Part shown: one piece after another, positions 1 to 64,000 of the stretch | Layout of the letters: each line of letters opens with the position of its first letter | Numbering within the stretch: the first letter of the stretch is position 1 | Source: Cladophialophora immunda | Lineage: Eukaryota > Ascomycota > Eurotiomycetes > Chaetothyriales > Herpotrichiellaceae | NCBI RefSeq assembly: GCF_000835495.1 | Contig: NW_015622545.1 | Coordinates: 1,814,777 to 1,878,776 of the forward strand | DNA length: 64,000 nucleotides | Direction of reading: 5' to 3' | Notes under the pieces: generated by a model | The model's input: the letters and a program-made list of their open reading frames with translations, nothing else | Told to the model about the DNA's origin: nothing | The model's database searches: none | Made by a program: the position numbers and the translations under genes

Positions 1-245
1 ACTTTGAGAGCAAGAGCACCAGGGGGACCAAGTCTGGATCCATGGCCATCATCGAGGGAGTGCGGTTCTGGATCCGCGAAGATGCCCTCAGCGACGACCA
101 TGCCACTATTGATCCGGCTGTGTTGCGGCCTGTGTCTCGACTGGGGGGGATCACGTATGGACGGACTACGGAGGCCTTTGAGATAGCCAGACCCAGATAC
201 GCAGAGCACCGCGACGCCCTTGCCAGTCGACTGCACAGCAATTGA
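1..245 (+). CDS. Flavin-reductase-like protein, C-terminal fragment
   Basis: The reading frame is open from the window edge (codons in phase with position 3) to the TGA at 243-245, so only the last ~80 residues of a gene that starts outside the window are present. The stretch with DPAVLRPVSRLGGITYGRT followed by FEIARP resembles the usual end of flavin-reductase-like FMN-binding proteins (a DPAAL-x-PVxRLGG-x-Y run followed by a short F-x-(L/I)-x-RP). These proteins bind FMN and reduce flavin or serve oxygenases. Nothing upstream is visible, so substrate and full domain content cannot be judged. The family call rests on this C-terminal signature alone. Confidence 0.6.
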   Translation, partial: FESKSTRGTKSGSMAIIEGVRFWIREDALSDDHATIDPAVLRPVSRLGGITYGRTTEAFEIARPRYAEHRDALASRLHSN

Positions 246-1227
246 AATGGTTCCCTAATATGTACCTCCGGCCCATCAATAGCATTCTTTAGAGAGATCC
301 TACCGCTGAGAGTCCAAGCAAGAATGCCTACCAGGAGGACTGCGACTGTCTCACCCGTCGGCGACTGCATGATTATTGAACATCCCTCCAACGACAGACC
401 ATGTTTAGAGCCATTGCTCGCCGCCTCCGAAGCCACGGAAACTATCACGGCCTGCGCCCCTGACGGTGATGGGGCTACCCCGCATAAGGCTGGGTAATCC
501 CACACGAGGCTGAGCGCACACTTATCTTTCATGCCGTCGCAGTTACACTCGTTAGACTCCTTCGTCTCAGAATTCATATCATAATTGCACCCTTAACAGC
601 GATCTCTCTATTCTAGGTTGCGCCGTGATAGAAACTCGGTTCGGATTAGCGTTTCTTTGCCCTGATTCTTGAAGCGGCACCCCGACTGACCTTTCCTCCT
701 GGTAATGCGCCTGTTCAAGCCCCAGCCTCCCCCAAACCGCAAAATGGCACATGGACATGCAAACGTCTTGGTTGCCTACCTCAAGAACAACTTCTTGTCG
801 TTGCTTTAATATTACCCCCGGTGACGTGGCCGAGAATGACACGATTGCAATCTTGCACGGCGTTCGAGGGCCGGGAGGATGGGAAATCCAGCGCTCGGCC
901 ACGTTGATAACACATTTTATTCATTGCGGTGAACAACTAACTATCCCTTCAATATTGAGGAGAGAGAACAGGTGGCGAAGCGATGTATCATCATAAAAGA
1001 ACACTAGGAAGAGAAACCGTATGCTGTGAGCACACTGAGACAGTATCATTTCATTCGGACACTCTAGCAGGTACCATAGAAGATGGCATTGTTAGATGTT
1101 ACAAACAAGCGTCCCTTGCATGGGTGGCGTCGTCCAGCCAAATTCATCGACTCGAAGGAAGCTCGGCGCATTGTTGCGCCTTGGTAAAATGAGATGTGGA
1201 ACGGGGTACCTGAAACGTCTCGAACTC
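246..1227. other. Intergenic, no gene seen
   Basis: About 1 kb between two convergent genes (the flavin-reductase-like fragment and homogentisate dioxygenase). Only short overlapping reading frames without recognisable protein character occur. It should hold the two 3' untranslated regions. Confidence 0.6.
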
Positions 1228-2691
1228 TCAATGACCGTTGAGACTTGCCTTGCCTCCATTTTCATGCGACACCGGTCCCGGCTCGAGGAAGGGCGAGTTC
1301 TCCTTGACGCCCTTGGGCTTCTGGAACCGCTTCCGGAGCCCGAGCCACGTGCGGGCGTTGTAGTCGAGTTGCCTCTTGCTCGACTTGGACCAGGCCCAGT
1401 CACTCATGCCCAAGATCATGTTCGACTCCAGCACGAAGGCCATGCTCCCCTCGCCAACCTTCTGCGGGACCAGGTCCATCTCCGAGGCGCGCGCGTGCGT
1501 CTCGCTGTCGGGCCCGTGGCCGACCATCACGTTGTGCAGGCTGGCGCCCCCGGGGCGGAACCCGCCGTCGGTGCGAGCGTCGTACTCGCCCTGGATGAGG
1601 CCCATGAACTCGGCCATCGTGTTACGGTGGTACCACGGGGGCCGGAACGTGTTCTCCATGACGAGCCAGCGCGGCGGGAAGATAGCCAGTTCCACCACGC
1701 CCTCGGACGAGGCGAGCAGGGTGAAGATCGACGGGTCCGGGTGGTCATACGAGATGCTCCCCACGGTCATGAAGCGGCCCAGGTCGTACTTGTAGGGGAA
1801 ATACGTCCCGTGCCAGGCCACCACGTCGAAGGGCGAATGGTCCTGCTTGGCCTCGAAGAGTTGGCCGTTGAATTTGGCCACCACGCGGTAGTCAGTGTCG
1901 GCGTCGTCCTCGTACGCCGCGATGGGGATCTGGAAGTCCCGGGCATTCGCGCAGCCAAATGATCCCAGCGGCCCGAGGTTGGGCAGCGTGAACACCCCCT
2001 GGTGCAGTTCGAGCGCGTAGCCCCGGACAGGCCCTTCGGGCAGGGAAACGTGGTACTTGATCCCGCGCGGAATGACACAGATCTCCAGCGGCCGCACAAG
2101 GAGACGGCCCAGCTCGGTCTTGATGTCGAGGACGCCGGTCTGCAGGATGATCAACAGCTCGCCGTCCGCTGAGGAGAAGGCAGTCTTGGGATCCATCGAC
2201 TGGCCCGCTGTGAAGATGAAGTAGCCCATGCCCGACTTGGCCGACACGTCGCCGGCGGCACAGAGCAGGCGCATGGAATGCACCCAGTCTGCTTTCTCGT
2301 CCATGTCGAACGGATCCCAGCGCACCTGGGTCGGCACGTGCACTAGATTCTGATACGCATTGTAGTTGGTGGCCACCTCGCTGTCCGGCAGGGGCTCGGG
2401 TTCGAATGGCTCATGAGCCGCAGAGGGGACAATGCGATACAGCCAGGTCTGTTGGTTCTCCGGCCGCGCCGCCTGGAAAGCACTGCCCGAGATCTTTTCG
2501 GTGTACAGGCCAAAGGCTGGACGTTGGGGTGTGTTCTGGCCAATGGGCAGAGCACCCTCGATGGCTTCAGATCTATCAAGGTTGGTTATATGGATGGGCA
2601 CCGACGTCTTTACGAACACTCACTCCTGATACGATCCAAACCCCGTGTTGTACCTGTACTTCTCAGAAGTCTTGAATTTCGAGAATGGCAT
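1228..2691 (-). CDS. hmgA: Homogentisate 1,2-dioxygenase (two exons)
   Basis: Cleaves the homogentisate ring to maleylacetoacetate in phenylalanine/tyrosine degradation, in the cytosol. Exon 1 is 2691-2624 (starts MPFSKFKTSEKYRYNTGFGS); a 51-nt intron (GTGAGT...TAG) separates it from exon 2, 2572-1228. The product is 470 aa, slightly longer than the usual ~445. The family landmarks are in order: the NTGFGS start, GALPIGQNTPQRPAFGLY, and the iron site with His338 (WYHRN), Glu344 (EFMGL) and His375 (HGPD). The C-terminal ~25 residues are a non-conserved tail. The longer uninterrupted frame that begins at 2619 runs into the intron and is not the true start. It is divergent from fumarylacetoacetase, the last enzyme of the same pathway, across a 472-bp shared promoter. 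Confidence 0.96.
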
Positions 2692-3163
2692 GCTGTTTGT
2701 TCAACGGTGGTTGATGTCCTGTTTGTTGTGAACCCACTTCTACTCGCCCTGAGCCCTTGGTTGAGAGGGGCGTCTATAATACGTGAACGAGGGGCCGATA
2801 CTGAATCTTCGGCACTTCGGCTCTAGAGACACGAGCATCTGGCCAAAGCATCTCCTTCGCCTCATGCCCATGACCGCCTCCGAGACATCAACCAGTCCAG
2901 CTCGGAAATTTCCGAGCACCGCCGAGCACCTCCGCGCAGCCTCCGAGCACCTCATTCAGCCTTTGTCCTGTTTTACTTGACACCTACTGAATCCCTCGAT
3001 CCAGATGACGGGTCAAGCTTATGCGTCTTTGGGCAATGAACGAAAGCAGGCAAAGGGCCTGAGTAGTAAGTTGGATTACCAACACCATTCTGCTCTCCGT
3101 CTCAACTCTTGAACAACAAGAGAACCATTCACTAAGATATCACAGTAAAAAGCAGCCAGCGCG
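2692..3163. promoter_or_regulatory. Divergent hmgA-fahA promoter with palindrome
   Basis: The 472-bp region between the two start codons should carry both promoters. It contains an 18-bp perfect palindrome at 2900-2917 with a CGG-N6-CCG core, the classical half-site arrangement for dimeric Zn2Cys6 regulators. Three copies of CCGAGCACC follow at 2912, 2922 and 2943. In Aspergillus the tyrosine cluster is controlled by a Zn2Cys6 protein (HmgR). That this palindrome is the binding site of a counterpart is inference. Confidence 0.6.
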
Positions 3164-4492
3164 ATGGCGCCAATGTCATGGCTAGACGTTGCGTCGGACT
3201 CTCTGTTCTCCCTGGCCAATATTCCATTCGGCGTGGGCGTCTTTCCTGGGCATGACAAGCCGTCCGTAGCGATCGCTGTTGGCGAATATGCGATGAACCT
3301 GGCTGTATTTGCCTCCAGTGGCGGATTCTCTCAGCTTGCAGATGTTCAAGGCCATGCTGAGGTCTTTGATCAACCAACCCTCAATGCTCTTGCAACCTTG
3401 GGGCGACGCTTTGCGGGGGCTGTGCGCCGCTTTTTGCAAGATATCCTGAAAGAGCCGACGTCATATCCTGACGTACTCAAGGACGACAAAGATTTGCAGT
3501 CTCGATGCCTTGCGCGGTTGACGGAGGTGGAAATGCGTCTCCCTTTCAACATTGGCGATTTCAGCGACTTTTACGGGGGCATGAACCACGCGTATAATGC
3601 CGGGGCACTGTTTCGGGGTCAGAATGGAGCACTGCTACCCAACTACCTGCATCTTCCCATGGCCTACCACGGAAGATCGTCTTCGATATACGTGTCCGGG
3701 ACACCCGTGCGAAGGCCATGGGGACAGATTGTGGAAGATCTGAGCGCAACCGAGAAGCATCCAATCTTCGTTCCCTGCCGGACCATGGACTTCGAACTTG
3801 AGCTAGGGTGTTTTGTCTGTGGGGGCAACGAGCCATTCGACAACATCTCCATCGAGAACGCCGAAGACAACATATTTGGATTCGTTCTCCTGAACGACTG
3901 GTCCGCGCGCGACGTGCAACGATGGGAATATGTGCCCCTGGGGCCCTTCAACGGCAAGAACTTCGCGACCACCATCAGCGCCTGGGTCGTGCTGGCAGAC
4001 GCGTTGGAACCATTCCGGAGTCCTGGGATGGTTCATCCCGGCCCGCTTCTTCCGTATCTCCAGGAGCGCCGCAAGGACTTCACATACGACCTCAAGCTGG
4101 AGATCCAGCTGCGCAGCGGCCGCACCAAGCACCTCTCGACCATCTGCTCCACCAACGCCAGGGACGGGCTGGTCTGGTCCTTTCCGCAGATGCTGGCACA
4201 CCATACCATCACGGGCTGCAACATCAGGGCGGGCGACCTGCTCGGGTCCGGGACGATTAGCGGAGAGAGCATATCTTCTCTGGGCTGCTTGTTGGAACAG
4301 ACTCTCAACGGAAAGCGGCCGATCCAGTTGGAAGGGGGGGAGCAGCGAACATGGCTGGAAGACGGAGACGAGGTGATTTTGAAGGCTCGGGCTGGCGATG
4401 AACAACGCGGGTTCGTGGGATTTGGGGATGCCGCAGGGGTGTTACTCCCAGCACATGAGCAGACAGCCAAAGCTGGACTCAGTGAACTGTAG
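3164..4492 (+). CDS. fahA: Fumarylacetoacetase
   Basis: Hydrolyses fumarylacetoacetate to fumarate and acetoacetate, the last step of tyrosine degradation. It is a single exon of 442 aa, close to the usual ~420-430. The N-terminal SH3-like part spans about residues 1-120. The catalytic domain has DFSDFYGGMNHAYNAG with Asp135 (metal) and His142 (general base), then Glu211 and Glu213 (ELEL) and Asp245 (LLNDW), matching the known Ca2+ ligand set. The YHGRSSSI and GPFNGKNFATT segments are also typical. ATG 3164 is the first in the frame; an ATG three codons later is an alternative. It pairs divergently with hmgA. The maleylacetoacetate isomerase that normally links them is not in the window. Confidence 0.96.
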   Translation: MAPMSWLDVASDSLFSLANIPFGVGVFPGHDKPSVAIAVGEYAMNLAVFASSGGFSQLADVQGHAEVFDQPTLNALATLGRRFAGAVRRFLQDILKEPTSYPDVLKDDKDLQSRCLARLTEVEMRLPFNIGDFSDFYGGMNHAYNAGALFRGQNGALLPNYLHLPMAYHGRSSSIYVSGTPVRRPWGQIVEDLSATEKHPIFVPCRTMDFELELGCFVCGGNEPFDNISIENAEDNIFGFVLLNDWSARDVQRWEYVPLGPFNGKNFATTISAWVVLADALEPFRSPGMVHPGPLLPYLQERRKDFTYDLKLEIQLRSGRTKHLSTICSTNARDGLVWSFPQMLAHHTITGCNIRAGDLLGSGTISGESISSLGCLLEQTLNGKRPIQLEGGEQRTWLEDGDEVILKARAGDEQRGFVGFGDAAGVLLPAHEQTAKAGLSEL

Positions 4493-5569
4493 CAAACATG
4501 AATTGAGAGATAGAGTGATAGTAGCGAAAAAGCGTCGACCTTGGAGAGTTTAACCAGCCCTCCATCCCCATGCACCAGTTCCAAGATGGCTTCCAAGATG
4601 GCCGTAGCAACGCATTGAGTCGCCGCGTTCTTTCAGCCACAGCTTCGGTCGACACCACTCTGTCTGCACCTGTGTCTTAGATCCTGTATCGCATAGGTTA
4701 CACACCGGAGCATGACAGGCGGCGAATCCTGGAGACTTCGGTTCTCTTTTTTTGCTACCTTCATAATAGGCTGTCAACATATTCTCCAGTGCTCCCGATA
4801 TGTATGTCTGGGAAGCGGCCTTGTTGACATCGTCTCGGAGCCCGTCGAAGTCGATCTTCATATTATTTATTGGACGAGATGGTAGTGTGGAAGTTGATTG
4901 ACCGGGCGGCATCACCCTGTCACGTGCCTGTCCCCAAACGGGAATGAGCTGCCCGTGAATTCAACTTTGTCTTGGCTAAACTCTGCGACCGACTGGAATG
5001 CCTTGTTCAGAGAAGCGAGAACTTTATGCCAACTTTGGGCCTTCGCGAACGGACACCTCGCGTTTACCTTATCCATCGACAATCTGATCTCTTCAGGTGA
5101 TTCAGTGGCCCAGGCTTGTCGTCGGCAAACGCTGTACTAAAAAGGTTAACCGAATGCACGGCGCTAGAACAGCAAAGCCTCCCACGGGCCTCGCTGGAGA
5201 CGCCTTGTTCTCGCGCTAAGCTACCAGATGCCGTCAAACTGGTTTACAGCGTGGAAACATGTGGACATGCACAACAATTGCAGGCGGGAATTGGCCCCGC
5301 TGGACTAACAGGCCTGATAGCCGTGTCTGTCACTCCACGATGCCGCCGTGTCGCTCTTTGGCCGAGTATGACCTCGGGTAGGCCAAGGGTAAAGGAATAC
5401 AGGATAAAATGAGAAAGCTGCGGCTCTTTCTTTTTCCATCCGTGCAGCTCTTGTGATCGTCAAACGCATTCCAGGTGATCATCTTGTGGCCCTTTTCCAT
5501 TTTCAGCCATTTGACGCTACAGCGACGAAGAAACAGGTCTACGGGAAAAAAGGAGATTCTGTTACCATC
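4493..5569. other. Intergenic, 3' region of fahA and promoter of sugar transporter
   Basis: No supported gene. A minus-strand frame at 4550-4915 has an ordinary-looking first half but no recognisable family and no splice partner, so I do not call it. The right-hand part should contain the transporter promoter. Confidence 0.5.
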
Positions 5570-7405
5570 ATGGAGACGTGGAGTTGGTACAATATGTACC
5601 TGGTGTGGTTGGCTGGGTTCGGTATCTTTGCGAGCGCATACAATATGGGTACGGCGTGCTATCCTTGCCACCGAGTCTGCGCCTCCTGCTCACACACATT
5701 CTTGCCCAGCCGTCATATCGAGCACGTTGGGGCAGCCGACGTTCTATTCCTACCTGGGCTTGACCATGGGGACGTCCCACACCACCTCCGTCACCTCGAC
5801 CGCCAACGCGTTGTATTTCCTCGGTTCTTTCGTCAGTTGCTGCGTCATCACCGCCATTGGAGACCGGGTCGGGCGGAAGAAGACAATCTGGATCTCCCTG
5901 TCCTTCATCATCCTCGGCAGCGCGTTGCAGACGGGGACTCGCACCGTGGCAATGTACCAGGTCTCCCGCGTCATCACGGGCATGGGCACCGGCTCGCTTT
6001 TCTCGACTGTGCCCGTGTACCAGTCGGAGATCTCGCCGCCGCACTTTCGCGGCTTCCTGGTCGGCCAGGCCGGAGTATTCTCCGCCGGCGGCTATTCCCT
6101 GGCGTCTTGGGTTGGTTATGGCTGCTACTTTGCCAGCGACAAGGGCACCTTTGGCTTTCGCTTTCCGATATCCGTCGGCTGCATGCTCGCTGTGGTGATG
6201 CTCGGGCTGTCATTCATCCTCCCTGAATCGCCTCGCTGGCGTAAGGAACCCATTTTTTTTGTTCTTGGTGCACTCTGTCCAGAAGACTAACCGTATCCGT
6301 CGGTAGTAATTGAACACGGCCACGAAGATGAAGGGATCCGGCTTCTTTCTCGGCTCCATCCAGATCGCGACTCGGCCAACAGTGACCACTTTGCCAGACT
6401 GGAATCGATTGAAATCAAGAAACAGTATGAGCTCGACCAGTCAATCCGGCAGCGGGAAGGGAAATTCGGGATCATCACCCGCAAGTCGAACCTGAAACGC
6501 CTGTTCTTCTCATGCTTCATTCTCTGGAGCTCGCAGGCGATGGGCATCCTGGTCATCAACAACTACAGTGTGCAGCTGTACAATGCCCTTGGGTACACAG
6601 GCAGCCGCGCTCTTCTGTTGGGAGCTGGGTGGATCTCGGTCACGATCCCGTTCAATGCCGTCGCGCCGTTCTTGATCGATCGTCTGGGAAGAAAGACCAT
6701 GTTCCGTAAGTTCTTCCCCAGTTCCTCCCTAGTTCCGCTCGAAGGAGGACAAGAGACTCTAATGTGCGGTAGTGATCGGCTCGTTTCTGCTGTGTGTCTG
6801 CGTCGCGGGAGAAGGGGCATTGCTGAAGAAGTTCACCGACACGGGCAACGATGCCTATGCTCGTGGGGCCATTTTCTTCCTCTACTTCTTTGCCTTTGTA
6901 AGACATCTTGGCTCTCCCTCGTTGTCGCCCAACACCTGCTCACTTACCATCGCAGAGCTACGGAACCTTCATCGACGCCGCGTCTTGGGTATACGCGGCG
7001 GAGATCTGGCCCAACCACAACCGCGGCATGGGCAACGGCATCGCCTTCGCCGCGGCGTACGCGTCGACTATCTGCTGGACGCAGTCGGCCCCGATCGGCT
7101 TCGAGAACATCGGCTGGAAGTTCTACATGGTCTTCGTGGCCAACGCGATCCTGTGCTTCCTGGTCGTCCTCTTCCTCTATCCCGAGGTATGGAATTGCCC
7201 CTCCCGTCCGTTTCGGAGTGTTTGTGTGTGGGAAAGGAGCTGACAAGAGGTTCTCACCTAGACACGCAATCTGCCACTGGAAGAGATCCCGAAACTCTTC
7301 GGCGACGAGATCGCGTACGAGGACATTCATCTCGCGGACACGGCGGGCGACAAGGTCGAAGAGCCCGAGGTGCTGACGGAGCAGCCAAAGGCGCTCGACG
7401 CATAG
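5570..7405 (+). CDS. MFS sugar transporter (six exons)
   Basis: Sugar-porter family membrane protein, probably plasma-membrane uptake of a hexose or related sugar. Exons: 5570-5648, 5710-6240, 6307-6705, 6773-6897, 6956-7186, 7262-7405. All introns are GT-AG of 58-75 nt, giving 502 aa. Signatures: STLGQPTFYSY after TM1, DRVGRKKT between TM2 and TM3, PESPRWL at the end of the N-terminal half (spanning an exon junction), DRLGRKTMF in the C-terminal half, YAAEIWP, and PETRNLPLEEI (the PETKG-type motif, again across a junction). About 12 hydrophobic segments can be followed. The MET-WSWYN start is typical of fungal quinate/hexose-type porters. The substrate cannot be inferred, and a link to the tyrosine genes beside it is unproven. 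Confidence 0.93.
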
Positions 7406-8567
7406 CGCGGAAAGGTGAATTGTCAGTCAGCCTACGGCACCGCGTCGGCCGGCTTCAATATGCGCATCTTCTGCAAGCAAGCCGTCAGGAGCATGCTGTG
7501 TGCCTCGAGAGATCGGACGCATAGTTTGATCGTGCTTGTCCGGCGCGGATGGGACTCATCAAGGAGAAACTGACACACAGCCTCCGAGCCATTATGGTAA
7601 GCATGGTAGATGATAGGTGATAGATGATAGATATTAGATACTAGATGATAGATATCGCTCGTGGATATAGAAAACCCGCCAGATAGATTCTCAACGCAAC
7701 TTCAAGGACTGTTCGTTTGGTATGAATAGCAGGAGGATGTCTGATGGAGGCTCGGATCAGATTAGATTGGTCGTTGACCCGACACAGACCCGACCGGCTA
7801 TTCCATCCCAAACCCGATGGCCAGGTTGCCGAGGCCGGCAAACGGAGCAGCAACACGGATTTTCAGAACCCAAGAGCAAAGTACGCCCAGCCATTCACCT
7901 CGGCGAAAGCGTGAGGTGTCCGAGCTACGCTGCTGAATCGGTCTTGTGGACTCAGAAGGCACTTGGCCTGCCTTGTCGATTGCCGATGGAATATGCTGAA
8001 AGCTTGCTGGGAAGTATACTCGAACGACCCTCCAGGAGACCTCTCTCAGGGTATCGTTCCATCTGCAGAATTCATTGCGCTTCGGCTTCGACATTTTTCA
8101 CGGTATGGCAATACACCATCTGAGATGCTCTCGAATAGTATGAGTGTTGGTATGGGACATCCATGTAGCTACGAGCAGAACGGCCTCGATCCGGTCAAAT
8201 TGATAGCCACCAACGCCTCATCTGAATCCGGACTTTTTTGTATCAGCTAGGGACATCAGCGAGTGATAGTCTATGCACGTCATTATTCCCTTTGGAGGAG
8301 GGTGAAGGGCCATAGTGCATAAGACTCGGCCCATCGATTGCGAGTGTCGAGGTTCCATGCCCAAGCCGGAATGGCATGACTTTGTTCCGCACGGCGGGGA
8401 AGGCGGGGGCACTAATAGACCTTAGCTAAACTCGACCAAGTTCGGCCAAAGCTCCAAACGTCTTTCCACATACTGTGTCGTCGAAGCCCTGGGTGCCTCT
8501 TCCTCTATATCCACCACTCCTACAACCCAACCCCCAATACTCGCGCGTCCCCAGCATATCGCTCGCC
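7406..8567. other. Intergenic with a GATA-rich simple repeat
   Basis: No gene recognised in about 1.16 kb. The notable content is an imperfect GATA/GATG simple repeat near 7607-7656, just downstream of the transporter. The right-hand end precedes the hypothetical gene at 8568. Confidence 0.55.
7607..7656. repeat. Imperfect (GATA/GATG)n microsatellite
   Basis: A run of GATAGATGATAG-like units in the 3' flank of the sugar transporter. The units are imperfect, so the array looks old. The motif contains many GATA cores, but their clustering is explained more simply by simple-sequence slippage than by regulation. Confidence 0.7.
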
Positions 8568-9759
8568 ATGTCGACAAATCGACGGGTTGATCTAGTACAG
8601 GTAGATCCAGCTCTCCGTCGGCGAGCTCGAGACCGCAACCGCGCACGGCGCGTGAACGGTCCACGGCCAGGTCCCAGTGCCGTCCGGCCACGTGCCCGCG
8701 ACCGTCTCGACACGCGGGTCCACCGAGACAGGCTCCTGCTTTACCACTACTGCCAATTCGACCTCGACGCGATGAAGCGGACGAGGGAGCTGGCCGCGCT
8801 GGAGGGCCACCTGGAGAGCGAAGACATCTACGCCGCCGCGTCGTTGCTGCCCCCGATAGAGGCGACCCGGCAGAGCATCCAGCGGCTGCAGCGGTACAAC
8901 CAGTCGGTGTCCCAATGCTGCAAACGCTTCCACCTGGCCTTCAACGAGATGCGGTCCCGGACCATGAACGTCGAGCTTGTCAAGCCGTCTGATCGGATCG
9001 AACCGCTTCTCAACCTCGACGACAACCTCGAGTTCATCTCCCCCGATGAGCGATACTTTCCGAAGAACGTCGGGCGCTTCTGGAGCTTGCTGGAGCCAAG
9101 GCATCGTGAGTTTGCCCCCGCCACCATCGCCAACCGTACCACTGCCGTTCTCTCTGTCTCTCTCTCTCTCCCCTCCCATACATGTCGGCCCTTCGGTCAG
9201 AGGCGTGCTAGTAAACTGACGGCGAGGTCTAGGATTCCGTCTCAGGTACCTCTTCAGGTTTTACAAGCTCCGGGGCTACAAAAACTGGGCGATCCAAGCG
9301 GCCAGAGCACGGGGCGAGAATACCGCTGACGTGGAGCCCCTGTCGCTTGAACAGGCCCTGCGGCGCTGGACGAAACGTTGCCTGAGGCTGCTGGGCTTCC
9401 ACCTCGGGCTCGAATGGCACGCTATCTCGGCGGAAATGACGCGGCTCAAACAGGTGCAGGAGGAGCGGGAGCGGGAAATGTACCAGATGGAGCGGCGGCT
9501 CGCCGAGGACCTGGACCGGCGGAAGGGCCCGTCGACGACGAGGTACTTCTCGCTGCTCAACCCGCGATACCAGGGATCCAGCACCACCCCGCCCCCAGCG
9601 TACCGCGAAGCTGCAGACCAGTTCAGACAGGCGCTGGTGACCTCAAGATCCCGGATCCGACAACATCGCGAAGCCAACAGACCACCCACCAGGACGAATG
9701 GAACACGCAGGCCGGTCGCAGCTGCTCGCGCCGCTCACCCCGGATTCGGACGGGGGTGA
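8568..9759 (+). CDS. Hypothetical fungal protein (two exons)
   Basis: Not recognised. Exons 8568-9105 and 9233-9759, joined by a 127-nt GT-AG intron that contains a TCTC-rich stretch, give 354 aa. The start MSTNRRVDLVQ is chosen because the open frame upstream has no conserved look. The protein is soluble and highly charged. Residues ~60-180 are helical and rich in Glu/Arg/Leu (an LDAMKRTRELAALEGHL-type segment). A second helical region follows the intron (RYLFRFYKLRGYKNWAIQ), then a Glu/Arg-rich coiled-coil-like stretch with EEREREMYQMERRLAEDL, then a basic disordered tail. No signal peptide or membrane segment is seen. Codon use matches neighbouring genes. Confidence 0.7.
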
Positions 9760-10062
9760 CAACCAATACCACCAGTCTGGATTGGGTCGGGCTGCCGCAA
9801 ATTTTTACATTGGAATGTTTTCGCGATGGTTGAAGATCTCGAGTTGATAAATGGATGTATATGTGGGAGATAACTGCTCTGCATGCTTTGCCTCCACGGT
9901 ACTTCGCACTCGTTGGATTTTGCAGGGAGTGCACCATTTAAACGTACTACTCAGGAGACGCGGCAAGATTGGCCCCAGGCTGTAAACCTCGTGTTTACCC
10001 CGCGAGACTGCCAACGACAACATGCCTCGCCATGATGTCGATCAACTGTGATTCAATTGCCG
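9760..10062. other. Intergenic, nothing seen
   Basis: A 303-bp spacer between the hypothetical gene and the HET-domain pseudogene, without a recognisable feature. Confidence 0.5.
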
Positions 10063-12062
10063 ATGGATCCGAATTCGAGATTGTGCGAGCTTTGTCAAAG
10101 AGTTTCCTTCGATAGCTTGCGGTCGGAACATAGCTTCCAGCATCATGAGAAAGCCACCTTCCTGCGTCGCGAGGCCACCAGGGAGAATGGATGCCAACTC
10201 TGCTCCATGATCTGGCGCGCCCTATCATTCCTGGGCAGAAACCCGTTGAGCGAAGACCCCGCCAGGCTCCTGCTGAATCCTTCGGGCAGCCCGGTGGAGA
10301 GCTGCTCCGTCTATTCCAACGAACCCAGTCCCATGTACGGGGTGAAGATCCTGTGCGGTCAAGTGGAGGTCCTGGATTCCCTGCAATGGCGGGGAGACGC
10401 CCCTCAACGATGGCACGTTTGGCCCGACGGCGACGCGAGCCAGCCCAAGCCACACACTTTTGGCGAATACGATTCGAGATTGTTCGGCATCAATGATGAG
10501 TGTGAAAACCCCCCTCCCGGGCTCACGCCGCAAGACAGTCGCCCTGACCAACGCCCAGGCGATCCCGCTGGAAGCCTCGTCCGCCACAGGGAGATTAGCT
10601 CACGACCAGATTCGGATGAGGCGTACAGCCTCATCAACCAGTTGATCAACCTTTGTCGCTCGACGCATCGAACATGCCCCAATACAGGTGAAAACGTCTT
10701 GCCGTCCCGAATCATCGATGTCGAGCCGGCGGATGGCTCTCAGGAACCTCACTCATTGACCTAGAGACAAGAAGAGGACAGGCCTCCTTCTGGAAACCCT
10801 GAGCCTTCTGCCCTGCGTCGAGGAACGTACCTTGCTCTAAGCTACTGTTGGGGAGAGGTGCCCGCCATCGTCACGACCCGTGACAATCTGGAGGAAAGAA
10901 AAAGGGGCATTCCGTTTGCCGATTTTCCCCCTACAATGCAAGACGCCATTGCCATCGCAAGAAGGCTGGGAGTGAGATATCTGTGGGTGGATGCACTGTG
11001 TATCTTGCAGGGGACCGACGAAGCAAAGTTGGATTGGCAAAGGGAGTCACCAAGGATGAGAGACGTCTACGGCAATGCCTTTCTAACAATCGTCGCCGCA
11101 CCAGCGAGAACAATCCACGGTGGGATATTCGCCGCCGGGAATCCCCCGAAAATACCCCACTGCCGCATCCCGTACAAGTCGAAATGTACGCCGGGAATCG
11201 AGGGCCACGTCTTCCTGGGCTTCGCCGAGAGACCTCGCGACAGATCAGAGGAGCCACTGTACCATCGAGCATGGACGCTTCAGGAGCGCATCCTCTCCTC
11301 GCGCGCCCTGATCTGCACGCGAGATCAACTTTGCTGGGAATGCGCCGGGGCCAAGTGGACCGAAAGCGGCGAGTTCAACCCGCCGATCAGTTCCGCGAGA
11401 CTGGAAGCGCAGCCGAACCAAGGCAACACCTGGAACGTGATTGTTCGAGACTACAGCTCCAGAGACCTGACGTACAGCATGGACAAGCTCCCCCGCACTG
11501 TCCGGGCTCGTGAATGAGATCTCCCAGCGGACCGGAGACGAGTACCTTGCGGGGCTCTAGAAAACCCACATATGCGACCATCTGGTCTGGTGCCATCGGC
11601 ACATGGTGGTCGGGAAGAGGACGAGGCGGGCGTGGCCTCGGTGGTACAGAGCACCCTCATGGTCGTGGGCTTCAGTGGACGGCAATATCTTCTTCCCCAG
11701 CCATACCGAAAGACAGCGACGTGTATTACTTGAAGCTCCTCGACCACCAGATCATCCCCGCCGGAATTGACCAGTTCGGCGCCATCGCGTCAGGCTATAT
11801 ATCCGTGCGAGCTCCTCTGAAGCGCTTCTCTCGGATCTATTTCCGGAGCTCCCAAGTATTGGAGACGATGGAAGACGGAGGCCACACGCGGGACGTTGTT
11901 GTCGGCAGCGTCTGGCTGGACATGTTGGACGGCGATGTCGAGGGCAAGTACACCGATGATTTATTGGCGAACGCGCTGCTCGCAGATCCGTGGGCGTTGC
12001 GGTTGAAGGAAAGGGTGGGATTGGTACTGACTCCTACCAACGTGGCGAAGGAAGGAGTATAG
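10063..12062 (+). pseudogene. Decayed HET-domain (heterokaryon incompatibility) gene
   Basis: HET proteins trigger cell death in non-self recognition. The family landmarks are present but split over three frames: CELCQRVSF and a Cys-rich start; IDVEPADGSQEPH; TYLALSYCWGE; LGVRYLWVDALCILQ; MRDVYGNAFLTIVA; HRAWTLQERILSSR; RAPSWSWASVDG (in another frame near 11657-11692); and SGYISVRAPLKRFS (a third frame near 11790). Lesions: TAG at 10762-10764, with the likely ancestral reading LIDLETRRG in the +1 frame; an extra base in the C run at 11490-11494; TAG at 11558-11560 in place of a Trp codon; and another frame change around 11700-11715. At least four independent breaks argue for a dead gene, although homopolymer errors could explain one of them. 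No intron repairs the frame convincingly. Confidence 0.85.
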
Positions 12063-12752
12063 ACGGCTCGGCATGTTCATCACCGGTGGTGACGCAACTG
12101 CACAGAAATGGCTGGATGGTAGTGAATAAGAGACGATAACCATCGTATGAGAATTGTGTGATCTCAAAAATTCTTCAATCCAAGTCCTTCCTACCTTTGT
12201 CGGCATTCACTTTCGATCCATTGACCACAAAGCCATCCGGGAGTGTACGGTGGTTGCCATCGTGTAGCAGTTTGGTAAGAAGCATGGCATGGGCTTCCTG
12301 ATCGATTCTCCCAATGGCCAAGGAGATGGTGGCAGACTGGGTGCACAGTCAGGCTGAGTGCGAAGGGGAGGGTGTTGTTTATAAAAGTCGGCACGCTCGG
12401 GCGAGTCGCACGTGATCTCCGAGCAGTTCTTACTCATCTTTAGGCGCCAAGCCCGAAATGCGGGCCATTGCCAAAAACCTTGGGACGGCGTCGGAGGAGG
12501 CAGATGGTGGGTAGCCCTCTGGGAGGCATGATATGTAATACCAATCACGACGAGATCACGCGAGTCAAGAGACGAAACACACCGTCGCAAAGAAACCTGA
12601 ACAGAAATTCGTCGAGGGCATAGAACGTGCTCGGTGTATTCAGGCCGTATCCCACGGGCCATCACCTGTCTGTCCTGCGCCGAACGACTCGACTCATCGC
12701 ACCGCACCGTACCGCACCCAGCACAGCGCAGCGCAGCGCAGAGCCTCTCAAG
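12063..12752. other. Intergenic, promoter of GCL regulatory subunit
   Basis: No gene recognised. Just upstream of the next start codon lies a short GC-rich run of CGCAG and CCGCAC units (about 12700-12745), probably in the 5' untranslated region. Confidence 0.5.
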
Positions 12753-13822
12753 ATGAAGCTCATCCTCTCTACCTCGTACGCAATTATCTCCTTTGACGGA
12801 AAATGTATGAGCGTGGCAAAGAAGGCATCGCTGACACACTCTGGCCATAATGCAGCAATATCATGTCCTCGGGCCACCCCGTCGTGCGGCGGCCACTGTT
12901 CTCGCGGTCCAACATTGAACTCATCAATTCCCTGCGCGCCAATTTCGCCTCGTTTAAACACTACGCTCCCGCTCCTCCTGCCTCGGAGGGCGGCGCCGCC
13001 GAGAAGTTTACGCCTCCCGTATGGACGACGCAGGAGGATGACACACTCTACGTTCCCTCGTGGCGGACGACCCCGCTAGTCGAGCCCCGCGACTCCTACG
13101 ACGTGACCTGCAAACTATTCTTCCTCCCCGGCATCCCCAGTACGCGGCGGTGCCGGCACACGCGAGAAGCCATCGATCTGGTACTGAAAGAGCTGGGCGT
13201 CGACACCATTGACCTGTTGATCGTCTCATTCCCTCATGTGACCTTTGACGCCGACGATGAAGAGGAGGACGAGGATGAGGAGGAGCGGGCTTCCGCGGAC
13301 GAGAATCCCAGCGAGGCCAGCGACGAGTTGGAAGGCTTGGAGGCCCAGGTCAAGACCTGGCAGGTGCTGGAGTCGCTCTATGACAAGGGCGTCATCTCCC
13401 AGCTGGGCGTGTCCGAGTTTAGTTCGGAGCGACTCGCGAAATTCCTGCCAGAGGTCCGAGTCCGGCCCAAGGTCGACCAGATCAACGTCAAGGACTGCTG
13501 CGTCGTGCCCAAGACACTCATCATGTACGCAAAGGAGAACAAGATTGAGCTTTTGACACACGCGGATTGCATGGACATTCTCCCACCCGGAACGACGAGG
13601 GAGTTGCTGGGACCCGATAAAGATGGAGCTGGCATTCTGGCTGCGCACCCAGATGGCGGACCCGAAGAGCCCGGGCTGAAGGGCGATATCGAGCCGCAAT
13701 GGGTCATCAAGTATACCGCGGTGGTGAAAAACCGCGGCGTCATCGAGAACAAAGGGTACTTCGCCGTCGCGCAGCTGGGAAGCTGTATCGAGGAGAAGCC
13801 AGTCGAGGCCCCAGCATCATGA
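12753..13822 (+). CDS. Glutamate-cysteine ligase regulatory (modifier) subunit
   Basis: Aldo-keto-reductase-fold protein that raises the activity of the catalytic subunit in glutathione synthesis. A 23-nt first exon (12753-12775) and an 80-nt intron precede exon 2 (12856-13822), giving 329 aa starting MKLILSTSNIMSSG, the usual opening of fungal members. Conserved pieces: VTCKLFFLPG, ELGVDTIDLLIVSFP, WQVLESLYDKGVISQLGVSEFS, VDQINVKDCCVVPKTLIMYA and ELLTHADC. An acidic insert (~25 residues, mostly Asp/Glu, around residues 130-160) separates the strand after SFPHVTFD from the WQVLESL helix. The family lacks the AKR catalytic tetrad and is not an active reductase. Assigned with good confidence from motif order. 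Confidence 0.88.
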
Positions 13823-13928
13823 GGCCGTCCAGCAACCCCTCGGAGTTATAGTAAAACTTGAGCTTTAGCATGGCGCTGGGTAGACCGACTTCTTTCAAAG
13901 ATCTTCCGTGATCTCCTTTCGCCTCCAT

Positions 13929-15026
13929 TCATCCAATCATGCTCCTCTTCCGACCTCGCAGCCTCACTTCCTCCAATCTCTTCAACACGACGTTGGAGCC
14001 CTTGAAACTGCCCCTGTACCCCTCCTGGCTCTGTAAGACTTCGGCATCGAACCACCCCTCCTGTTTCGGGTGCGTCGATCCAAACGCCCGCTCGAGCACG
14101 TAGAGATCCACGGCCCTGTCTTCGTCCTGGACAGATTGCGTCGCAAGGCCAAAGTCGATGAGCACGATCTCGCCAGTCAGATCTGGTGGTTGGACCGGCG
14201 CAGACCTTTCTTCCTGCGATTGTAGACCCGCCTCTTCATTCCCACGCTCGCCATTGACGACCCCGTTCAGCTCCCCATTCGTGTCCCTTGTGGTGTTAGG
14301 CCGGATCATGATGTTGCTGCTCGTCAAGTCCCCGTGGACCACGCCTCCTTTGGCATGCATCGATCCCACAGCCCGCCCGATGCGGCGCAGCAGTTTCTTC
14401 ACCGCCTCTTCCTGCGCAGCAACCTCGTCCTGACGTGACTTGTCATCATTGTCTTGTGTATTCGTGTCGGCGCTGACGCCGAAGGCCTTGTACCAAGCAT
14501 CCCAGTCGCGCAACAAATCCTTGACGCTGCGCCCTTCGATCCACTCCATGAGGAGCCACGCGCCCTGTCCCACGAAGGAGGCGCCCCCCGTCGTCGTCGT
14601 CTCCCTCACGCCCCTCTGCGCGTCGCTCACCCCACGAACTTTCCGCGCGATGTCCCACTCCAGGCTCAGCACCGCGGGGACTTTGACCGCGTCCCCGTCC
14701 CCACCGGTGCTGGCGCTGTTCAGCGCCGACAGCTTGACCAGGATGCGTGCTTCGGCCAGCACCCTCTGCTTCGTCAGCCGCGCGTCAAGTGTGGGGTGTC
14801 TGTAGGCTTTGCTCGGCCGGAATTTCAGGGCGGCAGGCTGCGCCGGGTGCAGGAAGTGCGTGCGGTAGAGGAGGGCCTCGGCGCCCTGGGTGATCAGCGT
14901 TGGCGAGGGTTCGGTGACGTGGAAGGGGGAAGGGAGAGGCTGTGTATCGTGACCCTGCGCTGTGGTAGGGTCGGGAGGAGGAAGGGGGTTGTTCGGCGCA
15001 TCTGCACCTGTACTTGTGCTTGTCAT
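13929..15026 (-). CDS. BUD32: Bud32/PRPK-type atypical kinase of the EKC/KEOPS complex
   Basis: Small RIO-like kinase/ATPase of the KEOPS complex, which makes the N6-threonylcarbamoyl-A37 modification of tRNA and affects telomeres and transcription. Single exon, 365 aa from ATG 15026 (MTSTSTGADAP). An in-frame upstream codon at 15071 only lengthens an unconserved leader. Motifs: QGAEALLYRTHF (glycine-loop region), LKFRPSKAYRHPTLD (nucleotide-binding lysine), HGDLTSSNIMI with catalytic Asp233 and Asn238, LIDFGLA with the metal-binding Asp291, and the basic C-terminal KRLEEVRLRGRKR. It is longer than yeast Bud32 (261 aa) owing to a Pro-rich N-terminus and low-complexity inserts near residues 185-205 and 245-285. 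Confidence 0.95.
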   Translation of the reverse strand: MTSTSTGADAPNNPLPPPDPTTAQGHDTQPLPSPFHVTEPSPTLITQGAEALLYRTHFLHPAQPAALKFRPSKAYRHPTLDARLTKQRVLAEARILVKLSALNSASTGGDGDAVKVPAVLSLEWDIARKVRGVSDAQRGVRETTTTGGASFVGQGAWLLMEWIEGRSVKDLLRDWDAWYKAFGVSADTNTQDNDDKSRQDEVAAQEEAVKKLLRRIGRAVGSMHAKGGVVHGDLTSSNIMIRPNTTRDTNGELNGVVNGERGNEEAGLQSQEERSAPVQPPDLTGEIVLIDFGLATQSVQDEDRAVDLYVLERAFGSTHPKQEGWFDAEVLQSQEGYRGSFKGSNVVLKRLEEVRLRGRKRSMIG

Positions 15027-15656
15027 GGTGAGTGTGAGTTGGATGCGCTGGGACTGGTGCGGGAAGATCAACGTTTCAGTAGTTGGATGACTTTGACGTG
15101 GACATCACTTGATATAAAGGGAAGCGCAAATTCTCATTAATGTTTCCCAACAGGACGGGCGGAATTGAATCAGATGCAGCACTATGCGTAGCGGGAACCG
15201 GTTCAAATCCCTTGAGTGAGGCGTCGAAAAAACCGCGAGTTGCGGGGTGTTCAGCCTTGCCACCACCCACCAAAACCATTCTCCTCATGCAATTGGTCAT
15301 GTCCCTACAGCCTTGAGGCCTAATAACAAAAAGGTACACATAACTCTTGGAATGGGGGTCCTCAACGTTCATATTCTGTCATGTCCTTTGAGAGGGCACT
15401 TCTCCTCTTTTATACCGTGACCAGAAGGCATTGTGTTCACAGAATCTTGCGATTCAGCTGGTACAGCTACGGCATCTCACCCTTTCGTATGAGCCGTCAA
15501 GGACACAACGTAGAACCACTTGCTAGGCCAGAGGCAATAGACATTAATCCTTCAAAAGACAACAATACTTTGCAGACAACATTGGGCCAACCAGATACCC
15601 CTCGAAAGATGTCAAATTCCCAACCGATTCCCTTTGCGAGGCTGCCCGTACTGATT
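15027..15656. other. Intergenic between BUD32 and the TRP channel gene
   Basis: About 630 bp holding the BUD32 promoter and the 3' end of the upstream minus-strand channel gene. A plus-strand frame at 15381-15662 has no protein family character. A GGTTCAAATCC sequence near 15200 resembles a tRNA B-box, but no matching arms are found. Confidence 0.5.
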
Positions 15657-17572
15657 TCATGACCCATCAGCTTCGGGACTCAAGGCCCTCACCAGTCGCT
15701 GCAGTTCATCAACCTGCTCCTTCAGCTGTCTTATCTCGACGACATCGGCGTCGACCTCGACCACAGGCCGTGAGGACTGGACCTTTTTGTCCCACCCCTC
15801 GGACTCGAAATTCAATTCGCCGGCCATTTCCTCCCATTCCTCGATTGTGTCATCATCTTCTTCTCCCCGACTCCTGTTACTTCGTACCGTGCGCGCATCC
15901 ATAGACTCCAAACCAGCTGTGATCAGCAAGAGAGGCGAGTAGATGACGCCCATGACATAGTTATTCAATCGTTCATAGCGATAAGGGTCCATCCACCATT
16001 CGAATGGGATGATCAAGAAGATCAACTCAATCAAATTGAAAGGCGCGATGAAGACGTTTTCGTCGGGGGCACGCACGAACTGTAATGTCTTTTGCGCAAA
16101 CATAGCCATGTACTCATCGATCGCGTTCTCCGTGATATCTTCGTATGCACTGTTGTATAATGCGATCAGGATGTTGAGCAGGATCACCATCACGACGAAC
16201 GTGAATATGTAATATAGTATCAGGCCAAAGGGGTGAGCATAGTTATCAAAGCCTTCGAAGTCGGGTGACTGCATGACGGAATTGGCCATGGCGGTGATGA
16301 TGAAGCTGGTGATACTGCTATTTCCCTCGACTTGGTTAAGGCCGATGAAAGCTTGCAGAAACCCCACGCAGACAACCAAGAGAAGGGCAAAGAAGATGAG
16401 GGATTCGCGCATCATGACTTTCAACACAACCAGCATTGCGCCAAAGAAGCGGAATGTGTCCAGATACAGGAGGAGACGGCCCCAGAACATTGGAGCGGCA
16501 ACACAGAATATGTGATAACCCAGTCTGTTGAGTTGGCGGCGCTTGTCGTCATTCTCGTCGGGGGAGTGGCCGAGAGCGGTCATGCGGATAATGAAGGAAG
16601 CCGTAAGCAGGGCGTAGAGGCAGTTGTTGAAGGCGTTCCAGAAGCCAAAGTACCAAATGCCGACTTTCCAAAATTTACCGATTTCGTCACAGATGAAGCC
16701 TAGAGTCATCACATAGAGAATGCCCTCGACGACATCGAGGTCACCGTCTTCGTTCACAGTATTGACCGCTCCGGTGTACAGAGCTAGATAGAGAACAGAT
16801 ATCGTGATTTGGAGGGCGTTCTGATACAAGGGAGTGCGCATGCGGTCGGGGTTGAGATGGACCCAGTAATTTGTGTTGTCGCGGTCTTTGTAGAAAACAA
16901 ACCTGCCGGGGTCTTTGTCATCCTGGTGAATCCAGCCTCTCCAAAGGTACTTGATGCATTTCTGGTAGCCAGACGAGCCAATGACGATCAGGCAGTGCAG
17001 GTCGACCGCTCTCTCAATGACATTTGCTGGGGCTGTCTCCTCTTCTTTGCGGATGACCGAGTAGCGCTTGAGAAGAATCTCTTGCATCAAGTACTCCTGG
17101 TCATCCTCAGCCTCGATGATGCGTTTGGCGATCATCTCGCAGGCCACTGCACGGACATGGTGTAAGTCTGCATCCCAGAGCTCCAGGTTGGCTTGTCTGG
17201 TGAACCATCTCTTGCACACAAGCAAGCAATACACCACGCATGCCGCATTGTCACTCCCGCCGGCCTCTTTGGCAGTCTGCACCACCTTCTGAGTGATGAC
17301 AGGGCTGTTGGCAGCGACGATTTTCTCTTCAGGGAGCTCGATAGGAATGACTTCCTCGATCTGATACTTCAACCGGAGGGCGACTTTGGTGACTTCTTTC
17401 GGCGGCAGGGCAGATGGCGGGAGGTCGCTGCTGTGAGTGGGAAGCACTGCTCAGAATTAATATGCATTTATGCCACAGGGTAGAAGTCTAGCTTACATCT
17501 CCGTGTCTCACCGTGGTGATGTGGTGAATCCCTTTCACGAGCTCCGAAGAGAAGCGTCCCCCATTTGACCAT
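15657..17572 (-). CDS. YVC1: Yvc1/TRPY-type vacuolar cation channel
   Basis: Ca2+-permeable TRP channel, in yeast located in the vacuolar membrane and releasing calcium on osmotic shock. Exon 1 is 17572-17512 (MVKWGTLLFGARERDSPHHH), then a 65-nt GT-AG intron, then exon 2, 17446-15657; 616 aa in total (yeast 675). The N-terminal ~210 residues are cytosolic and include VYCLLVCKRWFTRQA. Six hydrophobic segments follow (for example ALQITISVLYLALY, IFCVAAPMFWGRLLLYLDTF, SLIFFALLLVVCVGFLQAF). The pore region reads SVMQSPDFEGFDNYAHPFG before the last helix, FTFVVMVILLNILIALYNSAY. After the channel come a conserved ENVFIAPFNLIELIF, an acidic stretch (GEEDDDTIEEWEEM) and a C-terminal coiled coil (EIRQLKEQVDELQRLVRAL). 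Confidence 0.93.
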
Positions 17573-18077
17573 GGTCTTTTTGGGTGCTATGACGTAGCTT
17601 GCGCGCTTCGAGTTGGAGAGCTTTCTTGGGGAGAGAGGGCAGGATGCCTGTTGATCAATGCCGACTTATCGAGACTCCTTCGCTCTCAAACACACTGAAG
17701 AAGGATGCAGAGGCAGATAGAGAGAGAGATCGACAGTTTCACCACGGACGAGGATTGAGCTGCATCTTGGACATCAAGCTTTTGAGTTCTGTTCAGCCAC
17801 TCGATGTGACCTCTTGCCCAGAAGCTCCCCGCACCGCAGCCAAGCAGTGCCAAGGTGAGCGAAAACTTGCTTGCGCCTCATAGATCGGGCCTAGGATAGT
17901 GCCGCCCTAGTGGAGGGAAAGATAACCGAAGAAGCTCCCGAAATTGGCTGTTCATCCTCATCACTCAATCAATGTCAGAGCTCTCTATGTAAGGGTAAAT
18001 ACCTCGTACCATCCCCAGTCAGCGCCGGTCTCTTCAATCCGCGCTGTCCATTCCAGTCCAGTCGATGTATATCAACT
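17573..18077. other. Intergenic, channel promoter and 3' flank of enolase-superfamily gene
   Basis: About 500 bp with no recognised gene. It should contain the promoter of the TRP channel gene and the 3' untranslated region of the galactonate-dehydratase-like gene's neighbour strand. Confidence 0.5.
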
Positions 18078-19399
18078 TTACCATTCCCGCAGCTCCCCGC
18101 CAGGCCCTTTGAATGTGGGGAATCTCCATGATTTGGTACCGACCGCGGACTGCCTTACACGCTCCTCATCGACCTCGATGCCCAGTCCCGGCCCGTCCAT
18201 CATGTCAATCATGCCGTCCTTGACCGTCCACACCTCGGCATTCTTGGTGTAGCCCTTCAAGTCGCCCTGTCCCACCGACAAGGTCTGGTTCGGATCTAGA
18301 ATCATCTCCTGAATGGAAAAGTTGGCGCTGACGGCATTGACTTGGAAGTTTGCCGCCAGGGCGATCGGTCCGAGCGGGCAGTGCGGCGCCAGAGAGATGT
18401 CGTAGGCCTCGGCCATGGTGGCGATGCGACGAAGCTCCGAGATCCCCCCAGCGTGGCTGATGTCCGGCTGCAAGATGTCCACTTTGCCCAGCTCCAAGAA
18501 CGGCTTGAACGCCCAGCGGCTGTGTAGTCGTTCGCCCAGCGCGACGGGGATCGTGGTGTCCAGCCACCGAAATCCTTCTGGGTGATCCGACAACAGCGGC
18601 TCTTCGATGAACAGGGGTTCGTGAGGCTCCAGCTTGCGTGCCAACAACCTCACCATGGGTTTGTGGACGCGGCCGTGGAAATCCAGTCCGCAGTCGACAC
18701 CCGTCGCCTTGACCGCTTTCAATCGCTCCACCGCATCGTCCAAAGCCGCGGGAGAATCCACCCAGCCGAGACCTTCGGTTGCCGTCATTTTGACCGCTGT
18801 GAATCCTTGCTCCTTTCTGACCAGGCTGCACGACAAGACGTCAGCGATGGTCTAATCTTGGGGGTTGGGTACACATACGCATGTTTGGCGCAAGCAGCAG
18901 CATTCTCGCCTCGGACCCAGGTGTAGACCTTGATTTTCGAGCGGACTTTGCCCCCCAGGAGCTCATAGATGGGCACATTCAATCTCCGTGCTACACCAAA
19001 AGAATCAATACCCGACGTGCTGCCTCCGCTCTGCTTGAGGATTGGTATGCATTACTCACCCTTTAAATCCCACAACGCGATATCAATGCCCGCCAGAGCG
19101 CTCATAATGACCGGTCCACCTCGATAGAAACTTCCCCGGTATGCATGTTGCCATATATTTTCAATCTCACTGCGTATGTAACGTCAGCCCTTATAAGAAC
19201 AACAGTAAAGGGGACACACGCACTTGGCTTCCATCCCCACGAATCGTTCCCTGAATCCTTCCAAACAGCCCTCTACGGCTTCTGAATTACCCTCCAAGGA
19301 CGCTTCACCCCAGCCTGTCTTCCCATCTGAATCGGTGATCTTGACGAATATCCATCGTGGAGGAACGCGAAAGTATTCAATCTCCTTGATTGGTGCCAT
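18078..19399 (-). CDS. D-galactonate-dehydratase-like enolase-superfamily enzyme (four exons)
   Basis: Mandelate-racemase/muconate-lactonizing-enzyme group; the closest type recognised is DgoD, which dehydrates sugar acids to 2-keto-3-deoxy acids. Exons: 19399-19224, 19169-19060, 18990-18879, 18825-18078; 381 aa, the same length as bacterial DgoD. Motifs: [11 protein letters not shown] and GWGE at the N-terminal cap; [25 protein letters not shown]; then the barrel with GLDFHGRVH (metal Asp, His), FIEEPLL (Glu), LGERLHSR (Glu), [26 protein letters not shown] (catalytic His region) and [10 protein letters not shown]. All key residues are present, so it should be active. The actual sugar acid is not determinable. 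A Zn2Cys6 regulator lies divergently 0.8 kb away and may control it. Confidence 0.92.
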
Positions 19400-20207
19400 T
19401 CTTGTTCCCAGGGACGAGCTTGACGGGTTGCACTCCTAATACGAAAGTTCTCTTTATAGAATATTTGGGGACCCCATGTTACTAGTATTAAGGGTCAACC
19501 TCTTGACCGGGGAATTAGCGGAATCCCCGCACGACCGGCCCAGGATGCGAAGCAAGCCGCGAGGGCAAAGGCGACGTCGACGTCAAGCCGGCAGTTGTAC
19601 ATTCAGAAGAAGTGCCGTCTGTACCGAGTACGTACCCGATACTGAGGACGCGCCTCAGAAACCCCTGAACCGAGGGTCATAACTGCACAGTCTCACCTCA
19701 AAGGAGGACTTCACGATTTGCACGCAGTAGAGCAGGTTAAGGATGACAGGGTGAGTACAAAGTCGAGAGGGAGGCAAGTCGGTATAAAAGCGGCACGCCC
19801 GCGGTGAGTTGCACTGCCACCCAAGCGTGGCTAAGGCTACGACACGGTGCACATGATCCGGCCGACTTGCCCGAAGTTGTCGACACCTTGAACATCTCAT
19901 TCTGACTTAGCCACAGACTAAGCCCAAAGAGCTCAAGTAAACGAGCTCGCCAATCACCGAAGGGTATACGGCAAGGCTGTGGATCCAATCCAGATACATG
20001 CCTCCGGCAATTTCGCTGTCCTGCTTTCACCAATGTTCTCATCCAATTCTCCATCTGAGATCAAGTACTGTCCTGCTCAATGTCGACGCTGGTCTGCATG
20101 CCTCCAGGCGATTAGGGAATACTCAGTACTATGATCCCCGTCTTCTCCAAATCGAGCTTATACAGGACCCCTAGCAAAGCCAATAACTGCTCCACATTCG
20201 CAGCGAT
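19400..20207. promoter_or_regulatory. Divergent promoter, dehydratase and Zn2Cys6 regulator
   Basis: An 808-bp intergenic region. An inverted pair of SYGGGG elements (CCGGGG at 19507-19512 and CCCCGC at 19525-19530), centred about 110-130 bp upstream of the dehydratase start, fits the consensus for the carbon-catabolite repressor CreA/Cre1. This is a short motif and could occur by chance. Minus-strand frames near 19655-20054 are not credible genes. Confidence 0.4.
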
Positions 20208-21824
20208 ATGCAACCAAGACGTGCTGGTCACGAGAAGTCCAAAAATGGTTGCTTGACGTGCAGAATTCGCCGGGTGAAGTGTGACGAGTCGATCCCCTAT
20301 TGCCAGAGGTGCACCCAAACAGGCCGCAAGTGCGAAGGTCCGGTTGTTCGCGAAATCCGGTTCGTTCAGAACAAGCCGGCCAGCCAGTCGAGCACTCCGA
20401 GTCCGCCGCGGGCGGTTTCTCTCCTCGCTCCGCAACACACTGTGGACGAACGTCGTGCATGGCACTACTTCCTGTACGGCGCGGCGCCGGCATTTGCGGG
20501 GACCGTCGAAGCGACCTTTTGGCAAGACCAAGTCCCTCGACTCGCTCACATGTTTGACTTTGTCTGGGATACGGTTGTATGCCTCAGCTCCCTGTCCGAG
20601 CACGTTCCATATGTGCCACCTACCGCCGCGTCTGACCCAAGGGGTCTGACAAAACCCGCCAACCGAAAGCATCGACAGGCACTGAGATACTACCACAAAG
20701 CGATTGTGAGCGTCCGACGGCTGGCCGAGCGAGGGCAAATAGATGACTCTATCGTCGCCTTGAGCTACATCCTATTTGCCTCGGTGGAATACCACCATCG
20801 GAACGTCACCGTCGCGAAAGATTTGATGAAAAGGTGTTCCCGAATTCTCACCGACAATCTCAGGTCTCTTGACAGCCGACCGAGCTCGACCGCAGGCCAG
20901 GCCGTTCATCAGATGGTCGCATCATTCGTGTTGAAAAAGGTCATCGTGGGCGCCACTATAGGAAGCGGTCTTTCGTCCCGCCTGTCTGTCGATGACGAGA
21001 CTGGCGATGTCTTCGGGACAGCACAGTCCAGGTCCCCTCTGCTCGAGGCTAGAGTCCAGTTTGATCGTCTGATGAACCAGTCTTACGAGGTGATCAGACA
21101 CGCGGATTTTCTTCCTCACGTTGACGACGAGGAGCCGCTCAAGATACAGTTCTTGTCGCGGCGACTGTCGTTGTTGGACGACTTGCTGCGATGGAAAACC
21201 GCTTTCACGGCTAATACAGGAAGCCAGACGCCGGATCTGGAGAACGATATGATGACATCGTATCTCTTAATGTATTGGGCAGTCTGCTACGTCTCTGTGG
21301 GAGCATGCCTCAGCCCTCATCAGACCGTATACGACACCTGCATGGACCACTTTGCGGACATCGTCGAGCAAGCCACGTTCTGCCTCCGGCAGGCCGCCCA
21401 GTACCCAAAGGCTCAACGACTCCTATCGACCTTTGACCCCGGCCTCATCCCACCATTGTACTTCTGCGCAACGAAATGCCGGGACCCGACACTGAGACGA
21501 GCGGCGCTATGTCTAATGCGTCAGGCTCCAGAGGAAGACAACTCCTGGGTATTTGTCGAGCCCGATCGCGTGGTGGCCAAAGTCATCTCGATCGAGGAGG
21601 GCGAATGTCAGCTCTCCTGCTCGACGGACTTGCCACAGTCTCACTATGCTAGCCTCTTGCCGCCCGAAGAGCGTCGCTTTGCCTATGTCAGCGTTGTGGG
21701 CCGCGAAACGCCGACCGGGAAACGGCGCCAGGCTCTCGAGCTGAGCAGGTTTGAATACGCGGTTGATGGCTCGAGAAGGCTGGTCCACGAATACGCCTGG
21801 CTGGACGATGTGCAGGAGGGTTGA
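20208..21824 (+). CDS. Zn2Cys6 transcription factor
   Basis: Fungal binuclear-zinc-cluster regulator, 538 aa, single exon. The DNA-binding cluster is at the N-terminus: Cys15, 18, 25, 32, 35 and 42 with spacing C-x2-C-x6-C-x6-C-x2-C-x6-C (GCLTCRIRRVKCDESIPYCQRC). The remainder has the helical, Leu-rich character of the DUF3468-type regulatory region common in such factors, with ALRYYHKAIVSVRRL and DDSIVALSYILFASVEYHH segments and ARTW-less architecture. No coiled-coil dimerisation element is obvious directly after the cluster. It is divergent from the galactonate-dehydratase-like gene, which suggests but does not prove local regulation. Confidence 0.9.
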   Translation: MQPRRAGHEKSKNGCLTCRIRRVKCDESIPYCQRCTQTGRKCEGPVVREIRFVQNKPASQSSTPSPPRAVSLLAPQHTVDERRAWHYFLYGAAPAFAGTVEATFWQDQVPRLAHMFDFVWDTVVCLSSLSEHVPYVPPTAASDPRGLTKPANRKHRQALRYYHKAIVSVRRLAERGQIDDSIVALSYILFASVEYHHRNVTVAKDLMKRCSRILTDNLRSLDSRPSSTAGQAVHQMVASFVLKKVIVGATIGSGLSSRLSVDDETGDVFGTAQSRSPLLEARVQFDRLMNQSYEVIRHADFLPHVDDEEPLKIQFLSRRLSLLDDLLRWKTAFTANTGSQTPDLENDMMTSYLLMYWAVCYVSVGACLSPHQTVYDTCMDHFADIVEQATFCLRQAAQYPKAQRLLSTFDPGLIPPLYFCATKCRDPTLRRAALCLMRQAPEEDNSWVFVEPDRVVAKVISIEEGECQLSCSTDLPQSHYASLLPPEERRFAYVSVVGRETPTGKRRQALELSRFEYAVDGSRRLVHEYAWLDDVQEG

Positions 21825-23122
21825 TTCGATGCGGAGCGTGAGGGACCACCCCCACACTGGCACATGAGGTCTGAAGGCCTTCGTCAGGCGCCCTCGATGG
21901 GATTACGATATGTTGTCCCTTGACCCAATATCAGCGAGGGCCTGAGATTTATCTCAGCCACATTTGACACAACTGAACAAGCCACCACATCAGCTCCGTC
22001 GAGTCTATAAGCAACCAAAGTGTAGCTTGAGGACAGCGATATACAAAGATGACAAGGCTCCTGTGGCGTTCGGCGCCTGACACGAGACAAAAAGGATTAT
22101 TGTTGGGGGAGAGAATCAGATCAGTAAACATAGATTCCAGAGTCCGTTTTCCATGGCAAGAGATGGATCGGGAGTTGTGAACATGTATGTGGAACGAATC
22201 CAGGCCGAAGGCAAGGAGACACACCGGGGAACCTTGTTGGACCATGTCAGGGTAGTGCCTCGATTCCCTGCCTCACGGCAAAAAGACGGAGTATCTCGCC
22301 AGTAGTGGCGGATTTTTAGGCACCAAACTCGCAAAGTAGATAAAGGTTCTGTCAGACGGCAGTTCCTGACAGACCATCAGTTGTTCCACAGTTGGCACGC
22401 AGGGCGAGTGTCGGTCTCTAAATGGGGGTATGGTCGGGACGGCTTCTCATCAGTCGACAGGGACTCCGCATCAGCAGCATCCCTTCCTTTTCTTGTAGGT
22501 TCGGTCATCTAGGTACGTAGTCAGTGCACGGCCGATGTTCTGAAGCGCTGAAGTGCGAAGACATGATCCCTGACGGTCTTTCTCAAGTAGTTAGGAGGTA
22601 GAAGGGGCACCCCTTCTCGAGATATCAGCGCAAGAACATGTCGGGATGACAATCTCAACTCAAATTTTGCGCTACTCGCTAGACAACATCTTCTATCGAG
22701 ACCTTCCTATTTGAAATGGAGGACAAACACAGATCGTGCTGAATCCCCTATTGCGCCTCCGAGCAGCAAACTTTTGCGATCATAGCAGAGAGGGTTTGCC
22801 ATGGTGCGCTGCAATATCAGCTTCGCGGGCGCCACGTCCCTCCCCAGAGACAGAGGTATCTCGGCAGTGTCTGGCTTTGGATCATAATGCCGTCGCAGGA
22901 CAATACCGCGACGGACTCGTAGGCCTCCAAAACTGGATCAACTCCGATTGCAGCGCTGATAGCGGAGCCACGAGCGATTGTAGCAAGGGTGGGTGGTTTG
23001 GTGCTCTTCGTTCCGCCCGGTATTCGTCTGCGCAGCAGCGGCGTACTGAAGCCATTCAGGATCCAGTGGGTCCCCGGAAATCAAGGCACGCCCTTTTCAA
23101 CTCTGTAAACAAACTGTGGTGT
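21825..23122. other. Intergenic, nothing recognised
   Basis: About 1.3 kb between the convergent Zn2Cys6 regulator and eIF2-alpha genes. Several short frames on both strands have no protein-like composition, and the 22736-23326 plus-strand frame overlaps the eIF2-alpha coding strand antisense and is discounted. Confidence 0.5.
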
Positions 23123-24124
23123 TTATGCGACCTCAGGCCCTTCATCACTCTCGCTCACATCTTCATCACCGCTAACCTCCTCGTTCTCCCGCGCTCTCTT
23201 ATCCATCAGTGCCTGCAACTCGGCATCATCATGCTCTGTCACGGCTTTAGGGGCCATCTTGACCACACAAGCACCCCCTGCTTCCTTGATGTTGTCATCG
23301 ATATCCTTAATTGCTTGTTCCAGTAGTTGAATGCCCATTCCTTTGTCCAAACATTGGCTGGTGAGGACGTAGTGTGGAGGAGACACCAGCTTCACCTTGA
23401 CTTGTGTTTCCGCAGAGTTTCTTGACTCAGCTTGCCTCAGTGCTGCCTTGACAGCATCGATGCCGTCGTACTTGAAACAGGTCACCTCCACGTCAGCTCG
23501 TACTTTTGTCGGATGCGGCGTCAGTTTCTTGCTGATGTACGTGAGCAACTCCTCCTTGACGACCTCGTTGGGGAACGTCACGTCATTCCACACATCAGGG
23601 TTGGTGATGGAGAGCTTGAAAGCATCGTTGGCGTGACCATATTTTCGGTTGAGCGGCCAGCCAATATCCTCGTATAGTTTCAGGATGGGTGTCTTCGTCT
23701 TTTCGGCAACGTGCCGCATGATGGAATGGACCGACTTGCTCTTGTTGTACCGTTCCTCACATCGCACAATATCTTCGGCAGAGACTCTTCGTTTGGACAG
23801 GTCGATATAACCCTTCTCTTTGTCTACTCTAAGGACCACCACAACTTCATTGCGACCGATGCGGATGAGTTTTTGTATGGATCTGATACGTCTCCGCGAG
23901 AGTTCGGAGAGAAGGATCATGCCATCGATGTTGTCGTACTCTAGGAGCTTGACGTAGGCACCCATTTCTGCAATCTGTTGTGAGGTTTGTCAGGGCTACT
24001 GCCAACATGACACAGGCACCAAATTGCCACCTACCTGTTTGACATTCACCATCACAAAACTGTCGATCTCCGGGTATTTCTCCTCGTAGAACCGACAATT
24101 CGTCAACGAATTCGGGTCCGACAT
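23123..24124 (-). CDS. SUI2: Translation initiation factor eIF2 alpha subunit
   Basis: Regulatory subunit of the eIF2 GTPase that delivers initiator tRNA; its phosphorylation slows translation under stress. Exon 1 24124-24035 (MSDPNSLTNCRFYEEKYPEI), a 60-nt intron, exon 2 23974-23123; 313 aa, the normal length. The S1 domain spans residues ~15-90 (VMVNVKQIAEMGAYVKLLEY). The kinase target loop is MILLSELSRRRIRSI, with the regulatory Ser at position 56 counting Met (Ser51 by convention). The helical domain follows (YGHANDAFKLSITNP, DVWND), then the alpha-beta domain (VEVTCFKYDGIDAVKAALRQ), and an acidic tail (SGDEDVSESDEGPE). Start chosen because the first exon supplies the conserved N-terminus. 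Confidence 0.97.
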
Positions 24125-25695
24125 TTTGACGGTGTCAATTCAGAGAAAGGCGTGCTTCGCGAGGCCGATGGTATCTTCCCAATCGCTGAAAATGGGTTTA
24201 GGATCCCTGCGTGAGTAAAGATGAAGGAAATAATAGTTGTGACTCGATGGCGTGTCGGATCGCATGTGCGGGCAACTTCTGGGCTGAATTCACTTCTGCG
24301 GGCGGGCGCCCAAACTTTTGCGCCAAGCCGGTGGCCTCTTCCCTTTCTGGTCTAGGGTCTCGCTGCCTAACTGCACTGTAGGGATGAGGCTCTTACAGAC
24401 GGCTCTACAACTGCCCCCCTCATCATCACTGCGCCCTACGTATCCTTTAGACCACACCTATTCGAGGTCGAACAACCCAGTCGCTCCGCCGAAGACTGAG
24501 GTTTCATTTGCCGCGCTACTCCCGTGTATCAAAGAGCGCCTGCTAGCCTCGCCGCGCAAGTTCGCCAGCTCCAGTCTGCAAGAAAGATGCAGCCGTCGAC
24601 GAAGCGGATACTCGTGTACCAGCTGCTTCCCGTGCGGCCGCCCACAGCTCTGCCATTGCTCAGCTCGATTCTCTCCCAGCTGCGTCCGGTGCTCTGCATA
24701 CTTGGTCGTTGACCGCGCACGAACCCTTACAGCGTTGTCTTCTTCGAAGCCCGTTGCAGTCGCACCAACTCGCAAGGCTGCCATATCCCTCCCAGCTTTG
24801 AATCCCCTTTGCCCCTCTGATGAATGCACGTTACTGAGTTGACGGCGTCGTACCTCGCAGGTCGTTTGCAGCCCCCGCCGCTTCGAACCAGCCCATCGCT
24901 CGAGGCGTACGTGCCCAGGCCTTTCCTGTACACGTACAAAATTCCCTTCCTCGGCGTTCCCTCTTCCTGTACTCGTGCTTGATTATGCCATGGGGAGTGC
25001 TGTTAAGAATAAGCTGGATACCCCCCGTGGCGAAGAGGTAGTCACATTGGAGCCAGGAGCTGAGAAAACCGGCCTGGATGTGCAACGAATGTACTGTTTG
25101 GACCAGGGCTATGCGTATATTTCAAGGAACAGTGGACTGCTCCTACTGAAAGACAAGGCTTCGCCTTGAATGAGACTATTCTCGCTTGTGGTCGCGGAGG
25201 CTATCTTGCTTTGATCCCGCCGCTTTATTTCGCTTTGGTTGTGCAGTGTCGCCCAGTGAGGTCATTGTACTTAGCCTCGGATCAAATATTATCCAGCTCT
25301 GCGGCTCACGTGCCCCCTCTCCAGCCAGTCAAGCCTTCGCTAATGCAAGCGCAAACCCCACGTCATTTGAAATTCAACCCGCATCACTTCCTTCCGTGCC
25401 AGTTTGGTCCCAGCTGATTGGATTTGCGAGGCAAGAATGGCCTCCGGGATCAGCTTTCCACAGTCCTTTGTCGCCAACGCCAACGCGTTCACACGCTCTA
25501 GACCAAACATTCCATTCGCTTTCAGATCCCATTCCTGATCTTCGTTCGAGCCCCTCACCCAGCTGCGAACCCTTCTCACCCGCAAGAGACTCCTGCCCTC
25601 AATTCCAGGGTGCCTCTCAGACCTTTTTGTCCGAAATATGACATGAGATCGCCTCCCGCCTCTGGCTACCCTGCGCCTCGTTGACTCCGCTCGCA
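24125..25695. other. Intergenic, divergent promoters of eIF2-alpha and SLC26 transporter
   Basis: About 1.57 kb. The frames present (for example 24318-24842 plus, 24458-24829 minus) are of roughly equal quality on both strands and match no family. The region probably holds two promoters and a long 5' untranslated region of the transporter. Confidence 0.5.
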
Positions 25696-28261
25696 ATGGC
25701 AGACTCCAGGTCACCTTGCATTCGTTCTTCAGACCCTTCCACTTCTGCTCGGCGGGTGTCTCAGCAAAGTGTCCGATTTGCAGACGCAGACCAATATGCA
25801 CCTCTCATTCCTAGCCGGCTGCGGGAGACCACGATTCTCTCCCCCGAAGACAAGATGACAAGATCCAGGTCCCGTGAAGATACAAGTGACGAGGAAAATC
25901 AGCGTCTCCCCCCGCCGACCTTGAACTTGGCGGCCGACGAAAATACACCTCTCATTGCTGAACCGGAACCTTTGGTGAACGAGGAAGGGGACAGCGTTCA
26001 AGGAGAACTCGTCGAACCTTCGACGCAGTCGCTACATGCTCGGAATAATGCCCTGGGGAACTATCACCACAGCCGTCTTTGTGGCCTCATGAACTGCGAT
26101 CACGGAACGTTTTCTCCCAGAGCTCCTTCGGTCGAAAGTGAGGGGAGCACCAATCTCTCCTTCGGTGGTCGATACGCCGATGACATGGCCGCCGATGGCA
26201 GTCCACGGGACCCGGTCCGCGGCATCCTGGGCGAGGCTGTCACCGACACTCTTGCACCGAGTAAGAGCCTGAGCACGACCAGATGGCTGGCCGAAAGACA
26301 CGGGATTAAGAGCCACCGATACATGTACTTCTCCTACTATTTCCCTTTCGTCAAGTGGGTCGGTCAATACCGCTGGAGCTGGTTCCAGGGTGATCTGGTC
26401 GCTGCTCTCACCATGGCATCCTTTTACATCCCGATGTCCCTCTCATACGCTGCAAACCTTGCACACATACCCCCAATCAATGGGCTTTATTCGTTTGTCT
26501 TCAACCCGTTAATCTATGCATTCTTGGGTACTTGCCCGCAGATGGTCGTTGGGCCTGAAGCAGCAGGGTCTTTGCTGGTTGGCCAGGTGGTCAAGACATG
26601 CATTGACAGAGGCGAATCCCAGGATGACGATTCTAAGCTCAATGCTGAAATCGCCGGCGTGGTGACTGCAATGGCAGGAGGCATCATCTTCGTCGCTGGC
26701 CTGGCAAGGCTTGGGTTTCTCGACAGCGTCCTCAGTCGACCTTTTCTTCGAGGCTTTATTAGCGCCATCGGGTTCGTCATCATTGTTGATCAGTTGATTC
26801 CCGAGTTGGGCCTCGCCGAAGCCGCGAAAGAAGCGGAGGGCGTGTCACACGGGAGCAGTGCTCAAAAGCTGGCATTCCTGGGTAGGAACATCGGAGATGC
26901 TCACGCTTTGACTGCCGCAGTCTCTTTTGGAGCCTTTACCGTCATCATGGTTTTCCGGTAAGTTGTGACCAGATAAAGCCTTGTCTAAGCTCTGACATCA
27001 CAGGTATCTCAAACAACAACTACAGCCCAGATATCACTGGGTAGCATACTTTCCTGATCGCTTCCTTGTAGTCGCTCTCTCGGCAGTTCTGGCCTGGGCA
27101 TATTCTTGGGACAAGCATGGCCTCGATGTCCTTGGTGAAGTCAAATCATCTGGTGGAACGGCCATCCCATTCCATTGGCCCTTCCAGTTCCGGCATATGA
27201 AACATATCGACACGGCCTTGAGCACGTCCTTCTTGATTGCATTACTGGGATTCTTCGAATCGTCGGTCGCGGCCAAGGGCCTCGGAGAAGGGGGCCAAGT
27301 CAAGCACATGACGCTCAGCGCGAATCGAGAGTTGATTGCTTTGGGCACTGCGAACATTGCAGGTGGCTTCTTCATGGCTCTGCCTGCGTTCGGTGGTTAT
27401 GGACGGAGCAAAGTGAATGCGGCGACCGGAGGCACCACCCCGATGAGCAGCATTCTCCTCAGTCTCATCACCTTCATCTGTGTGTTGTTCGTCGTTCCTT
27501 ATTTCTACTACCTCCCCAAGGGCGTTCTTTCGGCCATGGTTTCGGTTGTCGCATACTCTCTGATCGAAGAATGCCCTCACGACATCAAGTTCTTTGTCAA
27601 GATTAGAGGCTGGACAGAGTTATCGCTGATGACGATCATCTTTGTGGCCACGGTTTTCTATTCTCTGTCGGTCGGAATGGCCCTCGGCATTGGCCTGTCC
27701 CTGTTGGCCTTGATCCGTCACGCCACGAAGCCTAGGATCCAAATCCTCGGCAAAGTGCCCGGGACGGCAAATCAGTTCGAGAATGCGGAACTTACACCCG
27801 AGAATATAGAGTATATCGAAGGTTGCTTGATCGTCAAGATCCCTGAGCCGCTCACTTTCGCAAATACGGGAGAACTGAAAAACCGACTCAGACGGTTGGA
27901 GCAGTACGGCACCAATGCTGCTCATCCTTCATTGCCACGAGTGCGCCACGAGGATAATAACCGCAATATCATCTTTGATGTGCACGGCGTCACCACCATT
28001 GACGGATCTGGAACTCAAGTATTTACTGAAATCGTGGAAGATTACGTAAAGCGCGGCATTCGTGTTATCTTTTGCAGGTTACCTCAGAGACGGAGTCAAG
28101 TTTACAAAAGTTTTGAGAGGAGCGGCATTGTTGGGTTGGTTGGCGGCACGAGACACTTTGTGGGCAGTGTGGAGGAGGCGTTGAGGTTGAGTGAAGCAGA
28201 GGATTTGGAGGAGTATTTCGACGAGAGGTTGACCGGACATCAAGAGCATCAGCATCACTAG
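25696..28261 (+). CDS. SLC26/SulP-family anion transporter with STAS domain
   Basis: Membrane transporter, 839 aa, exons 25696-26957 and 27004-28261 around a 46-nt intron. A hydrophilic N-terminal extension of ~210 residues precedes the SulP core, which begins at about YFPFVKWVGQYRWSWFQGDLVAALT, followed by IPMSLSYAANLAHIPPINGLYSF in two parts and MVVGPEAAGSLLVG. The C-terminal half has NIAGGFFMALPAFGGYGRSKVN and the STAS domain (about residues 700-820) with NIIFDVHGVTTIDGSG. The C-terminus is His-rich. The long N-terminus and sequence style resemble the yeast YGR125W (Vsb1)/YPR003C group, rather than the plasma-membrane sulfate permeases Sul1/Sul2. Vacuolar location is therefore the better guess, and the substrate is uncertain. 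Confidence 0.9.
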
Positions 28262-28540
28262 AGCGCGGAAAAGATCCAAAGGAGAACTGGGATCAGAGGG
28301 TGAACGGACATCGGCGTATCAGCATCAGCATCAGCATCATTAGAGCGAGAGCGACGGGCTACAACTCGCGGTTACATAGTTATGGTTATATTCCTAAAAG
28401 CATGGCGCGGTCTGGCATGATCTGGCACGGTCGGGAGGTGAAAAAGAGGCACTTTGCCACGGAGACTCGGTTTGTCTCCTGTTAGCTGCAGATACATTCG
28501 TTGCAACCTACACACTCGATCACTGCGCGAGAAAACAAGA

Positions 28541-30174
28541 ATGGCCTTTCTCAGCGACTTGATTGTTTTCATCTTGACTTTGTCCTTCGCTTTCCTCGTG
28601 CAATCCGCCTCTTCAGCCGTTCATTTGCCCCTGCACAGAAGGGGAGGTCGTTTCTCGTACCACGAGTCGGCGAACCTGACCTACCTCGCGTCAGTTGTCC
28701 AAGATGTCGAAGCAAAATATGCGCGCAGCTACCGTGCAATCGAAGGGAATCGCTTGGTGCGCAAATGGCACGCAAGCGGGTGCAAGGATGAGAATGACCC
28801 CGATGTGATTGATGTCGTCGGCGGGCCGAATCGATGGTATGGGGGAGCATCATGATTCTGTTATGTCTTCGAGGATGGAGCGGGAGATCACTGACCTCGG
28901 TGTCGACGAGTCACAGGTACACGACGATTGAACTGGGCCACCCACGGCAGAGATTGGAGGTCGACGTCGACATGTTGCGTCCCGATTTCTACACGATCAC
29001 AACGGCAAGCAGCACGGGGTCCAGGTACGAAACGTCTGCGTCGCAAAGCTACGGTAGGTGAAGGAGGAAAGGTGAATGCCGAGCTTGTGCGCTTGTTTGT
29101 CCCTGACCCGACAATCAGGACTCAGTCACGACAGAGCGCATCCGATCTGCGTCCGAGCCAGTGACGAGTTCCACTTCTCCCCCAACCTGCGGGCGACGCG
29201 CCTCGACTTCCCGACCTGCACGCCGGCCAAGTCGTCACGACTGAGCCTCGTGCGTTCCGGCACGGTCCTCGGCCTCGCGCCGCCGCACGGGGGATCTCTC
29301 GCCCGCCTGTCCTCCTCCCCGCTTTTGACGCAGTTGAGAGACCAGCACGTCATCGCCGACGAGGTGTGGTCCGTCACGCTGCTGGACACGGAGACCGGGA
29401 TCCTCAGCCTCGGCGGCACCGTCGCCAGGGAGGTCGAGGAGGCCAAGATCCGCGGCGAGGTCGAGTTGAAGCACTTTGGCGACGCCGGGGCCACGGCGGA
29501 GTGGGTGGGCGAGCAAGTCGACGCGCAGTTGCAGGCGGTCATGCCGAGTGAGACGCCGTGGGAGCGGCACTTCAAGTGGACCGATGTGCAAGGCGCGGCG
29601 GGCTGGTGGACGGCTCTGATGAGGGGGGTGTGGGTGAACGGAGCAAAGGTACGTACGTTCCCTTCCTGGCTGGTCACATGACCCGAGACGGGGTGTGTTC
29701 GTTTCCTCCTTTTTTGCTAATGTTGGCTCAAAGATCCTCAGGAATCAACCTGTCCTCTTCGACCTCAACGTCCCCGTCATCCTGGCGCCCTCGATCGCGG
29801 CCCAACGCTTCTACGACGCGATCGGCGGCACGAAACGCCTGGCCCCGCCCTTCGACGCTTTCTTCGCCTTCCCGTGCTTCAACCAGGTCAACCTCGCGCT
29901 GGAGATCGCCGGGCTCAACCTCCCCGCCATGCAGGGCCAGGGGACCTGGGCGGACGGCCTGCACGGCCCCGCGGGCGGGCGGTTCAGCCTGGGCAAGCTG
30001 GGCGACGGGTCCGGGTACTGCGTGGGCAGCGTGGTGGAGACGCGGATGGGGCAGAGGCGGGAGTGGCTCGACAGCGGCATGAAGGACGTGTGGGTGCTTG
30101 GGGAACCCTTCTTCCGCGGACTCGGGGTGGTCTTTGATATGGACAAGGGGAGGGTCGGGGTCAGGGTGTATTGA
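28541..30174 (+). CDS. Secreted pepsin-fold protein without catalytic DTG motifs (four exons)
   Basis: Exons 28541-28836, 28917-29053, 29119-29648, 29734-30174; 467 aa. Residues 1-~27 form a signal peptide (hydrophobic LIVFILTLSFAFLV, then SASSA). Family A1 aspartic-protease landmarks align in order: WYTTIELGHPRQRLEVDVD (usual YxGTIxIGTPPQxFxVxFD), SGTVLGLAPP, VWSVTLLDTETGILSLGG, PVLFDLNVPVILAPS, CFNQVNLALEIAGLNLPA, and WVLGEPFFRGLGVVFDMDKGRVGV. In the first site the DTG becomes DML; in the second, where DTG-S/T is expected, the sequence is LAP, so the second Asp is missing. It is thus predicted to be inactive as a protease and may bind peptides or wall material. Assigned from fold landmarks; function unknown. 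Confidence 0.75.
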
Positions 30175-30406
30175 GAAAGGGAGGAGGTGAGAAAGGGGCA
30201 CGCACAGAGACATCAGTGGGTGGATGCGTACGAGGTATTCGAAGGACAATGGATGACAGACACACACATTCCAATAACGGCACCGCGAGGATTGATTCAA
30301 CGTCCTTGATAACTTTTTTTGCCATCATTCATCATCTTTTTTTGTGTTGTCGCTTTGGTCTTCAACTCCGTTTTGAGACACCTGGCTTCTCTCCATCTCC
30401 CAAAGC

Positions 30407-31687
30407 CTACTTGCTCTCCTTGACAATCTGCTTCAGCGCCTTCTCGTACTCCTCGACCTCCTTGGCGCCCACGAGGGTGATGTCCCTGCGCTTTCCCTCG
30501 ATCATGATGGTCGGGACGGAATCCACCCCGTTGCCTGCCTGCTGGCGAACCATGCTGCCAAAAGTATTGTATGTCAGCCTCGGTGGGCGGCAAGCTTTGC
30601 GGAATTGCCCTCGTAACGACAAAGAACCCTTCCAATAACTTCCCCTTGGGGCAAGAAACTCACTTCTTGACATCCATCATGCCGTCGCTCTTGTCCTGGA
30701 TGAACGGACGCGCTTCGGATTCGGGAATGCCGGCGGCGGCGGTGGCCTGGAGCAATGTCTCGTCCGACGACGGGTGTCTCTCGTTCTCGAAGTACTGGGA
30801 GTAGAGCGCTGTGATGGCGATCAACCCGATTCCCCCGCGGAGAGGGTGAGGCAGAGACCGTGTGCTGGACCGTCTCTCTGGTGGGACTTACAGTTGATGA
30901 TTTTGTCGGCCGTTTCGGGGCCCTTTTCTTCCTGGAAGTGCTGGATCACGCGATGCGCGTCCATGGTGTTGGCGACGGTGCCGCCGAACTTGAAGTTGAT
31001 GCCGGCCGAGACGCCATACGCGGTCATCAAGGTCATGTACTAACAGGTGATATGGATCAGCTTTCGGGGGGGGGGACGTTTGAGTACCCCAGGGGGAGAC
31101 TGCAGATACCATCTTCATCTTCTCCTCGGAGTCGCCATAGCGGGACTTCTTGTACCAGTCATACTTGTTCTCCCCTTCCGCGGTGGCGTCGGGATTCAGC
31201 TGGTAGGGAAAGTACTTTACGACAAAAGTCACGTCCTTTGCATCGTCACTCTGCCGGAATCGACGGAGGGCTGTTTGACCAAGTCAGGCGGCATTCCCAG
31301 TACGTCCACCGCAGGGAACCTCCAACTCCCAGGGGAAGAGAACAGACCTTCGTCAAGCCTGCCAACTCACATTACATGGTGCGAGTCAGTCACGCCAACT
31401 CCCTCTCTCCTGGTCGTTACATGGGGGAGCCGGGCAAAAATGGCCATGGGAAGAACTAAGAAGAAAGAAAAGACTGTATACCGTCGCTTGGCCAGATACG
31501 TCCTGTGAGACACACATGATCAATCAGCCCGGTTTTGACCAAGACGAACACACACCACCCCCCCTCCATTGCATTGGTGGATTGGCAGACGGGCGGTAGA
31601 TTTTCCAGGATGACGGTTGACAGGATGCATGTCTCACCACGGGCAAATGGTGTCCAAGGTAAAAGATATCTGTGCTTCGTACGTCAT
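30407..31687 (-). CDS. DsbA/FrnE-like thioredoxin-fold protein with two microexons (seven exons)
   Basis: 227 aa from exons 31687-31638, 31502-31482 (21 nt), 31358-31348 (11 nt), 31270-31110, 31039-30892, 30808-30664, 30554-30407. Joined, the N-terminus reads MTYEAQISFTLDTICPWTYL then AKRRLDEALRRFRQ, the standard start of FrnE/HCCA-isomerase-like DsbA proteins. Later come KFGGTVANTMDAHRVIQHFQ, YSQYFENERHPSSDETLL, and VDSVPTIMIEGKRRDITLVGA (cis-Pro loop SVPT). The active-site position is CPWT, with one Cys rather than CxxC, so a simple dithiol oxidoreductase role is doubtful. No signal peptide; probably cytosolic. The 11-nt exon is required: without it the frame breaks and the conserved LDEAL helix start is lost. 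All introns are GT-AG. Confidence 0.9.
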
Positions 31688-33073
31688 TGCTGTTGGGAGG
31701 GCTTTGCGTAACAATGGGCTTGGTTGCAGAGGCCCAACTGGTAAGTCTACGGAGGACAGGTTTCAATCTTGCACCAAAACAAGAGGGCACGAGGATCAGG
31801 GTTTGGGCTGCAGGTGTATTGTTGCTGCCTTGGGAAAATTGGAAACCAATCTGATGATGATGATGGTGGTGATGCGGAGGAACGGATGGGCGAATTAGTG
31901 ATCAAGTTGAGTCTCCCTCTCCTTGCCAGCCACGTGATCCATTGTCAGCATACAAATGCACGTGACTACACTGAGCTCCGGAGAATTTGTTATTGGTAAA
32001 AAGCCAAAAACAAAAAGTCAGAAACAAAAGGGGGCAGCTGTACAAGTCCTGCAATCAAATCCATCCGACGAACCATTTGCCGCATCTCGAACATGCCATA
32101 GCTGAAAGATCCAGAAAAAAAAAAGAGGGATCTCGCCCACAAACCGAAGGCTGGGGGGGGGGGGGCAAACACCCGTCAGCCTCCTTGTTGGCCAGGTCAC
32201 CGAGAAGCCCATCAAGCAAGCCATCAAGCCATCAAAGCCACCAAGCCTCCCCTGGATGCCCTTGCCAGCTGTGCCAAGTGGTGGCCAACCGACTCCGGTG
32301 TCCGGCTATATAGCTCCAGAGGTAAGCGACCCCGAATCTGACATCTCCCGTTCGCTCGCTTCGTCCAGGGTACCCCCTTGCACCTGGTCTAACCACGTCC
32401 AGCCATCCAAAACATGATCCGTGGTCCAAGGGCTTCCCTGCTCCTTAGTGCAGTTTCACCTTGAATCCAGCCTCTTCCTGCTTGGCCGAGCCTTGACGCC
32501 CTCCACCTATCCCCCATCACCCCCCTAACCAAGCATACTGTGCGATGCGAGTATACAGTCGTGGGCCAATCCGCAAGGGGGCAAACAGGCTGGGCGGCAG
32601 CACCCCGTTCGCCCATTCCGTCCCAGCCCAGTTTGCTCTCTCCCTTTTCTATACTCCACTTGGCCTGATCCCTGACGACAATGCCGCCCACGCCCACTTG
32701 GTCTAGCAGTCTTTGTCCATACGGCGTCATAGTAGTCCCGATCCTGCCTCCTGAATAGAGCCACTAACCCGGCCGGATAGCCAGTTAGGCTTTTCCCAGT
32801 CACACTCATACGGGGGGTACACAGCCTGAACTGTCAACCTCTCCTGTTGTGCATGACGTGCCTCCTCTCCCCTTTTGCAAAGTATTTGAATCCCCTTCCT
32901 GACCGTTGCATTGTGTTCTTGTTTCTCATCTTGCACATCATTCACTCTTCCCAACGATCAGCAGTCCTTCGTTGAACAAAAAGGTCAATCGTTTCTAAAC
33001 AAGATTCAATAACGCATAATCCCTCACCCCCCTCGACAATTATACTATAATACATCCTACCCCCACCAACACC
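31688..33073. promoter_or_regulatory. Divergent intergenic region upstream of the WxxW wall protein
   Basis: About 1.4 kb with no gene recognised. It contains a run of about 13 G near 32153-32165 and A-rich tracts. The last ~250 bp before the wall-protein start are pyrimidine-rich with CCCACC/CACCAACACC near the ATG, typical of a strongly expressed fungal gene with a long leader. TATA-like ATTATACTATAATAC lies about 30-40 bp before the start. Confidence 0.45.
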
Positions 33074-34084
33074 ATGAAGTCAGCAGTTGTTCTAGCTTTT
33101 GCTACACTCGCCGTCGCAGCTCCTGGCGGCGGTCAGGGAGCCGGATGGGGTTCTGGCGGCGACAACGGCAATGGCCAAGGTCAATGGGGAGACCAAGGTG
33201 GCAAAGGTGGCCAGGGCGCCGGTGACAGCGGAAGCTGGGGAGACTGGTCGAGTCAAGGCGGAAACGGAGGTCAGTGGAATGACTGGACATCATCATCACT
33301 AGCACCATCCCCCACGACTACTTCCCTTCCCCCTCCCCCTCCTCCCGTCTCTACCACATCCCAGTGGGAGGAGTGGAGTTCGACGACGACGACGACGACA
33401 AAAACCACTACCACTACCACTACCACTTCCAAGCTCACCCCCGTTCTCGAGACGACGACCAGCCATTGGCAAGATTGGACGAGTACTAACTCTGTGCCTC
33501 CCGCTCCAGCTCCCGAGAGTTCCAAGTGGCAAGATTGGACGACCTCGGCGCCGCCAGCTCCCATCACCACTTCTTCAGTTCCTCCGGCGCCAGTTGTGAC
33601 TTCATCGTCTCATTGGCAGGACTGGACTTCTTCCGCACCACCAGCCCCCATCGAGACCAGCTCGTGGGTTGAATGGACGACCTCTTCGCCTGCGGCACCG
33701 GTGGAAGTGAGCACTTCCCATTGGCAAGATTGGAGCTCGTCCGTCGCGCCCATTTCCACGACGACTTGGGGTTACTGGACTTCTGCTTCCCCCGTCGCGC
33801 CGGTCATCGAGAGCACCAGCTCGTGGGCCGACTGGTCCTCCAGCGTCCCTGTCGCTCCGGCTTCCAGCAGCTCGTGGAGTGATTGGTCTTCCACGGTTCC
33901 GATCGTTACTTCCACACCGACGCCCGTGGCTCCCACGACTTCGACATGGGCGACCTCCGTCCAGTCGACGACACCTGTTGCTCCGATCGCCAGCCAGTTC
34001 ACCGGCGCCGCTGCACCGGTAGCCACCGGCGGAGTCAAGATTGCTGGCGCCGCCGCCGCCTTGATGGTCGCCGCCCTGCTTTAG
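33074..34084 (+). CDS. GPI-anchored Ser/Thr/Pro-rich wall protein with WxxW repeats
   Basis: 336 aa, single exon, not matched to a named family. Layout: signal peptide 1-~16 (MKSAVVLAFATLAVAA), a Gly/Gln/Trp-rich segment to ~75, then a long Ser/Thr/Pro region carrying eleven WxxW motifs (WGDW, WNDW, WEEW, WQDW four times, WVEW, WGYW, WADW, WSDW), nearly always followed by S/T-S/T, spaced about 18-27 residues, and separated by PPAP(I/V) linkers. The C-terminus (GGVKIAGAAAALMVAALL) is a typical GPI-addition signal with small omega-site residues before it. Expected heavily O-mannosylated and attached to the plasma membrane or wall. WxxW is the C-mannosylation consensus in animals; whether fungi modify it is doubtful. 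Likely an adhesive or structural surface protein. Confidence 0.85.
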   Translation: MKSAVVLAFATLAVAAPGGGQGAGWGSGGDNGNGQGQWGDQGGKGGQGAGDSGSWGDWSSQGGNGGQWNDWTSSSLAPSPTTTSLPPPPPPVSTTSQWEEWSSTTTTTTKTTTTTTTTSKLTPVLETTTSHWQDWTSTNSVPPAPAPESSKWQDWTTSAPPAPITTSSVPPAPVVTSSSHWQDWTSSAPPAPIETSSWVEWTTSSPAAPVEVSTSHWQDWSSSVAPISTTTWGYWTSASPVAPVIESTSSWADWSSSVPVAPASSSSWSDWSSTVPIVTSTPTPVAPTTSTWATSVQSTTPVAPIASQFTGAAAPVATGGVKIAGAAAALMVAALL

Positions 34085-37044
34085 AAGCGGGAACACATCA
34101 CCATCGCTACCCTCGACCACACTCAAAACGACAGAACCCCCCCGTCTCTTCGACTCTCGTTCCCAACACGTTTGGCGGGACAGAATCGCGATCGATTCGG
34201 GTCTTGTTCATTTCGCTTTCTTGTTTGGAACCAGCAACCACGGCTTGCTTGCTTTGCTTAATGACCCACGACCACTAATGAGAAGAAAAGGGGCACCGAA
34301 CCCCCCTTTTTCAAAAACACCCACGAGACTCATGATCACTCCTTTACATGAGGATCCCACTGGCTTGGAATCAGGAATCAGGAATCAGGATATTTTGGAG
34401 AAACAAAAGGAAGAAACCACCGGATGGATAACAACGGAGAAAAAAAGGAATGGACATTTTACCCCCCATCTGGAGAAGGGGCCACAAATGTGTATGTACG
34501 TCAATGTCAAATGTCAAATGTCCAATTGTTCAAACAAACAAACAAACTCAACCCCAAAGGCATCGTTTCAGCAGGAATGGGCACATCATGTCTAGGTTGG
34601 GGTTTATGTACGAGAATAGAATCAATAGAGTCTTGAATAGAATAGAAATTGTCAACCAAAACAAATCAAACGACCTTTTTGAATGCACCCCTCCCCCGCA
34701 CTTGTGATATATATAGAGTGTGAGATGGTGAAGGAGCGTTCGAATCAAAGAGACCATATCAATACGTGATTGTGTTTATGTTTTCCCCTTTTCAATCATG
34801 GTCATTTTCCGCCCATCACGAGAAGATATTGTTAAAGTGCAATGCGTGACCCCTTGTAGCGTGGCTGCGAATCGAGTCTGACTGACTCTCGGACTCACTC
34901 GGTTCCTTGCTCACAATACTATCCTGAATTTAAGACACACATGACATGTCGCCCTTGGAATCCCGGCCGACGGCATTGAACAGCAAACCGGTCGGCCAAG
35001 TCAGTCAGCGAGACAATCAAAACCCGGCCAATGTCTCAGCTGGGGTAGGACGGCAGCTCCGGCGCCAGCACCGGCCGCGCATGCGCCAGCACAAACAGGC
35101 ATATCGGCCGTTGTTGAGCGGGAGCAGGAATATCCCAGTTACGGGTTGCCACGGCGGAGACGGGCAAAGGGACAAGAATATAAAGAACCACCACGATTGG
35201 TCACCTGCCGTCTCGAAGTTGTTGATGTTGTTGATGTGTTGGTGCGGCGGTGGGCGGGCGTTGACGCCGCATCCTCAGCCGCCGCGGCACCGACGGATGG
35301 ATCATCATTTATCCGGGCTGCGGGGGACTCGAATTTGTGCCATGGACAAGAAGTATAGAGTACCTTTTGTATAAACCGAGAACAGCACATAGCCAACCCT
35401 CGAGGTTTGCCCCCCAGTCAGCCAGGCACTCGGATCTTGTATATTCACGGCGCGGGGGAAGGAGTGTGCCACGGTTCTCTGTAATATTCGACCAACGAGA
35501 CCGACCAGAACAAACTGCGGAGGCTGAGTACAAGATAGTCCATTAGCGGTCCTAGTCAAGTATAGACGTGGAGCGGTTGGCTACTAGCAAAAGGAAAGAA
35601 AGAAAGGGGTAATCGCTTGCCAAGCCCTCCCCCTTTCGTACCCTGGTGTATCGTGCGAAAAATCTGTAATATCTCCCTTCGTCAACTTGCCCTTACCGCA
35701 CCTTTACCTTGGACTTCTCGAACGATCTCTAAGCGTTCCCGGAATCTGTCGGAGCGGTTTGATCTCCATCTCCGCCACTTCATCACACACTTATGTACGT
35801 CAAGATCGGGACGATGGGCTCTGTACAGGATACACTTGGATCCCCAAACCGCCCTCTCCATGAACGGTCCTATTAAGCTAGTCCAGTGGGCCCTTTGCGC
35901 TGCGCGGGCATCGATTCATATCCACCGGACGACAAATCGATCGGCTATGCTATGCTGTCGACACGGGGTTGACCATGGACGCAGAAGTGAGGTATACAGT
36001 TGTCGCACGGCATGGGATGGGTTTACACTACCCATTGTCATTGCGTCATGTAACAGTCCAAATCCCGCATTCTTCACGGAACGATTCGAGGAACAGTGGG
36101 ATGCGCAGATTAAGGACCACAAAACGATCAAGGTTACTCTTGAGATAGCCACTGGCCTAGACTAAGCCAGGATATAAGCATGAACCTTTCTAGTCTCGTC
36201 TCGTCTCGTCTCGTCTCGTGGGCCTGGTGGCAGCGACAGCGGGGCCACCGCTTGGTTACATGGCCCCGCCCCCCGGCCCCGCAACATAATCCTATTAACT
36301 AGTAACTTTCGACGTCGACATTTTATTATCCTTATAATAACTACGTACTTTTCCAACCAGAACACCAGGTGGACGTGCTCATCCAAGAAGACATCTCCCA
36401 CGTGGGGCACCCGATGAAGGAATCCTGGCCCAAAATCCATGTTTCCCAGAACTTGAACGACTCCCGCCGGACCGTGAGGGAGCAGTCTCCTCTTTCACGA
36501 CTGCGACGCAAAGTGTGCAAAGGAGGAGGGACCTTCCGGCGCCCCCTCCCCGTCCAATACCTGTGATGGCGCAGATCCTGGACGGCACAAACCGTCGTGG
36601 CGACAGCGAAATTGCGTCTTCTCAGAACTGTCTTTCCAGGCCAGAGATCAGACCGAAATGCCCGAGATGCCGCCAGCCTCGCGAGGGTCGGAGGTGTTAT
36701 GCTGACTCTTCCATTGTTGTATGTATGGGGAAACGATATTGGCACTGGTCGCCTGTGGTCTATCACGTCCTATGTTGGCAAAATGGGAACGGGCAGAAAG
36801 GAGCCGTGACAGGTATTTTTGAGACAGATCCGTATCAAGTAGGCCGCTAAAGAGCAGAACATGGCTGGCGGCAACGGACACGAGAAAATCTCTCCCACAG
36901 AGGCATATCAATCCTGAACACCGTATTCAATTCACTCGTTTAAAGACCTATGCTACTGGAGGCGGCATTCCCAGCGGCAGAACCCATTAACACAGTCGGC
37001 ACCATCCTTTCACCAACATTTCCAAAGTCGCGCGACCGATGCTC
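34085..37044. other. Gene-poor 3-kb stretch
   Basis: No gene can be supported. Plus-strand frames at 34946-35374 and 35617-36165 are long enough to notice, but their composition is not protein-like, and reading frames on the opposite strand are equally open. Holds the 3' end of the wall-protein gene, a (GTCTC)n microsatellite at 36193-36219, and the 3' end of the Hsp70-like gene. Could contain a non-coding transcript or degraded sequence. Confidence 0.45.
36193..36219. repeat. (GTCTC)n microsatellite
   Basis: Five perfect or near-perfect tandem copies of the pentamer GTCTC in a gene-free stretch, followed by GC-rich sequence. Confidence 0.85.
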
Positions 37045-39264
37045 TCAAATTTCCGTTCGCGGCCTGTCGACATTGAATAGGCCAAAGACTCCAGAGGCGT
37101 CGAGCTCTGCCGTCTTTCGAATTGGATTTATGCCGTAACCACCGTCGCCATCTTTAACAAACTTTCCGCCTCGTGGAATGATGATTTCATACGTCATCAC
37201 AATCCCTCTGATCTCGAACTGTACCTGATACTCCAGGTACTTGTATTCTCTCTCTCTTACCGGTGAGGTCCTCGTCTCAAAGAACCTACAGTCGTCCTCC
37301 GTGAGATACACTTTGAGCATTCCACAGGGATGGATGCTGCTGTGGCGTGGATGGTCGATCCAAAGTCCATCCTCTGAGATATCATCAGAGTAGAAAATCT
37401 GTTCTTCCAGAACCCACCCGGTTTCGGTCTTCTCATCCAGGAACAAGCCACGCCAGCAGCCTTCCGGCCCAAACGCCTGATGGTGGTGTCCAATTCGTTC
37501 CCCTATTCGGATCAAAAAGCTGGTGACGTCGATGCGACTGTAATAGCCGTCGTGCGGATCGCGTAGTACTTTGACCAATGGATTCTTTCGATCGCCTGGA
37601 AGGCTCTCTTCGTCGATCTTAACGCAATATCCACGTCTAATGACCCTTTCCGTCACGAAACAGCTGTCCATTCTAAGCAAAACCGCCCCTTGAGAGATGC
37701 AGGTCGCAGCGCCCATTCCGTCTTTGTCCGTCTCACGAACAGTGATGGGATACGGTGTTGCTTCATTTTTGGGACGGCAATAACGATTCCGGAGCTTGGC
37801 TTTTAGGAATGGAGATGAACTGCCACCCCCGACAAGGAGAATCTCCGAGATCCGCGCTCCAGAACCATCGCGAGAGAGTGGATGCCTGGTGTGGAATTTT
37901 TCGATCATTTTGTCTATCATGCATGTGATAGGGGTGATCGAAGAGTCGAAGGCATTGGTAACGTCCTCTGCTGATAGGTCCAGGGTATTCCTTCGAAGTC
38001 CGATTACGGGGATCTCTGGCAAGCCCGGAATGTTCAACGACAAAGTTTCGCCTGGGGACCACCACCGCTTTTTGTTCTCGAAGAGAGCCTCTATTTCGTT
38101 CAGGAACTGATTCTCGTCCATCGATCTGCCATGAGCCCTTAGAGCGTCCAGGATACGCGGCATCATAGGCTGGCACCTTTCTCTGACGATGGCACGGCAT
38201 GTCTCGTTGACGCGATTACCTCCGCACCATTCGTCGGCGCCTTCAACTTCCTCTCTGACCACGAGAGGGCTTAGCTGAGCAGATGAGTACGCTTGGCAGT
38301 CCACCGAGCCGCCGCCGACGTCCACCGCTATCGTACACCCACTCTTGTCAAGAGGTCCATGGGCATCAGTCCTCCTCTGGATGTCGAACGCATAGGCTGC
38401 GGCAGGCTCCGCGACAGGCTGGGGTCTGGGGATCTTCGCTCGAACAGCGGCACGAATCGCCAGCTCGACGTGATGCGGCTTACTATCTGCCGGCATGGGC
38501 AAGACTGTTTCCACCGCCGTGTACTCGCACGGATCAAAGTGTCGGTATGCTTCCACATCGGATGGGTCTGGCCACGGAAGCTCGGGGTATTGTCCCTTTA
38601 TTTTGCGTAGAATATACCTCCAGGCATGACCCATAAAGTCAGAGAAGATATCAAGAAACGTCAATCGTCGAGTGTCCCCAGGTCGTAACTCGTCAGAAGC
38701 GGAGAACTGAATGGCTTGAGGTAGCTTGTCGATTTGATGCTCGATTCGCTGTTGAGCAGCGCGTCGTGTACCCTCGGTGTAGATCGCTGGCTTGAGCCAT
38801 CGAAAGACGAAATCCGAATTAATGCGGCCTTCGTCAAGAGCAATTGTGACCTCCTTGCCCCAAAGCTGCCGGTATACAAGCTCTCCCGTGACCTGGTCTT
38901 CCCACCATTCATATCCGATCTGGGTTTCGATGAACTGAAGTTGATTAGGCCAAACGATAATTCTAATTCCTGGCAGGATGTTGCCATCGACGCCGACCTT
39001 TGGATTGATCTTCTCACGGCTTTCCACAACCTTGAATGCGCTCTTCATGTAGGCAGTTCCCGCGTCGATCGCTATTATCACCTTATTGATACCACAAGGA
39101 TTTCTAGGACAAAGGTCACCGACGGAGTTTATCGGTGGTGCTTGGGTCAAGGTGTTCCCCCCTCGACCCTGCCCATTGCCGGTTCTTTTCTGTACTTTGT
39201 GGGTGGATCGTGTCGTCGGAGAGTCCGTGAGGACGCAAGGAGTCCTCCTCCTAACGCAAGCCAT
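37045..39264 (-). CDS. Hsp70-like (HSPA12-type) actin-fold ATPase
   Basis: 739 aa, single open frame. The nucleotide-binding fold of the Hsp70/actin superfamily is visible: phosphate-1 loop VIIAIDAGTAYMKSAF (about residues 61-76), phosphate-2 loop TIAVDVGGGSVDCQAY, and adenosine motif EILLVGGGSSSPFLKAKL. There is no canonical Hsp70 substrate-binding domain or C-terminal EEVD. The C-terminal ~200 residues are unfamiliar and beta-rich (EYKYLEYQVQFEIRGIVMTYEI). This matches the divergent HSPA12-like proteins abundant in fungi, whose functions are mostly unknown. The first ~55 residues are basic and unconserved, so a first exon could have been missed. It sits at the edge of the region that carries the NLR pair. 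Confidence 0.85.
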   Translation of the reverse strand: MACVRRRTPCVLTDSPTTRSTHKVQKRTGNGQGRGGNTLTQAPPINSVGDLCPRNPCGINKVIIAIDAGTAYMKSAFKVVESREKINPKVGVDGNILPGIRIIVWPNQLQFIETQIGYEWWEDQVTGELVYRQLWGKEVTIALDEGRINSDFVFRWLKPAIYTEGTRRAAQQRIEHQIDKLPQAIQFSASDELRPGDTRRLTFLDIFSDFMGHAWRYILRKIKGQYPELPWPDPSDVEAYRHFDPCEYTAVETVLPMPADSKPHHVELAIRAAVRAKIPRPQPVAEPAAAYAFDIQRRTDAHGPLDKSGCTIAVDVGGGSVDCQAYSSAQLSPLVVREEVEGADEWCGGNRVNETCRAIVRERCQPMMPRILDALRAHGRSMDENQFLNEIEALFENKKRWWSPGETLSLNIPGLPEIPVIGLRRNTLDLSAEDVTNAFDSSITPITCMIDKMIEKFHTRHPLSRDGSGARISEILLVGGGSSSPFLKAKLRNRYCRPKNEATPYPITVRETDKDGMGAATCISQGAVLLRMDSCFVTERVIRRGYCVKIDEESLPGDRKNPLVKVLRDPHDGYYSRIDVTSFLIRIGERIGHHHQAFGPEGCWRGLFLDEKTETGWVLEEQIFYSDDISEDGLWIDHPRHSSIHPCGMLKVYLTEDDCRFFETRTSPVREREYKYLEYQVQFEIRGIVMTYEIIIPRGGKFVKDGDGGYGINPIRKTAELDASGVFGLFNVDRPRTEI

Positions 39265-39874
39265 GCATTTGGGCTTCTTGGGATTCTTTTCAAGAGAGCA
39301 TGGTTTCTGCGACCGACGTTAAACGAGAAGATCTCCTTGGGCACGCCAACGGTAAACTCACGTTGCGAATTCTGCACTCTGAACATGCGACCATCGTGGG
39401 ATCAGGCTTGTAGTGGGCGAAGTGTTGTAGGAGCTGGAACTCAGGGTATTGTAATAGCGGTGTGAGGGTGTATTACTTGGGCAGGAGACAAGTCTTCGCG
39501 GAGGGAGTTGTCATGGGGATATGATATTTTAAAATCAGGCCACCTGCTCCTAGATTCACCAGGTGGGCATCTGGAAACCCTGAGAAGCGCTCAGACGGTC
39601 AGCTGCTACGTCCAGGGGGAGAATGATAGGCCCTCCTTCGACATTATCACTCACACCCATGCAATGTTTCAGGAAATGATTGGTGGCGTCAAGCCTCTGA
39701 GCATAACGGGACTAGCTTGTGACGGTGTGACGAATTGTCGCCCCAATCTCAGCCAGATTGGGTCGAAGGCTGGGAATGCTCAAGAATAACTAATATATCA
39801 GGGAAGTCTCTGGGCCGAATTCTCGCGTTGTAAGAAAAAGTCGAATTCTTGCTCGCCAGATCACTCCGCAAAGC
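39265..39874. promoter_or_regulatory. Divergent intergenic region, Hsp70-like gene and unknown gene
   Basis: A 610-bp spacer between two divergent start codons, presumed to hold both promoters. No specific element recognised. Confidence 0.45.
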
Positions 39875-41631
39875 ATGAATTCTCTACGGCCGTGGACCAC
39901 ACAGGAAACCAATGTCGCGTTTGCCTTGTTCGAAGAGTTGCGAGAAACCGACAAGGTTGTCAGACTTACGGAAATTGCGTGGAAGGTGAAGAGCTTCCTC
40001 GAGGTCATGGCCAGGGAGTCCGATACCACTGCCTTTTCCTATAGGCAAGTGTACAACAAACTCGTGTTCCAAGGCATGAAGATCTTTCCCAAGCCGAAAA
40101 AAGCGACAGAAGCCCTCCTCGAGTTCGGATTGTTTGCCAGCTTCTCTGAGTCCCAACGTGGTCAGATGAGGAAGGACCTTCAGGCCGCACGACAACTATT
40201 GAGGGGGTGTGCCGACGGCAACGACGGCAACCCATGCGAGGAGACTCTACCTGAAAGGGGAAGACAAGTTATCCACTTAGCTCTCATCATCAACTAACTT
40301 GCTCAGAATTCACTTCGACTTGCAACAGCGGCGTCTCTAAATGAAGCGCGATCAAGTGTCCACGTCGGATCCTGTCGAATCTCTGAAAAACCTAGCCTCA
40401 CCCACAACCCTAGTTCAACCGAAGCGGCAATCGAACCGACGAGACGACACGATCCGTCGAATAAACGAAGAGGAAGAACACAACTGCAAGAAATGAGCTC
40501 GACGATCTCGAGGAGTCTGGCGGGCCGGAAGGCACGCCGCAGACGTTCGAGAGTACATTCGCTGGCGATCGACGGCAATGACTGTATGCGTCAAGACAAC
40601 ATAGTCGTCGAGATCCCAACATCGACGGCACGCGCGGCTACAATGACCTCGTCAAGTGATCCGATTCCTAGCCTCGGTCAACACGTGGACTTTCGTCAGC
40701 GCTTCGAGGAGGAGATTAACACGTTCGCAACGAGCCTCGTACATCGCGAGCCCAAATACGTCCCTTCACACCAAGAGGATGCACTGGCCATGGCCAGAAT
40801 CGATTCCAGCTGCGAAACGGCGATCGATCATTGGATGCTGGCACAGTCGTTTGGTTGCGTCAAGGCAACAGATTTGACGGAAGGCGCAATCGAACTTTGC
40901 CAGCTTCTTGTCGGAGTGGACGGCTGCGAGGAGACTAGAAAGGTTCTCGAGACTCTCTCTGCGCATGAGAGTGTTTCCCCGAAAAATTTTCTCCGTGGAT
41001 TATGCGCTGGAGCTATCACGCGATGGGTATATCTGGACACTAAGCCACAGCTCCCATCCGTCTGCCAATATCCGCAGTCGGATGTTTTGAGATCGGTTCT
41101 GGCTGGTAAGCCCTTGAACGTGTTGTCCGAGAGTCTTGCTTGGCTTCAGCTAATTCTTCGATTTCAATAGCTACACCGAATATATATCGGAGGCTTGTCG
41201 ACGCTATGACCTTGGAATATCTTGAGAGACATTTTGCAACAACTATCCCAGCCTTGTCGAAAGAATTGACAAAGAGGCTCCATACCATTCTCACGAACTT
41301 CAGAGGTCTAAAGTCGGCAAACACCCTGACAGATCTATCCGACCACATCAATAACTTTCGTGTCTGGGAACGTTACATGGCGGATGCTTTTGAGGGGGCA
41401 TTGAGACTACGATTGAATCATCTTCGCAGCCCCATGAAATACAACTACACTTTCCCGTCCAGCGGCCAACCATTCGTGGAAGACAAGATGATATCTCTAT
41501 ACTCGGAAGCGAGCAGACGGCGACCCCATCAAGTTTGGCTCTGCCTGAGTCCTCTGATTGAAAGCTGGAACGAGAGTATGGACTCCTCATCCCACGTGAT
41601 AATATCTCCGGCGAGGGTGATCTCATCGTGA
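39875..41631 (+). CDS. Unknown protein with SANT/Myb-like N-terminus (spliced, C-terminus uncertain)
   Basis: Model: exon 1 39875-40267, exon 2 40307-41107, exon 3 from about 41172. The first intron is only 39 nt (GTTATC...CTAAC...CAG) but restores an open frame beginning NSLRLATAASLNEARSS; the second (GTAAGC...TAG, 64 nt) is clear. The N-terminus (PWTTQETNVAFALFEELRE ... AWKVKSFL ... YRQVYNKLVFQG) has the spacing of a SANT/Myb-like DNA-binding fold. A basic stretch GRKARRRRSR follows, then two helical regions. No family recognised. The frame ends at 41631, but the neighbouring frame continues with plausible protein (EYGLLIPRDNISGEGDLIVI ... to TAG 41741), so a frameshift or tiny intron near 41540-41580 is possible and the true end may be 41741. 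Confidence 0.6.
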
Positions 41632-41741
41632 TTCTGGGTGATACCACATCTATGTGCGAGTTCTCGACTTTGAGTTACACAACACCAGCCTTGGACACCG
41701 ATTTCTATCATCACATGCACGCACGCTTCTCTATACTGTAG

Positions 41742-42991
41742 ATTCGCAAATCTCGCTGGGTGTATTATGGGGGGATGAAGACTATTATCGCGATTCTTAG
41801 GTAATTCAAACCTCGAACTAGGAATTATGATAGTTCTGATTTGGAAACATAAACATTCGGGAACGTTGTCATGCTGTTGAAAGAACAGATCTAGATTGTC
41901 GAGCTTGTTTGAACGTTTCTCAAGGAGTGTCAGGTGAACCCACCTATGTCCTTAGGTACGGACAAAAATCCAATGTGTAAAAACCAGGCATCAGAATCGG
42001 CTGCGGCAAGCACTCGGCTTCGATTGAGGAGCCACCAAGGAGGCAGGTTCACGAGCCTGGGATATGCGTGAGAGCGCCTTACCACATCGCTAGAAGAACA
42101 ATATTCACCGACTTTTCCCAGGCTTCCAATGGCCCCTTTAGGGAGTCCCTTTCTATCTCCCCTTCTTCCCCCTGCGTATTAGGTCGTGGCTTGATAGGGG
42201 CAAAGAAGGCCTGTCGGTCGAGGAGACCAGAACAGTGTCCTCGCAAGGAACAGTGCTGTCGTCTACAAGCTTTTGGTCGACAAGGCCCTCCTAGCAAGGA
42301 TATTGTATGACATTAAGAAGCGGGAGATCCTCTATTGGATTTCGACCATCGCTCACGCTCGGGGAGGGAGGAAGTCGGCATGGACCCAGAGAGGGATTCA
42401 CGCCAACACATCCAACCACCTACCCCTGGCAGTGCCCTAATGGCTAGAATTTCGGGTTGATCACGGCGGCCAACACGGTCACACAAAACCATCTCCGGTG
42501 GGCTTTGCTTGCGTGGTTGCCGCAGGGCTTGCCCACTACAACTCACTAACTCTCCAGCCTCCTGAATGCCACCAGTTGTGCCGTCTCAAAGCTAGGTCCA
42601 GTTTACAGGGGGCGAATACTTGACGCATTACTGCTGCATTAATATCATGGGCCGACAGCTCAGCTCGATTTTCCGACGCATGGTCGCATTCAGCCACAAC
42701 AAACTAAATTTCTACTGGGATTCTAAGCCATATCTTGACGGTCACATACGTGGAAGTCTGCCCGAGCGTTGTTTCGAGTTTTACCTGACGATTCCTTGGC
42801 CTCCGCGTCTCCACTGCCACTATTTCTGCGTCAGGCGGCATCGCACACCGTTCCATTCTTCTACACAGGTCGAGAAGAAGACGTCAAACACATTCCAGTA
42901 CACTTTCCTGCCCTCTCTCCTTCAAGCAGCCGCCAAATTATACCTCGCAACCCACTCGAGACGCACCCACAACCCAGCGCAGATACTCGAC
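41742..42991. other. Intergenic, nothing recognised
   Basis: About 1.25 kb. The frame open from 42620 continues into the next gene but shows no conserved character before the chosen start, and reads as 5' leader. Frames on both strands around 42068-42310 mirror each other and are discounted. Confidence 0.45.
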
Positions 42992-43556
42992 ATGGAAGAC
43001 GGCGAACACAAACAGAGTCAGATCGATGACAAGGGTGACAAGAACGAGAACAGCCGCAGGTCTCATTCGCTCCAGATGCTCGCCAACAAGCTCAAATGTG
43101 ACGAAGAAAGTATCCCCGCTGTCATAGAGCAAGAGATAATTTCCTTGACGTCGTCGTATCTCGAGATAGAGGAAGATCGTTGGAGTCCACGTACGTTCCG
43201 AGTTCCCTCAACCCAGTGAGAGTCTGCGCTCACTAGAAATCAAACTAGATACGCAAGCCCGAGTCAATCTTCGTACGGAGAAGCTCCGCGACTTAGCTAA
43301 AGTCATTCGAAAACTCCTGGATGAAGCCCGGGCGTCCATGACACGAGCGGATAACATGGAGAAGCTCCGCGGCTTAGCTAATGCTATTCGAAAACTCCTG
43401 GATGAAGTCCGGGCGTCCATGACACGGGCGGATAACATGGAGAAGCTCCGCGACTTAGCTAATGCTATTCGAAAGCTCCTGGATGAAGCCTGGGCGTCCA
43501 TGACACGAGCGGATAACAGGGAGAATGCTGATTCTGAAAGCTCCGGGGACATATAA
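42992..43556 (+). CDS. Small charged protein with three 27-residue tandem repeats
   Basis: Unknown protein, 168 aa, exons 42992-43190 and 43249-43556 (58-nt GT-AG intron). The first half is hydrophilic (MEDGEHKQSQIDDKGDKNEN...). The second half consists of three tandem 27-residue units beginning EKLR-D/G-LAN/K-A/V-IRKLLDE and ending ASMTRADN-M/R, encoded by 81-bp units at 43278-43358, 43359-43439 and 43440-43520. The units are almost identical at DNA level, so the duplication is recent or homogenised. Each is predicted helical and amphipathic. Upstream in-frame ATG at 42620 would add 124 unconserved residues. It lies between the Hsp70-like gene and the NLR pair, and repeat homogenisation is a trait shared with fungal recognition proteins. 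Confidence 0.65.
43278..43520 (+). repeat. 81-bp coding minisatellite, three copies
   Basis: Three direct copies of an 81-bp unit starting GAGAAGCTCCGCGACTTAGC, differing at only a handful of positions and preserving the frame. They encode the 27-residue helical repeats of the small protein at 42992-43556. Confidence 0.9.
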
Positions 43557-46549
43557 AGACAAGATGTTGGTTTAAAGATATTGTTCGATGATATTTGACA
43601 CGGCGGTCCTGAACTCAAGGCCCCAGGTTGGTCGAAGAAGACAAGACTCCAGTCGTCTTGAAGCTCGCAGCGATTGTGGGTATTCATGTACAGGATACAG
43701 ATGGTCTTCGCCCTGTTTAGGTTGGCGACGCTTCAAACCACATTTGGTGTTGTGTCTCAATGCGCACTGATCCGAGTTGACGTGGCAGATGCATGAACCT
43801 GCGAACTCCACAGGTGATTCTTTGGAGCAAGCTGATCGTCAACCCGGGTTAACGGTCCACCATCCATTTTCCAAGAAACATTGATTGTTCCAGTTGGCAC
43901 AAATGGCTAAAATAGATACCATATGTCTCAGCCTGGTATCTGCCAACACGGCATGTAGAGGTCGGTGTCAGACGGTCTGTGTGAACTTCATGAGACTTCA
44001 TGTCTCGAGGGAAAAATATAGAGATCGTGCCGAGACTTTCTTGGAGGTCGGAAACGCTTGTGGACCTAGAGGGGCCGTCGGACTCCTGTACCGGCTACGA
44101 TGGAATACCTAACACTGCTCTCCTATGAGAAACTGCCCACAGGATACACGGTGTTGGTCGTCCGAGCACTTCTTATCCCCAAACGCAGGACCGTTTAAGC
44201 GCATTACAGCCCTTTCAACTCGACCACAAATAGACTAGTGCCAAGACAAACGGTTTTGCGGAGTTTGTTGCACATTGATCTCGTCTTCACCCTTTTAATA
44301 GGAAAATATTCGGAATGCAAAGGTTGTACCTATCGCATCGTCTCTTCAACCCTTCTCCGAGGTACACACTTATCGGGAACCGCTGTGGCAACGTACCAGC
44401 ACCAACGCCGCACCAACGCGACGTCGGCGTGTGCCCGGCTCAACGTTTCCCACCGCGGTCATAATCTTGTCTCCTCTCTTCCATATAATCGGACACCTGT
44501 GGAGGTCCACGCTTGGTTTCGCTAATGCTCTGTTTATTTGTGTTTCGCAGGCCAGCTTTGTGACGATGTCTTCCTCTCGGGCTGCCATCTCTGACTATCG
44601 TGCACACATCATGGTGCGAACATTTTTTTGCTCAATACTATGAGGATCAATGGCGAGGTTCCCGACACTATTGACATCTATGAGAAGCGTCTCTCAGTCT
44701 TCTCGCTGGCTCAAGCGGTTCTACATTTCCCGCGCTCAGAGTGTACAAATACTTGTTGTGTACGCAGCCAGTCACTGGTGAAGTTGCCTCACTCGCATCA
44801 GTCTGACCAATCACATGAGACCTTCTCAATTGTATGCCTTACACCTCAAGGCATTGGAAACTACACACAAAACTTGGAGGCCAGTTAATGAAATGATGGT
44901 CGGGACATGTCTTGTGTGTCCTAGCGTAGTACCATATTTTTCCACTCATCCTAGTCTCCTCTACACGTAAATTTGGTATGCCACGGGTTTTCAAGTCCCC
45001 CATCCGGTCATTTCCGTAGCGACACGAGAGAGTTTCGACGTCAGAACGAAGACATACCAGGCTTTACTTGATCGTATGATTAGGACCGAGGTGTGTCCTT
45101 GATTTTGGACATTTTCAACGGCGGTCTGAGGCATTGTTCCGGTATCGCACAACGCATTGGTGGGCAACATTAAATAGCGCTCCCGACTTGTGATAATTGG
45201 GTTCTATAAAAACTATGAATGATTCCCCGACGGCTTACCATATTATCTCCCTCTCGCGTAGGAGTATCAACGTCGGAGTAAGTCATATTGCTGATCCGTA
45301 GACCCCTAACTCCTCGATCAGCCTCACCTGGAAGAACACGGTATTTGGGGCTAAGATCAACAACTCAGTCGCGCTGCGTGAAAATGGGGAACGACTCCGT
45401 CATCCACCTTGTCATTTGGTGTTGAGGTATATAGAGCATGACTCGTGGTACGGAGGATATGAGGAATGGTATCGTGGCAACCAAGAACAGGGGTAGATAC
45501 AATACCTTTGCTGGCGCACGAGAGTGGCGGCACGCCTTGTGGAGAGCCCGCGTTACCCCTAACGTGAACTGGAATCCCCAGTACCAGGAAAAGAACGCGG
45601 TGATCGTGAGAAGTCTTCTTTCGCCACGAGGAGACTTCCTTACGTGTTATCTCGACGGCACCCAACAATTACAGTTCTGCGTAGTTCACAACTCGTAGAG
45701 CGCTCCTCGTCGTCGTGTTCGGATTACCATTTAATCCATGCCCAGCACGAAGTTAGATACCAACAGCGGACGTCTGATGATGAGAAACACGGTCCGCGAG
45801 ACGGTGTCTATTCGATTCAATCAAGGTCACTATCACCGGTCATGGAAGCCCAACCATCGTACAAAGGTGACGCTAATATGTCGTTCACAAACGCGACACT
45901 AGAGCTTAGCGGATAGGATTATATCGTTATTGCCATCGCCCTTCTCAAAGTTGTGGTTCACTGGCTCGTCCATTACAACGTAAATGCCAAAGATACTATA
46001 AAATCTGGCAAGACTATAGCACTCCAAAATCTCTACAGCTGTCGGCGAGCACTGAGCACTCCGTAAACACTCCGGAGGTTCTGTTGGAAGCTTTTAGTCC
46101 TCTCCTTCATCGACAATATTAATTCTCGTCAACTTTGGACGCTGAGACCCATTTGCGATGCTACGGGATCCCTGGTCTCCGTCTCTAATATGATCTCCCT
46201 ACTTGGTAAGCTACCCCCACGATTAGGATGCTCGTGCCCGATGGTTCACGGACCGATGGTTTGGCAAGCTTTCCTTGGTATTAGTTAGGGTATTTTGAGA
46301 AGCGTCAAGTTTATGCGTTCTATCTCCACTTATCGCATGTGGGGAGCAGGCTTTCCTTCCTGATGCCTCTCCAACACAGTGGATAACTATGATTTGACCC
46401 CCTATAGCTGTCTCTTATGAGTTGGCTCGCAGCCTATGTTGCTATGTCTACCGGTGGCCCGAGGAGCCTCTCACAAATGGTATGATATGATTACCCCAAT
46501 CACATTCTTCTTTTTTCTCTGCTGGTGTGTGAGTACAGGATCCATTGGT
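43557..46549. other. Gene-poor, AT-richer 3-kb stretch beside the NLR pair
   Basis: No gene supported. By eye it is AT-richer than the flanking genes, with many short frames on both strands (for example 44238-44888 and 45438-45916 plus). None shows a family. A possible short spliced gene around 44563-44888 cannot be substantiated. It may be decayed repeat or gene sequence, but no terminal repeats or transposase fragments were recognised. Confidence 0.45.
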
Positions 46550-47776
46550 TCAGAAATTGATCGGTCCTCCTCCTGAATTGAACGTGTTAGCAACGAAGCT
46601 CTTCCCACTTCCCGTCATAGAGGTCCCAGAGATCGTGTTGCACTGGTGAAACCCGCCTCCGCTTGGGTAGGAATGATGTTCTGTTCCCCCGGTGCTTGTG
46701 CCTGGCTGTCCCTTGTTATCCTGTTCGTTCACTACCCACCGGCTTAGAAATGCCTTCATACAAGCCGCAGCAGTCGCCGCTGCATACCTCTGCCACCTCT
46801 TGTTCTTATGGCTGTCTGCATAGTCACAGACTCCTTTGATCACCACCGTCGGGAAATGTTCCCACACTCCAGCTCCTTCCATCTCGAACCCAATCACGCC
46901 CTCCTTCTCCGCAATTGTGTCTCGGTGGTAGCCTGACTTCATCACTTGGTCTCCTGACGCGATACGCCCGAAATGGATAACCGGCTGTGGTGCATCAGCA
47001 GCATCTATAGGGTTACTTTGCGACTGGACTACCTCTATGCGAGCACGTTGAACCCGCCTTCTCTCGTCGCACCCTAGCTCCGTGCAAGATGCCTCGAGCG
47101 CAGCCGGACAGACCGGATCATCCTTACTATCGGATTTGGCGCAAACGGTACAGAAGGCTGGATTTTGATGCTTATGGATATAGGTCGATTCGTAGAGTTT
47201 GTCTTCCTCGGATCCGGGATATTTCGATTGCTCGAACCCCTCCTTACTGCATAACTCTGCCAGATAGACGCTTGTCTTCTCTCTCAGCCACTTCCGACCT
47301 GGAGCCCCTTGTAGCTTGTTAAGAAACGAGCGGATCTCCAGGTTCGGCCGGCCCAGTTTGTCCTCCAGTGTGTCCTTTGGGATCACTCGATCAGGATATT
47401 GGCGTCCAAAATCATGCTGCACAAGGCCAGTACTCATGATTACGTCGCCGAGGATGATCTCTCCATGCTTCGTTCTTGGGACGCCGCCACAGACTCCTAC
47501 CACCAGACCCAGCTTGATCCCCGAAAAGCTGGAACAGATGCCAGCTGCCACAAAGGCCGCATCAGCTTTGCCCATGCCGGGCATATGCGCCAGCACCACA
47601 TTATGATTACCGACTCGTCCCCTCGTGTAGGCATTTGGATCACCAGCGGCCTTCCTGAAAGACTGGTCGTCTTCCCAGACCTCGTCGAATAACGCTTGGA
47701 CGGCGTCCGACTCGATGGGCGAGGCACAGATGACTGTAATCTCGAACTCGCTACGATCTCGGGGTCGTTCGGCCAT
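46550..47776 (-). CDS. PNP/UDP-phosphorylase-domain protein with C-terminal amyloid-like motif
   Basis: 408 aa from ATG 47776 (MAERPRDRSEFEITVICASP). The frame is open further upstream but without an ATG. Residues ~10-340 form the purine-nucleoside-phosphorylase-like domain often used as the N-terminal effector domain of fungal NLRs: MPGMGKADAAFVAAGICSSF, LVVGVCGGVP, EIILGDVIMS, FGRIASGDQVMKSG, VIGFEMEGAGVW, and VIKGVCDYADSHKNKRWQRY. Here it stands alone with no NACHT domain. A flexible Gly/Ser/Thr tail leads to the last 20 residues, GSGKSFVANTFNSGGGPINF, which match the N-terminus of the divergent NLR at 13 of 20 positions. By analogy with HET-S and HELLP, an effector carries its amyloid motif at the C-terminus and its NLR partner at the N-terminus. 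Nucleoside cleavage or cell-death activity is inferred only. Confidence 0.88.
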   Translation of the reverse strand: MAERPRDRSEFEITVICASPIESDAVQALFDEVWEDDQSFRKAAGDPNAYTRGRVGNHNVVLAHMPGMGKADAAFVAAGICSSFSGIKLGLVVGVCGGVPRTKHGEIILGDVIMSTGLVQHDFGRQYPDRVIPKDTLEDKLGRPNLEIRSFLNKLQGAPGRKWLREKTSVYLAELCSKEGFEQSKYPGSEEDKLYESTYIHKHQNPAFCTVCAKSDSKDDPVCPAALEASCTELGCDERRRVQRARIEVVQSQSNPIDAADAPQPVIHFGRIASGDQVMKSGYHRDTIAEKEGVIGFEMEGAGVWEHFPTVVIKGVCDYADSHKNKRWQRYAAATAAACMKAFLSRWVVNEQDNKGQPGTSTGGTEHHSYPSGGGFHQCNTISGTSMTGSGKSFVANTFNSGGGPINF

Positions 47777-48187
47777 CTGGCATTTCGGAGTCTCCACACA
47801 GTTGCGGAGGATGGTGTGCTTTTCCAACTACTCCCACGTCTGATCGTCCCGAGCCGGGACCTAAAATGTTTAAATGTTGACGTTACACCTTTAGCTCTTC
47901 CAACGATTCATCGATCCAACGTCCTGCTAACAAGCAAAATCATGGAACTTTAGAACTCTCTATACATCACAACGATATGGCTACTAACATACAGCATTGA
48001 GATGTGAGGTCTGGCGCAGAGCGGGGTAACCACGTGCGCGAACCCCACTCCAGCTGAACTTGCGCAGGCAACAGCTACTAGAGCACATTCAAGGCTTCAT
48101 CGGCTGCGGCGGGCATGTTGATCCCCAAACTGACAACACTCGTTAAGTTTCTGTGAAAATCTCCCTGTGATCTAATCTGCTGATACA
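47777..48187. promoter_or_regulatory. Bidirectional promoter of the PNP protein/NLR pair
   Basis: Only 411 bp separate the two divergent start codons, so the effector-like and receptor genes probably share regulation. No specific element recognised. Confidence 0.5.
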
Positions 48188-51113
48188 ATGCAGGCGTCGG
48201 CTAGTCACCAGGAGAATGTCCTCCAGAGCACCACCAACAGTGGAAGTGGCAACTTGTTCGCCGCGAACTCCTTTAACACTGGCGGTGGATCCATTACCTT
48301 TGGTACGGACTCGCGAGGCGCATAGCCATCCTTGCCGCTATATGGTCCGCTTTGGCTAACTAGGCGCGTGTAGTGACAGGCCATGAGCGGAAGGAACTCG
48401 AGGACCGGTGCCTTCGCGGACTATTTCAAACGAATCCCCTTGACGACTTGAGGAGCATTCAGAAGGCCAAAAGCAAGCTCGAAGGGACGTGCGAGTGGCT
48501 CCTTCTCCGGGAAGAATACAAAAACTGGGTGAGCGGCGACGGACCCTGGCTTCTCCAGCTGGAAGGTGCTCCAGGTATCGGAAAAACTGTGCTAGCAACT
48601 TTCCTTGTCAACGAGTTAACCAGGCGGGCTGAAACAACTCCCGACATGACGTTTGCGTATTTCTTCTGTGACAACAAACATGAAGCCCGAAAGACTGCGA
48701 CATCGATTCTCCGGGGGCTGATTTGGCAACTACTGAGGCGACACGAAGATCTATTCGAGCACATTTTATTGGATTTCAAGTCCCAAAAGGATCGTCTTTT
48801 CGAGAACTTTGAAGCCCTCTGGCGAATCCTATCAAACATGTTACGTGATCCGAAGTCTGGCCATGTGTTCCTCCTCATTGACGCCCTCGACGAGTGCGAA
48901 GAAAAGTCGCGAGAGGGGCTGATTGACAGTCTCGAATTATTGGCAAACGAGGCGTCCGACGACTGCAAGGTTCTCATAATATCCCGACCTGGGCATGACA
49001 AGAGAAACAAATTGGACGAGATTTCGACATGCATCCGCGTGGACACTGGGAAAATCAATCAAGATCTTTCCAACTTCATTTCATCCAGAGTTGAGGATAT
49101 CTCTCGGCGGAAAAATTGGCTTCCTACTTTAAAAGAAGACGTCCAAATGGTTCTTAATGAAAAAGCTCAGGGAACGTTTCTTTGGGTTTCCCTCGTCGTT
49201 AAAGATCTTGAACGAACAAAGAAGCACGAGGTCCGACAAAAGCTGGAAGCGCTCCCCACCGGCCTCAACGAAATGTACGACAGAATCTTGTCCGGGATTG
49301 GGTCCAAGCAAGCTCAGGATGCCCTGTTCGTGTTACAGTGCATTATAGCCGCAAGACGCCCTCTGACCACAAGCGAACTTGCTACGGCCTTTATATTGGG
49401 AGCCCGCGAATCAAAAGCAAACGAACTGCCTTCAGAAGACAAGGTGGACGAGTTCCGCGAAATTCACACCATTTGTGGGGATATCGTCTATCTCGATGTA
49501 GATAATAAGACTGTCAATCTCATTCACCAATCAGCAAAGGACTATCTTCTGACAGACAAAAGCAAACCAAGGGAAACACAAAGGCAATATGCGGTCGTTC
49601 ATGACTCTGCCAATTGCCTCCTATTTCGGGTTTGCTGGGCATACCTAAGCATGAAAGAATTTGATCACGGAAACGAGATTATTGGTCGAGATTCAGATAA
49701 TGAACTTTATCCACAATTCTTTGCGAAAGATATGAAAAAAAAATACAGTTTTCTTCAATACGCCTCCGAGGAATGGACAGAGCATGCTGTGGCAGCTTAC
49801 CCGGCTATAGTCGAGAATCTTGTGGGATTCGACTGGTCCGTTTTGGATGACACGCCAAACTTACGCGATGCCTGGTTAATCGAAGCCTCAGAAATGGGAC
49901 AAATCGAAGTAGTAGAACAACTACTTAACAAGGGCGCTGATCTTGAGTCTAAAGATGTGAGTGGCTGCACGCCGCTGTCGCTGGCCGCAGATCAGGGAAA
50001 TCAGGTGGTAGTACAGCTACTCCTCGAGAAGAGCGCTGATCTTGAGGTTAAAGAACACAGTCGCAATCAAACACCGCTAGCGCTGGCCGTAGAGAACGGA
50101 CACCAGGCGGTAGTGCAGCTACTTCTCGAGAAGGGTGCTGAGCTCGAGGCTAAGGATAATATGGGGCGGACGGCGCTATGGTTAGCCGTACAGAAAGGAC
50201 ACCAGAAAGAAGTAAGGCTACTCCTCGAGAAGGGTGCTGAGCTCGAGGCTAAGGATAGACGGGGCTGTACGGCGTTATCGTGGGCCGCACAGAATGGACA
50301 TATGGAGGTAGTAAAGCTACTCCTCGGGAAAGGTGCTGGGCTCGAGATTAAGGATATATGGGGCGGGACACCGCTATTTTTTGCCGTGGTGCGTAAACAC
50401 GAGGAAGTAGTAAGGCTACTCCTCGAGAAGGGCGCTGAGCTCGAGGCTAAGGATAATGATCGCCAGACAGCGCTATCGTTAGCCGCGAGAAACGGATACG
50501 AGGAGGTAGTAGNNNNNNNNNNNNNNNNNNNNNNNNNNNNNNNNNNNNNNNNNNNNNNNNNNNNNNNNNNNNNNNNNNNNNNNNNNNNNNNNNNNNNNNN
50601 NNNNNNNNNNNNNNNNNNNNNNNNNNNNNNNNNNNNNNNNNNNNNNNNNNNNNNNNNNNNNNNNNNNNNNNNNNNNNNNNNNNNNNNNNNNNNNNNNNNN
50701 NNNNNNNNNNNNNNNNNNNNNNNNNNNNNNNNNNNNNNNNNNNNNNNNNNNNNNNNNNNNNNNNNNNNNNNNNNNNNNNNNNNNNNNNNNNNNNNNNNNN
50801 NNNNNNNNNNNNNNNNNNNNNNNNNNNNNNNNNNNNNNNNNNNNNNNNNNNNNNNNNNNNNNNNNNNNNNNNNNNNNNNNNNNNNNNNNNNNGCCAGACA
50901 GCGCTATCGTTAGCCGCGAGAAACGGATACGAGGAGGTAGTAGAGCTACTCCTCGAGAAGGGTGCTGAGCTCGAGGCTAAGGACAGATGGGGTAGGACGG
51001 CGTTACGGTGCGCTATGACGTTTGGACATAAGGCAGTAGTAAAGCTACTCCTCGAGAAAGGTGATGTTGAGCACGAGTCTGAGGATGCAGATAGCCTGAT
51101 GGCGACATCGTGA
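48188..51113 (+). CDS. NACHT-ankyrin NLR with N-terminal amyloid-like motif (contains assembly gap)
   Basis: Exon 1 48188-48302 encodes 38 residues ending in GSGNLFAANSFNTGGGSITF (residues 19-38). After a 71-nt intron (branch GGCTAAC, acceptor TAG at 48371-48373) exon 2 starts at 48374. The NACHT domain follows: P-loop EGAPGIGKT (~102-110), Walker B LLIDALDE (~205-212), sensor-like IISRPG. From about residue 535 there are ankyrin repeats of 33 residues (consensus GxTALSLAAxNGHxEVVxLLLEKGAELEAKD), seven before and two after a 380-N gap at 50513-50892. The gap is not a multiple of three, so reading continuously gives a false stop. After it, the ankyrin frame resumes and ends at TGA 51111-51113. 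The repeat number is unknown. Role: intracellular recognition receptor; ligand unknown. Confidence 0.9.
49904..51095 (+). repeat. Ankyrin repeat array, high internal DNA identity, with gap
   Basis: 99-bp units sharing long identical stretches such as CTACTCCTCGAGAAGGGTGC. The 51 bases just before the N gap (50462-50512) are identical to the 51 just after it (50893-50943), which shows that the unresolved part is more of the same repeat. Confidence 0.9.
50513..50892. other. Assembly gap (380 N) inside the ankyrin array
   Basis: A run of N inside the coding region. The 431-bp offset between the identical flanks is not a multiple of 99, so the gap size is an estimate. Confidence 0.99.
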
Positions 51114-52248
51114 GCCAGCTGGGCTTAACCTGTTCTCCACCGCTGCCTTTGGACACCCCAGCATCACAACATTTTCCCTTTGATTGTGCTTGCGTGACAA
51201 GAGCGGAATCGAGCTGTGCTACCACAGCTGCGGTGTCCAGACTTCCCGCCGCAATCAGGCCGTGTTCGCGCAAGGCTGAGACAGGGAACGGGTATCTTCG
51301 CTGAGACAGGATCTGTCTGCCATGCCTCACACGAACCACTCGAGCGCACAGAGTTGCTCGTTCAGGCCATGGATCCATCACTCACAAGGCTGAAGCACTT
51401 GGCGTGTTTGATTCCAGGCGCTCCATATGGCTTCACGAATCCCCCTCTTTATGATAGCGACCTTTACTGCCGCGGCGGAGACCTCCTTGGTCATCAAGCC
51501 CCAATTCCACACATGTGCTGTTGGTCGGAAACACCGACGCGGCACTGACCGCTCGACCAGGTCAAGAAGACTCACCTCGACATCCACATGCTCGTGGTCG
51601 ATCGGCAATTTGCGAAAATCCCGCGTCATAGCAGATATCAAGGGGAATCTGTCGGGCAAGTCATCGCGGCTACCGAGGGAGATAGAAACACACCAAGAGA
51701 CAAGAAGTCTTGTCAACATGGGAAACAAGAGGCAGGGCAAGATGGTTGTCGATCGAGAGACAGGGACTTCTGGCGGCGTATCTTGCCTCACAGCCTTGTC
51801 AAGAAATGTTGATATCCATCGACATAGAGGCCGGGCAAGGGAGATCGAGATGTCCGGTCGCAAACACCAAAGCGGCTAGCAATTCGCCCCTTCTCTCGCT
51901 CGGAGGACGACGGCGCCGAAGTCCGGACTGGCCAATTCGATTGCCCTCTCTGCGTGATATCAACGGCGAGCGCCAAAACAAAAGAAAACCCTCTTCGTAG
52001 GGCGTGAAAAATGGACCAGAATGGAGAATATGGATGAATTTAGCACGAAATCTAGTAGAAAGTCAACCACCTAAATCAAGAAACCCCCTACTGTATAATC
52101 TGGACAAGACAGTCCAAGTGCCCATGGCCATGGCTTGAAGCGAAAATCGCTTTCTCCTCGGTGGGCATGAGGTCAAGGGGCCAAACCCAATCTCTATCGA
52201 TGACCAGGTCCCGTCCGTCACTGCAGATGCAGTTCCAGATATATGGTG
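51114..52248. other. Intergenic downstream of the NLR
   Basis: About 1.1 kb. Overlapping frames on both strands at 51378-51879 look like shadows of each other and match no family. Probably 3' flank plus degraded sequence. Confidence 0.45.
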
Positions 52249-52860
52249 TCAAGTCTGAGCACACAGCACGTCAGTCATCCGGGCCCATTTTTTTGGATAT
52301 ATTTGTCCATCATACACTCTGTCCTTCTTGAACCCAACGCCCTGCAGCCTGCCCACCTCGATGAACCCCCATCTCTTGTACCAGTCGCGCAGCGCCAGGC
52401 CCTGGCCCGGCGCGGTCTCGTCGACGGCCATGATCGCCATGACCTTCCGCACGTCCGCCTCGACGGGGCTGTCCTCGTGCCCGACCTCCCGCGTGAGGTG
52501 TTTGGTCGTGCGGAGCGCCTCGAGCAGCCGCGCGACCATCTGGCTCCCGACGCCCCGGTTCGTGTGCCGCGGGTGGCAGAAGAGGCTGATCTCGACCGTG
52601 TGTCCGTACCCCAGCATGAACCCGCGAAAGGCCGACGCGTACGCGTAGCCCACCACCCGGCCCTGGTGGTCGTCGTCGTCGTTGACGGCCACGAGGTACG
52701 GAAGCTGGCGCGCGCGGCTATCCTCGAACCGCGAGGCGACGTAGTTCGGCGGCGGCTGCTGGACCAGGAACGACACCACCGTGTTCAGCACGTAGTGCTC
52801 GAAGATCGCCCGGATCTGGGGCAGGTCATCCTCAGTGGCTGGGCGGACGGTGACGGCCAT
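52249..52860 (-). CDS. GNAT N-acetyltransferase, phosphinothricin-acetyltransferase-like
   Basis: 203 aa from ATG 52860 (MAVTVRPATEDDLPQIRAIFEHYVLNT, quoted in part as its conserved start). The frame stays open upstream to 53175 but without conservation. The opening TVRPATEDDLPQIRAI and EHYVLNTVVSF, the GYAYASAFRGF strand, the acetyl-CoA loop HPRHTNRGVGSQMV (a variant of Q/RxxGxG/A) and the late DWYKRWGFIEVGRLQGVGFKKDR region fit the PAT/MddA-like amino-acid acetyltransferase group. Such enzymes acetylate methionine sulfoximine-like or other amino acids. A low-complexity Asp run (NDDDDHQG) from a GAC repeat interrupts the middle. Substrate unknown. Confidence 0.85.
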   Translation of the reverse strand: MAVTVRPATEDDLPQIRAIFEHYVLNTVVSFLVQQPPPNYVASRFEDSRARQLPYLVAVNDDDDHQGRVVGYAYASAFRGFMLGYGHTVEISLFCHPRHTNRGVGSQMVARLLEALRTTKHLTREVGHEDSPVEADVRKVMAIMAVDETAPGQGLALRDWYKRWGFIEVGRLQGVGFKKDRVYDGQIYPKKWARMTDVLCAQT

Positions 52861-53870
52861 GGCAGCACGACAGGGTGGTAGAATCCATGTATTGAGTATT
52901 ACGAGGCAGAGCGAAGGGCGCATGTGCTCTCGTATTCGCATCGCCCGAGTTTCCTCTCTTGGCTGCATACAAGGGGTATTCACAATCACGTGAAGCCCGC
53001 TTTTAAGATTCCCGATTTGGGCATTAACCCGAGTTCGAGATTTCAATGGCGGGGACTTCCCCTGGCTGACACCACACTGTCTGCACTGTCTGCACTGCAC
53101 TGCACTTTTAGTCTCTGCGAGTCTACGAGGGCGAGGCGTCGGCGCACGCGGAGAGAGTGTTCGTGCTTCTTTCAATAATTCCTTCCTTGATACCTCTCGA
53201 TGTCGTCCTGCTCTTCCACAATACGAGCGAGGGGAGTGAGGACAGTGGAGCAGTGTGATACCGGCTACAGGGTCCGTCCGATGGTGACAAGACCGATCCC
53301 AGAAGAATCATAATATCTGTCCGATGATCGGAGCCACCGCCCGCAAAGCCTGCCTTGAATCTGGATGATTCCTCAAACCCCTGATTGCGTCGTCAGCCTC
53401 GCTGCGATCTTGGGAGTATCCCGTCCAGATTCAAGGGCGCTAGGCTCCGGGCGTGTATCTTGGAGGATGGGGTCGGCACCACCACCGCCATCACTGATGA
53501 AAGTGGTGTTTGCCCTTCGACGGAACCAAGGGCCGCTTTTGAAGTACTTGTCGAGTCACGAATATCAAGGGAAAGAACTCGTCCTGTCATGTGCAGATGG
53601 GGTCAGAAGATACGAGGCCCAAATGTTGTCCATATCGGAGGTAACGTAACAACGCTGGCTCATCTGAACCGACATGTATTGGCAAGGTAATCTAGCTGGG
53701 CCTGACTGACTTCTCACACGAAACCCGGTCTGTTTCCTTCCTTCAGGCACAAAACCGGTTACCAAGAACCCACAGAACAGAAACTGGAGCCACGCAGTCT
53801 GTACAGATCTCTGACTGATATTCCGCATATCCTCAGAGACCTGCTGTTCTTTCTCTCCTCTCCGATTTTC
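52861..53870. other. Intergenic, nothing recognised
   Basis: About 1 kb holding the acetyltransferase promoter and the 3' flank of the transporter. Repeated CTGCACTG units occur near 53084-53106. No supported gene. Confidence 0.45.
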
Positions 53871-55745
53871 TTACCAGATATATCGAAACGAGATGTGCTG
53901 ATCGCTGACCTCTTCCAGCGTGGCATGGGAGGCGATGTGCGGGTGCAGCTCGTTGCGGCCGGCGTACTCTTGGACGATGAGATCCTTCTTGCGATTTTCG
54001 CGACGCATCCACCAAATGCAGACCAGGGCACTGCAGAGCGCGACCGCGTTGAAGCCCAGCACGATCGAGTGGCCTTTCACAAAGCGCGGGGGGGTCGTGT
54101 AGATGCGGGTCCCCATGACGGAGAAGCAGAGGCCGCAGCACTCGGCAAACGCCCAGGTCGCGCCGCGCTTGGTGAAGCCGCCGGTGTTGATGGCGATCCA
54201 GACCGGCAGGATGATGATCGCTGAGTAGCACCCCGCGGTGATGAAACAGGCCGCGACGACGGAGGCGACGGCGTTGGTGGTCGACAGGAGCATGATGTAG
54301 CCCACGATGCAGACAATGTATCCCGACAGCAGGAATGGGCCCTTGCGACCAATGCGGTCCGACCAGATCCCCGTCACCAGCACCATGATGGATGCACAGA
54401 CGTACGGAATGATGGTGAATAGCTGAGTCCTCACTGTTGCCCCAATCGGTCAGTATTGTCCGGACGCGTGACCATATCTGGCTACAAGACCAGGGTGCTT
54501 CTTACGTGCTGAAAAGCCAAAGTCATGGATAAAGATGGGCAGGAAGCTGCCGACCACGCCCACGCCCAGTACCGAGGCACTCTGGCAGACGGCAAAGAGA
54601 TACGTCTTGGGATCTCTGAGGGTCCGCCACAGCTGCGCTGGCTGCACCTTTGCTCCTTCGGTGTTGTACGCTGCACAATCATGTTAGTAAGATACGGTAA
54701 CCCCTCGGAACACGGTGGAACAACGCGCCTGCAGACCTCTCCGCGGCCGATGCGATCTCCTCCTCGGTAAACAGCCAATGTCGCTTGCCGCGCTTCTGCA
54801 AGTCGTCCGCATAGCGTGGGAGAAGAGTGATGACCAAGAGGCCGACAAAGATGGCCACTATGCCTTCGATGAGAAACAGCCACCGCCATGGCGCGCGTCC
54901 AGTGGCTTCCTGGCTCAAATCACGCTGGATGGCGTAGGCGATCAACCCGCCAAACGCCCCTGACGTGGTGGAGGCGGCATAGAGGATAGCTGACATTTTC
55001 CCCAGTGTCAGTAAGTGCAAAGGCTTTTTCGATGATGTACCTCTCTGCCCTCAGCGTGACAACATACCTACTCGCGTGGCCAGCTCGCTGCGGGTGTAGT
55101 AGAGACTGGTGTAGATTGTGATGATCGGGACGAAACTGGACCCGCAACCGATCAGGAGGCGCAGCACGACCAGAGTGGCGTAGTTTTGGGCCGCGGACAT
55201 GCCACAGAGCATGACGCCGAAGAAGACGACGCCGGCCCCGATGGATCGGTTGGGCTTGAGCTTCCGGTTGAGGATGTTGGCGGGCAGCAGCATGATGATG
55301 TAGCCGACGACTGGACGTCATATACATCAGCGAAAAGGGGGGCAGCTTCTCGACGCCGCGGGTCCAACGTACACAACAACGTGACAGTGTCATAGAACTG
55401 GGACGCCGTCAGGCCAAGGTCTTTGCCCATGCCCATGACTTGGGCGTTGCCAATGCAGTTGCGGTCCTGAGCTGGTCATTAGCAAGCAGTTTGTCCAAAC
55501 TCGGAGTTTGAGAGACACCGTCTACTTACCAGGTACGAGGCAAAGAATGCCAGAGCCCCCAGCGGTAGAATGGTGAAGTCGCACTTGTGCACCACGCGGT
55601 TCTCGATCGACGAGCGCTGCTGTCTGATCGCGGACCTGGCGATGAGGTCGAGCTCTGTTTTTTCTTGGTGCCCATCCTCGACGTGGCTGGTCTCGTCAAA
55701 GCTGACGGTCGTCTCGAGGACGTTATCGATCCCCGCTTTCTCCAT
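53871..55745 (-). CDS. MFS anion:cation symporter, Dal5/Tna1 type (six exons)
   Basis: 513 aa. Exons: 55745-55530, 55466-55373, 55310-55068, 54989-54729, 54670-54506, 54433-53871. The hydrophilic N-terminus is followed by the first helix FTILPLGALAFFASYL and DRNCIGNAQVMGMGKDLGL, the hallmark of the allantoate/nicotinate (ACS) branch, usually written DRxNIGNAK. Then come GYIIMLLPANILNRKL, SGAFGGLIAYAI, GRAPWRWLFLIEGI, DPKTYLFAVCQ, and WSDRIGRKGPFLLSGYI. It should import a small carboxylate or vitamin such as nicotinate, allantoate or pantothenate; the substrate cannot be specified. The fourth intron has no good GT donor: either a GC donor at 54728-54727 (CAG|GC, giving ERSAAYNTEG) or a 43-nt GT intron. 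I prefer GC-AG. Confidence 0.9.
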
Positions 55746-56330
55746 GATCAAAGATGATGTTGTGTCGGACGAGGACGTGGAAAAGGAAGGACTGCTGAAT
55801 GGTCTGCGCAGAGAGCAGCATAGGGGAATCTGCCGGTTTATTTATACGATCCCCAGAGCAGGTCCAGTGACGAAGCATACGAGAAACGAGTCTCATCCGG
55901 GGTACGGGGTTCGAATCGCCTGCAACTCCGCATTCCAGTTGTCGTCGACGATGGTTATGCCGAGATGGACTCTCTGGTTTCGAGTTCCCCAGAAAGATCT
56001 AGCCAGAAACCTTGGGCACCGCCGACTTTTCGCTCCTCCTGCTCGCCACTCGAGCCCGAGTTTTCGCAATTGGTGGAAGTCGCGACGAGCCTTCGGGGTC
56101 GAGACTCTACAATATCGTCTTTTCCGGTATTTTACGTCGATTAAATGAGTCCACCTCCTTCTACAAGATCAAGTTATCTGATCTGACTCCCTGATACGAT
56201 GGCGGCAAGCTTTCACAATACTTACATCATAACATCATATATTGTTTAAGTCAAAACATACATGAAGGAAAGCCTGACCTAAGATAGTCCCGCGGTAAGG
56301 TGAGAATTGATTGATATCTTGGGCCCCTTC
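55746..56330. other. Intergenic, transporter promoter and 3' flank of oxygenase gene
   Basis: About 585 bp with no gene. GGTTCGAATC near 55906 looks like a tRNA B-box, but no A-box or stems accompany it. Confidence 0.5.
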
Positions 56331-57434
56331 TCATCTATACCACGTCGTCGTGACCGTTCCAATCTGCTGCTGCTCGCTGTTCTTCCCCTGCGCGTCTTTG
56401 AACAGGGCCTTCTGGCCCGTCACCCTGACGCGGTTGTTCACCCACTCCTTGCTCGTGGGCGCCTTGCCATCCTCGAACCACTTCTTGACGTTGGCCTTCC
56501 TGAGGACCGGGCTCTCGTCTACCAACGTGTTGATCACCACATCGTCGTTGGGGACGACGAAGTAGAAGACGCCGCTGCGGTCGTGGTTTCTTTGGTCCTG
56601 CGGCGGCTGCACCACCCGGTGGACCGCGGCCTTGAAGTAGTCGCCGGTCCACCACATCATCGGCTCGCCGGCGTTGACGATGATGGCGCCGGGGATGTGG
56701 CGGATGTACTTCCACTGCGCGTCGTCCTCGTAGTCGCGCACCTGCAGGCTCGTCATCGGTTGACTGAACAGGAGCGACAGAGCACTCAGGTCCTGATGGC
56801 CGCCCAGCCAGAGCTGCTTAGAATCGTTCGAGGCGTCATCATCATCGTGATAGTACTCCATCCAGCGAGCCCAGGACTCGTCGTGCTTCTCGTACCGATG
56901 CAACTTCACGAAGAACTCCTCGTCCTCGATCTCCAGCGCGATGGCAAAGAGCCGGAGGAGCTTGTAGAGGATGTCCTTGTGGACGGTGTCGACAAACTCC
57001 TGGATTTCGTGGCGGTAAGGTTCCAGCGCGGCGGGTTGCTCGTGCAGGCTCATGTTTCTGTTCACGTTGAAGTTCTCGATACGGTCGGGGACGCCGCCGG
57101 ACTTCCAGTGGCCGCGGGGCTTGAAGCCCGGGTATTCGCCTTTGCCCAGGATGTCGGCCTTGAGCCGCTCCTTTTCCTCCTGCGGCGTCCGAGTCAGGAT
57201 CGTATGGCCAATGTCCACCTGGCGGGTGACGACGTCCTCTGGAATGCCGTGGTTCACGATGACGAAGAATCCATGGGTACACATGGCTTTGTGAACCTGG
57301 TCGGCGAGCGCTTGCTTGGAGCCCGTCTCATACTGGGAAAAGTCGAGGATTTCGAGGTCTGCAAAGTCCAGTGTTTCTTTGCTCGGCCCCACAGGGACAA
57401 AATGGTCGACCTCGGGGAGCGTCTTGGATATCAT
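56331..57434 (-). CDS. 2-oxoglutarate/Fe(II)-dependent oxygenase, isopenicillin-N-synthase-like
   Basis: 367 aa, single exon. The DIOX_N part is at residues ~25-140 (LEILDFSQY, THGFFVIVNHGIPEDVV). The catalytic double-stranded beta-helix follows with the iron triad His213 and Asp215 (LGGHQDLSALSLLF) and His272 (AAVHRVVQPP), and the 2-oxoglutarate-binding Arg286-Ser287 (RSGVFYF). MTSLQVRD and IPGAIIVNAGEPMMWWTGDYF are also canonical. All catalytic residues are intact, so it should be active. Such enzymes hydroxylate, desaturate or cyclise small molecules. With the MFS transporter and class II aldolase as neighbours, a catabolic role is as likely as secondary metabolism. Confidence 0.93.
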   Translation of the reverse strand: MISKTLPEVDHFVPVGPSKETLDFADLEILDFSQYETGSKQALADQVHKAMCTHGFFVIVNHGIPEDVVTRQVDIGHTILTRTPQEEKERLKADILGKGEYPGFKPRGHWKSGGVPDRIENFNVNRNMSLHEQPAALEPYRHEIQEFVDTVHKDILYKLLRLFAIALEIEDEEFFVKLHRYEKHDESWARWMEYYHDDDDASNDSKQLWLGGHQDLSALSLLFSQPMTSLQVRDYEDDAQWKYIRHIPGAIIVNAGEPMMWWTGDYFKAAVHRVVQPPQDQRNHDRSGVFYFVVPNDDVVINTLVDESPVLRKANVKKWFEDGKAPTSKEWVNNRVRVTGQKALFKDAQGKNSEQQQIGTVTTTWYR

Positions 57435-58144
57435 GCTGGACGTTCGTGTTGTTGGAGCGTCGTAAGCAGAGGGAAGGAGGAGGAAATTTTGGACTCGCAG
57501 CCCATGTTGCGGCGGCGGCGGCGGTTGCTTATATTCACTGTATCACACACATCAGAACGGCTCTCGTGATGGCCAGGCCCTATGTCTCTCTGACACAAGC
57601 TGCGGCTCACGATCCCAGCCTCGAATCAATCGTTGCTCCGCGACTACATTGAGTGTGGACACTAGTGGCCGAAAAGTCGGCGAAAAGATATAGGCCGGTT
57701 TGCGACTCGACCCATCCTCCGAGGGCAAGGGACGTGACGGGCTATTGCGACACGTCCAGCCTGCATGCAGAGTCATAGTTGCGAAGTTGGCAGATAAAGA
57801 AGTGTGGAATGAGAATTTCAAGACTTAGTGGCATCTACGCCAACGGTCGAGGACTCAGAGATCTATGACTTTGAGATACACCATCGCCGTGACCAAAGAA
57901 GAATCTACTCTGAACATCGTGTGGTCTTCTTCTCGCCGATGTATATTTACCACGTGTGTAAGCCATCTTTCGACCAGCAAACTGACCACGCCGGGACCCA
58001 GAGGGCTGCTCAATTCGCATTCCAAGCAGGGTAGATTTCGCCTCCTGTGCTGCTAGGCAGGGCGCCATTTGACGCACGAACGACATCCTCAAAACTGGGA
58101 TCCTGGTTAGCATTTCCAGGCCCATGGAAACGGGGGTTTCAAGC
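57435..58144. other. Intergenic, promoter of the oxygenase gene
   Basis: About 710 bp. A short GCG/GCC triplet run lies near 57511-57527, in the oxygenase leader. No gene recognised; small frames on both strands overlap and are discounted. Confidence 0.5.
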
Positions 58145-59141
58145 TTACGCCGGTTGAAATGTCATGTACAAAAACTCGTCGGTGTAGAACTTCTTGACGC
58201 CCAACGCCTGCTCCTCGGTGATGGCCTTTGGCTTCCAGCCCGAGGCTTGGGCCACGGCAAAGGTCTTGACTTGAGCCTCGAGGCATCGCTCCAGAGCACC
58301 GAACGTGAATGCGGCGCCGTCTGGGGTCTTTCCGACGGTGAGCAGGCCGTGGTTCTGCAGTATCACGGCTTTGTTCGTCGGGCCCAAGGCTTCGGCAATC
58401 TGCTTGCCTTCGTCTTCCGCCAGGACAAACCCATCAAAGCTTGGAAAGACGGAATGTGCGTCGTAGAACCTTAACGGGAGTCAGGATGGTGACAAGCCCA
58501 GAAAGGGAGAGGAACGTCAAGAACTCACTGGCAGCAGTCTTGGTTGAACATCTGCAGCTTCTCCCCAAATGGCGAGAATGACTTGCCGGCCACAGTATGC
58601 ATGTGCACCACGGCTTGGACATCGGGGCGGGCTCTGTGCACCCCCGAATGAATGTAGAATCCCGCCGGGTTGATAACGTGCATGTTGCCTCCCACCACAT
58701 GTCCATCATCGTTGACCAGGACCAGGTCATCAGGGGTGATGTGATTGAGACTCCGGCCGAACGGATTGATCCAGAGGTGATCAGGGAACTCGGGATCGCG
58801 GACAGTCATGTGGCCGCCGGCGCCCTCATTGCCGTAGCCCTGCGACCCAAGCCATCTCAGGGCGGCAGCATGGTGCAGCTTGCGGAAGGATCGTTCTTCA
58901 GCGAAGGTCTTGAATCTAGCGCGGATTCAGTGTCTGCGGAAGTGGACAACGACGAAAGGACTGACTTTGGAAACCTGATTCTCTGGATGGGTGTGGGCTG
59001 GCCTGGGAAGAGGCCAACATGCCCTTTGAAGAACTCGAAGTCTTTTGGATAGCACAGGTCGTCACCTGACAGGACAAGAGACTGATGGTTCTCCTGTTCT
59101 TGCTTGTCTGTTGATACAATAGTAGTGGCTGAGGGGGCCAT
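58145..59141 (-). CDS. Class II aldolase/adducin-family protein (three exons)
   Basis: 295 aa. Exons 59141-58966, 58915-58529, 58469-58145. The first intron (GTCAGT...CTAG, 50 nt) is needed to bring FKTFAEERSFRKLHHAAALR into frame; a longer unspliced frame misreads this region. The domain then reads GNEGAGGHMTVRDPEFPDHL, WINPFGRSLNHITPDDLVLV, INPAGFYIHSGVHRARPDVQ, VVHMHTVAGKSFS (zinc His-x-His), and VILQNHGLLTVGKT (third zinc His). C-terminal helix FTFGALERCLEAQVKTFA. Typical of the fungal meiotically-up-regulated-14-like group. Zinc ligands are complete; substrate unknown (sugar-phosphate or hydroxy-acid lyase chemistry is possible). It is divergent from the Zn2Cys6 regulator at 59853. Confidence 0.92.
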
Positions 59142-59852
59142 GGTGAATGTGAGTTTGTAATGTAAAACTGGAACGGCGTGCAGTGTGCAAGTGTAGAGGA
59201 CGCCCAAGAGATTCTGCAGAGTGGGAGCCTTTATGAGCACGACCTACCTGCAGCATATCACAATCCCGGTGGTGAGGCTCATTCAGCGGGCGTAGCATAC
59301 ACGGCAGAAAGCTCCGCAACGCGAGTGATCATCCTCCTGTCCGCCGAAGCGTCGGATGAGGCGAAGACGGTAAAGTGTGTCTGGTTCTGTTTGCCGAAAG
59401 ACGATCTCGCGTGGTCTGGGCCTGGACCGACTTTTCGCAGTTGTCAAGCTTTGTGGTTCAAGAACTGCGAAAACTCGGCCTTGGTAGGGAGTCGACACGA
59501 CCAATAACATGGGCTCGAGGGCAAATGTCGACTTCCACTTACTCGCTGCTTATGGCAGGGATAGTAATGCCCCCCCAGAGAAGAAGAGGCATCATGAGTG
59601 GTTGATTCGTTCATGTGAGTGCTGAACACATGGCTGGAGTCTGACCCTGCCTATGCCCCTCAACCCCGTCAATCTGGGGTATGAATGTCGTTGCCATGGT
59701 CGAGCATATCACTAACTTCCGCTTTTGTCTCAATTCGGTGTAGCGATGGACTAACTGATCCGTCAACCACACTGCAGCAAGCTTCCCTTTTCGTTTCTTT
59801 CTCCCCAGCATATGTGCTACATGAGTTCCCCGTTCCATCGACACTCCTCGTG
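59142..59852. promoter_or_regulatory. Divergent promoter, aldolase-family gene and Zn2Cys6 regulator
   Basis: About 710 bp between divergent starts. The frame of the regulator is open back to an ATG at 59685, but that part is unconserved. No defined element recognised. Confidence 0.45.
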
Positions 59853-62169
59853 ATGCGTACGCAGATACCCACGGCCACTTCGTTGGGAGGCGATCCCACA
59901 ACGCCCTTGCGCAAAGTCCGACGATCAAAAGCGTGTACGTTATGTCGCCAGCAAAAGGTCTGAAAATCGCTTCTTCCCCCAAGCCAGGACCCGCGAGGAC
60001 TAAAGCGTCGGCAGCTGAGATGTGATGCCTCCTCCAGCGACCCATCCAGGGCGTGTTCAAGGTGCGTCCGGGCTGGCGTCCCGTGCCAATTTTCGTCCAA
60101 TTTCCAGCGGGTCAAGGCTCGAACGTAGGTCATGGTGGTGGTGGTGGTGGCTGGCAATCAGAAAACCCCCCTGATGCGGTTGGCAGGAAAGCAGACATGC
60201 AACGCGAGATTGATCGGTTACGAACTGCCCGCGCTTCTGCAACGCCTCCTCCCAAATCCTTCGAGAGTAGGCCTGCGTCCTCGGTCGAGCCTGTTGACGA
60301 TGCCGCCACGCATCTGATGTTGGATTCTGGTCCTGATACTGTTGGATGGCCACCGCTGGCCCCGTCCTTTCACGATTTGGAGCCTCGCATCAGCAAACCA
60401 TCATCAACCGGTGCGAATCTCTCAAGCGCATTGCCGCGGTGCGCCATGTCTCAGTCACTGAATGGCGTCCATGTGGACGGCCTCAAGATTGATGATTGCT
60501 TCCAGCTGTGAGAATCACAGACCGACCGATTGGTGGCGGCTATCGCTGTTTCAAAGGAGCTGATCCCTATCACAGGTACTTTAAACACTACCACCCCATG
60601 CTGCCCATATTAGACGCATCATGCCGCCCCGACACCTACTATTATAAGCTCTCTCCCTTTGTCTTCTGGTGTGTGGTCATCACCGGCTCGCGGAGGTACG
60701 AGCTCGACCCGACGCTACTTGGCCGTCTCTCACCTGGCGTGACTGTCCTGGCATCAAAAGCTCTACAGCAAACGTCGTCCTACTTTTCAACCATCCGTGG
60801 TCTCATGATCCTGTGCACCTGGCCGCTCCCCATGAAGACCATCCTCGACGACCCATCTCCGATGTACTCCGGGGCGGCCATGCAGCTGGCCTTGCAGCAC
60901 GGACTCCACATGCTGCAGCTTCGAGGCGCCGTCGCCGACGTATCTTACGAGCCTTTCCTGGCGCGAACGTGGGCGTATCTGGAGTTTTCGTGTCACTGGT
61001 TGGTGCCGTCCACCTCCGCGTTCTACCAAGGATCTAGGGATATCTGCTGACTCCTCCCGCGCAGTACAAGTTGGTCCTGCGGTATGCCGCCTCATCGTTG
61101 TCTCGACGCGTTCGACGTCGAATTGCCATGCTCCTCCGATGCTTCGAGGCTACTACCACCCAGCACATACTGGATGCAAAAGTTCGAGAAAGTGGTCGCT
61201 CGCGCCGACGAGGTGCTGGCCGACACCGTTCGCTCAGGGGGCCCGCTCGCCACCTTGAGATCGCTTATCAACGTCTTTGATGACCAGATTCTCGAGGTCT
61301 CCCGCAAAGCGCTGGAAGACATGCGCTCCGACGCGTCCATGACGGCCACGGGGGCCAGAACGGACGACAGCGTCCTCCCAAACCCCCTGATCGTGACAAC
61401 CGCGAGGGTCCACGTCAACGCGTACCATTTCTTCGGCGCCGACCCGTCGGAGCACATGTCGGGCCTGGTCGAGTTGTCGCATCTGATCCGTCAGTTTGCC
61501 GAGCAGGCCTCGAAAATGGACGGCAACAGCGACTGGGCATTCTACGCCTCGGAGCCGTACTTCCGCCACATCTGCCTGCTCCTGGCGATGCTGTTGCGGA
61601 TGTCGCACAGCCGCCATCTCCGATTGTGGATCGACATGAAGCAGGGCGAACGCACCTTCTTTGCCCTGCTCAAGCTGCTGAAACGGCGGAGCCTCCAGTT
61701 TGGAGATGTCAACGCCCACGTGGTAACGCTGTTTTCGCAGCTGTGGCATGACGATTCGATCTTCCGACTGCAGGACGGGTCGCAGGACAGCCTACACGTC
61801 CACACGCGTGGACGGGGGGTAAGACATATTCCCTCCCTCTTCTTTTCCTGAGGAGAGTCAGTCCGCATACATTAAGCTAATGTTTTCCTTTCCCCCCAGG
61901 CTTTTGGGATTCTGTACGACTGCTTGACGCCGCCTCGACCCCGAGACTCCTCGCACGCCCCGGTTGAGGCTCTGCATGCGCGACCCGGAGGCGATGCACT
62001 TCATGACGTGTCGTGTGCTGGCACAACGGCTCTCACCAATGAAACCTCCGTCGACAGCCCTCTTCCCGCCGACGATGATTTCCTCGGTGCGCTCCCCAAC
62101 GAACTGTCGTGGGATTTTGTACATGACGGCTCCCAATGGCCCAACGAGAGTCTATTCTGGGAAGCATGA
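59853..62169 (+). CDS. Zn2Cys6 transcription factor with fungal-specific TF domain (six exons)
   Basis: 660 aa. Exons 59853-59957, 60015-60124, 60187-60507, 60576-60998, 61065-61818, 61900-62169. The zinc cluster spans the first intron: Cys28, 31, 38, 49, 52, 59 (ACTLCRQQK | LRCD ... RACSRCVRAGVPCQ), spacing C-x2-C-x6-C-x10-C-x2-C-x6-C. The fungal-specific TF homology domain follows (YFKHYHPMLPILD, PFVFWCVVITGSRRY, LGRLSPGVTVLASKALQ, GLMILCTWPLP, AMQLALQHGLHM), then GMPPHRCLDAFDVELPC and a helical C-terminus ending WPNESLFWEA. The fifth-exon boundary (CHCTSWSCG) is the least certain junction. Position between the aldolase-family and tartrate-dehydrogenase-like genes suggests control of neighbouring catabolic genes. 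Confidence 0.9.
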
Positions 62170-62689
62170 GGGTGGAAAGGAGGTGTAAAACTGCTCTGGC
62201 AATAAGGCGCTGACCATCACTAAGTATGGGCCTATAATCAAGATATGAGGCGTGTCTCTGAACCGAACATTCAATGCCTGGCGAAAAAAGTCATCAGGTC
62301 AAGGCCATTAATTTTTCGGCCAAATAAATGCCCGACACGATCTTTGCCATCTTGCCATCCTTGTCTGGAAGAAGCAACTAAGATCCGTTTGTTTCTCAGT
62401 GGCAAACGGCATTGGAGACCGTGTTGGAGAAAAGCACCTGTGAGCCTTTGACCAGTGACCACAGCGAGTCGCGGCGAATGTCCGACGAGGCCCGATGGCA
62501 TTGCCGTCAATCCGCCTTCACCAGCACCATCGTCGTCTTCTCATAGATATATATACTTGGATGTGTTTCGTAGCCATCTACCTATACCCCCGACCGACCA
62601 AACGAACGAACTGACTGTCTAACTAACTGACTGACGACTGGCCAAACGACACTCAATTAACCCCCTCACCAGCTTGAATCCTTCTCACC
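62170..62689. promoter_or_regulatory. Promoter region of tartrate-dehydrogenase-like gene
   Basis: About 520 bp. ATATATATAC at about 62546-62555 may be TATA-like; ACTGACTG/CTAACT repeats lie in the probable leader. No gene. Confidence 0.45.
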
Positions 62690-63992
62690 ATGGGCTCCAT
62701 CCCCAACGCCCCGTCGACCACATCTTCCTCCTCCTCACATCCGCAACCACTCGCCCCTCCCCCGTCGACAACGACGTACAAAATCGCCTCGATCCCCGCC
62801 GACGGGATCGGCCCCGAGGTCATCTCCGCGGGGCTGCGCGTGCTGGCGACGCTCTCGCAGGCCTTCGCCTCGCGCTTCACCTTCGCCGTCACCCACTTCG
62901 ACTGGTCCAGTGAGACGTACCTGCGCACAGGCCGCTACGTGCCCGAGGGCGGGCTGGACGAGCTGCGGAACTTCGATGCCATCCTGTTCGGCGCCGTCGG
63001 CGACCAGCGCGTGCCCGACCACGTCTCGTTGTGGGGGTTGCGCCTCGCCATCTGCCAGCCCCTGCAGCAGTACGCCAACGTGCGGCCGACGCGGATCCTG
63101 CGCGGGGTGACGTCGCCGCTGGCGGCGTGTCAGGGCAGCGCTGAGAATGCGAAGAAGCTGGATTGGGTGATTGTAAGTACTTACCGCGGCTACTTCCCAT
63201 CGCGATATCTTGTGTATTTATCTCTACATGTCTATATATCTCCCTAACCATACACATTCTAACAACCTCCCCCAGATCCGCGAGAACAGCGAAGGCGAGT
63301 ACGCCGGGCACGGGGGCCGCTCGCACCTGCACCAGGCGTGGGAGGTCGGGACGGAGGTGAGCGTGTTCACGCGGCACGGGTGCGAGCGGCTGCTGCGGTT
63401 CGCGTACGAGACGGCGCGGGCGCGGCCGCGCAAGACGCTCACCTTCGTGACCAAGTCGAACGCGCAGCGCAACGGCATGGTGCTGTGGGACGAGGTCAAC
63501 GCGGCGGTGGCGCGCGAGTACCCGGACGTGGCGGCGGACAAGATGCTGGTCGACGCCATGACGTGCCGCATGGCGCTGCAGCCCGAGACGCTCGACACGG
63601 TGGTCGCCACCAACCTGCACGCCGACATCCTCTCGGACCTGGCCGCCGCGCTGGCGGGCTCCATCGGCATCGCGCCCACCAGCAACCTCGACCCCACGCG
63701 CCGCAACCCCAGCATGTTCGAGCCCATCCACGGCTCCGCCTGGGACATCGCGGGGCAAGGTGTCGCCAACCCCGTCGGCACCTTCTGGACCTGCGCCGAG
63801 ATGGTGCGCTGGCTGGGCCAGCCCGAGGCCGCCGACATGCTCATGGCTGCCGTCGAGGCCGTGCTGGGCGCGGGCGTCAAGACCAGGGATCTGGGCGGCC
63901 AGGCCGGCACCGACGAGGTGACCGACAAGGTGTGCGAGGAGATCCTGCGGCTGGGCAAGGAGCGAGGCTTCTTTGTCGCGGGGAAGGAATAG
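62690..63992 (+). CDS. Tartrate/isopropylmalate-type dehydrogenase (two exons)
   Basis: 399 aa, exons 62690-63172 and 63276-63992, 103-nt GT-AG intron. It belongs to the isocitrate/isopropylmalate dehydrogenase family. ADGIGPEVISAGLRVL is the N-terminal strand-loop. FGAVGDQRVPDHVSLWGLRL, IRENSEGEYAGHGG, TFVTKSNAQRNGMVLWDE (Lys of the active site), VDAMTCRMALQPETLD, NLHADILSDLAAALAGSIG (metal Asp) and MFEPIHGSAWDIAGQG are the signature of the tartrate dehydrogenase/decarboxylase (TtuC) branch rather than leucine-pathway LEU2. A Ser/Pro-rich stretch of ~28 residues precedes the domain, without a clear mitochondrial signal. GC content at third positions is very high in exon 2. Likely oxidises tartrate or D-malate with NAD+. 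Confidence 0.9.
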
Positions 63993-64000
63993 GGTGGAGC

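What the first reader, a model, noticed from the sequence alone, without database searches (positions are those of the whole stretch)
46550..51113. Divergent PNP-domain protein and NACHT-ankyrin NLR share a 20-residue terminal motif: candidate amyloid signalling pair
Seen: the PNP protein ends in GSGKSFVANTFNSGGGPINF and the NLR carries GSGNLFAANSFNTGGGSITF at residues 19-38; 13 of 20 positions are identical (GSG..F.AN.FN.GGG.I.F), with no other similarity between the proteins. The genes are divergent, 411 bp apart. Known: fungal NLRs can activate separately encoded effectors by templated amyloid folding, with the motif at the N-terminus of the NLR and the C-terminus of the effector (HET-S/NWD2, HELLP/PNT1), in adjacent genes. 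I recall a PNP-associated amyloid motif class in fungal NLR surveys but cannot verify its consensus. Inference: this is a split NLR in which a PNP effector is recruited by motif templating; PNP is usually fused to NACHT. The motif pattern differs from the HET-s HRAM repeat as I know it.
Basis: partly seen in the sequence, partly recalled or inferred. Interest (0 to 1): 0.92.

Follow-up and report, generated by a model that had tools for sequence, protein, structure and literature searches.

The report
Split fungal immune receptor and enzyme
In the black yeast relative Cladophialophora immunda a sensor gene and a neighbouring enzyme gene carry the same short tag, which most likely lets the activated sensor switch on the enzyme by prion-like folding; the arrangement is a known one, but the tag matches no published family that could be tested here.

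Summary
A 408-residue PNP-superfamily protein (46553-47776, minus strand) ends in GSGKSFVANTFNSGGGPINF; the divergent NACHT-ankyrin NLR, 411 bp away, carries GSGNLFAANSFNTGGGSITF on its own first exon. They agree at 13 of 20 positions; 5,000 shuffles reach 10 at most. A DNA pattern for AN.FN.GGG occurs twice in the 42.2 Mb genome, at these two places. The tail recurs in 11 of 120 listed PNP relatives. Over ten of these, mean pairwise identity is 70% in the enzyme, 19% in the linker, 49% in the tail. A profile of ten tails, none a C. immunda entry, scores the NLR exon above all of 20,000 shuffles. The enzyme has the MTA/SAH-nucleosidase fold with conserved catalytic positions. Best explanation: a two-component NLR-to-nucleosidase amyloid relay. 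That kind is known and partly tested (PUASM, PMC9815663). This motif fits neither the PUASM pattern nor the Pfam sigma, PP or HET-S models; the second published PNP-linked motif could not be compared. Amyloid formation is untested, and the receptor-side motif is unseen outside C. immunda.

The parts
46550..47776 (-). PNP/nucleosidase effector gene, 408 aa plus stop; read here as a single exon; MTA/SAH-nucleosidase fold over about residues 10-350, disordered linker, C-terminal motif
46553..46612 (-). effector-side 20-residue motif GSGKSFVANTFNSGGGPINF, residues 389-408 (the wider conserved tail is residues 377-408, 46553-46648)
47777..48187 (.). 411-bp divergent intergenic region between the two start codons
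48188..48302 (+). NLR exon 1: 38 codons and one base, carries the receptor-side motif
   Evidence: P0121 and P0122 begin with the same 38 residues
48242..48301 (+). receptor-side 20-residue motif GSGNLFAANSFNTGGGSITF, NLR residues 19-38
48303..48379 (+). intron 1 (GT..AG, branch-like CTAAC at 48356; acceptor at 48379 or 48373, both in frame)
   Evidence: P0121 fits the 48379 acceptor and P0122 the 48373 acceptor
48380..51113 (+). NLR exon 2: NPHP3-type/NACHT NTPase, winged-helix domain and ankyrin repeats; interrupted by N from 50513 to 50892, so the true reading across the repeats is unknown

Best explanation
A two-component NLR signalling pair. The NACHT-ankyrin receptor oligomerises on binding its ligand; its N-terminal motifs then stack into a beta-arch amyloid seed; the seed templates the same fold in the C-terminal motif of the neighbouring PNP-superfamily protein; the clustered enzyme then hydrolyses a nucleoside or nucleotide (most likely of the adenine type, perhaps ATP), causing cell death or growth arrest in non-self recognition or defence. 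Shown: the motif pair, its position, its conservation on the effector side, gene adjacency, the predicted enzyme fold and its catalytic residues. Inferred: NLR oligomerisation, amyloid templating, enzyme activation, substrate and cell death.
Against: No amyloid, seeding or activity test exists for these sequences. The receptor-side motif is seen only in two C. immunda entries, whose NLRs are identical over residues 1-126, so the strain comparison does not show that the motif itself is constrained. P0124, the NLR relative that probably neighbours P0002, starts after the position of the motif exon. One predicted C. immunda isoform (P0123) lacks the motif exon. Against full-length NLRs the tail profile scores only 11.7-12.1 bits. 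No Pfam amyloid model matches. PNP paralogs L012 (the closest) and L013 do not show a Pfam NB-ARC in the PNP frame itself, so among the three paralogs looked at fusion is certain only for L014.
Confidence: 0.75

Rival explanations
1. The motif is a known class in disguise: the second published PNP_UDP-associated motif (PF01048_015; two PNP-linked motifs are later called PUASM 1-2) or a diverged sigma-type motif. The mechanism would be the same and the novelty smaller. This rival does not exclude the best explanation.
For: PF01048_015 is associated with PNP_UDP effectors and found in four NLR/effector pairs (PMC9815663); its logo is in a supplement that could not be read. The G/S/N-rich make-up loosely resembles sigma motifs as recalled, from no call.
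Against: No match of the two window peptides or of 10 relatives' tails to any Pfam model, NACHT_sigma included; the sigma profile finds nothing at this locus. [quoted passage not shown] immunda one has the motif; the 2,546 further relatives were not listed.
Confidence: 0.25
2. The motif is a homotypic docking tag that brings PNP and NLR together without an amyloid: each copy binds the other, or both bind a third protein.
For: Only shared sequence and position are shown; nothing here measures polymerisation.
Against: A motif shared by both partners fits self-complementary templating better than a hetero-ligand; a Gly-rich turn between short hydrophobic/polar strands would fit the beta-arch class (inference); tested fungal motifs of this layout form amyloids (PMC9815663).
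Confidence: 0.15
3. The shared peptide is a chance or neutral Gly/Ser/Asn-rich linker similarity.
For: Both peptides are rich in G, S and N, and the profile match carries a 6-bit composition bias.
Against: Shuffles of the same composition do not reach the match; the tail is conserved beyond a divergent linker; the pattern occurs only in the two adjacent genes in 42.2 Mb.
Confidence: 0.03

Closest known systems
PUASM NLR/PNP_UDP pairs (Wojciechowski et al. 2022, PMC9815663)
   Same: PNP_UDP effector with the motif at the C-terminus, NACHT NLR with the motif at the N-terminus, neighbouring genes in Pezizomycotina; NLR-side motif most often at positions 20-49
   Different: Published pattern FxGxGxQxxGxGxF is not met by the NLR peptide or the PNP tails; published PUASM NLRs are NACHT or NACHT-WD40, here NACHT-ankyrin
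PF01048_015 (PMC9815663); two PNP-linked motifs are listed as PUASM 1-2 in PMC12261475
   Same: Rare second motif associated with PNP_UDP effectors next to NLRs
   Different: Cannot be said: its sequence pattern is not in the main text
HRAM3-type (NLR12) PNP_UDP effectors (PMC9815663)
   Same: Single-copy motif at the C-terminus of a PNP_UDP protein paired with an NLR
   Different: No match of the peptides to the Pfam HET-S models
HET-S/NWD2 and HELLP/PNT1 pairs
   Same: Layout: NLR N-terminal motif, effector C-terminal motif, genes close together (PMC9815663 and PMC5485727 passages)
   Different: Effectors there are HeLo or HeLo-like cell-death proteins (and a putative lipase in the PP case); here a nucleosidase-fold enzyme; no match to the Pfam models of those motifs
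Detocs PNP effector (bacterial ATP nucleosidase; PMC11249213 glossary passage)
   Same: PNP-superfamily immune effector; PADLOC 'Effector, PN-superfamily' profile matches at E 2.4e-10
   Different: Bacterial three-gene system; the substrate of the fungal enzyme is untested; the fungal proteins share conserved His and Cys positions

Membership tests
Two-component NLR/effector amyloid signalling pair | NLR gene next to a separately encoded effector gene | tested here: met
   Divergent, 411 bp apart; PF01048, NACHT, NPHP3_N and ankyrin models above cut-off
Two-component NLR/effector amyloid signalling pair | Same short motif at the NLR N-terminus and the effector C-terminus | tested here: met
Two-component NLR/effector amyloid signalling pair | Motif retained in both members of orthologous pairs | tested here: inconclusive
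   Effector side in 11 of 120 listed relatives, incl. the second C. immunda strain; receptor side in 2 of 120 listed, both C. immunda; P0124 predicted without the upstream exon
Two-component NLR/effector amyloid signalling pair | Motifs form amyloid and template each other | not testable with these tools
   Needs peptides and a foci or prion assay
PUASM (NLR32) | Conserved pattern FxGxGxQxxGxGxF | tested here: not met
   No full match in any of the 240 fetched proteins; best partial 2 of 7 fixed positions for the NLR 38-mer, 2-4 of 7 for the 11 motif tails; shuffles of 4 of these tails average 3.1
PUASM (NLR32) | Effector is PNP_UDP_1 | tested here: met
   PF01048 E 6.6e-12, 45.8 bits, cut-off 25.1
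PF01048_015 (second PNP_UDP-linked motif) | Match to the published motif profile | not tested
Sigma motif (PF17106) | Match to the NACHT_sigma model | tested here: not met
   No hit for either peptide or 10 relatives' tails at E up to 10 (fast filters on); genome scan gives two weak places elsewhere, 13.9 and 13.4 bits, cut-off 27.6
PP motif (PF17046) and HET-S/HRAM (PF17108, PF11558) | Match to the Pfam models | tested here: not met
   No hit for the peptides (fast filters on); genome scans gave one weak place each elsewhere, under cut-off, and nothing for PF11558, where no control genome rang either
MTA/SAH nucleosidase fold | Fold and catalytic residues | tested here: met
ATP nucleosidase effector (Detocs-like) | Cleaves ATP to adenine and ribose triphosphate | not testable with these tools
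   Domain-level match only

The most novel reading that the evidence does not exclude
A further PNP-linked fungal amyloid signalling motif family, about GGKxFxxxxFNSGGGx[IM]x[FL], distinct from the two published PNP-linked motifs, HRAM, sigma and PP, used by a NACHT-ankyrin NLR to switch on a nucleosidase. It sits where a fused effector would normally be, so the locus records the conversion of a one-protein receptor into a two-protein prion-type relay.
Probability: 0.5. Interest if true: 0.6.

Novelty: new variant of a known kind. Interest (0 to 1): 0.45.

Why it matters
Few amyloid signalling motif families linked to fungal NLRs have been named: HRAM, sigma, PP and two PNP-linked ones in the 2025 data set passage seen here (PMC12261475). 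Another would suggest that the relay is easily re-invented around one enzyme family, and would supply a compact pair (two 20-mers and a single-exon enzyme) for testing whether amyloid templating can activate an enzyme rather than a pore former. It also hints at how fused and split NLRs interconvert.

Tried and rejected
Chance or low-complexity similarity: rejected by shuffles that keep composition and by the genome-wide pattern search.

Recent DNA duplication of the motif: rejected, 8 of the 13 identical residues use different codons.

PUASM membership: pattern not met. Sigma, PP and HET-S models: no hits for the peptides and none over cut-off in the genome; rang in no control genome, so it says little. 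The VIA-align look spans model residues 2-351, so it says nothing about the fold of the motif.

Strain comparison as a test of constraint on the motif: not informative, because NLR residues 1-126 are all identical between the window model and P0121 and 70 changes fall in residues 127-545. In the PNP the two strains differ at 13 of 408 positions, the last two at 352 and 379; residues 380-408 are identical.

Finding neighbours in other species: the viral contig scan matched 14 stretches by pattern but none encodes a relative; the genome search holds no relatives for this genome; the N-terminal NLR search returned two C. immunda entries; the wider NLR search listed 120 of 490, and the tail profile passes threshold only in those two. 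The first structure job with 11 sequences was poor (mean pLDDT 37.3) and was not used; the second used 105 of the 120 PNP relatives plus the window protein; the 15 left out are mostly proteins over 600 aa.

Three genome paralogs of the PNP (L012-L014) show no such tail motif by eye. Of 12 further loci looked at, 7 showed the searched core word, none with this motif by eye.
Full report
Where this is. The window lies in a 42.2 Mb genome in 39 contigs. The NLR entry P0122, named Cladophialophora immunda, comes from a contig of 4,609,732 bases, the length of the window's contig C5, so I take the organism to be C. immunda. This is an inference.

The observation. The PNP gene reads from 47776 to 46550 on the minus strand (408 aa). 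The NLR starts at 48188 on the plus strand; 411 bp separate the start codons. The two 20-mers are as reported: 13 of 20 residues and 38 of 60 bases identical, 5 of the 13 shared residues on the same codon. The NLR motif sits on a first exon of 38 codons, followed by a 71- or 77-bp intron; both acceptors keep the frame, and deposited C. immunda proteins fit one each. Exon 2 encodes an NPHP3/NACHT NTPase, a winged-helix domain and ankyrin repeats. The ankyrin array is broken by 380 N, and the frames on the two sides disagree at that nominal length, so the C-terminus of this allele is unknown. The other strain's protein P0121 has 896 aa.

More than chance. Shuffling both termini 5,000 times gave at most 10 identities in any 20-residue ungapped match, against 13. 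The NLR 38-mer finds itself and the PNP tail in the genome (2 matches, E 3.3e-18 and 4.1e-4). Conversely the whole PNP protein finds the NLR exon at E 0.016. The degenerate DNA pattern for AN.FN.GGG has 2 matches in the genome, both here, and 0 for the reversed control.

Conservation of the effector motif. Of 2,666 PNP relatives with E <= 0.001, 120 were listed. All 120 tails were printed; 11 carry the motif (P0001, 2, 3, 4, 5, 7, 8, 10, 11, 13, 22). P0001 is a C. immunda entry; the other ten come from jgi, ena or lgn sources without an organism name. In ten of these eleven (P0022, a 278-aa entry, was left out of that alignment) mean pairwise identity is 70% in the enzyme core, 19% in the linker and 49% in the last 32 residues. 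A profile of ten tails (P0001 left out) scores the NLR exon at 18.9 bits; among 20,000 shuffles of that exon (19,990 reported) the best is 16.2. Run over all 240 fetched proteins the profile passes its threshold in 13: the 11 PNPs and the two C. immunda NLRs P0121 and P0122, the last two at 11.7 and 12.1 bits against their full length. This is the strongest evidence that the two ends carry one motif, since the NLR took no part in making the profile. Its limits: the ten tails match by construction, and the raw match carries a 6-bit composition bias, which the shuffles control.

Receptor side. The NLR search over residues 1-545 listed 120 of 490 relatives; only P0121 and P0122 carry the motif. 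P0124 (72% identical over 91% of the query region) comes from a contig of 381,665 bases, the contig length given for P0002, the PNP relative at 80%, so the pair is probably conserved in another fungus. P0124 was predicted without anything upstream of the exon 2 equivalent except a short unrelated start, so the receptor-side motif there is unseen. The window NLR and P0121 are identical in residues 1-126 and differ at 70 positions in residues 127-545, so they do not test constraint on the motif.

Split versus fused. In the same genome PNP paralog L014 has PNP_UDP_1 and NB-ARC (41.6 bits, cut-off 23.5) in one open frame. L012, the closest paralog (54%), has a 402-aa PNP frame followed within a dozen bases on the same strand, in another frame, by a frame with NB-ARC at 24.1 bits, just over cut-off, so it is fused by splicing or merely adjacent. 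L013's PNP frame ends in a P-loop-like stretch by eye, with no Pfam match there. Comparing the lists of 57 NACHT and 47 PNP matches by eye, four other places have a PNP and a NACHT match close together on one strand (two on C2, one each on C4 and C28); only the window pair is divergent. Some relatives of this NLR carry effector-type domains such as NACHT_N or abhydrolases in their precomputed Pfam lists (P0165, P0227, P0232). So both halves belong to families that also occur in one-protein receptors.

Mechanism. Shown: motif pair, layout, conservation, predicted fold, catalytic residues. Inferred: ligand-driven NLR oligomerisation, beta-arch amyloid formation, templating onto the PNP tail, activation by clustering, nucleotide or nucleoside hydrolysis, cell death. 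An immune PNP effector in bacteria cleaves ATP (PMC11249213 passage; PMC10197012 passage); the original paper, which I recall, was not held. In Aspergillus fumigatus hetA and hetD alleles encode PNP_UDP proteins; hetA was validated by expression and hetD was not tested (PMC11138114 passages).

Literature. PMC9815663 (outline, abstract, passages, sections 6, 19, 24, 53-55) reports two motifs associated with PNP_UDP: PUASM, with pattern FxGxGxQxxGxGxF, peptides forming ThT-positive fibrils and the effector-side motif behaving as a prion in Podospora; and PF01048_015, seen in four pairs. Its neighbour search kept proteins of 200-400 aa; this PNP has 408, so that arm would have passed over it, though the effector-based arm has no such protein-length limit in the text I read. 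The NLR 38-mer and the motif tails do not fit the PUASM pattern. Other papers were seen as passages only: PMC12258605, PMC5485727, PMC12261475, PMC8086366, PMC12881547, PMC10197012, PMC4518210, PMC11138114, PMC11249213. None of the passages I saw describes this motif. The paper searches were by subject words, not by the motif's letters, and supplements were not searched, so absence from print is not shown.

Verdict. The pair is real, and most likely a working NLR-to-enzyme amyloid relay of a known kind with a motif that fits no published class that could be tested here. Interest 0.45: the motif and the enzyme effector are of note to specialists, but the principle is published and the amyloid step is untested.

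Noticed in passing
window 10765-11514 (+): HET (heterokaryon incompatibility) domain frame, PF06985 E 1.4e-28, about 35 kb from the pair: a second candidate non-self recognition gene in the window.
   Followed up: partly
window 50513-50892: 380 N inside near-identical ankyrin repeats; the same repeat text stands on both sides, and the reading frames do not agree across it, so the repeat number is unresolved.
   Followed up: partly
P0051, P0075, P0102 C-termini: Related PNP proteins share a different sequence near their ends (about EFRGPTxVxGGxVFQGN in P0075 and P0102, similar in P0051): possibly another PNP-linked signalling motif.
   Followed up: no
P0042 C-terminus: PNP relative with NVGNQVG near its end, resembling the PP core pattern: a PNP effector possibly wired to a PP-type NLR.
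   Followed up: no
PNP residues 201-236, window about 47069-47176 (-): Two His and several Cys conserved in nearly all of 106 aligned sequences: possibly a metal site in the stretch between the two nucleosidase-like halves.
   Followed up: partly
G000:C28:4140-5851 (-): PNP and NACHT matches side by side with an in-frame TAG in the NACHT match on a 12.6 kb contig: possible decayed fused NLR.
   Followed up: no
window 1231-4489: Homogentisate 1,2-dioxygenase and fumarylacetoacetase in divergent frames: an ordinary tyrosine-degradation pair.
   Followed up: no
window 15660-17450 (-): TRPY1/YVC1-type calcium channel frame.
   Followed up: no
window 37048-39318 (-): 757-residue frame without a Pfam match at 1e-3; looks Hsp70/actin-ATPase-like by eye.
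   Followed up: no
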